From the NCBI GenBank assembly GCA_903900235.1, contig CAIUMH010000031.1:1-64000 (forward strand): a DNA stretch of 64,000 bases, read 5' to 3'. Position numbers and translations under genes: made by a program. The stretch is from an uncultured Actinomycetes bacterium (GTDB lineage: Bacteria; Actinomycetota; Acidimicrobiia; Acidimicrobiales; RAAP-2). Of the stretch, positions 1-64,000 are shown piece by piece. Within the stretch, counting starts at the first letter, position 1, and each line of letters opens with the position of its first letter. A model generated the notes under the pieces. That model had not been told where the DNA came from. It made no database searches and saw only the letters and a program-made list of their open reading frames with translations.

Positions 1-2
1 AC

Positions 3-905
3 CTGACCGCTGGCGATGCTGTCGTTGTGTCGATCATGGAACATCACGCCAACATCGTCCCCTGGCAGATGCTGGCCGAGCGCACCGGCGTCGAGCTTCG
101 GTTCCTCGGCCTCGACGACGAGCTCCGCCTCGATCTGTCGAACCTCGACGAGATGCTCGAGGGGGCCAAGCTCGTCTCGATCACCGCCATGTCCAACGTG
201 CTGGGCACCGTCAACCCGGTCGGCGACCTCGCGAAGGCCGCCCACGCTGTCGGCGCGTTGATCCACATCGACGGAGCACAGGCCGCCCTCCACCTCCCCC
301 ACGACGTTGCCGCTCTCGATATCGACTTCCTGTCGCTCTCGGGTCACAAGATGCTCGGTCCCACCGGCATCGGCATTCTCTGGGGCCGCGCCGAGTTGCT
401 GGCCGACCTCCCTCCCTTCCTCGGTGGCGGCGGGATGATCCTCGACGTGCGCACCGACCGGTTCATCCCGGCCGAGTCCCCTCACCGCTTCGAAGCGGGA
501 ACCCCTCCCATTGCAGAGGCCGTGGGGCTCGCCGAAGCGGTGCGGTACATCGGAGCTCTCGGGATCGATGCCATCCACACCCATGAGGCGATGCTCACCA
601 CCTATGCCCTCGACCGACTCGAGGCGACCTTCGGCGAAGGGATCACGATCTACGGACCACCAGCCGGCCCGAATCGCGGCGGCGTCATCTCCTTCGAGCT
701 CGGCGATGTGCACGCCCACGATGTGGCTCAGATCCTCGACTCAGTCGGCGTCTGCGTCCGGCCCGGCCACCACTGCGCCAAGCCCCTCATGCGCCATCTT
801 GGTGTGTCGGCTGCCGCCAGGGCATCCTTCGGCCCCTACAACGGTCATGATGATGTCGATGCGCTGGTGGCCGGCTTAGAGCAGGCCACTACATTGTTCC
901 TGTGA
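3..905 (+). CDS. sufS: Cysteine desulfurase SufS, 5'-truncated by window start
   Basis: In-frame reading continues upstream of the first Met to the window edge (LTAGDAVVVSIMEHHANIVPWQ). SufS motifs MEHHANIVPWQ, HIDGAQA, SGHKMLGPTGIG and RPGHHCAKPLM (active-site Cys loop). Confidence 0.95.
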   Translation: MTAGDAVVVSIMEHHANIVPWQMLAERTGVELRFLGLDDELRLDLSNLDEMLEGAKLVSITAMSNVLGTVNPVGDLAKAAHAVGALIHIDGAQAALHLPHDVAALDIDFLSLSGHKMLGPTGIGILWGRAELLADLPPFLGGGGMILDVRTDRFIPAESPHRFEAGTPPIAEAVGLAEAVRYIGALGIDAIHTHEAMLTTYALDRLEATFGEGITIYGPPAGPNRGGVISFELGDVHAHDVAQILDSVGVCVRPGHHCAKPLMRHLGVSAAARASFGPYNGHDDVDALVAGLEQATTLFL

Positions 906-917
906 CCCGCGCCGGAG

Positions 918-1397
918 GTGCCCATGGCTGACCTTGAAGAGCTCTACCGCGAGATCATCCTCGACCATTACCGCTCACCGAGAAACCGCGGTGAGCTCAC
1001 CGATGAGGCAGCGCTGCGTGCGGAGGGCTTTAATCCACTCTGTGGCGACGAGATCCTCGTCACCCTCCACGTCGATGCCGGTGTTGTCAGCGACATCAAG
1101 ATCTCGGGCCAGGGCTGCTCGATCAGCCAGTCCTCGGCATCGTTGATGTCCGCTGCCGTCAAGGGAAAGACCATTGCGGAGGTCCGCAAGACCATCGACA
1201 CCTTCAAGACGTTGATGACCGTTCACGAGGCTCAGCTCGAGGACTCCGGCGATGCTCCCGAGCCCGAGCCCATCGACCTCCGCAGCCTCGGCGAGCTCGC
1301 TGCGCTCCAGGGGGTCGTCAAGTTCCCCATGCGCATCAAGTGTGCGACCCTCGGCTGGAACACCCTCGCCCAGGCCCTCAACGACGCTTCGCTCTAG
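918..1397 (+). CDS. sufU: SufU-type Fe-S cluster assembly / sulfur transfer protein
   Basis: LYREIILDHYRSPRNRG, NPLCGDE, GQGCSISQSSASLM and RIKCATLGWNTL conserved in SufU; immediately follows sufS. Confidence 0.94.
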   Translation: MPMADLEELYREIILDHYRSPRNRGELTDEAALRAEGFNPLCGDEILVTLHVDAGVVSDIKISGQGCSISQSSASLMSAAVKGKTIAEVRKTIDTFKTLMTVHEAQLEDSGDAPEPEPIDLRSLGELAALQGVVKFPMRIKCATLGWNTLAQALNDASL

Positions 1398-1412
1398 ACG
1401 CAGATGTCCCCG

Positions 1413-2705
1413 CTAGGCAGCGGGACAAGGCGATGGATCGAAGGGTGGCTGCGTCGTCGTCACCGGTGCAGGACTTCGACCCCCACCTCCGGTCGTCGTG
1501 GCGGGCAGGGTGGTCGGCATCACTGACGGCGGGGCCGGCGTCGAGAGCGAAGTATCGGGAGGAGGCGTGGTGGGTGCCATCAGCTGAGTTCCGAACATCG
1601 ACACAAGTACCTGCTGGGACGCTGGCTGTGTGACGAAGAGCACGTCCCCCCATGTCGACGTGCCAACTCCCGTCGTCGGCAAGGTCTGGGTGGACAGCAC
1701 ACCCGGGTCGATGCTGCGGTAGTGCCACGCCAGATCGATGGCGTCGAGGAACGAGAGGCCGCTGTCAGCCGTCACGCCCTTGGGAATGGATCCGAGGAAG
1801 GAGTTGAGCGCCAACGGATTGAGTTGATTCTTCGCAGCTGAGGTCAGTGCTCGCAGGAATGCCCCCTGACGATGGATCCGTCCGAAATCTGACGAGCCAT
1901 CCGACTCCCACGTTCCGTTCACCAGATACTCATAGTGCCGGCTCCGAGCAACGGCGAGCGCCTGTGTGCCGTCGAGCCGCTGGCAGCCCGGGGTGGTGAT
2001 GGAGAGACCGGAGTAGGCATCTCGAGCCGGATAGGGGAAGTTCATCGAGACCCCGCCGAGAGCGTCAGTGGCCTCAACGAAGCCGGCGAAGTCGACTTGG
2101 ACCACATGGTTGATGGGGATACCGAAGTTGGCTTCGATGATCTGCGCCAATGGACCGGGTCCAGAACCGAAGGCGGTGTTGATGCGATTGAACCGGCCTT
2201 CCGTCGAGGTCAGCGGTCCCATCGACACCATGGTGTCGCGCGGGATCGAGAGGATCTGGGCCGCACCCGACCCGGGGTCGAGATGCCACACCATGACCAC
2301 ATCGCTCCGCTGGCCGGTCACCTGACTTGCCCCAGCCTGCGCGGCCATCTGGCCGGTCAGGCCCGCTCGGGAGTCGGAGCCGACCACCAGCACATTGATC
2401 GGCTGCCCGTCGACCACCGGAGCTAGGCCCGCTACCGAAACGGTCGGGATCTGGCCATAACGCCAACCCAGATACGCCACCGACCCGACACCCACCAACA
2501 CCACCATGACCAGTCCCACGAGCAGCAGCCGACCGATCCGCGGTCTCCGCCGGCTGCGCTTACTCGGCGGTGGTACCGAAGGATCAGTTCCCTCCGACGA
2601 GCGCCCGAGCGTACGGCGGGGCCGTGTCGTCGATTGCATCTCGCCGCCGAGCCTCCGGAGGCCCTCGTACTGGCCCCTGCGAGAGAAATCGTCAGCACGG
2701 GCCAT
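1413..2705 (-). CDS. LytR-CpsA-Psr (LCP) family cell-wall ligase, membrane anchored, with Pro/Thr-rich C-terminus
   Basis: N-terminal TM segment (LLLVGLVMVVLVGVG), then LCP motifs NVLVVGSDSR, RSDVVMVWHLDP, ILSIPRDTMV, FNRINTAFGSGP, VDFAGFVEATDALGGV and RSRHYEY. Confidence 0.9.
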   Translation of the reverse strand: MARADDFSRRGQYEGLRRLGGEMQSTTRPRRTLGRSSEGTDPSVPPPSKRSRRRPRIGRLLLVGLVMVVLVGVGSVAYLGWRYGQIPTVSVAGLAPVVDGQPINVLVVGSDSRAGLTGQMAAQAGASQVTGQRSDVVMVWHLDPGSGAAQILSIPRDTMVSMGPLTSTEGRFNRINTAFGSGPGPLAQIIEANFGIPINHVVQVDFAGFVEATDALGGVSMNFPYPARDAYSGLSITTPGCQRLDGTQALAVARSRHYEYLVNGTWESDGSSDFGRIHRQGAFLRALTSAAKNQLNPLALNSFLGSIPKGVTADSGLSFLDAIDLAWHYRSIDPGVLSTQTLPTTGVGTSTWGDVLFVTQPASQQVLVSMFGTQLMAPTTPPPDTSLSTPAPPSVMPTTLPATTTGGGGRSPAPVTTTQPPFDPSPCPAA

Positions 2706-2752
2706 GAGCTCAACCTACCAATAGCCCTCGCGCTGGCCTTGTCGGCGCGACC

Positions 2753-3475
2753 TCAGGAGGAGAAGGCGGTGTAGCCGGTCTCTTCGAGGCGCGATGCCAT
2801 CTCTGGACCACCCGTTTCGACAATCCGACCGCCGACGAGCACATGGATCATGTCGGCTCGCAGCTCGTCGAGAAGGCGGTTGAAGTGGGTGATGGCCAGG
2901 ACGCCAAGTCCCCATTCACGGGTCGCCTCCTCAATACGCCGTGAGACCGCCCCCAAGGCATCAACATCAAGACCAGAATCAATCTCGTCGAGAATGGCGA
3001 TCGCCGGACGCAGGGTGGCGAGTTGAACGATCTCATTGCGCTTCGCTTCCCCTCCAGAGAGGTCCACGTTCATCGGCCGATCGAGGAGCTCAGGCCGGAG
3101 ACCAACCATTGCCGCCTCCGAAGCGAGTCGCTCGACGACGTCTGCCGGAGGAATTCCTGCGGCCACCATGGCGTCCTTGAGATGGACACCGGGGACTTCA
3201 ATGGGCTGCTGGAGCGCCAGAAAGAGTCCCGCCTGCGCCCGCTCCGCCGGCTCGGCACCCACCAGCTCGACGCCGTCGAGGAGGATCGATCCACTGGTGA
3301 TCGTGTAGCCCGGCCGCCCCATGAGGGCATGGGCCAGCGTCGACTTGCCCGAGCCATTGGGGCCCATGATGACGTGAACCTCACCGCTGCGAACCTCGAG
3401 GTCCACGCCGGTCAGCACCTCGCGGCCTGCGACCTCGGCACGAAGTCCCGAAACCCTCAAGACATGCTCAGCCAT
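2753..3475 (-). CDS. sufC: Fe-S assembly ATPase SufC
   Basis: ABC ATPase with Walker A GPNGSGKSTL, signature LSGGEAKRNEI, Walker B AILDEIDSGLD; adjacent to sufD. Confidence 0.95.
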   Translation of the reverse strand: MAEHVLRVSGLRAEVAGREVLTGVDLEVRSGEVHVIMGPNGSGKSTLAHALMGRPGYTITSGSILLDGVELVGAEPAERAQAGLFLALQQPIEVPGVHLKDAMVAAGIPPADVVERLASEAAMVGLRPELLDRPMNVDLSGGEAKRNEIVQLATLRPAIAILDEIDSGLDVDALGAVSRRIEEATREWGLGVLAITHFNRLLDELRADMIHVLVGGRIVETGGPEMASRLEETGYTAFSS

Positions 3476-3786
3476 CAGACCTCCACCTCGACCGTGCCAT
3501 CGACCACGGTGACGACATAGGTGGCCACGGGCTTGGTGGCCGGGAAGGAGCTGGGCTCACCAGTGACCAGGTCGAACATCGCACCATGGCGAGCGCACTC
3601 GATCTCACGCTGCTCGACGAGCACTTCGCCCTCGGAGAGTGAGAAATCCTCATGACTGCAACGATCAGCGAGACACAACACGTCGTCACCGACACGCACG
3701 ACGCAGAGGCGAGCTCCCTCGACATCGAAGCGTCGCGCCGTTCCATCGACGAGCTCGTCGAGCTGGCAGAGAGCCACGCTGGTCAT
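3475..3786 (-). CDS. Rieske-type [2Fe-2S] ferredoxin of the suf operon
   Basis: CLADRCSHEDFSLSEGE...IECARHGAMFDLVTGEP Rieske motif; TGATG overlap with sufC. Confidence 0.92.
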   Translation of the reverse strand: MTSVALCQLDELVDGTARRFDVEGARLCVVRVGDDVLCLADRCSHEDFSLSEGEVLVEQREIECARHGAMFDLVTGEPSSFPATKPVATYVVTVVDGTVEVEV

Positions 3787-5018
3787 CCGACCTCGATCCC
3801 TGCGAGCCGGCGCTCGATGTCGGCGGAGATCACTGGGCCGGCCGGACCGACGTCGGCGCGCTCGAGGAGGTCGGCGAAGAATCCCCGAACCAACAGGCGC
3901 TCGGCGGCTGGACGATCGATACCACGAGACTCGAGGTAATAGCGCTGGTCCTCATCGATGGGTCCAACGGTCGACGCGTGGCTGCAGCGAACATCATTCT
4001 CTGAGATATCGAGGTTCGGCACGCTGTCGGCGTGCGCCGTCTCGGAGAGGACCAGGTTGTGGTTCGACTGATTGGCACTGGACTTCACCGCTCCATGACG
4101 CATCCGGATGAGCCCCGTGTAGACCGATCGGGAGGTGTCGGCCACCGCCCCCTTGCAGAGCAGGTTGCTGATCGTCCTGGGGGCCACGTGGTCCTGCATG
4201 GTGCGAAGGTCGTGGATCTGCTCACCGTCGCCGAGATAGGTGGAGCGCAGCGTGCTCGAGGCCCCTTGGCCAGCAAGGACGGTGTCGGCACGCAGTCGGT
4301 CGTAGTGGGCACCGAGACCGGCCGTCAGCTCATTGATGGCTCCGTCGCGCCCCACGATGGCGTTGATGGTGGCGAGATGCCAGGCCGACCGGCCAAGCAG
4401 CTGTACTGACCCGAAGCTCAAATTGGCACCGTCAGCGACGAAGAGCTCGGCCACCGGGAGGCTCAGGACCTCGCCGTCACCCCCAACGTGAACTTCGAGG
4501 ACCGTGGCGATGGCACCCTCACCGAGCCGGACGATGGTGTGGCCCGAGGCGATACCAGATCCGACGTGCCGGACGATCACGATGGGCTCGGTCACCATGG
4601 CGCCGCGCTCGACGTCGATCACCACCCCATCGGGTGTCGTCGCCATCGACAGGGCGACGATGGGGTCCGATGTCGAGGTAGCAGCATTGAGGACGTTGGC
4701 ACCCTCGGGATGCGCCGAGAGGGCGGTGATGGTCACCCCAGCGGGGGCCACCGCCGATCCAATGGCTCCATCGCGTCGAATCTCGATGACCGCGCCGGCA
4801 CCGGCAAGGAGAGCCGGAGGGACGATCCCGTCTCCGGATTCTCCCGGTTCTAAGTAGCGCTCGAGCTCAAGATCGTCGATGGGCGAGTACCGCCAGACCT
4901 CGTCGCGCGAGGTTGGAAGACCGAGCACATCAAGGTGGGCTGCTGCCTCGGCTCGGCGCTCGACGAGCCAACTTGGCCCACCAAGGGAAGCCAGGACGTC
5001 GGTGGACACGAGGGGCAC
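3783..5018 (-). CDS. sufD: Fe-S cluster assembly scaffold protein SufD
   Basis: SufBD-family C-terminus (YLGDGEQIHDLRTMQDHVAPRTISNLLCKGAVADTSRSVYTGLIRM...SANQSNHNLVLSETAHADSVPNLDISENDVRCSHASTVGPIDEDQRYYLESRGI). Confidence 0.93.
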   Translation of the reverse strand: MPLVSTDVLASLGGPSWLVERRAEAAAHLDVLGLPTSRDEVWRYSPIDDLELERYLEPGESGDGIVPPALLAGAGAVIEIRRDGAIGSAVAPAGVTITALSAHPEGANVLNAATSTSDPIVALSMATTPDGVVIDVERGAMVTEPIVIVRHVGSGIASGHTIVRLGEGAIATVLEVHVGGDGEVLSLPVAELFVADGANLSFGSVQLLGRSAWHLATINAIVGRDGAINELTAGLGAHYDRLRADTVLAGQGASSTLRSTYLGDGEQIHDLRTMQDHVAPRTISNLLCKGAVADTSRSVYTGLIRMRHGAVKSSANQSNHNLVLSETAHADSVPNLDISENDVRCSHASTVGPIDEDQRYYLESRGIDRPAAERLLVRGFFADLLERADVGPAGPVISADIERRLAGIEVG

Positions 5019-5151
5019 GGTGACGGGGCCTTTCAGAGTGAAGAGTGAGCGAGGTGAGCCCTCTCGACTCTAGCGGCGCGGCACCATCCTCAGGCGGTGC
5101 TCCTGAGGTGTCTGGCCTAGGCTGAATGCCCAGCCCTTCAGAGGAGGTCCC

Positions 5152-5997
5152 GTGGCACCAGCAGCGTTCAACTCGCCCGTCCTGAGCATCGAGGTCGAGG
5201 GCCATCTCGGCTTCCTGCGCCTTGCTCGCCCCGAAGCCGGTAATGCCATGGGGCCCGCGTTCTGGTCAGACTTGCCCCTGGCAGTAGAGGCACTGTGTGA
5301 GGACGATGCCGTGCGCTGCATCGTGCTCACGGCCGAGGGGAAGCACTTCTCAGTGGGCCTCGACCTCAAGGCCATGGCCGGGTCGCTCGTCTCTCCCGAT
5401 GGCGGAGGTGGCACATCGAGCCAGGCCAGCCGGAACATCTCACTGAACCGAAACATCAAGTCGATGCAGGCCTCGATCTCGGCCCTGGCAGAGTGTCGGG
5501 TGCCCGTCATTGCTGCCGTCCACGGTTGGTGCATCGGCGGTGGCGTCGACCTGATCGCCGCCTGTGACATTCGCGTTGCGTCGGACGACGCCAAGTTCTC
5601 CGTCCGCGAGGCCAAGGTAGCCATCGTGGCCGATATCGGAAGCCTCCAGCGCCTTCCGAAGATCATCGGAGCGGGCCACGTTGCCGAGCTGGCCCTCACT
5701 GGCAAGGACATCGACGCCGATCGGGCTGCCACGATCGGTCTGGTGAACCATGTCGCCGCAGGGGGTGCCGAGGGCGTGGCGGCGCTGGCCCGACAGATCG
5801 CCGACGAGATTGCGGTCAACTCTCCACTCGCAGTTGAGGGCACCAAGGCTGTGTTGGCCGCCAATGACGGACGAACTGTGGCCGAGGGCCTCGAGTACGT
5901 GGCCGACTTCAACACCCTCTACATCAACTCCAACGACCTCATCGAGGCGATGACCTCGTTCATGGAAAAGCGCCCGGGAAACTACACCGGCACCTGA
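5152..5997 (+). CDS. Enoyl-CoA hydratase/isomerase (crotonase) family protein
   Basis: Crotonase fold motifs FSVGLDLKAM, AVHGWCIGGGVDLIAACDIRVAS and LALTGKDIDADRA; GTG start. Confidence 0.9.
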   Translation: MAPAAFNSPVLSIEVEGHLGFLRLARPEAGNAMGPAFWSDLPLAVEALCEDDAVRCIVLTAEGKHFSVGLDLKAMAGSLVSPDGGGGTSSQASRNISLNRNIKSMQASISALAECRVPVIAAVHGWCIGGGVDLIAACDIRVASDDAKFSVREAKVAIVADIGSLQRLPKIIGAGHVAELALTGKDIDADRAATIGLVNHVAAGGAEGVAALARQIADEIAVNSPLAVEGTKAVLAANDGRTVAEGLEYVADFNTLYINSNDLIEAMTSFMEKRPGNYTGT

Positions 5998-6034
5998 TCG
6001 TCAGAACGGTCCCGCGGCGACCGCCGGATGCTGT

Positions 6035-6409
6035 TCAGCGGCCGAACCGCCACCAGCGGCGGCCTTCGCTGGCGGCATCCTTTGCCTTTTCCGCTTGGAC
6101 CTCGGCCAGCACCTCGCCAGCGATACCGTTGACGATGTCCTCGGCTGAGTCGAGCACGGCGGCAATGTCCTCTGGCGCACCTTGTGGCTCAGGTCCCACC
6201 GGCGGCTCGATCAACGACCCGTGCGACCACCCGACATCGGCGAGGCGGGGGGCATAGGCGGAGCACCCATCAGGGCAGCGCCATGGGGCCTCAGGCGCAA
6301 GGTCGAGCTGGCAGAACCGCGCTACCTCTCCTGAGCCATAGGTCCTTGACTGGAAGTGCTTGCAACCCTCGCGCATCGCCATGACCCCATCGTGCCATCT
6401 CGCGGCCAC
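6035..6409 (-). CDS. Hypothetical four-cysteine protein
   Basis: ORF with CKHFQSRTYGSGEVARFCQLDLAPEAPWRCPDGCSAYAPR; plausible start also at 6382 (MAMREGCKHF). Divergent from the GNAT gene. Confidence 0.65.
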   Translation of the reverse strand: MAARWHDGVMAMREGCKHFQSRTYGSGEVARFCQLDLAPEAPWRCPDGCSAYAPRLADVGWSHGSLIEPPVGPEPQGAPEDIAAVLDSAEDIVNGIAGEVLAEVQAEKAKDAASEGRRWWRFGR

Positions 6410-6444
6410 GGAACCGCATCATCTCGTGTCGATAGGATCGCCGC

Positions 6445-7074
6445 ATGGCCAGACGTTCCCTCGAGATTGCGTCCTCTCTTGATTCGGCTGCGGAGATCGA
6501 TGAGGCCGCCATGGTCGCCGCTCGGGCCTTCTATACCGATCCGTTCTTCATTCATCTCGCCCCCCCTGCTCTGCTGCGCGCCCGAGGGATGGCCATCTAC
6601 ATGCGGACGATGCTGCGCCACCTCGGCCCCAAAGGGTTGATTATGAACGCCCGGCACCAGGGGCACATCGTGGGCGTCGGAGCCTGGGTGGCTCCCGACG
6701 GATATCCCTATCCGGCTGGTCAGCAGGTCCGCCAACTGGTGGGGACGGCTCATGCGTTCTTGCCGAGACCGCAGATGATGCCCGATGGCATGCGCTACAT
6801 GCGGGCCATCGAGAAGGTCCACCCAAAAGGACCCCTGTGGTATCTGGCCGTCCTCGCCGCCGATCCGGAGTTTCAACGCTCCGGCGTCGGTGCCGCCCTG
6901 GTCGAACCCATCCTCGAGCGTTGCGACACCGAAGGGATTGACGCCTATCTCGAGACCCAGAAGGAAGACAATCTCGCGTACTACCGCCGCTTTGGGTTCG
7001 AAGTCGTCGACCGGCTCCGCCCGGTCAGCGACGGCCCGCCGCTCTGGACAATGCGGCGAACCTCACACGGCTGA
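6445..7074 (+). CDS. GNAT family N-acetyltransferase
   Basis: C-terminal acetyl-CoA-binding pattern LAVLAADPEFQRSGVGAALVEPILERCDTEGIDAYLETQKEDNLAYYRRFGFEV. Confidence 0.88.
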   Translation: MARRSLEIASSLDSAAEIDEAAMVAARAFYTDPFFIHLAPPALLRARGMAIYMRTMLRHLGPKGLIMNARHQGHIVGVGAWVAPDGYPYPAGQQVRQLVGTAHAFLPRPQMMPDGMRYMRAIEKVHPKGPLWYLAVLAADPEFQRSGVGAALVEPILERCDTEGIDAYLETQKEDNLAYYRRFGFEVVDRLRPVSDGPPLWTMRRTSHG

Positions 7075-7939
7075 CGAAGTGACTGGCAGCCCACGCGCAA
7101 ACTGCCACGAAGAAAGAGGCCCTCAGTGGCCGACCGGAGGCTGCGTCGAGACCCAGGTGCCAAGACCCTGAGATGCTCGCCACCCTCTCAACCCGGCAGC
7201 CCTGCGAGTCTCGGAGTGCTCCTTGTTTGATCATCATTCCTGCCCGGCCACCCGGATGAATCAGCTCGTGAAGCGATCTTGGTCGGATAGATAACCTCCC
7301 AAGGTGTCTCCCCCCGCCTCGCCTTCGAGAGTCACGGTCCTGAGCGAAGTGCGCTCCCGGCTCGGCGAGGAGCGTGCAACGCCTCGATGACTGCCCTGGA
7401 TTGCTGTGCCCCTCGCAGCATTCGTCGTGATCGGGTGCATGTGAATTGACCTCGCCGTGACGGCGACTACTCCAACGAACGGCGACAGCGGCGGGCACGT
7501 ATGGGGGCCATGGCAGTTGCGCTCCCAACTGCTCCCGAGCCTGAGAGGCATTGCCCTACCCGCGACCCTCTGAGCGATCGGGGGTCACGGCGATGCGCAG
7601 CCTCGGGGTGAGAAATCTGATGGTGTTCACCCCATCGATCGTCACTGCAGCGTAGGCCGATCCCCGACTCTCCGAGATCGGTCAGGCAGGAGCACGGCCC
7701 TCTTCGCCGCAGCGCACCCCTCGCTCGTCACGCCGCTTGACCACCTTCCCCTCGCCGTGCCCTCCGCTGCATCGGGAAGCTTCTCTCAGTGGAATGCCCT
7801 GGCCTCTCGATGGATGCTCGCGGGCCATGGACCGCGCCCGGCAGGCGGCGGGCCAACGAGTTGGCCGCGCTCCGCGTCGTCGCCACGACTCGGTCTCGCT
7901 CTCCCGCACACTCGCGTCTCGCAGGTTTCACGAACGAGG

Positions 7940-8218
7940 ACGACCATCAGCATCGACGTGTCGCGCATCGGGGTCCCCGGTGTGATCAAGGCCAGCTACT
8001 TCCCGTGGTGGCACGTGGCCGGTGCACAGGGTCCCTGGCGGATCGCACCCAATGCCATGGACGTCGTCCCCACCACACACCACGTCGTAGCCAGCGTCGG
8101 TCCTCGCGCCATCGATGCTGTCGCACGCGGGATCTCGATCGTCGCCATCGTTGGCGCGGTCGCACTACTCCTCGTCGACCGTCGCCGACGCAACGCCGCC
8201 ATGACCAGCGCTCGGTAG
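7940..8218 (+). pseudogene. 3' remnant of a large multi-pass membrane protein (actinobacterial '6-pyruvoyl-tetrahydropterin synthase-related' membrane / GT-C-like type)
   Basis: Only the C-terminal part is recognisable: ISIDVSRIGVPGVIKASYFPWWHVAGAQGPWRIAPNAMDVVPTTHHVVASVGPRAIDAVARGISIVAIVGAVALLLVDRRRR (extracytoplasmic tail plus last TM). Upstream reading is low-quality sequence with no matching N-terminal or TM region. Confidence 0.55.
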
Positions 8219-8249
8219 ACGCCCGAGCGGATCCCAACGGGATCGATGG

Positions 8250-9650
8250 TCAGCCGATCGAACCTTCCATCTGCAGCTCAATCAGTCGGCTCCACTCGAC
8301 CGCGTACTCCATCGGCAGCGTCCGAGTCACGGGCTCGATGAAGCCGTTGACGATCATCCCCATGGCTTGGGACTCTGTAATCCCACGGCTCATGAGGTAG
8401 AAGAGTTGGTCGTCACCGACCTTGGACACTGTGGCCTCATGGCCGATCGAAGCATCCTTCTCCCCGACCTCCATGTACGGCTTGGTCTCGGAGACCGACT
8501 CGTCGTCGAGGATCAGGGCGTCACAGCGCACATAGGCCTTCGCCCCCTTGGCACCCTCGTCGACGTGGACGAGACCCCGGTAGGTGGTGTTGCCACCATC
8601 TTTCGAGATGGACTTGCTCACAATGGTCGAGGTCGTCTCGGGTGCGACGTGGACCATCTTGGCTCCAGCATCCTGGCGTTGACCCTTGCCGGCATAGGCC
8701 ACCGACAGCACCTCACCGGATGCCTTGGGGCCCATGAGGTAGACGCTTGGGTACTTCATCGTCAGTCGTGAGCCAATGTTGCCGTCGATCCACTCGACGC
8801 GAGCCTCTGCCTCGGCGCGGGCTCGCTTGGTGACAAGGTTGTAGACATTGGTCGACCAGTTCTGGATGGTCGTATACGTGATGCGGCTCCCCGGCAGGGC
8901 CACGAGCTCGACGACCGCCGAGTGCAGCGAGTCCGTCGAGTACACCGGCGCCGAGCAGCCCTCGACATAGTGGACCTGGGAGCCTTCATCGGCGATGATC
9001 AGCGTCCGCTCGAACTGGCCCATGTTCTCCGCGTTGATGCGGAAGTAGGCCTGAAGCGGCTGGTCGACCACGACGCCTGGGGGGACGTAGATGAACGATC
9101 CCCCGGACCACACCGCAGAATTGAGCGCTGCGAACTTGTTGTCGTTCGGCGGGATGACCGAACCGAACCACTTCTTGACCAGTTCCGGGTGCTCGCGCAC
9201 CGCGGTGTCCATGTCCGTGAAGATCACACCCATGTCCTCGAGGTCGGCACGGTTGCGGTGGAATACGACTTCGCTCTCGTACTGCGCTGTCACGCCAGCG
9301 AGGTACTTGCGTTCCGCCTCCGGGATGCCCAACTTCTCGTAGGTGTCCTTGATGGCGTCAGGGAGATCGCTCCACTCGTTGACCTGGTTCTCGGTGGGCT
9401 TGATGTAGTAGTAGATGTCATCGAAGTTGAGGTCCGGCATGTTGACGGCGAACCACTTGGCCATCGGTCGACGGTCGAAGCGAGCGAGCGCCGAGAGGCG
9501 GAAGTTGCGCATCCACTCGGGCTCTTTTTTGATGCTCGACATCTCACGGACGATGTCCTCATTCAGGCCCTTCTTGGGCTTGAAGACATAATCCTCCTCG
9601 TCGGACCAGCCCAACTGGTAGCGGTCGAGGTCAAGATCTTCGATTGCCAT
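8250..9650 (-). CDS. sufB: Fe-S cluster assembly scaffold protein SufB
   Basis: [47 protein letters not shown]...; ATG at 9648-9650 chosen over the longer ORF at 9830. Confidence 0.95.
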
Positions 9651-9768
9651 GTGTCCTCCGGGTGTCCGCCAACGGGCGGTGCGGACTTTCTCCCATCGCC
9701 ATAGTAGCAATTGCTCGGGCGATGCTGACCGATCGATCAGGGTCTCCGGGCTGGCAGGATCAGGGATC

Positions 9769-11964
9769 ATGTCTGACGCACTCCACATCCCCATCGCTCC
9801 CCGACGACCGGTGGTCACCACCACCCACAATCACGAGCGTACCGACGAGTACGGCTGGTTGCGCAATCTTGACGACCCCATGACCGTCACCCACCTCGAG
9901 GCGGAGAACGCCTTCACCGAAGCCTCACTCGCCCACCTCGCAACCTTGCGAGAGCAGCTCTTCGGGGAGTTCAAGGATCGCATCGTCGAGACCGACCTAT
10001 CGGTCCCGGTCCGACGAGGGCCTTGGTGGTACTACTCGCGCACCCAAGAGGGTAAGAATTACCCCATCCACTGCCGACGACCGGCTGGAGAGTCTGACGA
10101 GGTGCCACCGAGCGACCTCGAAAGCCCCGACGAGCAGGTCATCTTCGACGAGAACATCGAGGCTGGCGACGCCGACTTCTTCACCGTGGGTATCTTGTCC
10201 GTCAGCCCTGATCACGCCATGCTCGCCGTCGGTATCGATACCAAGGGTGACGAGCGACTCGAGCTCTCCTTCCGCACGCTCGACGGCACCGCGGGACCAA
10301 CAGAGTCGATCAGCGACGTCTCCTACGGCTTTGCTTGGTCCGGCACGTCAACCCACGCGTTCTTCACTCGGGTCGACGAGGCCTGGCGACCCCACCAGCT
10401 CTGGCGCCACGAGATCGGGACCGAACCGACCACTGACGTGCTGGTGCTCGAGGAGCCCGACGCCCGCTTCAATGTCTCGGTCGGCAGTTCCCGCGACGAA
10501 GCGGTGATCGTCGTCAGTATTTCCTCATCATCGACCTCCGAGGCGGCATTCCTGCCGGCACACGAGCCACTTGCCCAGCTCACGACCATCATCCCGCGAG
10601 TTCCAGGGATCGAGAACGGCCTCACCCACCTGACGAGTCGATCGGGCGATGCCTGGTGGATCCGCCTTACGAATGCCGATGCCATCGACTTCGCCGTGCT
10701 CGTCGCCCCCGATGACGCCACAGCTCCGACGACATGGGACGTACTCGTCGGCCACCGCGACGGAGTCCGGATCGAGGACGTGGACGTCTTCTCCCGCACC
10801 ATCGTGTTGTCAGAGCGCTCCAATGCCGAGACCACACTGCGCGCCATCAATCTCCCCGATGGCCCCTTCGACCCCCAGCGGGTCAACCTCGACGAGTCGT
10901 GGATCATCGGCGAGACCGAGGGACCGACCACCACCTGGCTCGGCGCCAACCCGGAGCACGACCCGCTCCGATTGAGATTTGGCCAGACCTCGATGTTGAT
11001 GCCCTCGAACGTGGCGGAGGTCGACCTCGCCGATCGATCGGTGACCGTGCTCAAGCGCCAAGAGGTGCTTGGAGGCTACGACCCGGCACAGCTCGTGACC
11101 TACCGGCTCGATGCACCGAGCCACGACGGTGAACTCATCCCCATCAGCGTGGTGCACGCTGCCTCACTGCTGGTCGACCGGACCGACCCAAGCAAGGGGC
11201 TCCACGAGCCAGCACCGTGCCTGCTCTATGGCTACGGCTCCTACGAGGTCTCCATCGACCCCACCTTCTCCCCATTCCGCCTCTCACTCCTTGAGCGAGG
11301 GGCAATCTTCGCCATCGCTCACATCCGAGGAGGAGGAGAGAAGGGTCGCCGCTGGTACGACCAGGGCCACCTTGGAGCCAAGCAGAATTCCTTCGACGAC
11401 TTCCTTGCCGCCGCTGACCACCTCGTGAACCAAGGACTCACCTCGCCCGTTCATCTCGTCGCCCGAGGAGGCTCCGCCGGAGGCCTGCTCATGGGCGCCG
11501 TGGCCAACCAGGGGCCCGAACGGTTCAGCGGCATCGTGGCCGAGGTCCCATTCGTCGACGCGCTGAACACCATGCTCGACCCAACCCTGCCGCTCACTGT
11601 CGGAGAGTACGAGGAGTGGGGAAACCCCACGGACGATCCTGTGGCCTATGCCACCATCGCTTCATGGGCACCGTACGAGAACCTTCGCTCCACCCGCGCC
11701 GACGGCTCCGCGTTCACCTATCCCCCCATGCTCCTCACGGGCGGCCTCAACGACACGCGGGTGGGGTTCTGGGAGCCGGCAAAGCACGTCGCCCGGCTGC
11801 GCCATCTCAACCCCAGCAACCCCGTGCTGCTTCGAATGGAGATGGGTGTCGGCCATGGAGGACCCTCCGGACGCTATGACTCGTGGCGCGAAGAGGCCTT
11901 CATGCTGGCGTGGATCCTCGAGTGTCTCGGCATCGCCCCCAGTGCATCCCCGCATGAGGTGTAG
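9769..11964 (+). CDS. Oligopeptidase B / S9A prolyl oligopeptidase family serine peptidase
   Basis: [15 protein letters not shown]-terminus; catalytic region [33 protein letters not shown] and [14 protein letters not shown] at 9769 gives [14 protein letters not shown]. Confidence 0.92.
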
Positions 11965-11981
11965 CAACATTCGAGACTGAT

Positions 11982-12013
11982 CCACATCGTCGACCTGGGA
12001 GGTCGAGGTGTGG
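11982..12013. terminator. Hairpin downstream of the S9A peptidase gene (I-shaped terminator candidate)
   Basis: CCACA-TCG-TCGACCT-GGG-AGGTCGA-GG-TGTGG: 7-bp inner and 5-bp outer stem, 18 nt after the stop codon, no U-tract. Confidence 0.5.
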
Positions 12014-12181
12014 AGCGTGGAATCGGAGGACGTCACCGCTGCGGAACAGAGGGACCTCTGCGTGGCACCACTAGCGGCGGCTCCGAGGCCTGTGGTCGGC
12101 GGGGTACCCGCGCTACTCTGCACAAGAGTTGGAGCCACATCTTGGCGACGAGTACACCGTCCGGGGGGACACGAGCACACC

Positions 12182-13642
12182 GTGGATCACAGCATCGGTA
12201 CATTTTCGGCGCGCTGGTGGATCGTACTGGTCCTTTTCTCTGGGACCTTGGCTGCGTGCGGGGGATCCGCTACGTCCTCACCCACCACTACCGCCGCTCA
12301 ACGAGCTGACTGGAGGGCACCGGCGCAGTTCTCGGCACCACCAAGTACTGGAACCATCGTCGAGCCCGTGTCTGCCAACCCCAACGGTCTGGCCTCCCAC
12401 GGGTACGTCGAGCAGGAGTACTTCGCCTCGGGCAAGGCGTACTCGTTCACCGGTCGAACGACTCCCGCCAACGGACGGTGGACGATCGCTGTCGGGGGAT
12501 CGGCGCCATATGTCACCCGGTTAATCGTGCGCCGTCCCCGGAACCCGGCCATGTTCGATGGGAACGTCATCGTGGAGTGGATGAACGTGTCAGCCGGTGA
12601 GTCTGCCCCGGACTGGGACTACCTGAATCCGGCCTTGATGGACACCGGTGCCGCCTATGTGGCGGTGTCCACGCAGGCCCTGGCCGTCAACGGAGGCACC
12701 TCGCTCCTCGGTTCGGGCTCGATGCCCGGTCTTCGAGGGGCCGATCCAGCCCGCTACAGCGGCCTGCATCACCCCGGCGACCGGTACTCCTTGGACATGT
12801 TCGCTCAGATCGGTCAGGCGCTGAGAGCCCCTACTCCCTCGATCCTCGGCGGCCTCCACCCATCACATGTGGTGGCGATCGGCGAGTCCCAATCGGCGTT
12901 CTACCTCACCACCTATGCCGATGCGATCCAGCCCCTTGATCACGCCTACCAAGGCATCTTCATCCACTCTCGAGGGGGTGGCAGCGCACCGCTCGAGGGC
13001 CACAGCGTCACCAAGGCCATACGCGGCAATGTGCGCATCCGCACTGATCTCACCGTCCCTGTCTTCATGTTCGAGACTCAGTCGGACCTGATCGAACTTG
13101 GTTACGCTGCCGCCCAACAACCAAATACCTCGAAGATTCGGACGTGGGAGGTAGCTGGCACCTCGCATGCCGACGCCTATGAACTCGGCGTGGGAGCTGC
13201 GTTCCTCGGCTGCACGATCCCCGTCAACTCGGGACCCCAGCACGAGGTGGCCCAGGCCGCGTATGTGGCCTTCCTCCGCTGGGTGAACGATGGGACGCCA
13301 CCACCTTCGCCAGCACCGTTCACCTTTTCCTCGAAGCACCCACCTGTGTTGGCCATAGACGCCCACGGAAATGTGGTGGGTGGTGTTCGCACTCCTGCTG
13401 TGGATGTACCGGTGTCGACATTGAGCGGTGCACCACCTCAGGGCAGCAGCGTGCTCTGTGGTCTGTTCGGATCGACCGTTCCACTTGACCCACAGTCGCT
13501 GACGGCGCAGTACGGGTCGACGGCCAGGTACGTCGCCGCCTACACCACTGCCCTCGACCGGGCCATCGCCGGCGGTTACGTGCTGCGTGCTGATCGTGCG
13601 TCGCTCCTCGCTGTGGCCGCCCAGACGTCGATCCCCTCCTGA
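12182..13642 (+). CDS. Lipoprotein alpha/beta-hydrolase-domain protein
   Basis: GTG start gives VDHSIGTFSARWWIVLVLFSGTLAACGGS (signal plus lipobox); VVAIGESQSAFYLTTYADAI nucleophile-elbow-like motif. Confidence 0.75.
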   Translation: MDHSIGTFSARWWIVLVLFSGTLAACGGSATSSPTTTAAQRADWRAPAQFSAPPSTGTIVEPVSANPNGLASHGYVEQEYFASGKAYSFTGRTTPANGRWTIAVGGSAPYVTRLIVRRPRNPAMFDGNVIVEWMNVSAGESAPDWDYLNPALMDTGAAYVAVSTQALAVNGGTSLLGSGSMPGLRGADPARYSGLHHPGDRYSLDMFAQIGQALRAPTPSILGGLHPSHVVAIGESQSAFYLTTYADAIQPLDHAYQGIFIHSRGGGSAPLEGHSVTKAIRGNVRIRTDLTVPVFMFETQSDLIELGYAAAQQPNTSKIRTWEVAGTSHADAYELGVGAAFLGCTIPVNSGPQHEVAQAAYVAFLRWVNDGTPPPSPAPFTFSSKHPPVLAIDAHGNVVGGVRTPAVDVPVSTLSGAPPQGSSVLCGLFGSTVPLDPQSLTAQYGSTARYVAAYTTALDRAIAGGYVLRADRASLLAVAAQTSIPS

Positions 13643-13903
13643 TCGGAGATCGCCAGCCAGCGAAGCGTCACCTGCGCAGGCCTGCCGTTGGCAACGCCCA
13701 TGACGCAGGTGCATCACGTCAGATCATCGACAGGCCGAGAGAAACGTGATCGACGTTCTCGCTGGTGACGAAGTCGATCCCGGTATCGATTTCGAGAGGA
13801 TGCAGCACCCAAGTCGGCGGGAGAGGTCCGGGTCGAGAACCTCGACGGCGGCCCGGGCATCCTTCACCCAGCCAGCAACCGCGCGGCTCGGTACTCCTGA
13901 GGC

Positions 13904-14989
13904 TTGCCATTGACGATATGGTCCAGCCATAGCGAGAGGAATTCTTTGGAACTCAATCCGATAGGTCATCCCACGCTGGGCCGGCTCACAGAGAGCCGGG
14001 TTGGCCGCGGTGAAGCGGGCAATGATCTGATCGATTGGGGCGGGGTGCCTCAAGCCCCGATTGCCGGGTCTGGCTGGTTGGACCAGTTCCCGTCTCATTC
14101 GGCGCGCTTGTCCAACGGGCTGGCAACCGACCGGGAGTGGTCGGCGTTCAGCTACTCCTCGTGCTTGATCCGGGGCTTCTGCGACATCGAGGTCGTCCGG
14201 GCAGCGCTTGCCGATGAGGGTGTGTTTCCAGTCGGTGCGATACGCCGCGGGGACGCGACCCCCAAAGCGATGGCCACGATCTGGCTGAACGTCATCGAGG
14301 ACAGCGTCTGCGGTGCATACAACGAAGTGGTCCTGAGTTTCGACGTCAACCATTCGCGTCCCGATGCCGTGGCGTTCCACGAAAGCCGACTCACCAAAGC
14401 GACCTGGGCCCTGCAGTATGCGAATTTCGGACCATCGGTGTGCGATTCGCAGTTCCTCCACTCGCTCTGGATCAACAGCCCGCTGTCGATCACCTGGGGA
14501 CGAGAGATGCAAGGCTTTCCGAAGCATCCGAAACCTGTGGCGAGCACGCTGTCCGACGATGCCGATGCGTTCGGGTTCGACGTGGCCTGGGATGGGCGCA
14601 ATGTCATGCGAGGCCGGGCCGCCAAGCGCTTCGGTGCCGTTCCATTCATCCGCGAAGGCATGGGGCTCGTGGCCTCCAACGGACTCTTCGGCGTGTCGCG
14701 CTTCCTCGCGTCGCCTTCGTTCGACATCCCGATCACGATGCCAGCCAAGACAGCAGCCCAACACGATGTTCCCCGGCACTACGTCGGTCATCTTTGGAAG
14801 GGTCGGAACCCTTCAGCCGTTCAAGTCTGGCCGTGGGGCCCGGACGACGTCTTCGAGTTGGGCGACGTGAGCGAGCCGACTGGATGCGAGGACAACAACG
14901 GTCACGTGCTGCTGAAGCAGGCGGGATTCAAGCCGGTCTCCGTCACCTATGTTCCTCGCTCTTCGGCCGTGGTCGAACTCGTCCGCTGA
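13904..14989 (+). CDS. Acetoacetate decarboxylase-superfamily-like protein
   Basis: YNEVVLSF...SPLSITWGREMQGFPKHPKPV resembles the ADC-family 'GRE..GFPK' region. Family-level call only. Confidence 0.55.
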   Translation: MPLTIWSSHSERNSLELNPIGHPTLGRLTESRVGRGEAGNDLIDWGGVPQAPIAGSGWLDQFPSHSARLSNGLATDREWSAFSYSSCLIRGFCDIEVVRAALADEGVFPVGAIRRGDATPKAMATIWLNVIEDSVCGAYNEVVLSFDVNHSRPDAVAFHESRLTKATWALQYANFGPSVCDSQFLHSLWINSPLSITWGREMQGFPKHPKPVASTLSDDADAFGFDVAWDGRNVMRGRAAKRFGAVPFIREGMGLVASNGLFGVSRFLASPSFDIPITMPAKTAAQHDVPRHYVGHLWKGRNPSAVQVWPWGPDDVFELGDVSEPTGCEDNNGHVLLKQAGFKPVSVTYVPRSSAVVELVR

Positions 14990-15008
14990 CTCGGCCAGCG
15001 GGGATGCA

Positions 15009-16001
15009 CTAGGGCGTGAGCGTGGTGGTGGTTGATGGCGGTGCCGTGGTCGTCGCCACCGGAGCGGTCGTCGTGGTGGAGGCAGGAGTCGGTGCTGCCG
15101 GTGTGAAGGTGAGTACCAGCGGCGACTGATAGCCCGTTGGGAACGTGACCGGCAGTCCGCCGATCGAGACGGTCGCATAACCCGGAGCTCCAAGGTTGAC
15201 CTCGACGCCGCCCGAGACCTTGAAGGTCTGTGGCGATCCGGGATCGATGGCACCGGCGAAGACCTGATCACCGACCGCTGACGTCATGATGGTCCACACC
15301 GATCCGCCTGTCGCCTTGACCGTTACTGAATAGGTGCCCGATGGGGCCAGATAGGTGGCCGTGGTTGCCGTCGAGGTCTGCGGTGCAAAGGCAGTGATCT
15401 TGGGTGCTGTGGTTGTGGCCGAGCGCGGCACCGTGGTGGTGGAGTGCCTCTGTCGATGGCTCGGCACCGTACTCGTGGGTTGGGTCGAGGAGTCCGATCC
15501 CGACCCGATCAGGATCCCGATCACGACCAGCACCACGATGACGGCACCGGCCGCGATCCCTGCGATGATCTGACGGTTCTGGACAGGATGGCGTGGCTCC
15601 ATCCGAGAGATCGCCCACGATGGATCATGGTGACCACGTTGCTCATCGAGTTCCTCGATCGGATCGTTCCGGCCGATGTCCTCACGGAACACCATCCCCT
15701 CTCGACTACCCGGAGGCGGCGCCACGGCCGTCGGAATCTCGGGAGGCTCAAGGTGCTTGGCGAAGGCTCCAACCGGTGGTGGTGGTTGACGCAACTGCTC
15801 CTGCTCGTTCGGGTCGAGCACCCGAACCGAGGCTGATGCAGAGGGCCCACGCATCTCCTGCAGGGTGTCGAGCGCATTGCGGTAGGTCTCGATCGAATGG
15901 ATCTCGTCGCGGCTCCGTCGGCTCCACAGGAGCACCCCAATACCTCCGGCGAGGACGAGAAGAATGAGAAGACCGACGATGCTGCGCACACTCCCATTCA
16001 A
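15009..16001 (-). CDS. Membrane protein with two TM segments, Thr-rich linker and RodZ-C-terminal (DUF4115)-like domain
   Basis: TM1 IVGLLILLVLAGGIGVLLW, TM2 IIAGIAAGAVIVVLVVIGILIG, then TYSVTVKATGGSVWTIMTSAVGDQVFAGAIDPGSPQTFKVSGGVEVNLGAPGYATVSIGG. Confidence 0.65.
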   Translation of the reverse strand: MNGSVRSIVGLLILLVLAGGIGVLLWSRRSRDEIHSIETYRNALDTLQEMRGPSASASVRVLDPNEQEQLRQPPPPVGAFAKHLEPPEIPTAVAPPPGSREGMVFREDIGRNDPIEELDEQRGHHDPSWAISRMEPRHPVQNRQIIAGIAAGAVIVVLVVIGILIGSGSDSSTQPTSTVPSHRQRHSTTTVPRSATTTAPKITAFAPQTSTATTATYLAPSGTYSVTVKATGGSVWTIMTSAVGDQVFAGAIDPGSPQTFKVSGGVEVNLGAPGYATVSIGGLPVTFPTGYQSPLVLTFTPAAPTPASTTTTAPVATTTAPPSTTTTLTP

Positions 16002-16034
16002 CCCGATGCGAGGAGGCCCCGCGTCACGGCCGAT

Positions 16035-16586
16035 TCAGGGTCGCAGGCCGAACCTCGGGCGAAGGGCGTCGGGGATCTCGGCCACAGTCGGGTTGGTCAT
16101 GTCTCGCTCCGAGACGACGGGGTCCGACATGCCCCAGTCGACGCCGAGCGCCGGGTCGTTCCACGCCACACCGAGCTCGTCATTGGGGTTGTAGTAGCCG
16201 TCGACGAGGTACCACAGCAGCATGTCGGTCACCGCGGCGAAGCCATGAGCCACGCCCGGCGGGATGAACAAGCCACGCTCTTCATCGCCATGGAGGTCGA
16301 CGACCATCGAGGTTCCCTCAGTAGGTGATCCGACCCGCAGGTCGGCAAGGACCACCCGAGCCGTACCCCGAAGGACGTACCAGTAGTCCGCCTGGTGCAG
16401 GTGGTAGTGCAGACCCACCAGTGACCCAGCGGTCTTCTCGGACCGATTGCCCTGAATCATCTCGCGGCCCTTGGGGAGCCACTCTCGTCGATAGGTCTCG
16501 ACGAAGCGGCCACGATCGTCGCCGTGGGCGACGGGCTCAATTAGCTCTACGTCTTCAATGGTGGTCGGGTGATAGGTCGGTCCCAT
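16035..16586 (-). CDS. dTDP-4-dehydrorhamnose 3,5-epimerase family protein
   Basis: RmlC-like cupin: DDRGRFVETYRREW, IQGNRSEKTAGSLVGLHYHLHQADYWYVLRGTARVVLADLR, GLFIPPGVAHGF. Confidence 0.88.
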   Translation of the reverse strand: MGPTYHPTTIEDVELIEPVAHGDDRGRFVETYRREWLPKGREMIQGNRSEKTAGSLVGLHYHLHQADYWYVLRGTARVVLADLRVGSPTEGTSMVVDLHGDEERGLFIPPGVAHGFAAVTDMLLWYLVDGYYNPNDELGVAWNDPALGVDWGMSDPVVSERDMTNPTVAEIPDALRPRFGLRP

Positions 16587-16612
16587 GGGTCGAACCGTAT
16601 CGCCCCAGACGC

Positions 16613-17104
16613 TCAGACGCTGAACCCGCCGAACCCGGACCGGTAGTAGAGCAGCGGTGTTCCCTCGCCGACCCCCATATCGAGGACCCGTCCGACGACC
16701 AACTCATGGTCACCAGCATCGTGGATGTGCTCGAGGTGGCAGTCGATGAAGGCCAGCGCACCGTCAAGTACCGGTGCACCGGTGGCCGCAGTGGACCACC
16801 CGACCCCAGCAAACTTGTCCGCCCCTGACGTGGCGAATGATCGACAGAGCGCCTCTTGGGATGCCGACAGGATGTTCACGCAGAACGCACCGGCCGCTGC
16901 GATCTTGGGCCAGCTGGTCGACGACTTCGCCGGGGCCAGAGCGATCAAGGCTGGGTCCAGCGAGAGCGACGTGAATGACTGGCAGGTGAATCCGACGGGT
17001 CCCTCCTCCTCCATCGCCGTGACGATGGTTACGCCGGTGGCGAAGTGACCGAGCACCTCACGGAACCGAGCCTGGTCGATGGCGCTGCTGTGCTCTGCGC
17101 CCAT
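16613..17104 (-). CDS. Flavin reductase-domain (FMN-binding) protein
   Basis: FREVLGHFATGVTIVTAMEEEGPVGFTCQSFTSLSLDPALIALAPAKSSTSWPKI...FCVNILSASQEALCRSFA. Confidence 0.9.
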   Translation of the reverse strand: MGAEHSSAIDQARFREVLGHFATGVTIVTAMEEEGPVGFTCQSFTSLSLDPALIALAPAKSSTSWPKIAAAGAFCVNILSASQEALCRSFATSGADKFAGVGWSTAATGAPVLDGALAFIDCHLEHIHDAGDHELVVGRVLDMGVGEGTPLLYYRSGFGGFSV

Positions 17105-17961
17105 CAGGTCATCGCTCCCACGTCGAGCGTCATGCCCTCGCGGGCCGCAACGATGAGCTCGAGCCCATCGGCACCGGGGATCTGGCGGGCCGCCTCCTCT
17201 AGGGCGAGGATGCGCTCGTCGTCGTGCGCCGGGTCGTGGTGGAACAAGACCAGCTGGCGTACGCCGGCTTCGAGGGCCACTCGCACGGCGTAGGCGACGG
17301 TCGAGTGGCCCCAGTCCGATCGCCGAGCGAACTCCTCGTCGTCGTACTGCGCGTCATGGATCAGCACGTCGACGCCTTGGCATAGGTCACGCACCCCGTC
17401 AGAAATCGTCAGTCGGTCGAGGGGGGCCTGGTGATCCGGAACATAAGCCACGCTCACTCCTCCAGACTCCACCCGGTAGCCGAGCGTCGGATCGGTGTGC
17501 GGAACCCACCGGCTCGTCACTGTGGCGTCCTCGGTGGCAAAGTCCTCATCCGCCACCTCCACCAAGCGGACGTCGCCTGCGAACTCCGTCATCTGGACGG
17601 GGAAGAACGGTGGAGTCACCGCCCCGTTGATCAGGTCCGCCAGTGACGTCTCGCCCTGGCGCGGGCCATAGATCTCAACCACCGCGCCCGGGTCCTCGAG
17701 CGGCGAGAAGAACGGGAGGCCGAGAAGGTGGTCGTAGTGCAGATGCGTGAGAAGCACCCGCGCGTGGAGAGGGATCCCTCGCTCGTGAAGCCGAGGCTGC
17801 AGGTCGGTCCCGAGCGCTCGCATCCCGGTCCCAGCGTCAAAGATGATCGGCGTCCCAGTGTCGGTCTCGAGCAGCACGCATGAGGTGGCGCCGCCGAAGG
17901 TCGCGTACGAGGGGCCCGAACACGGACATGAGCCTCGGACGCCGTAGAAGGTCAATCGCAC
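17104..17961 (-). CDS. Metallo-beta-lactamase-fold hydrolase
   Basis: VRGSCPCSGPSYATFGGATSCVLLET, LLTHLHYDHLLGLPFF, VLIHDAQYDDEE, GHSTV, LVLFHHDPAHDD. Confidence 0.88.
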   Translation of the reverse strand: MRLTFYGVRGSCPCSGPSYATFGGATSCVLLETDTGTPIIFDAGTGMRALGTDLQPRLHERGIPLHARVLLTHLHYDHLLGLPFFSPLEDPGAVVEIYGPRQGETSLADLINGAVTPPFFPVQMTEFAGDVRLVEVADEDFATEDATVTSRWVPHTDPTLGYRVESGGVSVAYVPDHQAPLDRLTISDGVRDLCQGVDVLIHDAQYDDEEFARRSDWGHSTVAYAVRVALEAGVRQLVLFHHDPAHDDERILALEEAARQIPGADGLELIVAAREGMTLDVGAMT

Positions 17962-18003
17962 GTTGCCACGTTATCCACGAGTGGAAGGGGGTACCGTGGC
18001 GCC

Positions 18004-18873
18004 ATGCGCGACCTTGAGATTCAGACCAGAGGCATGACGTTCCGTGGCGTCGAAGACGGACCCGAGGACGGCCCCTTGGCCCTGCTCCTTCACGGCTTCC
18101 CCGACTCCCACCACACCTGGAGACACCTCCTCGGACCGCTGGCCGATGCTGGCTACCGAGCCGTCGCCCCGGCCATGAGGGGTTACGCGCCCAGCGATGT
18201 GCCGGCCGATGGCCGCTACCAGACTGCTGCACTCAGCCTCGATGCCATCGCCCTGACGGAGGCGCTCGGTGGTGGTGACGATGCCGTCCTCATCGGTCAT
18301 GACTGGGGAGCCGTAGCGTCGTATGGGGCGGCCGCTCATTCACCGACGACGTGGCGCCGGATGGTGACCATGGCTGTGCCCCCGACTTCGTCAGTGGCTG
18401 AGGCCTTTCTCACCTACAGCCAGCTGCAACGGAGCTGGTACATGTTCTTCTTCCAGAGCCCGCTGGCTGATTTTGTGGTTGGCATGGATGACCTCGAATT
18501 CATCGCCCGCCTCTGGGAAGACTGGTCCCCGGGCTACCCCGCCGACGCCGACGTCGACCACGTGCGCGCCGCCATCGGTGACCCCGAACGGCTGACCGCA
18601 GCCCTCGGCTACTACCGCGCCATGTTCGATCCGACCCTCCATGACCCCGATCTCAGCGAGGCCCAGGATGCGCTCGGCCTCCCGACCCCCATCCCGACTC
18701 TGTACCTCCATGGGGAGAACGACGGCTGCTTCGGCCTCGACGCCATCGGCGATCCACTCGCCGTCATGCCGGGAGGGTCTCGCCTGGCGATCATCGAGGA
18801 CTCAGGACATTTCCTCCACCTTGAGAAGCCAGACGCCGTCGCCACGCAGGTGCTCGACTTCCTCGCCGAGTGA
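18004..18873 (+). CDS. Alpha/beta hydrolase (epoxide hydrolase-like)
   Basis: LLLHGFPDSHHTWRHLLGPLADAGYRAVAPAMRGYAPSD, VLIGHDWGAVASYGAA, IEDSGHFLHLEKP. Confidence 0.92.
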   Translation: MRDLEIQTRGMTFRGVEDGPEDGPLALLLHGFPDSHHTWRHLLGPLADAGYRAVAPAMRGYAPSDVPADGRYQTAALSLDAIALTEALGGGDDAVLIGHDWGAVASYGAAAHSPTTWRRMVTMAVPPTSSVAEAFLTYSQLQRSWYMFFFQSPLADFVVGMDDLEFIARLWEDWSPGYPADADVDHVRAAIGDPERLTAALGYYRAMFDPTLHDPDLSEAQDALGLPTPIPTLYLHGENDGCFGLDAIGDPLAVMPGGSRLAIIEDSGHFLHLEKPDAVATQVLDFLAE

Positions 18874-18919
18874 TCGATCGACCTCCTCGACGACAGTGCG
18901 CTCGGTAGCATCGCCATCC

Positions 18920-19522
18920 ATGGAACGCCGCAACATCCTGATCGCTTTCGGTTCATCGGCGGTCGCGGTCATCGCCGCCGCCTGTGGGTCAGCGAGATCC
19001 GCAACACCGAGGACCGTTCCTCGCCCTGCAACGACAGCACCGGAGCACAGAACCGGGCATCGCCGTGAACCGAGCACCACCACTTCGACGAGCACAACGA
19101 GCACGACGACGACGTCCGCTCCGAACAGCTCGACGACAGCCCCACCGATCACCACCACCCCGGAACCAACGACCAGCACGACCGCACCATTCCCAGGCTG
19201 GCCAGCCATCGCACGAACGGTCGACATCCCCGTCGGCGGGACACTGAAGTTCACCTTCGGATCAGGGTCGGCGCATGCGGGAGCTCCCGGGTTGCTCTTT
19301 CAACCCTCGCCAGGCGTCTTCGTGGCCCTCGACACCATCTGCACGCATCTCAACATCGTGCCGTGCAACCTCAATGGATCGAAATTGGTCTGCCCGCAAC
19401 ACGGGAGTGAGTTCGCCCTGTCGACGGGAGCAGTCATCAATGGGCCTGCCGTGTCACCCCTCGCCCGAGGAACCGTGTCGGCGAGAGCAGATGGCTTCGT
19501 GTGGTTCGAGGGTGACGCCTGA
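18920..19522 (+). CDS. Tat-type lipoprotein with C-terminal Rieske [2Fe-2S] domain
   Basis: MERRNILIAFGSSAVAVIAAACGS (twin Arg plus lipobox), Ser/Thr-rich linker, then CTHLNIVPCNLNGSKLVCPQHGSEFALSTGAVINGPA. Confidence 0.85.
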   Translation: MERRNILIAFGSSAVAVIAAACGSARSATPRTVPRPATTAPEHRTGHRREPSTTTSTSTTSTTTTSAPNSSTTAPPITTTPEPTTSTTAPFPGWPAIARTVDIPVGGTLKFTFGSGSAHAGAPGLLFQPSPGVFVALDTICTHLNIVPCNLNGSKLVCPQHGSEFALSTGAVINGPAVSPLARGTVSARADGFVWFEGDA

Positions 19523-19544
19523 TCTGCCGAGCCCGCCGGATCGC

Positions 19545-20756
19545 TCAGCTAGGGGTCGTGGCGATGATGCCCAGGCACATCTCGTCGGAGGAACCGTCGC
19601 CCCACGTGACATAGCGGGTCTGGAGACCAAGACCGGCCCGAATACTTGGGTTGTAGGTGCAGGTCATCTTGATGGCATCCCCGGAGTGGATGGCGATCGG
19701 CTTGCGGAGCGTGTAGGAGATCTGGCCATCGAAGTTGTAGGCCGGCTGGTTCACCAATGTCGTCGTCCGGCCACCGGAGACCAGTTGGACCTTCACACCC
19801 CAACCCGTCAGGTGCATGTGGGGCGTCACCTGCCGGATGAGCGATCCTGGCGTTTCGAGCAGCGGGGTCGTGCAGACGGTCTTGACGATGGCGCCGAACT
19901 TGGGTTGTTTGATCCTTGAGATGGCTCCAGCCGCTCCTCCGGTGTCACCGAGATGACACCAGCTCTCGTTCTGGTTGACGAAGTCCACTGCAGCCTGCCC
20001 GAACCGAGCGCCGATGTTGGCGAGGGCAGTGGCCCGACTGCAGAGCGGGTTGGCCACGAGGTCGGTCCCCTTGACACAGGGGATATCCGGCATGGCGATG
20101 TGGTCCGGGTCGAGCGAGAGCGGCCGGAGCGATGACGTCGCCTGCGGTGCGGTGGTGAGTCGGAGCGTTGAGAGGTCAGGATGCGATCCCAACCGCAGGT
20201 TGTAGTGCATCTGGAGGACGATCAGGCTGTTCGCCGGGAGCGGGATGCCTGTGCCTGTAGGAGTGGAGTTGACACCACGCCCGGGGGCCCATCCGCCGAG
20301 CCACGTTGTCCCATCGAAGGATCCGGACGGGTTGAGAGGCGCCCCAAAGCAGGTCCACCCCTTGCCGTCGACGTTGAGTTGCGTAGCCCGAGCCACATTT
20401 CTCGATCCGGAGACCAAGAAGTAGATGGCGTGGTGGACCTCGTTGGACTGCGACCCGGTGCGGTTCCGATCCGGGAGCAAGAGGCTCGCCACGATGTCCT
20501 GGGCTTCAGTCACATGCGGGTCGATGACTGTGCAGTGGTAGTCGTCAGTTCCGCCGTCCAGGGCCACCGGCGTATAGGGCGCGCTCGGCGTGAAGTCGGT
20601 GGTCGTCGTGACGAGCGGTGTGGTCGTGGTGGTCGTGGTGGTCGTGGTGGTCGTGGTGTTGGCCGCGCTAGCGGTCGTGGCGACCGCCACTGGGATCATG
20701 CCTAGGGCGGCGACGCTGGCGCTGATACCCAGCACGACCGAACGACTCAAGCGCAT
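19545..20756 (-). CDS. Secreted copper type II ascorbate-dependent monooxygenase-like (PHM-like) protein
   Basis: Signal peptide then poly-Thr linker; EVHHAIYFLV, LQMHYN, RQVTPHMHLTGWG, GDGSSDEMCLG as in PHM-type copper sites. ATG at 20756 chosen because the longer ORF overlaps mutY. Confidence 0.72.
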   Translation of the reverse strand: MRLSRSVVLGISASVAALGMIPVAVATTASAANTTTTTTTTTTTTTPLVTTTTDFTPSAPYTPVALDGGTDDYHCTVIDPHVTEAQDIVASLLLPDRNRTGSQSNEVHHAIYFLVSGSRNVARATQLNVDGKGWTCFGAPLNPSGSFDGTTWLGGWAPGRGVNSTPTGTGIPLPANSLIVLQMHYNLRLGSHPDLSTLRLTTAPQATSSLRPLSLDPDHIAMPDIPCVKGTDLVANPLCSRATALANIGARFGQAAVDFVNQNESWCHLGDTGGAAGAISRIKQPKFGAIVKTVCTTPLLETPGSLIRQVTPHMHLTGWGVKVQLVSGGRTTTLVNQPAYNFDGQISYTLRKPIAIHSGDAIKMTCTYNPSIRAGLGLQTRYVTWGDGSSDEMCLGIIATTPS

Positions 20757-20793
20757 CTCAATAACATAGCGAGTGGCGTTCGACGACGCGAGG

Positions 20794-21636
20794 TCAGCGG
20801 TCGACGAGCAGGACCGTGCCATCGAGTCGCCCCACTATGCCCTCGGCCCCAAGCGCGTCGATGGCTGCATCGATCCGTGCCTCACCGTGTCTTCGTCGGA
20901 GCGCCTCGATCGCCGCTGCATCAGCTGGACCGCCCCGCACGAGGGTGAGCACCGCTCCGCGGGCCTGACGTTGCGAACCCTCGAAGCGGGACTGCGGTCG
21001 ACTCGTGCCGGCCGTCGTGGCCGCCGGGTCCGGCGCCGTCGACCCCCCTCTGCGCCACGCACAGGATCGGCGGAGGGTGCAACCCTCGCACGAAGGTGTC
21101 CGCGCCGTGCAGACAAGCGCCCCATGGTCGAGCAAGGCCTGGTTATGTCGCCACCCGTCACCCTCGCCGACGAGACCGTCAGCCGTACGCTGGAGGATGG
21201 CCGCCGAAAGAGGGCGACCGGCCACAGCCCGTGAGATGACCCGGGCGACGTTGACGTCAACGACTGCCACGTCGTGCTCAAATGCGAAGGCGAGGACAGC
21301 CCGGGCGGTGTACGGACCAACGCCAGGGAGCGCCAGCAGCTCAGGTAGCGAGTCGGGGACCGTTCCGTCATGGTGCTCCACCATTGCCACGGCGGCGCGG
21401 TAGAGACCGACTGCTCGACGGTTGTAGCCGAGACCCTCCCACCGACGGACGATGTCTGCTTGCCCGGCTGCGGCGGCAGCTGCAGGATTCGGGAGGTCAG
21501 CCAGCAGCGAAGACCATGCGTGCTGGGCTCTCGAGACCTGCGTCTGCTGGAGCATCACCTCGGCGACGAGGATCGCCCAGGGGTCCCGAGTCCTGCGCCA
21601 CGGGAGGTCGCGGACGACCTCAAGCCGCTCGGCCAA
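20794..21636 (-). CDS. mutY: A/G-specific adenine glycosylase
   Basis: LPWRRTRDPWAILVAEVMLQQTQVSR, LPGVGPYTARAVLAFAF, VDVNVARVI, and the [4Fe-4S] pattern CTARTPSCEGCTLRRSC. Confidence 0.9.
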   Translation of the reverse strand: MAERLEVVRDLPWRRTRDPWAILVAEVMLQQTQVSRAQHAWSSLLADLPNPAAAAAAGQADIVRRWEGLGYNRRAVGLYRAAVAMVEHHDGTVPDSLPELLALPGVGPYTARAVLAFAFEHDVAVVDVNVARVISRAVAGRPLSAAILQRTADGLVGEGDGWRHNQALLDHGALVCTARTPSCEGCTLRRSCAWRRGGSTAPDPAATTAGTSRPQSRFEGSQRQARGAVLTLVRGGPADAAAIEALRRRHGEARIDAAIDALGAEGIVGRLDGTVLLVDR

Positions 21637-21673
21637 CCGTCGACGCCAGACCTCAATCGAGGCCCGGGTCGGC

Positions 21674-22186
21674 TCAGCCCCAGACGTCGCCAGCGTACGG
21701 ACGCTGTCGTTGCGGGGCCGAGTCGCGCTTCCACACCATCACGCGGCGGCGGAAGTAGCAGACCTCGAGACCATCTTGGTTGAAGCCCTTGGTCTCGACC
21801 GTGACGATGCCTCGGTCGTTCTTCGACTTCGATTCGGTCACCTCGAGTACACGAGTCTCCGCGTAGATGGTGTCGCCGTGGAAGGTCGGGTTCTTGTGCT
21901 GGAGCGTCTCGATCTCAAGGTTGGCGATGGCGGCGCCGGACACATCGGGCACACTCATCCCGAGGACTAGGGAGTAGACGAGGTTTCCCACCACCACGTT
22001 GCGCTTCTGCACCGATTCGTGCTCAGCGAACCACACATTGGTGTGCAGCGGATGGTGGTTCATCGTGATCATGCAGAAGAGGTGATCGTCGTATTCGGTG
22101 ATCGTCTTGCCGGGCCAGTGCTTGTACACATCGCCGGGGATGAAGTCCTCGAGATAGCGGCCGAAGGGGCGGTCATGGGTCGTCAT
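21674..22186 (-). CDS. MaoC-like (R)-hydratase domain protein
   Basis: GRYLEDFIPGDVYKHWPGKTITEYDDHLFCMITMNHHPLHTN hot-dog MaoC N-terminus; GDTIYAETRVLEV. Confidence 0.88.
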   Translation of the reverse strand: MTTHDRPFGRYLEDFIPGDVYKHWPGKTITEYDDHLFCMITMNHHPLHTNVWFAEHESVQKRNVVVGNLVYSLVLGMSVPDVSGAAIANLEIETLQHKNPTFHGDTIYAETRVLEVTESKSKNDRGIVTVETKGFNQDGLEVCYFRRRVMVWKRDSAPQRQRPYAGDVWG

Positions 22187-22245
22187 CTCCCTATCGTCGC
22201 CGCGTCAGCACCCCGCGCGCCACTCAGCACTGCGAGGGTCTCTCC

Positions 22246-22683
22246 TCAGATGGCGAGGGGCCGGGTCGTGAACCCAATAGAGCCGCCTTCGACTGCCTCG
22301 CCGTCGAGCAGAAACTTCCACGTGAAGCGACTCCCAGGATCGATGGGAAGCGGTCCGAGGTTGATGGCCATCGGGATGTCCACTGGCGTCCCCTCCATGA
22401 GCCCTTCGGGTCGCATCGCCGAGAGTTCGCCACGGATCTCGATGGACTCAAGGCCACTCTCCGTCATGAAGGTGACCGGCCGGCCATCAGCGTCCTCGAG
22501 GAACAACTCCCAGTGATGCACACGATCGGTCTCATGCCAGTCAACCTCGAGCTTGATCGCCACCGCCGATGGTGCCGGATCTGGTCCGATCAGCGACCAC
22601 CCTCCGCCCAAGATGTAGAGCTTTCCCTCGGCGACCTGCGCCGAATCCGCCAAGAGCATGGTTACCTTCACCTTCTGCACCAT
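22246..22683 (-). CDS. Conserved hypothetical protein (DUF6941-like)
   Basis: MVQKVKVTMLLADSAQVAEGKLYILGGGWSLIGPDPAPSAVAIKLEVDWHETDRVHHWELFLEDADG; start at 22683 favoured. Confidence 0.7.
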   Translation of the reverse strand: MVQKVKVTMLLADSAQVAEGKLYILGGGWSLIGPDPAPSAVAIKLEVDWHETDRVHHWELFLEDADGRPVTFMTESGLESIEIRGELSAMRPEGLMEGTPVDIPMAINLGPLPIDPGSRFTWKFLLDGEAVEGGSIGFTTRPLAI

Positions 22684-22756
22684 AGGAGCGCCCGACGGGG
22701 CCGGCAAGGTCGGGATGGGCCTTCTCCTCAGTGTGGCGATGTGCGAGGCTCTCGTC

Positions 22757-23419
22757 ATGGCAGACGACATCCTCGGAGACGTTCGAGACTTACGTGACGA
22801 CGTCTACCGGCGCCCACTGGCCACCGCCATGACTCGGCTCGGGGTTGGTCCCGGCTGGCGATGCGTCGACGTCGGCGCCGGCCTCGGTGACGTGGCCATC
22901 GCCCTCGGCGAGATCGTCGGTCGAGAGGGTCGTATCTATGCCGTCGACATCGATCCCGCCGCTCGTGACCTCGTTGCCGCCGCTGCGGCCGCCCACGCCC
23001 AAGTCCTCGCTCTGACCCAAGCCGTAGAAGACCTCACGCTGCCCGAGGCGGTTGATCTGGCGTTCTGCCGCTTCCTTCTCCTCCATGTACACGAGCCGCT
23101 CGCCGGGCTGACCGCCATGGCCGCAGCAGTCCGACCGGGTGGATGGGTGGTGGCCCAGGAACCAATCACCAGCGCCGGCCGGATCGACGGCGTGGCCATG
23201 TCGATGCCCGATGCTCGGCACCCTGACATCGGCGCGCTCCTTCCGGGCTTGGTCGTGTCCGCCGGGCTCGAGTTGGTGGATGCCTGGGCCGAGGCTCCCG
23301 CTGGCTGCGGCCCTGGCCCCGTCGCCTCGTACCTCGAGGAGCTCACTGAGGTCGATCCGGCCGATGCGTCGATCGTGCTGCCGCCACTCGTCACTGTCCT
23401 CGCCCGCCGCCCCGACTGA
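22757..23419 (+). CDS. SAM-dependent class I methyltransferase
   Basis: WRCVDVGAGLGDVAIALGEIVGREGRIYAVDIDPAARDL; start ATG 22757. Confidence 0.85.
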   Translation: MADDILGDVRDLRDDVYRRPLATAMTRLGVGPGWRCVDVGAGLGDVAIALGEIVGREGRIYAVDIDPAARDLVAAAAAAHAQVLALTQAVEDLTLPEAVDLAFCRFLLLHVHEPLAGLTAMAAAVRPGGWVVAQEPITSAGRIDGVAMSMPDARHPDIGALLPGLVVSAGLELVDAWAEAPAGCGPGPVASYLEELTEVDPADASIVLPPLVTVLARRPD

Positions 23420-23465
23420 CCAGACACGGCATCGTCGGGTGAGCCGGCGACTAGATTTCGACTCC

Positions 23466-25079
23466 ATGGCAGAGAACCTCGCACCTGATCTCACTCAGGC
23501 CGCTTCGGCGGTCGCCCTCGCTCAGGAGGTCGTCGACAAGGCCGTCGGAGCTCTCGTGGCCAATGGTGGCATCGACGCCAACCAAGTGGTGGCCTATGAC
23601 CTCGCTCACGCAGCCAGCGCCGTCGGCACCGCTCGCTCAACCCTCACCTATGGCGCCAAGGGCGACATCGAGGCTCGCATCGCCTGCGCCTTCATTGCCG
23701 ACGCCCTCCGGGACCTGGGCCAGCGCATGGTCGGTCGCGAGCAGCTCTTTGGAGTCGAGCCGGGTTGGATGGCCCCGGTGGCCGGATTCGTCACTGCATT
23801 CTGTGACCCAGACTTCCTGGCCAGCCTTGTGGGCCAGACCGGCCCACGCCATCTCGATCAGGACTTCGAGCTTGTGGCCGACACCTTTCACCGCTTCGCC
23901 GAGGAGCAGATCCGCCCCCGGGCCGAACACATCCACCGCGAGAACGCTGACATCCCCGAGGACCTCATTGAAGCCCTTGCCGAGATCGGCGGCATGGGAC
24001 TCAGCGTTCCCGAGGAGTACGGCGGCTTCGCCAGTGGCGGCGAGGCCGACTACATCGGCATGGTGGTCGCCACCGAGGAGCTCACTTGGGGATCACTCGG
24101 AGCAGGCGGAGCGCTCATCACCCGTCCCGAGATCCTGACCCGCGCCGTCCTCGCTGGCGGGACCGAGGAGCAGAAGCAGCGCTGGCTTCCCAAGCTGGCC
24201 ACCGCCGAGATCATGGCTGCCGTGGCCGTCACCGAGCCCGACTACGGCTCCGACGTGGCCAACATCACCACCCAGGCCACCAAGACCGAGGGTGGCTGGC
24301 TCATCAACGGGACCAAGACGTGGTGCACCTTTGGGGCTCGAGCGAACGCGCTCATGCTGCTGGCTCGCACCGACCCGGACCGCTCCAAGACTCACCGTGG
24401 CTTGACGCTCTTCGTGGTCGAGAAGCCCATCGCCGACGCGCATGGCTTCATCTTCACGCAGGAAGCATCGAGTGAGGGTCGCAGCGACGACAACGGACGC
24501 ATGGAGGGTCGCCCCATCGACACGCTGGGCTACCGCGGCATGCACTCATACGAGATCGCCTTCGATAACTGGTTCGTCCCCGATGCCAATCTCGTCGGTG
24601 GCGAGGATGGCATCGGCAAGGGCTTCTACTACCAGATGGCCGGATTCGAGAATGGCCGCATCCAGACCGCAGCCCGGGCCGTCGGTCTCATGCAGGCGGC
24701 ATATGAGGCCGCATATGAGTACGCCGAGAACCGCAAGGTCTTCGGGTCACCCATCTTCGACTACCAGCTCACCAAGGTGAAGCTGACCCGCATGGCCGTC
24801 ATCATTCAGGCCTGCCGGCAATACTCCCTCGAGGTGGCTGTCCTCATGGCCAATGGTGAGGGCTCACTCGAGGCCTCAATGGCCAAGGCCTATGTCTGCA
24901 GGGCAGCCGAGTGGGTCACCCGTGAGGCCATGCAGATCCACGGCGGCATGGGCTATGCCGAGGAGTATGCCGTCAGTCGCTACTTCGTCGATGCCCGCGT
25001 GCTGTCGATCTTCGAGGGGGCCGATGAGACGCTGTGCCTCAAGGTCGTGGCACGCAAGCTCATCGAGGATGCCAGCTAG
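23466..25079 (+). CDS. Acyl-CoA dehydrogenase family protein
   Basis: MAVAVTEPDYGSDVANI, MHSYEIAFDNWFVP, RKVFGSPIFDYQLTKVKL, MQIHGGMGYAEEYAVSRYFVDARVLSIFEGADE; extended N-terminal helical region. Confidence 0.92.
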   Translation: MAENLAPDLTQAASAVALAQEVVDKAVGALVANGGIDANQVVAYDLAHAASAVGTARSTLTYGAKGDIEARIACAFIADALRDLGQRMVGREQLFGVEPGWMAPVAGFVTAFCDPDFLASLVGQTGPRHLDQDFELVADTFHRFAEEQIRPRAEHIHRENADIPEDLIEALAEIGGMGLSVPEEYGGFASGGEADYIGMVVATEELTWGSLGAGGALITRPEILTRAVLAGGTEEQKQRWLPKLATAEIMAAVAVTEPDYGSDVANITTQATKTEGGWLINGTKTWCTFGARANALMLLARTDPDRSKTHRGLTLFVVEKPIADAHGFIFTQEASSEGRSDDNGRMEGRPIDTLGYRGMHSYEIAFDNWFVPDANLVGGEDGIGKGFYYQMAGFENGRIQTAARAVGLMQAAYEAAYEYAENRKVFGSPIFDYQLTKVKLTRMAVIIQACRQYSLEVAVLMANGEGSLEASMAKAYVCRAAEWVTREAMQIHGGMGYAEEYAVSRYFVDARVLSIFEGADETLCLKVVARKLIEDAS

Positions 25080-25095
25080 GACATCGGGCCAAGCG

Positions 25096-26268
25096 TTACT
25101 GCTGCTGAGTGACGTGAACCGTGAGGGGCGAAAAGCCCGGCGCCGGCTCGGGAACTGGAGTGGCGCTGGCTTTGCCGGCAAAGACATTCTTCAGCTGGAA
25201 CACCGTGTAGTACTGCACCACGGGCCAGAGCTTCACAGGTGAGGCATCAGCCTTCTCGCAACCGTTGATGCCGAGTTTGGCCAACCGTGGCGAAACGAAG
25301 TGGTTGGCTACCGCAAAGTTGATGAGTCCACCGCCAGAGCGGATTCCGACACAGATATCGGTGTAACTGTTGTGCCCGAGGCCTACAACCTCAATGAGCG
25401 ACTTCGGCGCTGAGAAGCGCTGGTACGTCGCGGTGACCTTTGCCTGCGTGACGGCGGAATCACCGGTCGTACCGATGATCATGGTTGGCTTCGTTGACGG
25501 TGTGCCCACGGGACCCACCGGCGCCCATCCGATCGCCGTCGCGATGCCTGGTGCCCTCAAGGCGTCAAAGGCAGTTTGTCCCCCCATGGAGTGGCCAGCT
25601 GCTGCGACCTTCGAGGGATTCACCGCCCGGTAGAGAGGTGAGGTTGCGTCCGCTCCCGCTGTGACGACTGCTCGGAGCGAGGAAAGCATGACCGACCGGT
25701 CGAACGAAGGCGTCGGAGGTGGGGTTCCCTTGAGCGCCTGGCTGGCGAGGCCCCGTTCGAGATAGTCAGCACTCACCACGACGAAGCCCCACGAGGCAAT
25801 TCCTGCCAGGAGGTTCGAGTAGTAGAGCCGCTCTCCGCCATAGCCGTGACTGAACAGCAGCACTGGGAAATGATGGGGCACAGCCCCCAGCCCGCTCCCG
25901 TCACAACCCACCCTCGTTCCAGGGATCGATTGGTGCGTGTCGTAGGCCGCGGGGAGCACCGACCGAAGCGAGACGGGCAGGGTCTCAGACTGTGAATAGC
26001 TGAAGCCCTTCGTGCAGATCTGAGCCGACGGAGCATCTCCCTTTCCGGGTATACCCAACGAAGTCGGGTAGAACACCGTGGCCAAGCGCTCCCCGAGCAC
26101 GTTGCCAGCAGACCCGAGATCGAGCGTCGTGACACTCACCAGGTTCGATCCGGACTTGGCGTAGTCAGGTGTTGACGAGGTGTTCGGTGGTGCCGCCATC
26201 GGCGCCGAACAGGCTGACACGGTCAACGCACCGAACAGCAGTCCACCCAAGAACTTGCGCTTCATCAT
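25096..26268 (-). CDS. Lipoprotein alpha/beta hydrolase (PAF-acetylhydrolase/dienelactone hydrolase-like)
   Basis: MMKRKFLGGLLFGALTVSACSA lipobox; VLLFSHGYGG, AAAGHSMGGQTAFDAL. Confidence 0.82.
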   Translation of the reverse strand: MMKRKFLGGLLFGALTVSACSAPMAAPPNTSSTPDYAKSGSNLVSVTTLDLGSAGNVLGERLATVFYPTSLGIPGKGDAPSAQICTKGFSYSQSETLPVSLRSVLPAAYDTHQSIPGTRVGCDGSGLGAVPHHFPVLLFSHGYGGERLYYSNLLAGIASWGFVVVSADYLERGLASQALKGTPPPTPSFDRSVMLSSLRAVVTAGADATSPLYRAVNPSKVAAAGHSMGGQTAFDALRAPGIATAIGWAPVGPVGTPSTKPTMIIGTTGDSAVTQAKVTATYQRFSAPKSLIEVVGLGHNSYTDICVGIRSGGGLINFAVANHFVSPRLAKLGINGCEKADASPVKLWPVVQYYTVFQLKNVFAGKASATPVPEPAPGFSPLTVHVTQQQ

Positions 26269-26345
26269 TACCCCCCAGATTTTGAAACGGATCTTGACAC
26301 ACCGTCGTCGCGCGAATCTTGAAGTGCTGCGTCAGGCCTGCGCGA

Positions 26346-27701
26346 TCACGTTCGAGATGCTCCCTCGTGTTCAGGTACCGACCGGTAGAGCACCAGCAGG
26401 ATCACGTCATACGCGATCTTCATGGTGCCGGCGATGACGAGTGGCCAGCCCACATCTGAGGTCGAGAGCAGGAGGCCTGCGAGGAGCGGAGTTGTCGCCG
26501 AGGCTAACGACCGGGGGACATTCGTCACGCTTGACGCGGCGGCACGCTCACCCGCTGGAACCACTGCCATCACGAAGGCCTGGCGAGCTGGAACGTCCAT
26601 CTGGGCGAAGAGGGATCGAGCGAGCAGCAACCCCACCGCCACACCCCCACGTGGAGCAAAGGCAGCAAGGATCAGCAAGATATTCGCCGGGATATGGGTA
26701 TACGCCATCGTCCGAATGAGACCGATGCGTCTGGCGAGCACAGGGGCGAGTACCTGCGATGCCGCCCCGAGCAGACCGGCCGCGAAGAAGAGTCCTCCTG
26801 TCGCTGCCGGTGAGAGGCCGAATCGCAGGTGCAGCCAGAGCACCAGAAGAGAGGTGACAACGAACCCGCTGCCCGCCGAGTCCAGACTGAACAGCGCCGC
26901 CAACTCGAGGACGGTCCTGCGTGAGGTGTGAAGTGCTCGTCGTCGCTCGCCCTCAGGGAGGGCTGGCTGTGGCTCGGGCTCGCCATGGCGATGGAGCCCG
27001 GCGTAGATCACAAAGATGATCACGGCCACGACCGCATAGAGCACGAATCCCGATCGGTCCGCGGTGGCTACGTGCCAGCCGTTTCGATGCGCCACAAGCG
27101 AGGGCAAGCCCGAGACAAGCGCGCCAACGGCACCGGCAAAGATTGCCCCGAGGTTGTAGACGGCGAAGATACGAGGTCGGCTCGATGGCTCCACCAAGCC
27201 GGCGACATAGGCCTGTTCTGTAGGGAGAAAGACACTGACGTCGCCAGCCGAAGGGTTGAGCGTCCCAAGTATGGCGATCACCATCAATGGCCAGAACCAG
27301 ACAGTCGAGGCGAAGCCGACCCCCGTGATAGCCATCATTCCAGCAGCGGCCAACAAGCGTGCCTTGAAGCTGATCGCTCTCCCTCGCAGGCCGAACAGCA
27401 GCGTCATGCCGGCGGATCCAAGCAAGGTTCCAGTGACGATGGCCCCGATGGCCACGGGACTAAATCCCAGATCGCTCAGGTATTGCGCAAGCAGAACACT
27501 GACAAAACCGTCGGCAAAGCCGCGCAGGGTGCGTCCGGCGATGATCCGAGTCGCGTCCGGCGATGTCAACTCGGGGAGAAATTTCAGGGGTGCCTCAGCC
27601 GCCCGGGAGGTGCGAGGAGAGGAATGCGATTGAGCGCGCCCAGAGAAGGTCTGAGGCTTCCTGGTCGAAGACCTCAGGACGGTCTTCATTGAAGAACGCA
27701 T
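26346..27701 (-). CDS. MFS transporter (start site uncertain; the listed ORF overlaps the upstream hydrolase)
   Basis: Twelve-TM-like hydrophobic pattern, GFADGFVSVLLAQYLSDLGFSPVAIGAIVTGTLLGSAGMTLLFGLRGR; true start probably internal, near LTSPDATRIIAGRTL. Confidence 0.82.
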   Translation of the reverse strand: MRSSMKTVLRSSTRKPQTFSGRAQSHSSPRTSRAAEAPLKFLPELTSPDATRIIAGRTLRGFADGFVSVLLAQYLSDLGFSPVAIGAIVTGTLLGSAGMTLLFGLRGRAISFKARLLAAAGMMAITGVGFASTVWFWPLMVIAILGTLNPSAGDVSVFLPTEQAYVAGLVEPSSRPRIFAVYNLGAIFAGAVGALVSGLPSLVAHRNGWHVATADRSGFVLYAVVAVIIFVIYAGLHRHGEPEPQPALPEGERRRALHTSRRTVLELAALFSLDSAGSGFVVTSLLVLWLHLRFGLSPAATGGLFFAAGLLGAASQVLAPVLARRIGLIRTMAYTHIPANILLILAAFAPRGGVAVGLLLARSLFAQMDVPARQAFVMAVVPAGERAAASSVTNVPRSLASATTPLLAGLLLSTSDVGWPLVIAGTMKIAYDVILLVLYRSVPEHEGASRT

Positions 27702-28323
27702 GGTGCGAGGTCGGATAGATGTGGAGTTCGACCGACTTGCCGAGAGCCGCGAGAGTTCCCGTCAGTTCCTCAGCCGCAGCCGGGGTGAAGAAATCGTCCA
27801 GGCCGGCGCAGTGAATCTGTGTCACAGCCGTCATCTCGGCGTAGTCCGGATGGGCGATCTCCCACGGATGGACGCCGTAGCAGGGGACTACTGCGGCGAT
27901 GGCATCAGGTCGACGTGCCGCCAGCATCAGCGCCAGCCCACCCCCCATGCAGAACCCAATCACTCCGAGCCGATCGTGGCCCGTCCGAGCTTGGAGGAGT
28001 TGGACGGCACCGGACATATCCTGCGATGCCGCATCGAGTTGGAGACTCATCATCTCCTTCGCTGCATCATCAGGCTCGTGGAGCGGGACGACCTTGCCAC
28101 CGTAGAGATCAGGGGCCAACGCACTAAAGCCAGCCGCAGCCAGGCGGTCACAGACTCCCTTGATCTGATCGATCAGCCCCCACCATTCCTGAATCACCAC
28201 CACACCCGGGGCCCCGGGGGATTCTGCCATCGCCAAGTAGCCCCGAGCCGGGCGTCCTTCTGGACCATCAAACTCAACCATGTCACCCATGGATTCAGAC
28301 GATACCGCCCCAATCACACTCAT
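27595..28323 (-). CDS. Dienelactone hydrolase family protein
   Basis: GVVVIQEWWGLIDQIKGVCDRLAAAGFSALAPDLYGG, GVIGFCMGGGLALMLAARRP, YPTSHHAFFNEDRPEVFD. Confidence 0.92.
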   Translation of the reverse strand: MSVIGAVSSESMGDMVEFDGPEGRPARGYLAMAESPGAPGVVVIQEWWGLIDQIKGVCDRLAAAGFSALAPDLYGGKVVPLHEPDDAAKEMMSLQLDAASQDMSGAVQLLQARTGHDRLGVIGFCMGGGLALMLAARRPDAIAAVVPCYGVHPWEIAHPDYAEMTAVTQIHCAGLDDFFTPAAAEELTGTLAALGKSVELHIYPTSHHAFFNEDRPEVFDQEASDLLWARSIAFLSSHLPGG

Positions 28324-28457
28324 TCTTAAGGAGATCTCAAGGTTCCCTTGATTACCCTTTTGAGCAGGGTCTTCGTTGCCATCAGCCCGATGAGAATGGC
28401 CCCGATGTCGTCCAAAACCTTGATCGGAGACCCTGAGCCTGCAAGACTCTATGAATC

Positions 28458-29570
28458 GTGTACGACGCCGAAGGCAACATGAGCCCGACGACGACGTGGA
28501 CGCGGAGGATGACGCGATCAGCCTCCCGTGCCGCTTGGCCCCTCATGGCCGTAGCCGCAGTGTGTGCCAGCACTGTGCTTCCACTTTCGCGCCCCGCATC
28601 GGCCGACCAGCTCTCCGATGCCAAGGCCCAGGCTGCCGCGATCGAGGCCAAACTTAATGCCACCACATCACAGATCGGTGCTCTTGGCCAGCAATACGAC
28701 GCCGCCAAGTACCACCAGGAGCAACTGCAGTCGCAGATCTCGGAGACGCAGGCGACCATCGCCAAGACACAGGCACAGGTCTCGCGCGACAAGTCCCACC
28801 TGCGCAAGGCGGCCATTCACTCGTACATGTCGAATGGCACCGCGGCGAACTCCAATCCCCTCTTCACGACGAACCAGAAGGACTTTGCCGCCAAGACTCA
28901 GTACACCAAGGTCTCGGCGAGCCGACTGCACACCGCCGTGGCCCAACTGACCAATTCGAAGGACACCTTGGCGACTCAGCAAGCCAAGCTGCAGACGCAG
29001 GAGACGGCTGCTGCTGCTGCCACAGCCTCAGCCGCCGCTGCCATGAGCCAAGCCCAATTCCTCCAAGCCCAGCAGACCGCCACGCTCAGCCAGGCCAAGG
29101 GTCAGGTCGCCACCCTCCTCAGGCAGAGCCAACAGGCCGCCGCCGCCGTCCAAGCCACCCAGGCCAAGGCGGCCGCATCCGCTCCCCCCGCACGCAACTA
29201 CCCAGTACCTCCCCCAGCTCCAGGTGGTTCCGGTGCCGTGGCTGCTGCCGAGAGTCAGATCGGTGTCCCCTATGTCTGGGCTGCCTCGTCGCCGGGAACC
29301 GGGTTCGACTGTTCCGGTCTCACCTCATGGGCATGGTCCCAGGCCGGCGTGAGCCTCCCTCACTACTCGGGCGCCCAGATGGCAATGACGACACCGGTGC
29401 CCGGGCTCGCCAACGCCCAGCCTGGTGACCTGATCTTCTATGGCCCAGGTGGCAGCGAGCACGTGGCGATGTACGTCGGTGGTGGCTCGATGATCGAGGC
29501 ACCTCAGACCGGCTCATTCGTGCACATCACGTCGGTACGCATGGGCTTCGTCGGCATCGGCCGACCCTGA
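28458..29570 (+). CDS. Secreted NlpC/P60 peptidoglycan endopeptidase with N-terminal coiled coil
   Basis: Signal sequence, Ala/Gln-rich coiled coil, then SQIGVPYVWAASSPGTGFDCSGLTSWAWSQAGVSLPHYSGAQM...PGDLIFYGPGGSEHVAMYVGGGSMIEA (Cys/His NlpC/P60 motifs). Confidence 0.92.
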   Translation: MYDAEGNMSPTTTWTRRMTRSASRAAWPLMAVAAVCASTVLPLSRPASADQLSDAKAQAAAIEAKLNATTSQIGALGQQYDAAKYHQEQLQSQISETQATIAKTQAQVSRDKSHLRKAAIHSYMSNGTAANSNPLFTTNQKDFAAKTQYTKVSASRLHTAVAQLTNSKDTLATQQAKLQTQETAAAAATASAAAAMSQAQFLQAQQTATLSQAKGQVATLLRQSQQAAAAVQATQAKAAASAPPARNYPVPPPAPGGSGAVAAAESQIGVPYVWAASSPGTGFDCSGLTSWAWSQAGVSLPHYSGAQMAMTTPVPGLANAQPGDLIFYGPGGSEHVAMYVGGGSMIEAPQTGSFVHITSVRMGFVGIGRP

Positions 29571-29609
29571 GCCTCGAGCGCCGAGCGACCTAGGCGGGGC
29601 TGAGACTCC

Positions 29610-30425
29610 GTGCACCCGATCCCGACCTCCTTCCATCTCGGGCCCCTCCAGATTCACACCTACGGGATTGGATTGGCCATTACCTTCTGGGTGGCCTACC
29701 GCTACTTCGAGCACCGGCTCGCCAAGCGAGGCTTCGCCACTGAGTGGGTCTCGACCCTCTTCCTCTGGGTCATCGCTTCAGCCATCGTCGGGGCCCGCCT
29801 CATGCACGTGGTATCCAACCTCGGGTATTACTCGGCCCATCCTGCAGAGGTCCCCGCCATCTGGCAGGGAGGACTCTCCTCCTTCGGAGGCCTGCTTCTC
29901 GCTGTGCCGGTGGCACTCCTCATCGCCCGTCGCCGCTGTCCAGAGCTCGGCGTGCTCGAGGGTCTCGACATCGTGGCCCCAGTCCTCATGGCAGCCTGGG
30001 CACTCGGACGGCTCCTCGGACCTCAGCTCATGGTGGCCGGAGGCGGGCATCCCACCACCCAGTGGTTCGGCATGTACTACGACGGCCAAGTGGGCAAGCG
30101 AGTCCCGGTTCCACTCGTTCAGGCTGCCGAGGACTTCGCCACCTATCTGGTGCTCATCATCGTCGACCGCCGAGTCCGATCCCGACACGATGCCGCTCCA
30201 AGTCTGCCGGACCCATCTGGCGCGGTGATTGCAACCGGCATGATCATCTGGGGAATCACCCGAGCACTTGATGAGCACTTCCTGCTCGGAGACATCGGCC
30301 AGACCGGTTCGATCCTCGTTCAGATCGCTGGCGTGAGCCTCGTCATCGGCGGAGCAATCATCGCCCTCCGGGTTCGCCGACTTCGCCGGGTCGAGGTCTT
30401 CGAACCGGTCAGCGAACTACCCTGA
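29610..30425 (+). CDS. lgt: Prolipoprotein diacylglyceryl transferase
   Basis: FHLGPLQIHTYGIGLAITFWVAYRYFEHR, GARLMHVVSN, WQGGLSSFGGLL, ALGRLLGPQLMVAGGGHPTTQWFGMYYDG; GTG start. Confidence 0.88.
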   Translation: MHPIPTSFHLGPLQIHTYGIGLAITFWVAYRYFEHRLAKRGFATEWVSTLFLWVIASAIVGARLMHVVSNLGYYSAHPAEVPAIWQGGLSSFGGLLLAVPVALLIARRRCPELGVLEGLDIVAPVLMAAWALGRLLGPQLMVAGGGHPTTQWFGMYYDGQVGKRVPVPLVQAAEDFATYLVLIIVDRRVRSRHDAAPSLPDPSGAVIATGMIIWGITRALDEHFLLGDIGQTGSILVQIAGVSLVIGGAIIALRVRRLRRVEVFEPVSELP

Positions 30426-30441
30426 GCCACGCCGCCTCGGG

Positions 30442-31350
30442 TCAGGAAGCGGGCTTGTCCTTCGCTGCGGCGGCCTTGCGGTACTCCTCGAGCTTGTCGA
30501 TGAGCTCCATGCGCTCCACGCCCACGGTGGAGTCGAGGCGTGCCTCGATCTCACCCGGGGTCCAGCGCTCAGCGGTGTACATGGCCCGAACCTCGCGTGG
30601 CTGGTTCCACACTGCGATCTTCTTGCCGACCACCGTGTAGACCTGCCCGGTCACGTGCTTCGCCTTGTCGCTCAGCAGGTACACCACCATCGGGGCGATG
30701 TCTTCAGGGTCGCCCATCTCGGCAAGCTCCATGGGCACGTTCTCACTCATGCGGGTGCGTGCTACCGGAGCGATGGCATTTGCGGTCACCCCATAGCGGT
30801 AGAGGCCCGCCGCAGCCGAGCGGATGAGCGAAACGATGCCGCCCTTGGCGGAGGCATAGTTGGCCTGGGCCACGCTGCCGGCAAAAGCGCCGGAGGTGAA
30901 CCCAACGATCGAGCCGCCTCCTTCCTGCTTGCGCATCACTGCAGCGGCTGCCCGGATGACGGTGAAGTGACCCTTGAGGTGCGTGGCAATGACCGCGTCC
31001 CACTCATCCTCGGACATGTTGAAGAGCATGCGCTCGCGCAGGATGCCGGCCACGGCGACCACTCCGTCGATGCGGCCCCATCGCTCGACGGCGGCATCGA
31101 TGATGTGACTCCCGCCCTCCATGGAGGACACGTCATCAGCCACCGCTATTGCTTCGCCGCCGGCGGCCTCGATCTCTGCCACCACACTGTTGGCCGGTTC
31201 GCTCGAGGGGTCCTCGCCCGCCATCGAGACGCCAATGTCCGCTACGACCACCTTTGCGCCCTCGGCGGCTGCAGCCAATGCGATGGCTCGGCCGATGCCG
31301 CCTCCTCCCCCGGTGATCGCCACAACCTTGCCGTCGAGATACTTCGCCAT
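30442..31350 (-). CDS. Short-chain dehydrogenase/reductase
   Basis: VVAITGGGGGIGRAIALAAAAEGAKVVVAD, VAVAGILRERML, GGSIVGFTSGAFAGSVAQANYASAKGGIVSLIRS. Confidence 0.9.
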   Translation of the reverse strand: MAKYLDGKVVAITGGGGGIGRAIALAAAAEGAKVVVADIGVSMAGEDPSSEPANSVVAEIEAAGGEAIAVADDVSSMEGGSHIIDAAVERWGRIDGVVAVAGILRERMLFNMSEDEWDAVIATHLKGHFTVIRAAAAVMRKQEGGGSIVGFTSGAFAGSVAQANYASAKGGIVSLIRSAAAGLYRYGVTANAIAPVARTRMSENVPMELAEMGDPEDIAPMVVYLLSDKAKHVTGQVYTVVGKKIAVWNQPREVRAMYTAERWTPGEIEARLDSTVGVERMELIDKLEEYRKAAAAKDKPAS

Positions 31351-31386
31351 GTCCACTCCTCAAGATTCAGGTTCGGAGGAACCCTA

Positions 31387-31409
31387 CAACCTGACACCCC
31401 GTCAGGTTG
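31387..31409. promoter_or_regulatory. Inverted repeat CAACCTGAC-ACCCC-GTCAGGTTG, candidate TetR-type operator in the SDR promoter region
   Basis: Perfect 9-bp arms, 37 bp upstream of the SDR start, in the divergent SDR / acyl-CoA synthetase intergenic region. Confidence 0.6.
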
Positions 31410-31461
31410 AACCTCTGCGTGACCCCAGATCCCTACAAGGATGGGCTCGTTGACGCTTCGC

Positions 31462-31475
31462 GAGAACGTGTTCTA
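31462..31475. promoter_or_regulatory. KstR-like palindrome GAGAACGTGTTCTA over the acyl-CoA synthetase promoter
   Basis: AGAAC-GT-GTTCT core lies between a putative -35 TTGACG (31450-31455) and -10 TACCGT (31474-31479, 18-bp spacer); same 14-mer at 39323. Confidence 0.6.
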
Positions 31476-31526
31476 CCGTTGAGCCACGCAGACGCTCGGC
31501 CTCAGGCCGGCGGATAAGGGGGAACC

Positions 31527-33080
31527 ATGGCAGAGTTCGGCTTCTGGGCACAGGCGACCGAGTCGCCCGACCACCTCGCGCTGGTCACCCCCGATGGGAC
31601 TGAGGTCTCCGCCGGCGAGCTCCTCGGACGTGCCAACCAGGTCGTCCACGCTCTGCGGCGCTTCGGCCTCAAGCCCGGTGATGTGGTGGCTACCCTGCTG
31701 CCCAACGGGCGGGAGATGATCGAGCTCTACCTCGCCTGCCTCCAGGCTGGCTGGTACCTCGTCCCGAACAACCACCACCTCGTCGGAGCGGAGATCGGCT
31801 ACATCATCGAGGACTCCGAGGCCAAGGTCTTCGTGGCCCACGAGCGCTTCGAGGAGGTCGCCCTCGATGCGGCCGAAGCGGCCGGGCTCGGCGGGACCGC
31901 CTGCCTGGCGGTCGGTGAGATCATCGGCTTCAACTCCTATGAGCTTCTCCTCGGCAACCAACCGACGACCACGCCAGAGGACCGCACCATCGGCGACGTC
32001 ATGAACTACACGTCGGGCACGACCGGCAAGCCCAAGGGCGTCCACCGTCCCCTCTCCGGGGCCACCCCGGAGGAGGCGGCCCTCGGGCTGTCCGGGATCC
32101 TCTTCCTCTTCGGCATCCAGCCCCAGGACGACAATGTCCACATCGTGGGTTCGCCGCTCTACCACACGGCCGTGCTGCGGTTCGCTGGCGCGTCGATCCA
32201 TCTCGGCCACACCCTTGTCATCATGGACAAGTGGGATCCCGAGGAGATGCTCCGTCTGATCCAGCAGTACAAGGTCACCACCTCGCACATGGTGCCCACC
32301 CAGTTCGTCCGGCTGCTCAATCTCCCCGAGGAGGTACGAGCCGGCTACGACGTGTCCTCACTCCGGCACATGATCCATGCGGCGGCACCCTGCCCGATCG
32401 AGATCAAGCATCAGATGATCGCCTGGTGGGGCAATGCGGTCGACGAGTACTACGCCGCATCTGAGGGTGGCGGAACCCTCGTAGGGGCCGAAGCCTGGCT
32501 GACCAAGCCCGGTACCGTTGGCCAGGCATGGCCGATCTCTGAGATCGGGATCTTCGACGACGATGACGAGCGGCTGACCGAGCCCGGCGCGATCGGAACG
32601 GTCTACATGTCCATGCAGACCGGATCCTTCGAGTACCACAAGGACAAAGAGAAGACCCGGAAGAACCGGATTGGGAGCTTCTTCACCGTCGGTGACATCG
32701 GGTACCTCGATGAAGACGGCTTTCTCTTCCTGTGCGATCGAAAGACCGACATGATCATCTCGGGTGGGGCCAACATCTACCCCGCCGAGATCGAGGGTGC
32801 CATCATCATGCACCCCAAGGTGGCGGACGTGGCCGTGTTCGGCGTTCCCAACGCCGACTGGGGCGAGGAGATCAAGGCGGTCATCCAGCCGGCCGAGGGC
32901 ATCGAGGGCGATGATGCCCTGCGCGATGACATCATCGCCTTCCTCAAGGACAAGATCGGCAAGATGAAGCAGCCCCGGACCATTGACTTCACCCATGACA
33001 TGCCTCGCGACGACTCGGGCAAGCTCTACAAGCGCAAGCTCCGCGATCCCTACTGGGAGGGCCACGACCGCGCCATCTGA
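31527..33080 (+). CDS. Acyl-CoA synthetase / AMP-dependent ligase (FadD-like)
   Basis: MNYTSGTTGKPKGVHRP, YYAASEGGG, GSFFTVGDIGYLDEDGFLFLCDRKTDMIISGGANIYPAEIE, PRDDSGKLYKRKLRDPYWEG. Confidence 0.95.
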   Translation: MAEFGFWAQATESPDHLALVTPDGTEVSAGELLGRANQVVHALRRFGLKPGDVVATLLPNGREMIELYLACLQAGWYLVPNNHHLVGAEIGYIIEDSEAKVFVAHERFEEVALDAAEAAGLGGTACLAVGEIIGFNSYELLLGNQPTTTPEDRTIGDVMNYTSGTTGKPKGVHRPLSGATPEEAALGLSGILFLFGIQPQDDNVHIVGSPLYHTAVLRFAGASIHLGHTLVIMDKWDPEEMLRLIQQYKVTTSHMVPTQFVRLLNLPEEVRAGYDVSSLRHMIHAAAPCPIEIKHQMIAWWGNAVDEYYAASEGGGTLVGAEAWLTKPGTVGQAWPISEIGIFDDDDERLTEPGAIGTVYMSMQTGSFEYHKDKEKTRKNRIGSFFTVGDIGYLDEDGFLFLCDRKTDMIISGGANIYPAEIEGAIIMHPKVADVAVFGVPNADWGEEIKAVIQPAEGIEGDDALRDDIIAFLKDKIGKMKQPRTIDFTHDMPRDDSGKLYKRKLRDPYWEGHDRAI

Positions 33081-33163
33081 GGCGCCGAGTCGCCCAAGCG
33101 GGACTACCGGGCACCTTGGATATTGAGCACACTGCAAGCCCGCTCATCTGTGATGATGTGCCG

Positions 33164-34765
33164 ATGAGCACTGCCGCCGCCGAGACTTCGCCCGCTGAAC
33201 CAGCGACGGGCCAGCGGTCCTCCTTCATCGAACGCCGCTCTGCCTGGATCCTTGCGGCCATCGTCGTTCTCGGCGCCATCCCCCGAGTACGCCAACTCTC
33301 CTCAGGGACCCTCTATCCCGACGATGCCTGGGTGGCGCTGACCAACCATTTCGGTCTGTCCACCTCGGTGCACATGCTGGTCACCTCCCCAGGGTTCACG
33401 CTGTTCACCCAGTGGTGGACTGGCCTCGCCCCGACGACCACCTGGTTCGACCAACTGCCGGACCTCCTCTCGAGCATTGCCGGGATTGTGGCCGTCTACG
33501 CCCTGATCCGTTGGAACCGACTCGACAGATGGGTGGCGCTGTCGGGAGCCGCCCTTCTGGCGGTGTCGACCGAGGCCACCAGCTTCGCTACTCACCTCAA
33601 GCCCTATCCCGACGATGTGTTGCTGGCCTGTGCGCTGCTGTACGCGGCCGAACGCTGCCGCCGTTCGATGTCGAGCCGGAACCTGGCCGTGCTGGCCGCG
33701 GTGGCGGGGTCCTGCGCCGCCTGGTCCTTCTCGAGCGCCATCGTTGCTGCTGGTGCCTACCTGATGGTCGCTCTGGTCTGGCTCCGTCGCCGGGAGGCCA
33801 CCGCAGCGCTGGTCCTCAGCGGCACAGCCGCCATGGCAGTCATCGGGGCGATCTACCTTGGCATCGTCCACCGCCAGACCACCTCCTCGCTCGCCCACTA
33901 CTGGCATGAGCACTACCTCTCGACCTCCTCGATCGGGTCGCTGTTGCGCTCGAGCCGCCGCGCGGTCAATGGGGTCTTCGGGGACCAATTGGCCTTCACT
34001 CCCCACCACATGCTCCACCTCGTCGGTCGAATCGATGAATGGGTACTCCTTGGCCTGGCCATCGCCGGGGCACTGGCCGCCCTTCGCCAACGCCTCCTCT
34101 CGCTCTGCGTCCTCCTCGTCGTCGTCGTCTGCGCGCTGGCGCATCTGATCCCGCTGGGCTCCAACCGCACCGATGCCTACCTGTTCCCTGCCCTGCTCCT
34201 GCTCATCGGCAGCGGGCTGGCTTGGACCGGCCGGACAGTTCACCGCCATGCACCCCGGATGGTCTCGATCGGCCTCTCCGCTCTCGGCATCGTCTGGCTC
34301 TCGGCCTGCTTGGTGCTCAATGCCGCCGTGCCGCCCCGGTACCCAGGAGGCGACCTCCGTCACGTCGCCGACGTGGCCCGCACCATGGTCGCCGCCCATC
34401 CCGGAACGGTCCTGCTGATCGAGGGCACCGCCCGCTGGCCCTGGGCCTATGGCGAGGACCCCAATGTCACGCTCATCTTCGGCCAGGGGTTCAACACTGG
34501 CTACGCACCCGTCTCAAGCCGCACCAGCGTCGTCATCATGCCGGCAAGCTCGGCCGAGACAGCCTTCTCGGCCCGTTGGGCCGCCACCCACGTCGCCGGG
34601 GCGTCGAACCTCGTGACGGTGGCCTACAACTTCCCTGGCCTCCCCGAGCCCACCCTCATCGCCGACGCTCTCCACCGAGACTGCTGGGTTCCGGGGATTC
34701 CACGCAAGGTGACCACCTACACCGTCACCCCGTGGCACCGCCTCCCCCAGTGCGTCAGTCGGTAG
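33164..34765 (+). CDS. Polytopic membrane protein, GT-C (PMT/ArnT-like) glycosyltransferase-type
   Basis: LYPDDAWVALTNHFG first-loop acidic motif after TM1; multiple TM segments; GTILLIEG-like tail. Confidence 0.65.
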   Translation: MSTAAAETSPAEPATGQRSSFIERRSAWILAAIVVLGAIPRVRQLSSGTLYPDDAWVALTNHFGLSTSVHMLVTSPGFTLFTQWWTGLAPTTTWFDQLPDLLSSIAGIVAVYALIRWNRLDRWVALSGAALLAVSTEATSFATHLKPYPDDVLLACALLYAAERCRRSMSSRNLAVLAAVAGSCAAWSFSSAIVAAGAYLMVALVWLRRREATAALVLSGTAAMAVIGAIYLGIVHRQTTSSLAHYWHEHYLSTSSIGSLLRSSRRAVNGVFGDQLAFTPHHMLHLVGRIDEWVLLGLAIAGALAALRQRLLSLCVLLVVVVCALAHLIPLGSNRTDAYLFPALLLLIGSGLAWTGRTVHRHAPRMVSIGLSALGIVWLSACLVLNAAVPPRYPGGDLRHVADVARTMVAAHPGTVLLIEGTARWPWAYGEDPNVTLIFGQGFNTGYAPVSSRTSVVIMPASSAETAFSARWAATHVAGASNLVTVAYNFPGLPEPTLIADALHRDCWVPGIPRKVTTYTVTPWHRLPQCVSR

Positions 34766-34771
34766 GCGAGG

Positions 34772-35527
34772 TCATCCTTGGGCGAGGTCGCTGATGGCCT
34801 GGCGCATCATTGGGTCGATGACGTCACCGTCAGCCTGCTCCGCATTGCGCTCAGCGATGCCGAGCATCTGCAGGGGTGGCACCTCAATGAAGATCGCAGT
34901 GGCCTCGGCCGTGACCTCGCCGTTGACTGAGATGGTCGCCACCGTGTGGATCTTTCGGCCGTCAATCGATACCTGCCGGGCCTCGAGATCGAGGGGTGTC
35001 AGCAGCGGCGTGGGTCGCCGGTAGCGGACAGTGAGCGTTCCGGTCATACCTGGTCGGCCGGCGACGAGGTTGGCATTGCCAAGGATTTCGTCGAAGAGCA
35101 GAGCCACCATGCCACCGTGCAGACACGTCGGGGGTCCCTCATAGGGAATCGTGAAGATGGCCCGTCCTCGAATGAAGCGCCCGTCCTCGTCCTCGGCCGC
35201 CCAGATCGAGATCGGCGGCGAGAGCGGGTTGGCCCATCCGGACATCGGGCTATTCGGGAAGAAGTCTCCCGGGTGCTCGGCAATATTGGGGGAGACCCGG
35301 GTGCGGCGTCCTGGACTTCCCGCCTGCTCAAGACGGTCAGCGACACCACGGAGGACCTCAGCCTCGGCGAGGAGCACCTCGTCGGGAATGTCCTTGGTCA
35401 TGAGAAGGTCGATCAAGTCCCTGACGGCCTCAGCCGGTTGACTCCTTGGCAAGTCTGGCCCCTGCGACACCGGGCCGTGGAGCGCCAGAGCTTCGGGAGG
35501 TAGCTCCGGGACGGGCCGACGCCTCAC
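34772..35527 (-). CDS. PaaI-type hot-dog thioesterase family protein
   Basis: FTIPYEGPPTCLHGGMVALLFDEILGNANLVAGRPGMTGTLTVRYRRPTPL; GTG start overlapping the TGA of the upstream hydratase. Confidence 0.85.
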   Translation of the reverse strand: MRRRPVPELPPEALALHGPVSQGPDLPRSQPAEAVRDLIDLLMTKDIPDEVLLAEAEVLRGVADRLEQAGSPGRRTRVSPNIAEHPGDFFPNSPMSGWANPLSPPISIWAAEDEDGRFIRGRAIFTIPYEGPPTCLHGGMVALLFDEILGNANLVAGRPGMTGTLTVRYRRPTPLLTPLDLEARQVSIDGRKIHTVATISVNGEVTAEATAIFIEVPPLQMLGIAERNAEQADGDVIDPMMRQAISDLAQG

Positions 35528-36318
35528 TTCTTCGTGAACTCAGCAGGCCGCTTCTCGGCGAAGGCTCGCGGGCCCTCCTTGGCATCCTCGGTTCCAAAGA
35601 TGGGCCAGCCGATTTCGAGCTCATTGGCCAGGCCCTCGACCTCACTCATGCCCTCCGACTCGAGGACCGATCGCTTGACCGCCTCGACCGCCAGGGGGGC
35701 ATTGGCGCAGATCACTGCGGCAATCTCCAGGGCGCGCTCGAGCGCGGTGCCGTCAGGGACCAGATGCCCGATGAGGCCGATCTCCTTGGCTTCCTTGGCA
35801 GGCACAGGTCGACCGGTCAGCAGGATGTCCATGGCGACGGTGTACGGGATCTGGCGACGCAGCCGTACCGTGGATCCGCCGAGCGGGAACAGTCCACGAG
35901 CGACCTCGAAGAGCCCGAAGATGGCGTTCTCGCCAGCCACGCGAATGTCGGTGCCCTGCAGGATCTCGGTCCCTCCCGCGACGGCATATCCCTCGACGGC
36001 AGCAATGAGCGGCTTGGCCAGGTTGCGGTGGCGCAGCAGTGCCTTCCAGTGAAGGTCTGGGTCAGCGGCCATGCGCTCGGCGTAGACGGCATTGGCTGGG
36101 TCGGACATGGACTTGAGATCCATTCCCGAGCAGAAGGTTCCGCCTGCCCCAGTCAGGATGGCGCAACGGATGTCGTCGTTGGCATCGATCTCGTCCCAGG
36201 CATCGACCATGCCGACGAGCATCGGGAGCGAGAGGGCATTCTTCGCCTCCGGCCGGTTCATTGTCACGATGGCCGTCTGGCCCACTACCTCGAATGTGAG
36301 ATTCTCAGTCCCGATCAT
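35524..36318 (-). CDS. Enoyl-CoA hydratase/isomerase
   Basis: VTMNRPEAKNALSLPM, GTFCSGMDLKSM, AVEGYAVAGGTEILQGTDIRVA, FAEKRPAEF. Confidence 0.93.
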   Translation of the reverse strand: MIGTENLTFEVVGQTAIVTMNRPEAKNALSLPMLVGMVDAWDEIDANDDIRCAILTGAGGTFCSGMDLKSMSDPANAVYAERMAADPDLHWKALLRHRNLAKPLIAAVEGYAVAGGTEILQGTDIRVAGENAIFGLFEVARGLFPLGGSTVRLRRQIPYTVAMDILLTGRPVPAKEAKEIGLIGHLVPDGTALERALEIAAVICANAPLAVEAVKRSVLESEGMSEVEGLANELEIGWPIFGTEDAKEGPRAFAEKRPAEFTKK

Positions 36319-36409
36319 CAGATCTCCCTCCAGATCTCGTACGTGGTCGATCCCGGCAGGCGTCCGGGTCGATGGTCAGTAGACCACGATCGATGCCACG
36401 CGTGCCACC

Positions 36410-38092
36410 TCAGTGCTTGACCGATCCTGCCCACCAGCTCGCCACCGCCGCCAGGGCGCACAGCACGCCGGAAAATCCCAAGGACAGCAGGAGCCCATCG
36501 TGGAAGGAACCGGAGATGAGATGAGGGAAGAACCCTCGGCTAGTGATCACCGCTTGCTGGGCTGGCGTGAGCTGTTGGAGAGCGGGTCCGAGAAGCGTCC
36601 CGAGCGGGTTGTAGCCGAGGAAGGCGGCGAAGAGCATCCCGACCGGAGGCAGCTGGGCCACGTGGTTGGCCACCGATGCCGGCACCCCTTCGGCCGAAAG
36701 CCCTGTGCGCACGGCATTCGGGAGGTTGACTGACAGGCCAACCACCATCAGCGAGAAGAAGAGCCCGATGGAGACCACAAAGCCAGTGTTCATGAACGTG
36801 GCCCGGATCCCCGAGGCCGCACCGCGCATCGATGCCGGGACGCTTCCCATCATCAGAGACGTATTGGGGGCGGAGAATGCCCCCGTGCCGATTCCGTTCA
36901 GGAGCAGGATGACAGCGAAGACCGGGTAGCCAAAGTTGACTGGCAGCATGCACAGCGCTGCGAACGAGCAAGCGGTGAGCACCATTCCGCCCGTCGTGAA
37001 CATCCGCTGTCCATAACGATCGGAGAGGTGGCCAGCGATTGGGCCGGAGGTCACAAAGCCCACCGACAATGGGATCAGGTAGAGGCTGGACCACAGCGGT
37101 GTGTCGATGAAGTTGTAGCCGTGCAGAGGCAACCAGATCCCTTGAAGCCAGACGATCAGCAGGAACTGAACGCCGCCACGACCGATGTTGGCGAGGAGGA
37201 TCGAGATCCCACCCCCGGCGAAGATCCGGGTCTTGAACAGATCGAGGTGCAGCACCGGGTCATCAGCCTTGCGTTCCACCATGACGAACGCCACCAACAG
37301 GCCAAGACCGGCCAGGAGGCAGGTGAGCACGAGGGGGCTCTGCCAGCCCATCGTCCGCCCACCGGCCGGCTGGATCCCATAGGTCATGCCGACCAGGAAC
37401 AGCACGAGACCGGCAGCGAAGGTGACATTCCCCCACCAGTCGATCTTCGCCGGATGACGCTCCGAAGCCTCATGCAGGGCCAGGATGCTCCACACCGCCC
37501 CCACGATGCCGATGGGGACCGACACGAAGAAGACCAGCCGCCAATCGACAGCCGAGAGAACTCCGCCGACGATCAGGCCAAGGAACGAGCCGACGATGCC
37601 GGCGATCACGTTGAACCCCATGGCCATGCCCCGCTTGGTGGCATCGAAGGCATCGGTCAATATGGCCGTCGAGTTCGCCATGATCAGCGCGCCGCCGATG
37701 CCTTGGATCACCCGGACGATGATGATCCACAGTGCTCCACCAGTACCCGTCAACGGGGTGGCAGCAAGACCGATCGAGGCCACCGTGAAGACTGCAAAGC
37801 CCGCGTTGTACATCTTGACGCGGCCGACGATGTCGCCGATCCGACCGACGGTCACGACCAAGACGGCGGTGACCACCAGATAGCCCTGGAGCGTCCAAAG
37901 CAGTAGGCCGATGTTCGATGGATCAAGCGGGGCGACATGGATGCCCCGGAAGATGGCCGGCAGCGAGATGATCACCACCGACGAGTTGAACATCGCCAGG
38001 AACGTGCCGAGCGTGGTGTTCGACAGCACGATCCAGCGGTAGTGCTCGGACGTGCTCCTCATGGCCCGGCGCTCAGCCAGGGTGCTGCTCAT
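36410..38092 (-). CDS. MFS transporter, DHA2 (EmrB/QacA) family
   Basis: 14-TM-like pattern; TTLGTFLAMFNSSVVIISLPAIFRG, VTVGRIGDIVGRVKMYNAGFAVF, RVIQGIGGALIMANSTAIL; ATG 38092. Confidence 0.9.
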   Translation of the reverse strand: MSSTLAERRAMRSTSEHYRWIVLSNTTLGTFLAMFNSSVVIISLPAIFRGIHVAPLDPSNIGLLLWTLQGYLVVTAVLVVTVGRIGDIVGRVKMYNAGFAVFTVASIGLAATPLTGTGGALWIIIVRVIQGIGGALIMANSTAILTDAFDATKRGMAMGFNVIAGIVGSFLGLIVGGVLSAVDWRLVFFVSVPIGIVGAVWSILALHEASERHPAKIDWWGNVTFAAGLVLFLVGMTYGIQPAGGRTMGWQSPLVLTCLLAGLGLLVAFVMVERKADDPVLHLDLFKTRIFAGGGISILLANIGRGGVQFLLIVWLQGIWLPLHGYNFIDTPLWSSLYLIPLSVGFVTSGPIAGHLSDRYGQRMFTTGGMVLTACSFAALCMLPVNFGYPVFAVILLLNGIGTGAFSAPNTSLMMGSVPASMRGAASGIRATFMNTGFVVSIGLFFSLMVVGLSVNLPNAVRTGLSAEGVPASVANHVAQLPPVGMLFAAFLGYNPLGTLLGPALQQLTPAQQAVITSRGFFPHLISGSFHDGLLLSLGFSGVLCALAAVASWWAGSVKH

Positions 38093-38115
38093 CTGCCGGC
38101 CGATCGGGCCGACGG

Positions 38116-39336
<1,221 letters not shown>

Positions 39337-39398
39337 GGAACCTAGCAGGAGCCGCCATGCGTCTCGGGGCCCCATGATCGATCGGTGGGCTCGCGACC

Positions 39399-39905
39399 TC
39401 AGATCCAGAGGTGGCTTCGCCAGTTTGACGTCGACGAGGCCGCCTCGTCCGGTGTCATCCGGAGTGACTTCTCCGGCACGGCATCGACGAGATGGCGCTG
39501 AGCGGCGTAACTGTGGCCGATCGACCGGAAGAGCACCTGGCGGATTTCAACAAGGTCAGCAGGTGCCGCCGTCAGGAACCCGAAGAGGCCGAGGGCGACC
39601 TGGAGGTCGTAGATCGAGGGAGCTCGGCCATAGAGCGATGCGCGCCGTCCGGCGAGCAACGACCCGCCCACCTCGACGTCATGAGCGTCCTCATCGTCAC
39701 GCAACACGAGGCGGTCACTCAGGTGATGGGCGAGCAGCAGTGCGTAGCCCTGGTCCGGGCCCGGGGAGCCGAAGAGATCCCCCGAAGTGACCACCGGCGA
39801 TCGGAGCTCTGCCGGCTTGCCTGTCACGTGGGTAGCGGTTGGCTGCGCCATGACCGGTCGCAGGCGTTGGCCATCGGTAATGGGAACGAATTGGGGCTGC
39901 GTCAC
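39399..39905 (-). CDS. Conserved hypothetical protein
   Basis: 168-aa ORF, RPVMAQPTATHVTGKPAELRSPVVTSGDLFGSPGPDQGYALLLAHHLSDRLVL; coding density and gene-to-gene spacing consistent with a real gene. Confidence 0.7.
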   Translation of the reverse strand: MTQPQFVPITDGQRLRPVMAQPTATHVTGKPAELRSPVVTSGDLFGSPGPDQGYALLLAHHLSDRLVLRDDEDAHDVEVGGSLLAGRRASLYGRAPSIYDLQVALGLFGFLTAAPADLVEIRQVLFRSIGHSYAAQRHLVDAVPEKSLRMTPDEAASSTSNWRSHLWI

Positions 39906-39928
39906 AGTGTCAACCTACTTGCTCGAGC

Positions 39929-42548
<2,620 letters not shown>

Positions 42549-42550
42549 GA

Positions 42551-43573
42551 TCAGACCCTTCCTGCGATTGCGTCGCCGATCTCGCCGGTCGACGCTTGCT
42601 CCGTGGTGCTCATTGCGTATTCAGTGACCGCCGCCGAGATGCGGCCGGCTGCCTCAGTCTCGCCGAGGAACTCGAGCATCAGTGCACCCGAGGAGATGGC
42701 GGCCAGAGGATTGGCCTTGGCCTGTCCGGCGATGTCGTGGGCCGCTCCGTGCACGGGCTCGAACAGCGACGGTCCGGTCCGAGAGGCGTTGAGGTTGGCC
42801 GAGGCAGCGAATCCGATGCCACCGGCCACCGCTCCGGCGAGGTCGGTGAGGATGTCCCCGAAGAGGTTGTCCGTCACAATGACGTCGTAGCGGCTGGGTT
42901 GCTCCACCATGTAGATGCACGCTGCGTCGATGTGGTTGTAGTCAACCGACACAGAGGGGAACTCTGTGGCCACGTCATTGACGGTCCGCTGCCACAGATC
43001 ACCCGAGAACGTGAGGACGTTGGTTTTGTGCACCAGTGTCAACTTCTTGGCTTCTCGTGAGTCGGCGAGATTGAAGGCGAATCGGACACAGCGCTCAACG
43101 CCGAAGCGGGTGTTCACCGAGCCCTGCGTGGCGATCTCGTGCGGCGTGCCGTGGCGCAGGAACCCGCCCTCGCCGGCATATGTGCCCTCGGTGTTCTCCC
43201 GGATCACCACGAAGTCGGCACCCTCGGCGATCGACCCAGGGACGCCGACGAAGGGGCGCAGGTTGATGAAGAGGTCGAGGCCGAATCGAGCCTTGAGCAG
43301 CAGCCCGCGCTCGAGAGTGCCCGGTGGGATCGAGGTGTCTCCGATCGCCGGTCCGACGGCCCCGAGCAGGATGGCATCAAAGCCGCGCAGCTCTTCGAGA
43401 GTCTCGTCGCTGAGCACCTCACCAGTCCGCTGGTAGCGCGAGGCGCCGAGGTCGAAGTCAGTGGTGGCCAAGTCGACGCCGGCCGCAGCGATCACCTTGA
43501 GGGCCTCCGAGGTCACCTCAGGGCCGATGCCGTCGCCACCAATCACTGCAATCCTGTGCTGCGTCATGTCCAC
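42551..43573 (-). CDS. leuB: 3-isopropylmalate dehydrogenase
   Basis: RIAVIGGDGIGPEVTSEALKVI, VIRENTEGTYAGEGG, VHKTNVLTFSGDLWQRT, VTDNLFGDILTDLAGAVAGGIGFAASANLN, FEPVHGAAHDIAGQAKANPLA. Confidence 0.94.
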   Translation of the reverse strand: MDMTQHRIAVIGGDGIGPEVTSEALKVIAAAGVDLATTDFDLGASRYQRTGEVLSDETLEELRGFDAILLGAVGPAIGDTSIPPGTLERGLLLKARFGLDLFINLRPFVGVPGSIAEGADFVVIRENTEGTYAGEGGFLRHGTPHEIATQGSVNTRFGVERCVRFAFNLADSREAKKLTLVHKTNVLTFSGDLWQRTVNDVATEFPSVSVDYNHIDAACIYMVEQPSRYDVIVTDNLFGDILTDLAGAVAGGIGFAASANLNASRTGPSLFEPVHGAAHDIAGQAKANPLAAISSGALMLEFLGETEAAGRISAAVTEYAMSTTEQASTGEIGDAIAGRV

Positions 43574-43666
43574 TCCTTGTCCTCACCGGCCCTTCGGGCC
43601 GGACCTCGCGTGATCGACTTCGATGCCGGGGCGCCACGCCATGGCGGCCCCTCGGTCCCGGGAAAG

Positions 43667-43691
43667 AAAAAACCGCCCACCAAGTGGACGG
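43667..43691 (-). terminator. Intrinsic terminator in the leuB 5' region (attenuator terminator candidate)
   Basis: Minus strand CCGTCCAC-TTG-GTGGGCGG-TTTTTTC: 8-bp stem with one U-G pair plus U6, about 95 nt before the leuB start. Confidence 0.75.
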
Positions 43692-43698
43692 TCAAGGC

Positions 43699-43723
43699 GG
43701 CGCGCTGGGTGACCCAACGCGCC
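43699..43723 (-). promoter_or_regulatory. Strong hairpin between the putative leader stop codon and the leuB attenuator terminator
   Basis: Minus strand GGCGCGTTGGGT-C-ACCCAGCGCGCC: near-perfect 12-nt arms. Confidence 0.65.
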
Positions 43724-43758
43724 TATCCAATAATCCCTACCCGGTTGCTATCTCGCAT
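43723..43758 (-). CDS. Candidate leader peptide MRDSNRVGIIG (Val/Ile codons GTA, ATT, ATT) for leuB-ilvE-cimA
   Basis: ATG CGA GAT AGC AAC CGG GTA GGG ATT ATT GGA TAG; 8 nt upstream is a -10-like GAGACT (43672+95.. i.e. 43767-43772) with -35 TTGACC (43790-43795), 17-bp spacer. Confidence 0.5.
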   Translation of the reverse strand: MRDSNRVGIIG

Positions 43759-43874
43759 CGAACTCAAGTCTCCCAAAGCCCTGCGGCTGGGTCAAGACGG
43801 GTCGCAAGGTGCAGAGCGACTGGTTGAGAGGCGGTACTCTTGGTCGTTCACCTTCTCGCCCCAAGGACCATGCT

Positions 43875-44354
43875 GTGACCGACGGACCCACCAAGCTGAC
43901 TCAGGAGACCTTCGACCGCCTGTCCGCTGAGCTCGAGGACCTGACCACCCGTGGCCGGCTCGACATCGCCCAAGCCATCGAGAGCGCCCGCGCCCTCGGT
44001 GACCTGTCCGAGAATGGTGACTACCACGCCGCCAAGGATTCGCAGGGGAAGATGGAGGCGCGCGTCCGCCAACTCCAAGCTCTTCTAAAGAACGCCACGA
44101 TCGTCGAGGCCGCCGGAACATCGGGAACAGTCGTCGAGGGATCGATCGTCACCCTGCGCTACGAAGGCGATAGCGAGGACGACACCCAGGACTACTTCGT
44201 GGGATCCATTGAGGAGCGCCAAGGCGATCTGCCCGTGGCATCGCCTTCAGCCCCCCTCGGAGCCGCCCTACTGGGTCAAGCCGTCGGTGACGCCGTGACC
44301 TACGAGGCCCCCGGAGGGTCGCTAACCGTCGAGATCGTGAGGATCGGATCATGA
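43875..44354 (+). CDS. greA: Transcription elongation factor GreA
   Basis: [73 protein letters not shown] start at 43875. Confidence 0.92.
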
Positions 44355-45757
44355 CTTCCCCCAAGACTCTGGCCGAGAAGATCTGGGACGCCCACGTGGT
44401 GCACCACGCGGAGGACGAGCCTGACCTGCTCTTCATCGACCTGCACCTCATCCACGAGGTGACGTCACCCCAAGCCTTTGACGGGATTCGCCTTGCTGGT
44501 CGGACTGTCCGCCACCCTGAGTTGACCCTGGCCACGGCGGACCACAATGTCCCCACTACTGACATCCACCTGCCCGTTGCCGACGAGGTCTCCGCTACAC
44601 AGCTCGAGACGTTGAACCGCAACTGTGCCGAGTTCGACATCACCTGTTACCCGATGGGCAACCTGAACCAGGGCATCGTCCACGTCATCGGCCCCGAGCA
44701 AGGCTTCACCCAGCCAGGCATGACCATCGTCTGCGGCGACAGCCACACCTCGACCCACGGTGCCTTCGGCGCGCTGGCCTACGGGATCGGCACCAGCGAG
44801 GTCGAGCACGTGCTCGCCACCCAGACGCTCCCGCAGCACAAGCCCAAGATGATGGCCATCGAAGTCGAAGGCGACCTGCCCGCCGGTGTGACCGCCAAAG
44901 ATGTGGTCCTTGCCGTCATCGGCGAGATCGGGACCGGCGGCGGGATCGGCAGCATTATCGAGTTCCGTGGCAGCGCCATCCGAGGCCTGTCGATGGAAGG
45001 CCGCATGACGGTGTGCAATATGACCATCGAAGCCGGAGCGCGGGCCGGGCTGATCGCCCCCGATGAGACCACCTTCGCCTACCTCAAGGGCAAGGATCAC
45101 GCTCCGACGGGCACGGACTGGGATGACGCTGTCGCCTACTGGTCGACCTTGCCCACGGACGACGGGGCGGTCTTCGACGAGGTCGTCACCATCGACGCCA
45201 CCACGCTCTCGCCTCACGTCACCTGGGGGACGAACCCGGCACAGGTCGCCCCGCTTGACGGCACCGTGCCTGACCCGGCATCGTTCGCCGAGGAGTCAGA
45301 TCGCGATGCCGCTGCTCGTGCGCTTGCCTACATGGACCTGACGGCCGGGACTCCGATCAAGGAGATCCCCGTGGACACGGTCTTCCTCGGTTCATGCACC
45401 AACTCGCGCATCGAGGACCTCCGGCTCGCCGCTTCGATCCTTGACGGCCGCACCGTCGCCGAAGGCATGCGGGCTCTCGTGGTCCCCGGATCGCACCGAG
45501 TCAAGGCTCAGGCCGAAGCCGAGGGCCTCGACGCGATCTTCACCGCAGCGGGCTTCGAGTGGCGCGAGCCCGGCTGCTCGATGTGCCTCGCCATGAACCC
45601 TGACTTCCTTGAGCCCGGCGAGCGGTCGGCCTCGACCTCGAACCGGAACTTTGAGGGCCGTCAGGGGCGAGGAGGGCGGACGCACCTCGTCTCCCCCGCC
45701 GTCGCTGCCGCCACCGCCATCAAGGGCCGTTTTGCCACTCCAGGAGACCTCGACTGA
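44351..45757 (+). CDS. leuC: 3-isopropylmalate dehydratase large subunit
   Basis: [86 protein letters not shown]. Confidence 0.96.
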
Positions 45758-46350
45758 TGAACCCGATCACCATCATCACCGGCACTGCTGTCCCGCTCGA
45801 CCGCTCCGATGTCGACACCGACCAGATCATCCCGTCAGACTGGCTCAAGCGAGTCGAGCGCACCGGATTCGGAGCAGGGTTGTTCTCAGAGTGGCGAGAT
45901 GATCGTGACTTCGTGCTGAACCATGAGAAGCACCAGCACGCCAACATCCTGGTCGCCGGGCCGAACTTCGGCACCGGCTCCTCGCGCGAGCACGCCGTCT
46001 GGGCGTTGACTGATTACGGCTTCGAGGCCGTCATCTCACCACGCTTCGCCGACATCTTCCGCAACAACGCCACCAAGCAGGGGCTCTTGCCCGTCCAGGT
46101 CTCCCCTGAGGTCGGCCGAGCGCTCATGGATGCGGTCCACGCCGACCACGAGCTCGAGATCACCATCGATGTGGCCCGCGGCACGCTCGAGGCGCCCGCC
46201 ATCGGACTCGAGACCACGTTCCCCCTCGACGAGTTCACTCGCGAGCGGATCCTCAACGGCTGGGATGACATCGGCCTCAGCCTCCGTCACGAAGACGAGA
46301 TCGTCGCCTATGAGTCGACTCGCCCCGCGTTCAAGCCCTCCACTCGTTGA
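45757..46350 (+). CDS. leuD: 3-isopropylmalate dehydratase small subunit
   Basis: GTAVPLDRSDVDTDQIIPSDWLKRVERTGFG, LVAGPNFGTGSSREHAVWAL, ISPRFADIFRNNATKQGLL. Confidence 0.96.
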   Translation: MNPITIITGTAVPLDRSDVDTDQIIPSDWLKRVERTGFGAGLFSEWRDDRDFVLNHEKHQHANILVAGPNFGTGSSREHAVWALTDYGFEAVISPRFADIFRNNATKQGLLPVQVSPEVGRALMDAVHADHELEITIDVARGTLEAPAIGLETTFPLDEFTRERILNGWDDIGLSLRHEDEIVAYESTRPAFKPSTR

Positions 46351-46353
46351 CCG

Positions 46354-46803
46354 TCACCCGTCGGAGTCGACTCGGTACTTGATCCACCCGGTGTGCGCCC
46401 GAGCACCTTGGCGCTCGTAGAGCTCGATCGCCCCTTGGTTCCAGTCGAGGACCTCCCACTCCACCCGGCCCGGACTGCGGCGTCGCAGCTCGTCGAGCAG
46501 AGCGGTGGCCACGCCGCGTCGGCGGAACACCGGGTCGACGATGAGGTCCTCTAGCCAGATGCCCCGTCGGCCGAGGAACGTAGAAAAGGTCCAGACGTAG
46601 AGCGCCATGCCGGCGACCTGGCCGTCGACCTCGGCCAAGATGACGCAGGCCTTCGGGTCCGCACTGGCCAGTTCTTCCGCCATGCTCGCCGGCGTGATGT
46701 CCACGAGGTCGGCCATCTCCTCGAATTCGGCCAGTTGCCCGATGAGGTCGCAGATCACCTCGGCGTCGTCCACCGTGGCGTCCCGATACGTCGGGGTGCT
46801 CAT
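46354..46803 (-). CDS. GNAT family N-acetyltransferase
   Basis: YRDATVDDAEVICDLIGQLAEFE, GIWLEDLIVDPVFRRRGVATALLDELRRRSPGRVEWEVLDWNQGAIELYERQGA. Confidence 0.92.
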   Translation of the reverse strand: MSTPTYRDATVDDAEVICDLIGQLAEFEEMADLVDITPASMAEELASADPKACVILAEVDGQVAGMALYVWTFSTFLGRRGIWLEDLIVDPVFRRRGVATALLDELRRRSPGRVEWEVLDWNQGAIELYERQGARAHTGWIKYRVDSDG

Positions 46804-48479
46804 GGCATCCGGTTGGCCACAGAGATGATCGCTCGAAGCGACGCGTCGAGGATGCTCGAGTCCATGCCGACACCCCAGTTCCGACTGCCGTCGGGCAGCT
46901 CTGCCTCGACATACGCCACCGCTGAGGCCGTTGATCCTGAGGTCAGGGCGTGCTGGGAGTAGTCCGTCACCTCGAGCTGTATCCCGAGCGAGGTACGCAG
47001 GCCATCGAGGATGGCGTCGATCGGGCCATTGCCTGATCCGGTCACCGTCAAGTGCTCGCCGGCCATGGTCAGCTGGGCAACCACCGAGGTGCGGCCATTT
47101 GAGGTGGCCACCTCAGAGGAGAGCAGGCGCAATCGGGGCTCATCGGGGATGTAGGTATCGGTAAAGAGGTCCCACAGGGCATCCGGTGTGATCTCGGTTC
47201 CCGAGGCCTCGGTGGTGCGCTGGACGATGGCCGAGAACTCCACCTGAAGGCGCCTCGGGAGATCGAGCCCGTGCTCTGTGTCCATGAGATACGCCACCCC
47301 GCCCTTGCCAGATTGGCTGTTGACGCGGACGATCGCCTCATACGTTCGACCGATGTGCTTGGAATCCACAGGGAGGTAGGGCACCTCCCACACGTCGTAG
47401 TTCTCGCCGATGGCTGACATGCCCTTCTTGATGGCGTCCTGGTGACTGCCCGAGAATGCAGTGAAGACGAGATCGCCGGCATAGGGGTGCCGTGGGTGGA
47501 TTGGCAAGCGCGTGGCGTACTCCGAGATGTGCCGGACCTTCTCGATGTCGGTGATCTTGAGCTGCGGGTCGACACCCTGAGAGAACAGGTTCAGGGCCAT
47601 CGTGATGATGTCGACATTCCCCGTCCGCTCGCCATTGCCGAAGAGGGTCCCTTCGACGCGGTCGGCCCCCGCGAGCAGACCGAGCTCTCCGGCGGCCACG
47701 CCAGTCCCCCGGTCATTGTGGGGGTGGAGGCTGATGATGACCGAGTCACGGTCCTTGATGGTGCGGCCGAACCACTCGATGACGTCGGCATAGAGGTTCG
47801 GCGTGTAGTGCTCGACAGTGCCCGGCAAGTTCAAGATGATCGGCCGCTCCGGCGTGGGCTCGATCACATCCATGACCGCCTCGCAGATCTCAATGGCATA
47901 GTCCGGCTCGGTACCAGTGAAGCTCTCGGGTGAGTATTCGTAAAGGATCTCGGTGTCGGGGATCGTCATTTCGAGCTCTCGGCACAATGCCGCGGCCGCC
48001 GTGGCGATATCGATGATTCCCTGGCGCTCGAGACCAAAGACCACGCGACGCTGCAGCGTCGAGGTCGAGTTGTAGAAGTGGACGATGGCTCGCTTGGCGC
48101 CGCGAAGCGCCTCGTAGGTCTTGCGGATCAGGTCTTCGCGGCATTGGACGAGCACCTGGATGGTCACGTCATCAGGGATGAGTCCGTCCTCGATGATGGT
48201 CCGCACGAAGGCCAGATCGGTCTCGGACGCCGAGGGGAACCCGACCTCGATCTCTTTGAATCCGAGTTCGACGAGCAGATCGAACATGGCCATCTTGCGC
48301 TTGGAGTCCATGGGGTCGATGAGGGCCTGGTTGCCGTCGCGGAGATCTACGCTGCACCAGGTTGGTGCCCCCTCGAGGACACGCGATGGCCAGGTGCGAT
48401 CATCCAGTGAAAGTGGGACGATCGGCTGATAGCGCTCATGGGCCATCGTTCCGGTGATCTGTCTGTTCTCTCGTGTCAT
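46800..48479 (-). CDS. leuA: 2-isopropylmalate synthase
   Basis: PIVPLSLDDRTWPSRVLEGAPTWCSVDLRDGNQALIDPMDSKRKMAMFDLLVELGFKEIEVGFPSASETD; ATG 48479 downstream of the attenuator. Confidence 0.95.
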   Translation of the reverse strand: MTRENRQITGTMAHERYQPIVPLSLDDRTWPSRVLEGAPTWCSVDLRDGNQALIDPMDSKRKMAMFDLLVELGFKEIEVGFPSASETDLAFVRTIIEDGLIPDDVTIQVLVQCREDLIRKTYEALRGAKRAIVHFYNSTSTLQRRVVFGLERQGIIDIATAAAALCRELEMTIPDTEILYEYSPESFTGTEPDYAIEICEAVMDVIEPTPERPIILNLPGTVEHYTPNLYADVIEWFGRTIKDRDSVIISLHPHNDRGTGVAAGELGLLAGADRVEGTLFGNGERTGNVDIITMALNLFSQGVDPQLKITDIEKVRHISEYATRLPIHPRHPYAGDLVFTAFSGSHQDAIKKGMSAIGENYDVWEVPYLPVDSKHIGRTYEAIVRVNSQSGKGGVAYLMDTEHGLDLPRRLQVEFSAIVQRTTEASGTEITPDALWDLFTDTYIPDEPRLRLLSSEVATSNGRTSVVAQLTMAGEHLTVTGSGNGPIDAILDGLRTSLGIQLEVTDYSQHALTSGSTASAVAYVEAELPDGSRNWGVGMDSSILDASLRAIISVANRMP

Positions 48480-48540
48480 GGTTCGCTTCCCTTGTCGCCC
48501 CAAGCTTTCCTTCGGATCGCACCACCGGCGTCGTCCCATG

Positions 48541-48573
48541 AAAAAACCTCCCGGCCCGAGGGCGCAGGAGGTT
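48541..48573 (-). terminator. Intrinsic terminator in the leuA 5' leader (attenuator terminator)
   Basis: Minus strand AACCTCC-...-GGGAGGTTTTTT ahead of leuA; preceded by the separate hairpin GAGCGC-CACAAA-GCGCTC at 48581-48598. Confidence 0.78.
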
Positions 48574-48602
48574 TACGGACGAGCGCTTTGTGGCGCTCGC
48601 CT

Positions 48603-48635
48603 CTAGAGAAGCAGGAGGACGTTTGTGGTGGTCAC
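48603..48635 (-). CDS. Leu-rich leader peptide MTTTNVLLLL of the leuA attenuator
   Basis: GTG ACC ACC ACA AAC GTC CTC CTG CTT CTC TAG; four consecutive Leu codons then stop. Upstream -10 TAGCAT (48644-48649) and -35 TTGACT (48666-48671), 16-bp spacer, imply a leaderless start. Confidence 0.78.
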   Translation of the reverse strand: MTTTNVLLLL

Positions 48636-48643
48636 TATCCACA

Positions 48644-48671
48644 ATGCTAGCGGCTGCTCGCCACGAGTCAA
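48644..48671 (-). promoter_or_regulatory. Putative leuA leader promoter
   Basis: TTGACT-N16-TAGCAT on the minus strand, 8 nt upstream of the leader GTG. Confidence 0.6.
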
Positions 48672-48683
48672 CCCCGGGGTACG

Positions 48684-48863
48684 ATGCGCAGTGTGAAGCG
48701 CACCATCTGGCTCCTGCTCCTCCTCGCGATTATCGCTGCCATAGCCATCGTGACGGTCCGCCTGCGATCGAGCCGCGCCGGCTCGAGCCAGCTCGGGGGC
48801 AGCGCCGAGCTCCCGGGCAGCCTCGACACCTGGCCAGAGGTCCCGCGCAAGCAGGTCGCCTGA
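48684..48863 (+). CDS. Small single-TM protein (59 aa), below the ORF-track cutoff
   Basis: MRSVKRTIWLLLLLAIIAAIAIVTVRLRSSRAGSSQLGGSAELPGSLDTWPEVPRKQVA; TM plus basic flank; divergent from the leuA leader. Confidence 0.6.
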   Translation: MRSVKRTIWLLLLLAIIAAIAIVTVRLRSSRAGSSQLGGSAELPGSLDTWPEVPRKQVA

Positions 48864-48954
48864 TCTCAATTCGGGACCGCTCCTCGGTGACATGCCGGCG
48901 AGGTCCTTCTAGGGCCCGGTCCTAGCCATGAGAGCGACGGCGCAGAGTAGGCAA

Positions 48955-49356
48955 CTAGTCCGTTCCGCCCGGGGCGGCCGTTGGTAGCCCACAGGCGGAT
49001 GCGGCGTCATTGAGACGCACGTCGTAGGCGACGAAGGCGTCGATCGCTTCCCTGATGGACAGCGCACTCGCCAGGTGCAGCGCGTCGAGGCTGGGGAGGG
49101 TCGCTCCCTCGAGTTCGGCTGCCATATCCACAACCACGCCACTGAGCGGGATGAGGTCGAGGCTGGAGAGAAGCAGCCGAGCGGTCAAAAGCGCTGAGGG
49201 GGCGCTTCGACGGCAGGCCCTGATCACCTCCACCCGTGCCAGCTCGCTGCTCGATACCGGGATACCCGAGCGATCGGTCAGCCACATGCCGAGGGCCGCG
49301 GTCTCTGGCTCATCCACGATGAGCTTGAGTAATGCCGAGGAGTCGAGATAGATCAC
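48955..49356 (-). CDS. vapC: PIN-domain toxin (VapC family)
   Basis: MIYLDSSALLKLIVDEPET, SSELARVEVIRA, LPSLDALHLASAL, FVAYDVRLNDAA; overlaps the upstream antitoxin by 4 bp. Confidence 0.9.
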   Translation of the reverse strand: MIYLDSSALLKLIVDEPETAALGMWLTDRSGIPVSSSELARVEVIRACRRSAPSALLTARLLLSSLDLIPLSGVVVDMAAELEGATLPSLDALHLASALSIREAIDAFVAYDVRLNDAASACGLPTAAPGGTD

Positions 49357-49628
49357 AGCCGCTCGTGGCGGAGCTCCTCGAGGGCGACATTGGTCGGGTC
49401 CCCCTCGGGGGCGATGGCCATCGGGACGCGGAACTGGTGCGTCGCAGGGAGCATCTGACCTTGTCCGATCAGCACCTCCCTCAGGGCCATCGGTGGCGTC
49501 GGTGGCCCGAGGAGCGCAACCAACTTGCCTCGTTCCGTGACCTCAATGGTCTGGCCTTCTTTGACCGCATCGAGGTAGCGACTTGCATGCTGCCGCAACT
49601 CCCGAACGCCGATCCGCTCCATCTCCAC
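49353..49628 (-). CDS. vapB: Phd/YefM-type antitoxin paired with VapC
   Basis: MEMERIGVRELRQHASRYLDAVKEGQTIEVTERGKLVALLGPP. Confidence 0.88.
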   Translation of the reverse strand: MEMERIGVRELRQHASRYLDAVKEGQTIEVTERGKLVALLGPPTPPMALREVLIGQGQMLPATHQFRVPMAIAPEGDPTNVALEELRHERL

Positions 49629-49801
49629 ATTGTGGCATCCAACATGCTACAAAAGGTCGGCGTGACGCACTGCTCGTGAGTGCCGAACACCTGGCCTGCT
49701 CTTTCGTGAGACAAGCCGGGCCGCGAGCGAACTGACGATGAGGTTCGCCAACGATTCGTGTTCGAGTGGGGTTGCTCTGGACGACCCCGGATCGCAGCAG
49801 A

Positions 49802-50215
49802 TTAGGAAGAACGAACGACAGTCCGGATGTTGAGCTGGCCCTTGAGGCCAGCGGTGCGATGGCGCTCGATGGCGGCCCACTCGGGCGACATCATCATCTC
49901 AATGAAGGCGGCCTTCGACGGATACTCGGCGAGAGCTACCACGTCCCACATCTCCTCGACCTCACCCACGATCAAACCGGTCACATCACCGTCGTAGACG
50001 ATGCGCCCGCCGCCGGCTTCAACGAGACGGCTTACGGCCTCGCCGTAGATCTCATATGCCTCGCGGCCGGTGATGTCGATAGAGGGATCGTCCTCGTAGA
50101 CGGCCTTATCCCGAAACTTAAGCAGGTTGACCATGACATAGGGCCCATCATCGCCGGTGGCGAAGAACTCCTCGAACTGCTCCTTGGGCGGGTAGAGGGC
50201 GTGAGTGACTTCCAT
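49802..50215 (-). CDS. DUF1330 / dimeric alpha-beta barrel domain protein
   Basis: PYVMVNLLKFRDKAVYEDDPSIDITGREAYEIYGEAVSRLVEAGGGRIVYDGDV...WDVVALAEYPSKAAFIEMM. Confidence 0.82.
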   Translation of the reverse strand: MEVTHALYPPKEQFEEFFATGDDGPYVMVNLLKFRDKAVYEDDPSIDITGREAYEIYGEAVSRLVEAGGGRIVYDGDVTGLIVGEVEEMWDVVALAEYPSKAAFIEMMMSPEWAAIERHRTAGLKGQLNIRTVVRSS

Positions 50216-50560
50216 GGTGGCTCCCGTGTGGTCGACGTGATGAATCTCTATCCCTCCACATGAATGTGTCGGGTTCGATGACAGAATATCCCGCGGAGGG
50301 TTACCGCTGGTCGCACCTGGCTCTCGACGCGTTCGTCGGGGCGACCATCGTCAATGACCGGCATCCAACACCCTTGAGTTTCGGGGTCGGCATGCGCATG
50401 ACGGGCTGAGCGCAAAGGGCACCGAGGAGACCGATCTCCCGAGACCAGTGGCCCGGCGCAACGGCACGATGAGGTTGCCTCCAAACCGTGGACATGGCGT
50501 ATGCGGCGATGGTGACCTGATTCACCGCTCGTTCGCTAGCGACAGGGCCGTCCTTGCCGC

Positions 50561-50588
50561 ACGTCGAACGTCGAACGTCGAACGTCGA
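50561..50588. repeat. 7-bp tandem repeat (ACGTCGA)x4 in intergenic DNA
   Basis: acgtcgaacgtcgaacgtcgaacgtcga read directly. Confidence 0.9.
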
Positions 50589-50832
50589 CGATCGTCTCCA
50601 CAGATTGTCGAACCTCTGGGCCGTTGGTCAGTCCCCGAAGATCGGCCGTCGCAACAGGATGGACCGATTGGTCGAGGTCACCGATGCCCCTGCGAGCGGC
50701 TGCTCCGTGCATCGAGACCGTTCTCCCGATCAGGTGGTCTTGATCATCCCCCGTCTCAGGAGATTGGCGTCAAGATGGCTCCGCCTCACCCAGGCGTGTC
50801 GACGTCGATCGCGGTGGACACCCCTGGACCAT

Positions 50833-52404
50833 TCAGAGATTGATGCGGTGCAAGTCGAAGATGCCGTCATTGGCTGCCAGGGCGTCGGCGACGGCGGTCG
50901 GTACATCCTGATCGGTGGCGAGGACCATGAGTGCTGTGGGTCCCCCATGGCTCGGTCCGACCGCCATCGAAGAGATCGAGATGCCGGCCGCACCGAGGTG
51001 CTGGCCGACCACGCCGATCATGCCGGGACGGTCATCGTTGCGGACCACGAGCATGTGGGCGGACGGCGGGACCTCGACCGAGTGGTCGTCCACGCTGACC
51101 ACCCGGGGCTCCACGCGGGTGCCGATGCCGGCCAAGGTGCCCGACACACTGTGGCCGCCGGCGGAGACCGTGATCAGGTTGACGTACTCGTGGCTCGTCA
51201 CCGACGAGGACTCCTCGATCTCGAGACCGCGTTCGGCGGCCAGCGCCGGAGCGTTCACATAGGAGACCGCATCGTCGCTGGTTGCCCCGAAGAGGCCCTT
51301 CAGCACCGACAGCGTCAGGATCTTGGTGCCCGATCCGGCGATCTCACCGTTGTAGGTGATCTCGAGGTTGCTGGCCTGACCGTCGACGAGGCCACCCAAG
51401 AACCGGCCGAGCTGCTCGGCGAGGCCCATGAAGGGCCGCACGACCTCGGAGACCTCTCCGGCCGCCACATTGACGGCGAAGGGGACGAAGTCGCCGGCGA
51501 GGGCGAGCTGGACCTGCTCGGCGATCGTGGCGCCGGCCTTGTCCTGGGCCTCGGCTGTCGAGGCCCCGAGGTGCGGGGCGACCACGACGCTGTCGAGGCC
51601 GAAGAGCGGCGACTCGGTGGTGGGCTCCTTCTCGAACACGTCGAGGCCCGCTCCCTGCACGTGACCGGCCTTGATGGCGTCAGCGAGGTCGGCCTCGACG
51701 ACGATGCCGCCTCGGGCGGTGTTGATGATGCGGATGCCCGGCTTTGCCTTGGCCATCATTGCGGCGTCGATCAGGCCCACCGTCTCCGCGTTCTTGGGCA
51801 GGTGGATCGAAATGAAGTCCGAGCAGCCCATGACGTCTTCGAGGCTCATCAACTCCACGCTCATGTGACGGGCTCGGTCCTCGGAGACAAAGGGGTCATA
51901 GGCGACGAGGCGCATGCCGAAGGCCAAGGCGCGCTGAGCGAACAGGGCCCCTACGCGGCCGAGACCAATGACACCCATGGTCTTGCCATAGAGCTCGACG
52001 CCCTCCCACTTGGAGCGTTCCCACTTGCCATTGACAAGGGCCACGTGGGCTTGCGGCACATTGCGCGCTTGGGCCAGCAGCAGGGCGACGGCCTGTTCAG
52101 CAGCTGAGATGATGTTGGACTGCGGGGCGTTGACCACCATGACGCCGAGCTCGGTGGCCCGGGCCACGTCAACATTGTCGAGGCCAATGCCGGCGCGACC
52201 GACGACGACCAGGTCCGTCCCTGCCTCGAGGACCTCGGCGGTCACCGTGGTGGCCGAGCGGATAATGAGAGCGTGAGCGCCGACGATGGCCCCGAGGAGC
52301 TCCTCAGGGCTCAGACCCAGTTGCACGTCGACCTCATGGCCGGCAGCTGCCAGCTCATCGAGGCCCGGCTGGGCGATCTTCTCGGTAACGAGGACTCGTG
52401 CCAC
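50833..52404 (-). CDS. serA: D-3-phosphoglycerate dehydrogenase
   Basis: GRAGIGLDNVDVARATELGVMVVNAPQSN, GVIGLGRVGALFAQRALAFGMRLVAYDPF, NTARGGIVVEADLADAI and a C-terminal ACT domain. Confidence 0.96.
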   Translation of the reverse strand: MARVLVTEKIAQPGLDELAAAGHEVDVQLGLSPEELLGAIVGAHALIIRSATTVTAEVLEAGTDLVVVGRAGIGLDNVDVARATELGVMVVNAPQSNIISAAEQAVALLLAQARNVPQAHVALVNGKWERSKWEGVELYGKTMGVIGLGRVGALFAQRALAFGMRLVAYDPFVSEDRARHMSVELMSLEDVMGCSDFISIHLPKNAETVGLIDAAMMAKAKPGIRIINTARGGIVVEADLADAIKAGHVQGAGLDVFEKEPTTESPLFGLDSVVVAPHLGASTAEAQDKAGATIAEQVQLALAGDFVPFAVNVAAGEVSEVVRPFMGLAEQLGRFLGGLVDGQASNLEITYNGEIAGSGTKILTLSVLKGLFGATSDDAVSYVNAPALAAERGLEIEESSSVTSHEYVNLITVSAGGHSVSGTLAGIGTRVEPRVVSVDDHSVEVPPSAHMLVVRNDDRPGMIGVVGQHLGAAGISISSMAVGPSHGGPTALMVLATDQDVPTAVADALAANDGIFDLHRINL

Positions 52405-52460
52405 GTTGCTCCTTGGTTCAGTGTGTGTTTGGGGGGGGATACTGCAGACGTACGAATGGG

Positions 52461-53687
52461 TCAGGTTGCCTCGGCGAAGAGCTGCTGGAGGCGGCTCACG
52501 CCCTCAATGAGATCATCGTCTCCAAGAGCGTAGGAGAGCCGCAGGTAGCCCGGAGCACCGAAGGCCTCACCGGGCACCACGGCCACCTTGACCTCATCGA
52601 TAGCGATCTCAGCGAGATCAGCGCTGGTGGTCACCAGCTTTCCCCGGATCGATCGTCCGAGCAGGCCGGTGACATTCGGCAAGCAGTAGAAGGCGCCCTG
52701 GGGCTTCAAGCAGGTGACGCCGTCGATCTCGTTCAGCATGGTGTGCATGGTCAACCGGCGGCGATCGAAGGCCTGCCGCATCATCATGACGGCATCGAGG
52801 TCGCCGGAGACCGCCGCAAGGGCGGCGCGCTGTGAGACATTGGCCACGTTGGAGGTGAGCTGCGACTGGAGGTTGGTGGCCGCCGAGATCACGTCGGTCG
52901 GGCCGATCATCCATCCGACCCGCCATCCGGTCATCGCATAGGTCTTGGCCACCCCGTTGACAATCACGAAACGGTCGCCGAGCGCCTCGACCCGCTGGGG
53001 CAGTGAGACGATCTCAGCGCCGTCGTAGAGCAGGTGCTCGTAGATCTCGTCCGCCAGCACCCACACGCCGCGCTCGGCCGCCCATGCGCCCACCGCATCG
53101 ATCTCGTCTGGGGTGTAGACCGCACCAGTCGGGTTCGACGGCGAGACGAACACGAGGACCTTGGTCTTCTCCGTCCACGCCGCATCGAGCATGGCCGGGG
53201 TCACCTTGAAGCCAGTGGACTCGTCGGTGGGAATGGAGATCGGCACACCACCGGCCAGCCACGCTGACTCAGGGTAGGTAGTCCAGTACGGACCGGGGAT
53301 CAGAACCTCGTCGCCCGGGTCGAGCAGTGCCACGAAGGCATTGGAGATGGCCTGCTTGCCACCATTGGTGATCATGACTTGCTCAGGCGTCACCTCGAGG
53401 CCCGAGTCGCGCAGGGTCTTGGCGGCGACGGCAGCCCTGAGCTCAGGAAGCCCTCCCGCGGGGGTGTACCGGTGGTTCACCGGGTCCTTACAGGCAGCGA
53501 CGGCTGCGTCCACGATGGCTGCAGGCGTCGGGAAGTCCGGCTCGCCAGCACCGAAGCCGACCACGCTCTCCCCTGCCGCCTTGAGGGCCTTGGCCCGAGC
53601 ATCCACCGCAAGGGTGGCCGAGGGCGCCAGGGAGCTGAGCTTGGCCGAGACACGACGCGACGACGCTTGTCCGAGAGGGGTCTCCAT
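52461..53687 (-). CDS. Class I pyridoxal-phosphate aminotransferase (aspartate aminotransferase-like)
   Basis: [75 protein letters not shown] 53687. Confidence 0.94.
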
Positions 53688-53706
53688 GGGTGCAATGATT
53701 CCACAT

Positions 53707-54831
53707 GTGAGCGACACCCCTGACATCAAGATCCCCTCCGAGTTGCTGCCCTCCGATGGGCGCTTCGGGGCTGGCCCTTCCAAGGTCCGCGCCCAACAGA
53801 TTGCCGCCTTGGTGGCTGACGCCCCTCATTACCTCGGCACCAGCCATCGCCAGAGCACGGTCAAATCCATGGTCGGACGGGTCCGAGACGGCCTGTCCAA
53901 CCTGTTCGACCTGCCCGACGGTTACGAGGTCCTCTTGAGCAACGGCGGTACCACCTGCTTCTGGGACGCGGCCACCTTTGGCCTGATCGAGTCGAAGAGC
54001 CAGCACCTCAACTTCGGTGAGTTCTCCTCGAAGTTCGGGACCGCGGCGGCAGCCGCCCCTCACCTCGACGAGCCCCAGATCATCAAGAGCGAGCCCGGAA
54101 CCCACCCGGAGGCCATTGCCACCGCTGGCATCGACCTCTACGCCCTCACCCACAATGAGACCTCCACCGGCGTGTCGATGGAGATCCTCCGACCTGACGG
54201 CGCAGAGGGCCTCGTCGCCGTCGACGCCACGTCGGCCGCCGGGGGCCTGCGGGTCGATCCCAGTCAGTTCGACTGCTACTACTTCGCCCCACAGAAGTCC
54301 TTCGCTTCCGACGGTGGCCTCTGGCTGGCATTGTGCTCACCCGCCGCCATCGAGCGGATCGAGAAGATCAGCGCGTCGGGCCGCTGGATCCCTGCCTTCC
54401 TCGACCTCAAGACTGCCGTCGACAACTCGCGACTCAACCAGACCTACAACACCCCGGCCCTGGCAACCATCCACCTGCTCGCCAGCCAGGTCGAGTGGTT
54501 CAACGACCATGGTGGCCTTGAGTGGAGCGCTGGCCGCTCCGAGCGCTCGGCCGAGATCCTCTACACGTGGGCCGAACAGTCGGGCTACGCCCGTCCCTTC
54601 GTGGAGAACCCCGCACATCGCTCCAACGTGATCGGGACCATCGACTTCGTCGATGCCATCGACGCCACCCAGATCGCCGCCGTACTTCGGGCCAATGGCA
54701 TTGTGGACACCGAGCCGTACCGCAAGCTCGGTCGCAACCAGCTGCGTATCGCCATGTTCCCGGCAATTGAGCCCGATGACGTGGCCACCCTCTGTGGGGC
54801 GATCAACCATATCGTGGGCGCGCTCAGCTAG
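53707..54831 (+). CDS. serC: Phosphoserine transaminase
   Basis: GTG start gives [90 protein letters not shown]. Confidence 0.93.
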
Positions 54832-54920
54832 ATCCAACTGCGTGGATCGAGACCACCTGGTCCACCCGGCAAGTCCCGAGCAACCACCAGACCCCTCTCC
54901 TCTCACGCGCCCTGACGCGA

Positions 54921-54950
54921 CGATGCCCGCCGGAATCCCGGCGGGCATCG
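54921..54950. terminator. Perfect 13-bp hairpin between convergent serC and ilvC (bidirectional terminator)
   Basis: CGATGCCCGCCGG-AATC-CCGGCGGGCATCG. Confidence 0.85.
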
Positions 54951-54974
54951 GAGCGAACCGTTCGTTTGAGCGGC

Positions 54975-56030
<1,056 letters not shown>

Positions 56031-56049
56031 TCAGGGGCTGAGCGGTCGC

Positions 56050-56586
56050 TCAGGCTGGAGGATTGAGTCTAGGCAGCGCGACGCGACCCGTCCGCTGCAC
56101 CTCGACCGGGGCGTAGTTCGCCTCGAGGTGCCGCTCGAAGGCATCGACTGCCGCCGGGGTGCCCGAGAGCGAGACGGTGACCGAGTTGGCTGAGAAGTCG
56201 ACGATGGATGCTCCGGCGTGCGCCATGGAATTGAGCAGGGCTGCTCGACCTTCTTCGCCCACCGACACCGTGGCCAGCAAGAGCTCACGCTCGGTGGCCT
56301 CGTCGGGTCGCATGTCGTTGATCTCAACCACGTTGATCAACTTGTTGAGCTGGCCGACCACCTGGGCGATGGGAGCGGACTCGGCATCGACGACGATCGT
56401 CAGGCGACTAAAACGTTGGTCCTCTGCGGCTGGCGCAACCGCCAGCGAGAAGATGTTGAAGCCCCTGCGGCTGAAGAGCCCAGCAATTCGACTGAGCACT
56501 CCAGACTTGTTCTCAACAAGGACCGACAAGATGTGGTGGGAGACCGGAGTGTGTTCGGTTGTCCCGCTGAACGGCTCTGCCATCAT
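56050..56586 (-). CDS. ilvN: Acetolactate synthase small (regulatory) subunit
   Basis: HHILSVLVENKSGVLSRIAGLFSRRGFNIFSLAVAPAAEDQRFSRLTIVVDAE ACT domain. Confidence 0.95.
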   Translation of the reverse strand: MMAEPFSGTTEHTPVSHHILSVLVENKSGVLSRIAGLFSRRGFNIFSLAVAPAAEDQRFSRLTIVVDAESAPIAQVVGQLNKLINVVEINDMRPDEATERELLLATVSVGEEGRAALLNSMAHAGASIVDFSANSVTVSLSGTPAAVDAFERHLEANYAPVEVQRTGRVALPRLNPPA

Positions 56587-58301
56587 GCACCTTCTCTCTG
56601 TGTGGGGTGGACAACCACGTCGGAGTTCGACGCGCCAGCCGGGACCATTGGGAAGACCTTCTCCGAGGCATCTGTGCGGAAGTCGATCACCACCGGTCGG
56701 TCGTTGATCGCATTGGCACGCTCGATCGCCGGGATGACGTCCTCAGGGCGATCCACCCGGATCCCGACGCAGCCCATCGCCTCGGCCAGCATCACGAAGT
56801 TGGGCACATCAGGGGTCAGGTAGACCTCGGAGTAGCGCTCCTCGTAGAACATCTCCTGCCATTGGCGGACCATGCCGAGATAGGAGTTATTGAGGATGGC
56901 GATCTTGACCGGGATCCCCTCGACCCGAGCGGTCACAAGCTCTTGGGCGGTCATCTGGAAGCAGCCATCTCCGTCGATGCCCCAGACCGTCCGGCCGGGC
57001 TCGCCGACCTTGGCCCCGATGGCACCGGGGACGGCAAAGCCCATGGTGCCCGCACCACCCGAGTTGATCCACGTATACGGGGTCTCGTAACTCCAATGCT
57101 GGGCCGCCCACATCTGGTGCTGCCCGACACCAGCCACAACAATGGTGTCGGCTGGGCTATGGGCGGCAAGCGCCTCAATCACGGCCTGCGGCTTGAGGGC
57201 TTGGCCTTCTTCTGCTGGTTCGAAGGTCAGCGGGTATCGCTCCTGCCACTCAGAAAGCTGGGCCCACCAAGCGGAGCGATCCGTCTGGGTCTTGGAGGCC
57301 GACACCGTGGCGAGCGCCTCGGTGACCCGACGGGCATCGCCGACGATCCCGATGTCGGCACGACGGACCTTGTTGAGCTCAGCCGGGTCGATGTCGACGT
57401 GGATGATCTGAGCCTTGGGGGCGAAGCCGTCAAGCTTGCCTGTGACCCGGTCATCGAATCTGGCACCGAGCGACACCAGCAGGTCAGCCTCCTGCATGGC
57501 GGTGATCGCCGTGTAATTGCCGTGCATGCCGGGCATGCCCAGGCACAGCTCGTGACTGTCAGGGAAGGCGCCACGGGCCATGAGGGTGGTGACCACCGGA
57601 ATCCCGGTCGTCTCGGCCAGAGTCCGCAAGGCACCCGCCCCTCGGGCCTTCAAGATGCCGCCGCCCACATAGAGCACCGGGCGCTCGGCAGTGGCCATCA
57701 TCTGGGCAGCCGCCTCGATGAGCTCGGCGTCGCCGTCGAGCTGGGGCTTGTAGCCGGGCAGATCAAGCTCATCGAAGGACGGCGGATCCACCCATTCGAC
57801 CTCGGTCTGGGCGATGTCCTTGGGGAAGTCGACGAGGACTGGGCCGGGACGGCCAGTGGTGGCCACGTAGAACGCCTCGGCGATGACCGTCGGAATGTCA
57901 GCGACGTCGGTGATCAGCCAGTTGTGCTTGGTGATCCCCTGGGTGATCCCAGTGATGTCGCATTCCTGGAAGGCATCGGTGCCAATGGCAGCGGTGGGGA
58001 CTTGTCCGGTGATGACAACCAAGGGGATCGAGTCCATGTAGGCGTTCGAGATTGGGGTGACGATGTTGGTCGCCCCGGGGCCCGAGGTCACCAAGGCCAC
58101 ACCAGGCCGACCGGTGGCCTGTGCGTAGCCTTCGGCCATGTGGCCGGCCCCCTGCTCATGCCGGACCAGGATGTGGCGAATCGTCGAGTCGATGATCGGG
58201 TCGTAGACCGGGAGGATTGCTCCACCGGGCAGGCCGAAGATGACCTCGACGCCTTGGGCCTCGAGGGACTTGATGAGTGACTGTGCACCGGTGATCTTCA
58301 T
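56583..58301 (-). CDS. ilvB: Acetolactate synthase large subunit
   Basis: GVEVIFGLPGGAILPVYDPI, RHEQGAGHMAEGYAQATGRPGVALVTSGPGATN, ThDP motif GDGCFQMTAQELVTARVEGIPVKIAILNNSYLGMVRQWQ. Confidence 0.96.
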   Translation of the reverse strand: MKITGAQSLIKSLEAQGVEVIFGLPGGAILPVYDPIIDSTIRHILVRHEQGAGHMAEGYAQATGRPGVALVTSGPGATNIVTPISNAYMDSIPLVVITGQVPTAAIGTDAFQECDITGITQGITKHNWLITDVADIPTVIAEAFYVATTGRPGPVLVDFPKDIAQTEVEWVDPPSFDELDLPGYKPQLDGDAELIEAAAQMMATAERPVLYVGGGILKARGAGALRTLAETTGIPVVTTLMARGAFPDSHELCLGMPGMHGNYTAITAMQEADLLVSLGARFDDRVTGKLDGFAPKAQIIHVDIDPAELNKVRRADIGIVGDARRVTEALATVSASKTQTDRSAWWAQLSEWQERYPLTFEPAEEGQALKPQAVIEALAAHSPADTIVVAGVGQHQMWAAQHWSYETPYTWINSGGAGTMGFAVPGAIGAKVGEPGRTVWGIDGDGCFQMTAQELVTARVEGIPVKIAILNNSYLGMVRQWQEMFYEERYSEVYLTPDVPNFVMLAEAMGCVGIRVDRPEDVIPAIERANAINDRPVVIDFRTDASEKVFPMVPAGASNSDVVVHPTQREGA

Positions 58302-58350
58302 TGCGGGTCCTCCGTGAGGTGGGACGTGGGGATGGGTCAGGAAATACAGA

Positions 58351-58370
58351 GACCTCCCTGAAGGGAGGTC
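58351..58370 (-). terminator. Hairpin of the ilvB attenuator
   Basis: Minus strand GACCTCCC-TTCA-GGGAGGTC (perfect 8-bp stem) followed by TCTGTATTTCC, about 50 nt before the ilvB start. Confidence 0.72.
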
Positions 58371-58404
58371 GGGGGCGAGCGCGTGCGGGGTCTGTCAGCG
58401 CGCG

Positions 58405-58452
58405 CTAGCGCACTACTACTACGAGTGCCGGGCGAAGGAGGTCGCTACTCAC
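58405..58452 (-). CDS. Val/Leu-rich leader peptide MSSDLLRPALVVVVR of the ilvB attenuator
   Basis: GTG AGT AGC GAC CTC CTT CGC CCG GCA CTC GTA GTA GTA GTG CGC TAG; LVVVV run directly before the stop. Confidence 0.78.
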   Translation of the reverse strand: MSSDLLRPALVVVVR

Positions 58453-58539
58453 AAAGACAACTCTGCCACATCTTCCGCCGTCCGCACAAGCCCCGATGAT
58501 CATCGTCACCGTGGTCCCCGAATCTCACGAGCACTGGTG

Positions 58540-59982
58540 TCAGCCGCGACGCTGTCGAAGTCCAGCGTTGACGGCCTTTCCGTCCGCCTGACCCTTCGTC
58601 GCCGCCATCACCTTGCCGGTGAAGAAGCCGGTCAGCTTGTCGTCGCCCTCCACATAGCGCTGCCAGGCATCGCGGTTCTCGGCGATCACGGCATCGAGGA
58701 CGGCGTCAAGTGCTCCGGCATCCATCTGTTCGAAGCCCTTGGTCTTGGCCACCGCACGGGGATCTCCCCCGCCGTCAGCCACCAGGTCAGCGAGAACCGC
58801 CTTGGACTGCGTGGCCGAGACCTCACCGGCTTCCTCCATCTGGAGCAGCACCACCATGGTGTCTTCGTCGAGGTGACCACCATCGCTCAACGCCCCGGCA
58901 AGCTCATTGGCCACTCGGGCCAGTGCCAGCGGTGCGGCAACCCCTGCGGCCGCCGCCGCTATCACGTAGCGATCGATACCCTGGTCCACCACGCTGGCGA
59001 TCTGATCAGCCTGGGACTCGGTGGCCTGTTCGCCCATCAGGGCGACCAAGGTGCGTCGACGCTCGGCAGGCATCGCCGGCAGACTGGCCCGGATGGCATC
59101 GATCTGCTCATCGCTCGGAGCCAACGGGACGAGGTCGGGCTCCGGGAAGTACCGGTAGTCGTAGGCCTCCTCTTTGGAGCGCAGCGTCTGGGTTCGTCCT
59201 GCGTCCTCATCCCAGTGGCGAGTCTCTTGGACGATGGCCTGGCCGTCCTCGAGCAACATCACCTGACGCAGTGCCTCGTGGTCGATGGCCCGCTGCACGG
59301 AGCGCAGCGAGTTCAGGTTCTTGATCTCGCACCTCGTGCCGAAGGGGGCATCGGGACCGCGACGGACCGACACGTTGGCGTCGACTCGCATCGATCCCTC
59401 CTCCATGCGCCCGTCCGAGGCGCCAGTGGCAATCAGGATGGAACGGAGCTCGGCGGCGTAGCGGCGGGCCTGTTCAGCAGAGCGGATGTCGGGGCCGGAG
59501 ACGATCTCGACCAGCGGCACTCCAGCACGGTTGTAGTCGACGATGGACTCGTCGGCCCCGTGGATCCGGCCGGTGCCGCCGAGGTGCGTGGTCTTGCCGG
59601 TGTCTTCTTCCATGTGGGCGCGCTCAACGAGCACCCGGGTGCCATCGGGGAGGTCGAGATGCCCGATGCCGTTGATCGGCTTGTCGTACTGGCTGATCTG
59701 GTAGTCCTTGGGCTGGTCAGGGTAGAAGTAGTTCTTCCGGGCGAAGACCGACGGCGCGATCTGGCAGTGCAGGGCCAGACCGATGCGGATCGCCAGCTCC
59801 ACCGCCTTTTCGTTTAGGACGGGCAACGATCCAGGCAGGCCGAGGCAGACCGGGCACACATTGGTGTTCGGCTCCCCACCAAAGGCATTCGCGCACCCAC
59901 AGAACAATTTGGTGGCGGTAGCAAGCTCGGTGTGGACCTCGAGGCCCACCACCATCTCCCAGTCGTCTGGCAACTCGGCCAT
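58540..59982 (-). CDS. gatB: Asp-tRNA(Asn)/Glu-tRNA(Gln) amidotransferase subunit B
   Basis: WEMVVGLEVHTELATATKLFCGCANAFGGEPNTNVCPVCLGLPGSLPVLN, YFYPDQPKDYQISQYDKPI. Confidence 0.97.
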   Translation of the reverse strand: MAELPDDWEMVVGLEVHTELATATKLFCGCANAFGGEPNTNVCPVCLGLPGSLPVLNEKAVELAIRIGLALHCQIAPSVFARKNYFYPDQPKDYQISQYDKPINGIGHLDLPDGTRVLVERAHMEEDTGKTTHLGGTGRIHGADESIVDYNRAGVPLVEIVSGPDIRSAEQARRYAAELRSILIATGASDGRMEEGSMRVDANVSVRRGPDAPFGTRCEIKNLNSLRSVQRAIDHEALRQVMLLEDGQAIVQETRHWDEDAGRTQTLRSKEEAYDYRYFPEPDLVPLAPSDEQIDAIRASLPAMPAERRRTLVALMGEQATESQADQIASVVDQGIDRYVIAAAAAGVAAPLALARVANELAGALSDGGHLDEDTMVVLLQMEEAGEVSATQSKAVLADLVADGGGDPRAVAKTKGFEQMDAGALDAVLDAVIAENRDAWQRYVEGDDKLTGFFTGKVMAATKGQADGKAVNAGLRQRRG

Positions 59983-59984
59983 GA

Positions 59985-61400
59985 TCAGGACCTTCCCTTC
60001 TCAATGACCGCCGCCGCCCGCAAGAGCCGCTCTTCGGAGAGCGCCGGACCGAGGAGCTGGACGCCGATCGGCAGGCCGGCGGCATCGGACCCGGCCGGCA
60101 CGCTGATGGCCGGGTGGCCGGCCAAGTTGGTTGGAATGGTGAAGACATCTGAGAGGTACATCTCCATCGGGTCTGACACCTTGGCCCCGAGGCCAAACGC
60201 CGTCGTTGGAGTGGTTGCTCCGAGGATCAGATCCACCGAGCGATAGGCGTCGGCGAAGGCGTTGATGATCAACGTCCGGGTTCGCTGGGCCTGGGCGTAG
60301 TAGGCGTCGTAGTAGCCCGCCGAGAGCGCGTAGGTGCCGAGCATGATGCGGCGTTTGACTTCGTCACCGAAGCCGGCAGTCCTTGAGGCGGCATTCATCT
60401 CGGCCACGTTGGCGGCATCGACCCGAAGGCCGTAGCGGACGCCGTCATAGCGGGCGAGGTTCGACGAGGCCTCGGCCGGGGCGATCAAGTAGTAGGCCGA
60501 GAGGCCGTAGTGCAGCTCGGGGATCGACATCTCCACGATCTCGGCGCCCGCTGCCGCGAGCAGCTCCGCCGAGGCGGTGACGGCGGCGGTGATCTCTGGG
60601 CTGGCTCCCTCGATCAGGTCTCGGCACAGGCCGACCCGGAGTCCGCCCACGCCATCGTCGAGACGGTCAACGAGCATCGGTGCTGGCACGTCGAGCGAGG
60701 TGGAGTCGAGGGGGTCGTGGCCGGCGATGACCTCGAGCAGCAGCGCGGCATCCTCCACGCTCTGGGCGAATGGTCCGACCTGATCGAGCGACGAAGCGAA
60801 GGCCACGAGGCCGTATCGCGAGACAAGGCCATAGGTGGGCTTGACTCCCACCACCCCGCAGAAGGCAGCAGGCTGGCGGATCGAGCCACCGGTGTCGGAG
60901 CCGAGCGACAGCGGAACCATCCCTGCGCCAACCGCAGCGGCAGAACCGCCGCTCGAGCCTCCGGGGACCTTGGAGTGGTCCACCGGGTTCTTGGTTGGCC
61001 CATAGGCCGAGTTCTCGGTCGACGAGCCCATGGCGAACTCGTCCATGTTGGTCGTGCCGATGATGATGGCACCGGCCGCTTCGAGGCTGCGCACGACCGT
61101 GGCGTCGTACGGGGGCCGCCACCCGTCGAGGATCTTGCTAGCGCATGACGTCACCCGTCCGCGCTGGCAGATGTTGTCTTTCACCCCGATCGGCACGCCG
61201 GCGAGCGGACCGACATCGCGTCCCTCTGCTACCGCTGCGTCGATACCACGGGCCGCTTCCCGGGCGGCCTCCGCATGGACCTCGGTGAAGGCGTGGAGTT
61301 CTCCGTCATGGGTCGAGATCTCTGCGAGTGATGCCTCGACGACCTCGGTCGCCCGACGATTGCCAGCAGCCACCTCGGCGGCAATGCGGCGAGCGCTCAT
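59985..61400 (-). CDS. gatA: Asp-tRNA(Asn)/Glu-tRNA(Gln) amidotransferase subunit A
   Basis: Amidase signature VPGGSSGGSAAAVGAGMVPLSLGSDTGGSIRQPAAFCGVVGVKPTYG; GVPIGVKDNI. Confidence 0.97.
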   Translation of the reverse strand: MSARRIAAEVAAGNRRATEVVEASLAEISTHDGELHAFTEVHAEAAREAARGIDAAVAEGRDVGPLAGVPIGVKDNICQRGRVTSCASKILDGWRPPYDATVVRSLEAAGAIIIGTTNMDEFAMGSSTENSAYGPTKNPVDHSKVPGGSSGGSAAAVGAGMVPLSLGSDTGGSIRQPAAFCGVVGVKPTYGLVSRYGLVAFASSLDQVGPFAQSVEDAALLLEVIAGHDPLDSTSLDVPAPMLVDRLDDGVGGLRVGLCRDLIEGASPEITAAVTASAELLAAAGAEIVEMSIPELHYGLSAYYLIAPAEASSNLARYDGVRYGLRVDAANVAEMNAASRTAGFGDEVKRRIMLGTYALSAGYYDAYYAQAQRTRTLIINAFADAYRSVDLILGATTPTTAFGLGAKVSDPMEMYLSDVFTIPTNLAGHPAISVPAGSDAAGLPIGVQLLGPALSEERLLRAAAVIEKGRS

Positions 61401-61705
61401 CCTTCCTCGCCCACGATCTGGGGCACGAGGAACCGATGATCTGCCACTGCTGGCGCCTGGGAGAGCACCTCGGCCCGGTCGAGCGAGGGTCGAACCTCAT
61501 CAGTGCGAAGGACGTTGATGAGTTCAAGCGGGTGCTCAGTGACCTTGAGCGCTGAAAGGTCAAGCGCGGCGAGATCCGCCGCGTGGCCCAGGATCGAGGC
61601 CAATTGCCCGGTAAAGCGCTCTACCTCCTCGTCGGTCAGATTCAGACGGGCGAGGACGGCGACCTTGGCCACGTCGGCAGCGGACAGTGGGGTGGGATCG
61701 CTCAC
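61397..61705 (-). CDS. gatC: Asp-tRNA(Asn)/Glu-tRNA(Gln) amidotransferase subunit C
   Basis: LSAADVAKVAVLARLNLTDEEVERFTGQLASILGHAADLAALD; 4-bp overlap with gatA. Confidence 0.95.
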   Translation of the reverse strand: MSDPTPLSAADVAKVAVLARLNLTDEEVERFTGQLASILGHAADLAALDLSALKVTEHPLELINVLRTDEVRPSLDRAEVLSQAPAVADHRFLVPQIVGEEG

Positions 61706-62463
61706 GCGTTGGCGATGCGCTCGACGAAGGCCACCGACTGCGCCTCGATCAGCTCGGCATCGTGATCGAGCGTGGCCACGTGGTAGCTGCGCTCGAGGAT
61801 CACGCGCTCGATGGGCCCAGCCACGCTGGCCACGAGGTGGTCACCATTCGAGAACGGCACCACATGGTCCTGGACGCTCGAGAACAGCAGGATCGGAGCG
61901 GCAATTGCTCCGAGATGGGCCGAGACTTCCTCCACGGCCGCGAAGAGCGAGACGGCCGGAGCCAGTGGCGTTGCGGGGTAGCTCCGTTCGTCGGCACCCT
62001 CGATGGCAATATCTGATCCGATGGCATCCATCACCTCGACGCCCGAGTCGAGGAGGGCCTTGGCACCCTCGGCGAGCTCCGCCGAGTACTCGACCAGTGG
62101 GTTCACCAGGATGAGACCGGCGATCTCCGGGTGGTTCTCGGCCAGCCAACAGGTCAGCGCTCCCCCCATCGAAAGACCCGCCACCACGATGCGCTCAGTG
62201 CGAGCCGAGAGTGCCTGAAAGGCAAACTCCGCAGCCCCCGACCAGTCCTCCCAGCGCGTGGGGATCATGTCCTCGACGACCGTGCCGTGGCCCGGCAGCA
62301 GCGGCATTTCGACGCTGTGACCGGCATTGGCCATCGCCTCGGCGAGCGCACGCACAGAGAAGGGGCTTCCGGTGAAACCGTGGAGCACGAGTACTCCGGT
62401 CGAACCGCCATCAACACTCAAGGGCTCGCAGCCCTCCATCACAGGTGCAGTCATGTCTCCCAT
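61702..62463 (-). CDS. Alpha/beta hydrolase (carboxylesterase / monoacylglycerol lipase-like)
   Basis: GVLVLHGFTGSPFSVRALAEAMANAGHSVEMPLLPGHGT, VVAGLSMGGALTCWLAENHPE; ATG 62463 favoured. Confidence 0.9.
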   Translation of the reverse strand: MGDMTAPVMEGCEPLSVDGGSTGVLVLHGFTGSPFSVRALAEAMANAGHSVEMPLLPGHGTVVEDMIPTRWEDWSGAAEFAFQALSARTERIVVAGLSMGGALTCWLAENHPEIAGLILVNPLVEYSAELAEGAKALLDSGVEVMDAIGSDIAIEGADERSYPATPLAPAVSLFAAVEEVSAHLGAIAAPILLFSSVQDHVVPFSNGDHLVASVAGPIERVILERSYHVATLDHDAELIEAQSVAFVERIANA

Positions 62464-62504
62464 CGTATCGGCACCGCTACCCTGTCGGATGAGTCGAGGA
62501 GGAG

Positions 62505-62912
62505 ATGGAGATGGCCCACGAGTTCCTGAGCCCTGAGTGGATCGCTGCCGTGCGTGAGCTTCGCGAGCAGCACCCAGAAGCCGGGTCATCGATCCCACTC
62601 GCCGTCCGGATGAACCTCGTGGTCACCGAGGGTCCTTCCGGGACGCTCTCGCATGCCCACGTTGACACCTCGGCCGGGGCCCTCATGGTCGAGGAGGGTC
62701 ACCTCGTCGAGCCGGATCTGAGCGTCACGGTTGACTTCGTGACCGCTCGAGCCTTGTTGGTCGAAGGGAACCCTCAGGCCGCCATGTCGGCGTTTATGGC
62801 GGGGAAGATCCGCATTGAGGGCGACATGGCCAAACTCATGGTGTTGCAGGGCGCATCTCCGGATGCCAATGCCCAATCCTTCGCCGAGGGCGTGCGGTCG
62901 ATCACCATCTGA
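62505..62912 (+). CDS. SCP2 sterol-binding domain protein
   Basis: MEMAHEFLSPEWIAAVRELREQHPE..., DLSVTVDFVTARALLVEGNPQAAMSAFMAGKIRIEGDMAKLMVLQ. Confidence 0.85.
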   Translation: MEMAHEFLSPEWIAAVRELREQHPEAGSSIPLAVRMNLVVTEGPSGTLSHAHVDTSAGALMVEEGHLVEPDLSVTVDFVTARALLVEGNPQAAMSAFMAGKIRIEGDMAKLMVLQGASPDANAQSFAEGVRSITI

Positions 62913-62933
62913 TCCGCCCAGATGGGGGGTCGA

Positions 62934-64000
62934 TCAGCCGGCGGGCTTCTCTCGCTTGTGGTCCCGGATCATGAATGAGCAGATCACCCCGATGAAGCAC
63001 ACCGCCGCCCCGACGGTGAAGGGGACGTGGAACGTCGACAGGAGAGCCGACGCATCGTGGGTTTCGAGCAGACCGCGGCGCTTGGCCACTCCCTGCTGGA
63101 TGGTGATGAGCACCTGGATCCCGGCGACCTCGCCGACCTGCATCGCCAGCATCTGGGCGGCGGACATCACACCCATCTCGTTGGCCGCCACTTCATTGGC
63201 CATGGTCGAGCTCGTCGACGGCATGGCCACGCCCATGCCGAGGCCAGAGAGGGCCAGCGCCACGATGATCATGATCAGTGGGGTCCCCGTCACACAGCAG
63301 GCGAAGATCACCATGGACACAGTGAGCATGATCGACCCCGCAATGGTCGAGGTGCGCTCCCCGATCTTGACGGCGAGATAGCCGGCGATGGGCGAAGAGA
63401 TGGCGAAGGCCAGAGGCCGGGCGATGGCCACGCCGCCAACCTGCCCGATCGAGTACTGATAGCCCTCCTCCATCAACAGTGGGAAGAGATAGAACGCACC
63501 GAAATAGGCAAAGTTTGACGTCGATCGGATCACCATGGGCATCACGAAGTTGCGCTTGGAGAAGTAGGCCGCCGGGATGAGCGGGTTCGATGAGCGCTGA
63601 ATGCTCCGAACAAACAGGGCGATACTGACAGCACCGATGGCCCAACAAGCCATCGGCACTGGTGCCGTCCACCCCTGGAGCGGCGAAAGCGAGAGTGCCA
63701 GCATCACAAGGGTCACACCCACCGACAAGGTGGTCGACCCATACCAGTCCATGGTCTTGAAGTTGGTCTTGGCCCGCAACTTGTCGGCGGCGTGCTCCTC
63801 ATGGGACCCGTGGTGGCCCGGGAGGATCACCGCAACAACACAGAAGGCCGCGATCAGGAGCACGAGCTGCATCCAAAAGAGTGCTCGCCAGCCGAAGAAC
63901 TCGATGATCGGTGATCCGAGCGACACACCAATAACTGGTCCGCCCGCACCGACAAGGGTCCACCAGCCCATTGCCTTGACTCGATCTTCTGGCTTGAAGG
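62934..64000 (-). CDS. MFS transporter, 5'-truncated by window end
   Basis: Multiple TM segments; GAGGPVIGVSLGSPIIEFFGWRALFWMQLVLL; in-frame reading FKPEDRVKAMGWW continues to the window edge. Confidence 0.9.
   Translation of the reverse strand, partial: FKPEDRVKAMGWWTLVGAGGPVIGVSLGSPIIEFFGWRALFWMQLVLLIAAFCVVAVILPGHHGSHEEHAADKLRAKTNFKTMDWYGSTTLSVGVTLVMLALSLSPLQGWTAPVPMACWAIGAVSIALFVRSIQRSSNPLIPAAYFSKRNFVMPMVIRSTSNFAYFGAFYLFPLLMEEGYQYSIGQVGGVAIARPLAFAISSPIAGYLAVKIGERTSTIAGSIMLTVSMVIFACCVTGTPLIMIIVALALSGLGMGVAMPSTSSTMANEVAANEMGVMSAAQMLAMQVGEVAGIQVLITIQQGVAKRRGLLETHDASALLSTFHVPFTVGAAVCFIGVICSFMIRDHKREKPAG

Follow-up and report, generated by a model that had tools for sequence, protein, structure and literature searches.

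The leuB–ilvE–cimA operon in the window, that is, the whole 64,000-nucleotide stretch of DNA analysed here, is preceded by a real and conserved leader element that, as judged from sequence comparison, very probably is an attenuator responding to valine and isoleucine. The element consists of a promoter, a short leader open reading frame (ORF), a hairpin (H1) that begins in the stop codon of the ORF and an intrinsic terminator (T). The predicted element is far beyond chance, since many relatives share its promoter, its frame and codons, and both H1 and T. The full statement, namely a ribosome-mediated Val/Ile attenuator of leuB–ilvE–cimA that includes a switching step gated by H1, is considered reasonably probable as a whole; the gating step taken by itself, which is modelled from predicted folds, is a plausible proposal that falls somewhat short of probable. 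With this element, leuB–ilvE–cimA, and in one family cimA alone, would join the operons under amino-acid attenuation. The description may also aid annotation, as leader ORFs of 10–19 codons are easily overlooked.

The leader element in the window

The initial annotation had listed a promoter, a leader ORF, a hairpin and a terminator upstream of leuB, and all of these are present in the sequence (Table 1). The first hairpin does begin at the stop codon, its first pair being the G of TAG, but it has 11 base pairs and not the 12 that had been claimed. The leader ORF reads ATG CGA GAT AGC AAC CGG GTA GGG ATT ATT GGA TAG, and its ATG lies 8 nt from the −10 element. A sigma-70 scan gave no site at the leuB leader promoter because GAGACT matches too little of TATAAT. 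H1 is separated by 5 nt from T, which can also be written GACCGTCCAC-TTG-GTGGGCGG followed by T6; its stem spans 43693–43671 and the T6 run 43672–43667. The ATG of leuB, at 43567, is about 99 nt past the T-run, and greA is divergent relative to the leuB operon. The true start of cimA is probably further inside its ORF, the TIGR00977 match starting at residue 81.

Table 1. Features of the leuB leader, its operon and the sister leaders in the window.
Feature	Positions	Strand	Basis or remark
Leader element upstream of leuB–ilvE–cimA	43795–43667	−	Promoter, ORF, H1, terminator T
−35 element TTGACC	43790..43795	−	Sequence
−10 element GAGACT	43767..43772	−	Sequence; 17-nt spacer after −35
Leader ORF MRDSNRVGIIG*, 11 codons	43723..43758	−	Ile/Val codons confined to ORF frame
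Sensing codons: Val GTA 43740–43738, Ile ATT 43734–43732 and 43731–43729	43729..43740	−	Codon counts
Hairpin H1, 11 bp	43699..43723	−	Fold and covariation
Intrinsic terminator T, GACCGTCCAC-TTG-GTGGGCGGTT and T-run	43667..43693	−	Fold, terminator scan, locus-specific conserved motif
leuB, 3-isopropylmalate dehydrogenase, first operon gene	42551..43567	−	NF002898 489.8 bits, cut-off 393
ilvE, branched-chain aminotransferase	41622..42548	−	NF005146 and TIGR01122 above cut-off
cimA, citramalate synthase	39929..41740	−	TIGR00977 661.8 bits, cut-off 450
leuA leader MTTTNVLLLL* (GTG start)	48635–48545	−	TAG, H1, terminator AACCTCC..GGGAGGTTTTTT; conserved in relatives
ilvB leader MSSDLLRPALVVVVR* (GTG start)	58452–58351	−	Same layout; terminator GACCTCCC..GGGAGGTC

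The 94-nt segment has a folding energy of −43.1 kcal/mol, compared with −31.1 ± 3.4 kcal/mol for shuffled sequences (z −3.5; none of 200 as low). A terminator scan of 600 bases returned two terminator-like matches, T among them, against 0.4 expected. A T-box reading was dropped, since an Rfam search of the window at the gathering score returned no match, T-box included.

Conservation and sister leaders

A search for leuB in public genomes yielded 80 loci, nearly all from Acidimicrobiia, and the leader element stands ahead of leuB in 45 of them. At 43 of the 80 the leader carries a CCGTCCAC..GTGGGCGG-type terminator behind an ORF with Ile/Val codons, and L028 and L081 have the same layout with a different terminator; many freshwater Ilumatobacteraceae leuB loci are without the element. 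The layout was also present in 24 of 40 leuB upstream regions of the class that were sampled independently of the motif. A search of 148 genomes of the order with the terminator pattern gave 42 matches in 41 genomes, and the motif lay directly upstream of leuB at all 30 loci inspected. The stretch from the terminator to leuB ranges from 20 to 267 nt and is without conservation. Two covariance-model matches, L202 and L204, were set aside as false, there being no branched-chain amino acid (BCAA) gene nearby.

Several observations concern the range of the element. The cultured relative Acidithrix ferrooxidans has a leuB leader (L012). At L199 (genome G347), a leuB–ilvE locus from another class of the phylum, an ORF ending in QVVIIR* precedes H1 and a terminator that differs in sequence; this layout may predate the Acidimicrobiia. 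Records titled Burkholderiales or Bifidobacterium breve (L006, L052, L055, L064, L078 and L080) carry a leuB close to that of the window, L006 and L078 with leaders of the Acidimicrobiia type, and are probably mislabelled metagenome bins.

Statistics were computed on 70 leaders, 44 of them found by leuB homology together with a loose pattern for the terminator, the other 26 through the terminator pattern. Conservation of the terminator is overstated in this set because the terminator pattern served to find the leaders; the codons, the stop position and H1 played no part in finding the loci. The last six codons contain on average 3.39 Ile/Val codons in frame, compared with 0.20 and 0.01 in the other two frames, the stop having been picked among candidates of usual spacing for most Ile/Val codons. 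Such codons occur in frame in all 70 leaders (at least two of the last six), and the codon two before the stop is Ile or Val in 64. Conservation of the leader ORF and its Ile/Val codons, which the initial annotation had proposed as a check on Ile/Val sensing by a BCAA attenuator of leuB–ilvE–cimA, was thus borne out. Codon choice is also unusual: Val is encoded by GTA in 62 of 94 cases, Ile by ATT in 76 of 143 and the stop by TAG in 60 of 70, whereas the window genes, a rough reference only as the leader codons are drawn from many genomes, have GTA in 6 of 568 Val codons (1%), ATT in 34 of 376 Ile codons and TAG in 0 of 16 stops. GTA and ATT had rightly been called atypical. A single tRNA normally decodes both ATT and ATC; the rarest codon is retained where the isoacceptors differ, as for Val, and these two Ile codons are mixed in the leaders.

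The promoter recurs: of 69 leaders, 43 have TTGAC with NANANT 16–19 nt downstream, where shuffles predict 0.1. In 38 of these 43, 6–10 nt separate the −10 element from the first in-frame start, and transcription is therefore predicted to begin at the leader ATG or 1–3 nt before it, which would probably make the leader mRNA leaderless or nearly so.

The two hairpins differ in the way in which they are conserved. A covariance model was derived from the leaders, and its 89 matches were realigned; in this alignment, nine of the ten H1 pairs show changes on both sides (0 of 500 shuffles), and the whole structure has 156 cells with both-side changes compared with 37 in shuffles (0 of 500), counts that are favoured by an alignment fitted to the model. 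The hairpin covariation that had been suggested as a further check is thus present. T is nearly fixed: all 86 sequences agree at four of its ten pairs, and at three others changes are confined to one side. Its loops differ in length and sequence, and its arms are changed in L028, L081, L145, L161 and L165. In 63 of the 70 leuB leaders the first H1 pair falls 0–2 nt into the stop codon; in leuA leaders, picked without regard to H1, this offset is 0–3 in 22 of 22. The spacer from H1 to CCG is 4–6 nt in 57 of the 70, and the gap between H1 and T is 0–6 nt. Two further regularities were considered and dropped. A mismatch at T pair 4, which is U·G or purine–purine in most sequences, proved to be no rule, as it is Watson–Crick in L028, L081, L161 and L165, and an apparent trade-off of stem strength against T-run strength (r 0.54, Spearman p 0.06) was driven by one group of six and is not claimed.

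The same layout, with other terminators, is found ahead of leuA and ilvB in relatives and, in one family (that of G206), ahead of cimA alone. These four leader types amount to a natural experiment, with sensing codons that change according to what the controlled genes make. Counts in the last six codons were L87 V6 I1 for leuA leaders (n = 23) and L7 V98 I146 for leuB leaders (n = 72), both partly circular in that the former were selected for Leu codons and the latter partly for Ile/Val. They were L44 V76 I23 for ilvB leaders (n = 32) and L2 V2 I54 for cimA-alone leaders (n = 14), both selected for any of Leu, Val or Ile, and the contrast between cimA leaders with Ile only and ilvB leaders with all three is free of this circularity. 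In these sequence comparisons the identity of the sensing codons tracks the products of the controlled genes, which points to the ribosome as the sensor.

The window itself carries a leuA and an ilvB leader of the same layout (Table 1). In the ilvB leader, GTA GTA GTA GTG precede CGC TAG and H1 follows; its T-run is weak. The 5' arm of the leuA terminator contains CCTCCTG, a repeat of the Leu-codon sequence. A layout scan within the window found the leuA leader and missed those of leuB and ilvB, and is therefore no census. In the G206 family (f7; L193, L195, L197, L198, L201, L203 and L210–L232), leuB usually has no such leader. Here cimA carries a separate one, in which the sensing codons are all Ile and the terminator is mostly GCCGCCC..GGGCGGC; attenuator and specificity seem to have been split off as one.

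Ribosome position and the proposed switch

The effect of a ribosome on the leader was modelled by masking a footprint from −16 to +11 around the A site, the textbook values. Equilibrium folding with such masks left T formed in nearly all states and was discarded as a test because E. coli trp, thr and ilv gave the same result. It was replaced by masked-ribosome folding of transcripts ending before the 3' arm of T, with pairing of the T 5' arm to upstream RNA as the readout. In this test the thrL control gave 1.00 on Thr/Ile codons and 0.01 at the stop, and trpL 0.63 on sensing codons and 0.00 at the stop; ilvL was ambiguous. The leuB leaders behaved in the opposite way, with 0.10–0.14 while the ribosome is 15–12 nt short of the stop and 0.42 once it is there, and the leuA, ilvB and cimA leaders changed in the same direction as leuB. 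The probability of H1 itself was 0.97–0.98 with the ribosome 12–15 nt before the stop, 0.43 at stop−6 and 0.02 at the stop. A conserved antiterminator helix that excludes T and forms on stalling at the sensing codons was not found by this test, which trpL and thrL pass. In the predicted folds, considering only short base extensions of T, no nucleotides are common to H1 and T. In these models, ribosome-driven flipping of the leuB leader does not fit the textbook attenuation model.

In the switch proposed here, the signal sensed would be the charging state of the tRNAs for GTA and for ATT/ATC. When Val or Ile is scarce, the ribosome would stall upstream of H1; H1, folded right against T, would hinder T and so act as an antiterminator, and RNA polymerase would read into leuB. 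When both amino acids are plentiful, the ribosome would reach the stop codon in the base of H1 and melt H1, whereupon T would form freely and transcription would terminate. Both steps, the hindrance of T by folded H1 and the removal of H1 by a ribosome at the stop, are inferred from the fact that H1 abuts T. In the models this scheme gives the right sign, on in starvation and off in plenty. Counted against it are the lack of nucleotides shared by H1 and T in the predicted folds and the formation of T at equilibrium in almost every state, although the E. coli leaders do the same. The scheme also predicts, unlike classical attenuators, that a leader that is not translated gives readthrough. Pro is the last sense codon before the stop in 20 of the 70 leuB leaders; translation termination can be slower after a C-terminal Pro, and here this would lengthen the stay of the ribosome on H1.

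A classical attenuator, in which stalling on the Ile/Val codons frees the H1 3' arm to pair with part of T (its 5' arm, 2:3, or its 3' arm, 2:4) and so blocks termination, had been favoured by the initial annotation. The window taken alone lends this some credit, with a CCGCC after H1 that is able to pair with GGCGG and a T probability that goes down to 0.33 with a ribosome on the second Ile codon. However, CCGCC occurs in one of the 70 leaders and is missing even in the sister species L002, and the supposed covering of the H1 5' arm by a ribosome on the Ile codons is not supported, as a ribosome with GTA in its A site stops about 5 nt short of H1 and one on the first ATT only touches the edge. 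Furthermore, all 300 sets of permuted stems allow 2:3 pairing at least as strong as that of the real sequences, as if T were kept undisturbed when H1 is open, 2:4 pairing does not rise above chance (equalled or exceeded in 76 of 300 sets), and the response to ribosome position is opposite to that of thrL and trpL. A classical switch is considered unlikely. It is also improbable that a protein or other trans-acting factor acts on the sequence-conserved T hairpin and that the leader ORF is an added or secondary input. The fixed, locus-specific sequence of T beside a drifting, covarying H1 would suit such a factor, and a regulatory protein has been suggested for actinobacterial leuA (PMC1262725), but the loops of T vary, its arms are altered in five relatives, leaders of the same layout have other terminators, and codon identity follows the pathway.

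Translation attenuation, in which the leader would govern exposure of the leuB ribosome-binding site as in mycobacterial polycysteine leaders, has a precedent in mycobacterial cys operons, which are regulated by short leaderless ORFs whose sensing codons lie at the stop (Canestrari 2020, as cited in PMC9094748 and PMC13236596). It is nevertheless highly improbable here, given a terminator with a T-run between leader and gene and the variable, unconserved stretch that separates the terminator from leuB. Lastly, 11 codons are by themselves no evidence of a gene, and the terminator might have belonged to another transcript, as the initial annotation had cautioned. Frame-specific codon conservation, the promoter and covariation speak against a chance ORF, and the divergent greA and the T motif directly before leuB (30/30) against a foreign terminator; both readings are already refuted by these comparisons and are given practically no credence.

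The H1-gated switch leads to a broader and more tentative suggestion, that of an attenuator class without alternative base pairing, in which a hairpin with the stop codon in its base antiterminates by abutting T and is removed by the terminating ribosome. If true, this would imply class-wide use in Acidimicrobiia for leuA, ilvB, leuB and cimA, and it might explain actinobacterial leaders that have codons at the stop and no classical antiterminator.

Relation to known attenuators

No description of leader-peptide attenuation of leuB, or of attenuators in Acidimicrobiia, was found in the open-access literature, to which the search was confined and in which absence is no proof; this agrees with the expectation that the control of leuB–ilvE–cimA had not been described. 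Two features of ribosome-mediated transcription attenuation in the broad sense are present, a short leader ORF with regulatory codons for the pathway products and an intrinsic terminator between this ORF and leuB. The abutting hairpins with control codons just upstream correspond to the adjacent-hairpin type of C. glutamicum ilvBNC, with H1 as the putative antiterminator.

The leuB leaders share a leader ORF, cognate codons and a terminator with the E. coli trp, thr and ilvGMEDA attenuators. However, a ribosome at the stop codon blocks the antiterminator in E. coli, whereas in the leuB leaders the stop forms part of the H1 base and a conserved 2:3 helix was not seen. In the classical trp type, moreover, the first hairpin has a 5' arm that overlaps the sensing codons, with the stop beyond this hairpin, which is not so in the leuB leaders (offset 0–2 in 63/70).

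Actinobacterial leader peptides with runs of BCAA codons were described for leuA and ilvB only, in a set without leuB and without Acidimicrobiia; that study found no classical antiterminator and did not settle how these leaders regulate (Seliverstov 2005, PMC1262725). The reversed geometry reported here bears on this old puzzle. The LEU element is a pseudoknot in which Leu codons pair with the leuA Shine–Dalgarno sequence (PMC1262725); in contrast, the leuB leader ORF region shows no pairing to the T arms (mean z 0.25 and −0.08).

In M. tuberculosis, the ilvB1NC leader ORF contains LVVI with GUA as regulatory codon and a terminator before the structural genes, and replacement of these codons by alanine gave low, inhibitor-independent reporter expression (PMC13236596). 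The leuB leaders resemble it in the BCAA leader ORF, the GUA/GTA codon and the terminator before the genes, and differ in gene and leader sequence and from the mutually exclusive antiterminator modelled by its authors (PMC13236596). The Corynebacterium ilvBNC attenuator corresponds to the ilvB-II motif (PMC10272879). In C. glutamicum it is a three-hairpin 'fast attenuator' with the control codons CUU and GUA, for which adjacent antiterminator and terminator hairpins that compete at their bases were proposed from mutational analysis (PMC11857589). The leuB leaders have in common with it the BCAA leader ORF, the GUA control codon, the intrinsic terminator, the adjacent hairpins and the closeness of the control codons to the switching hairpin. 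They differ in gene, which is ilvB there, and in sequence, and the hairpins of Corynebacterium share a boundary trinucleotide, whereas no shared nucleotides were found in the leuB leaders. The closest known systems are the actinobacterial ilvB attenuators.
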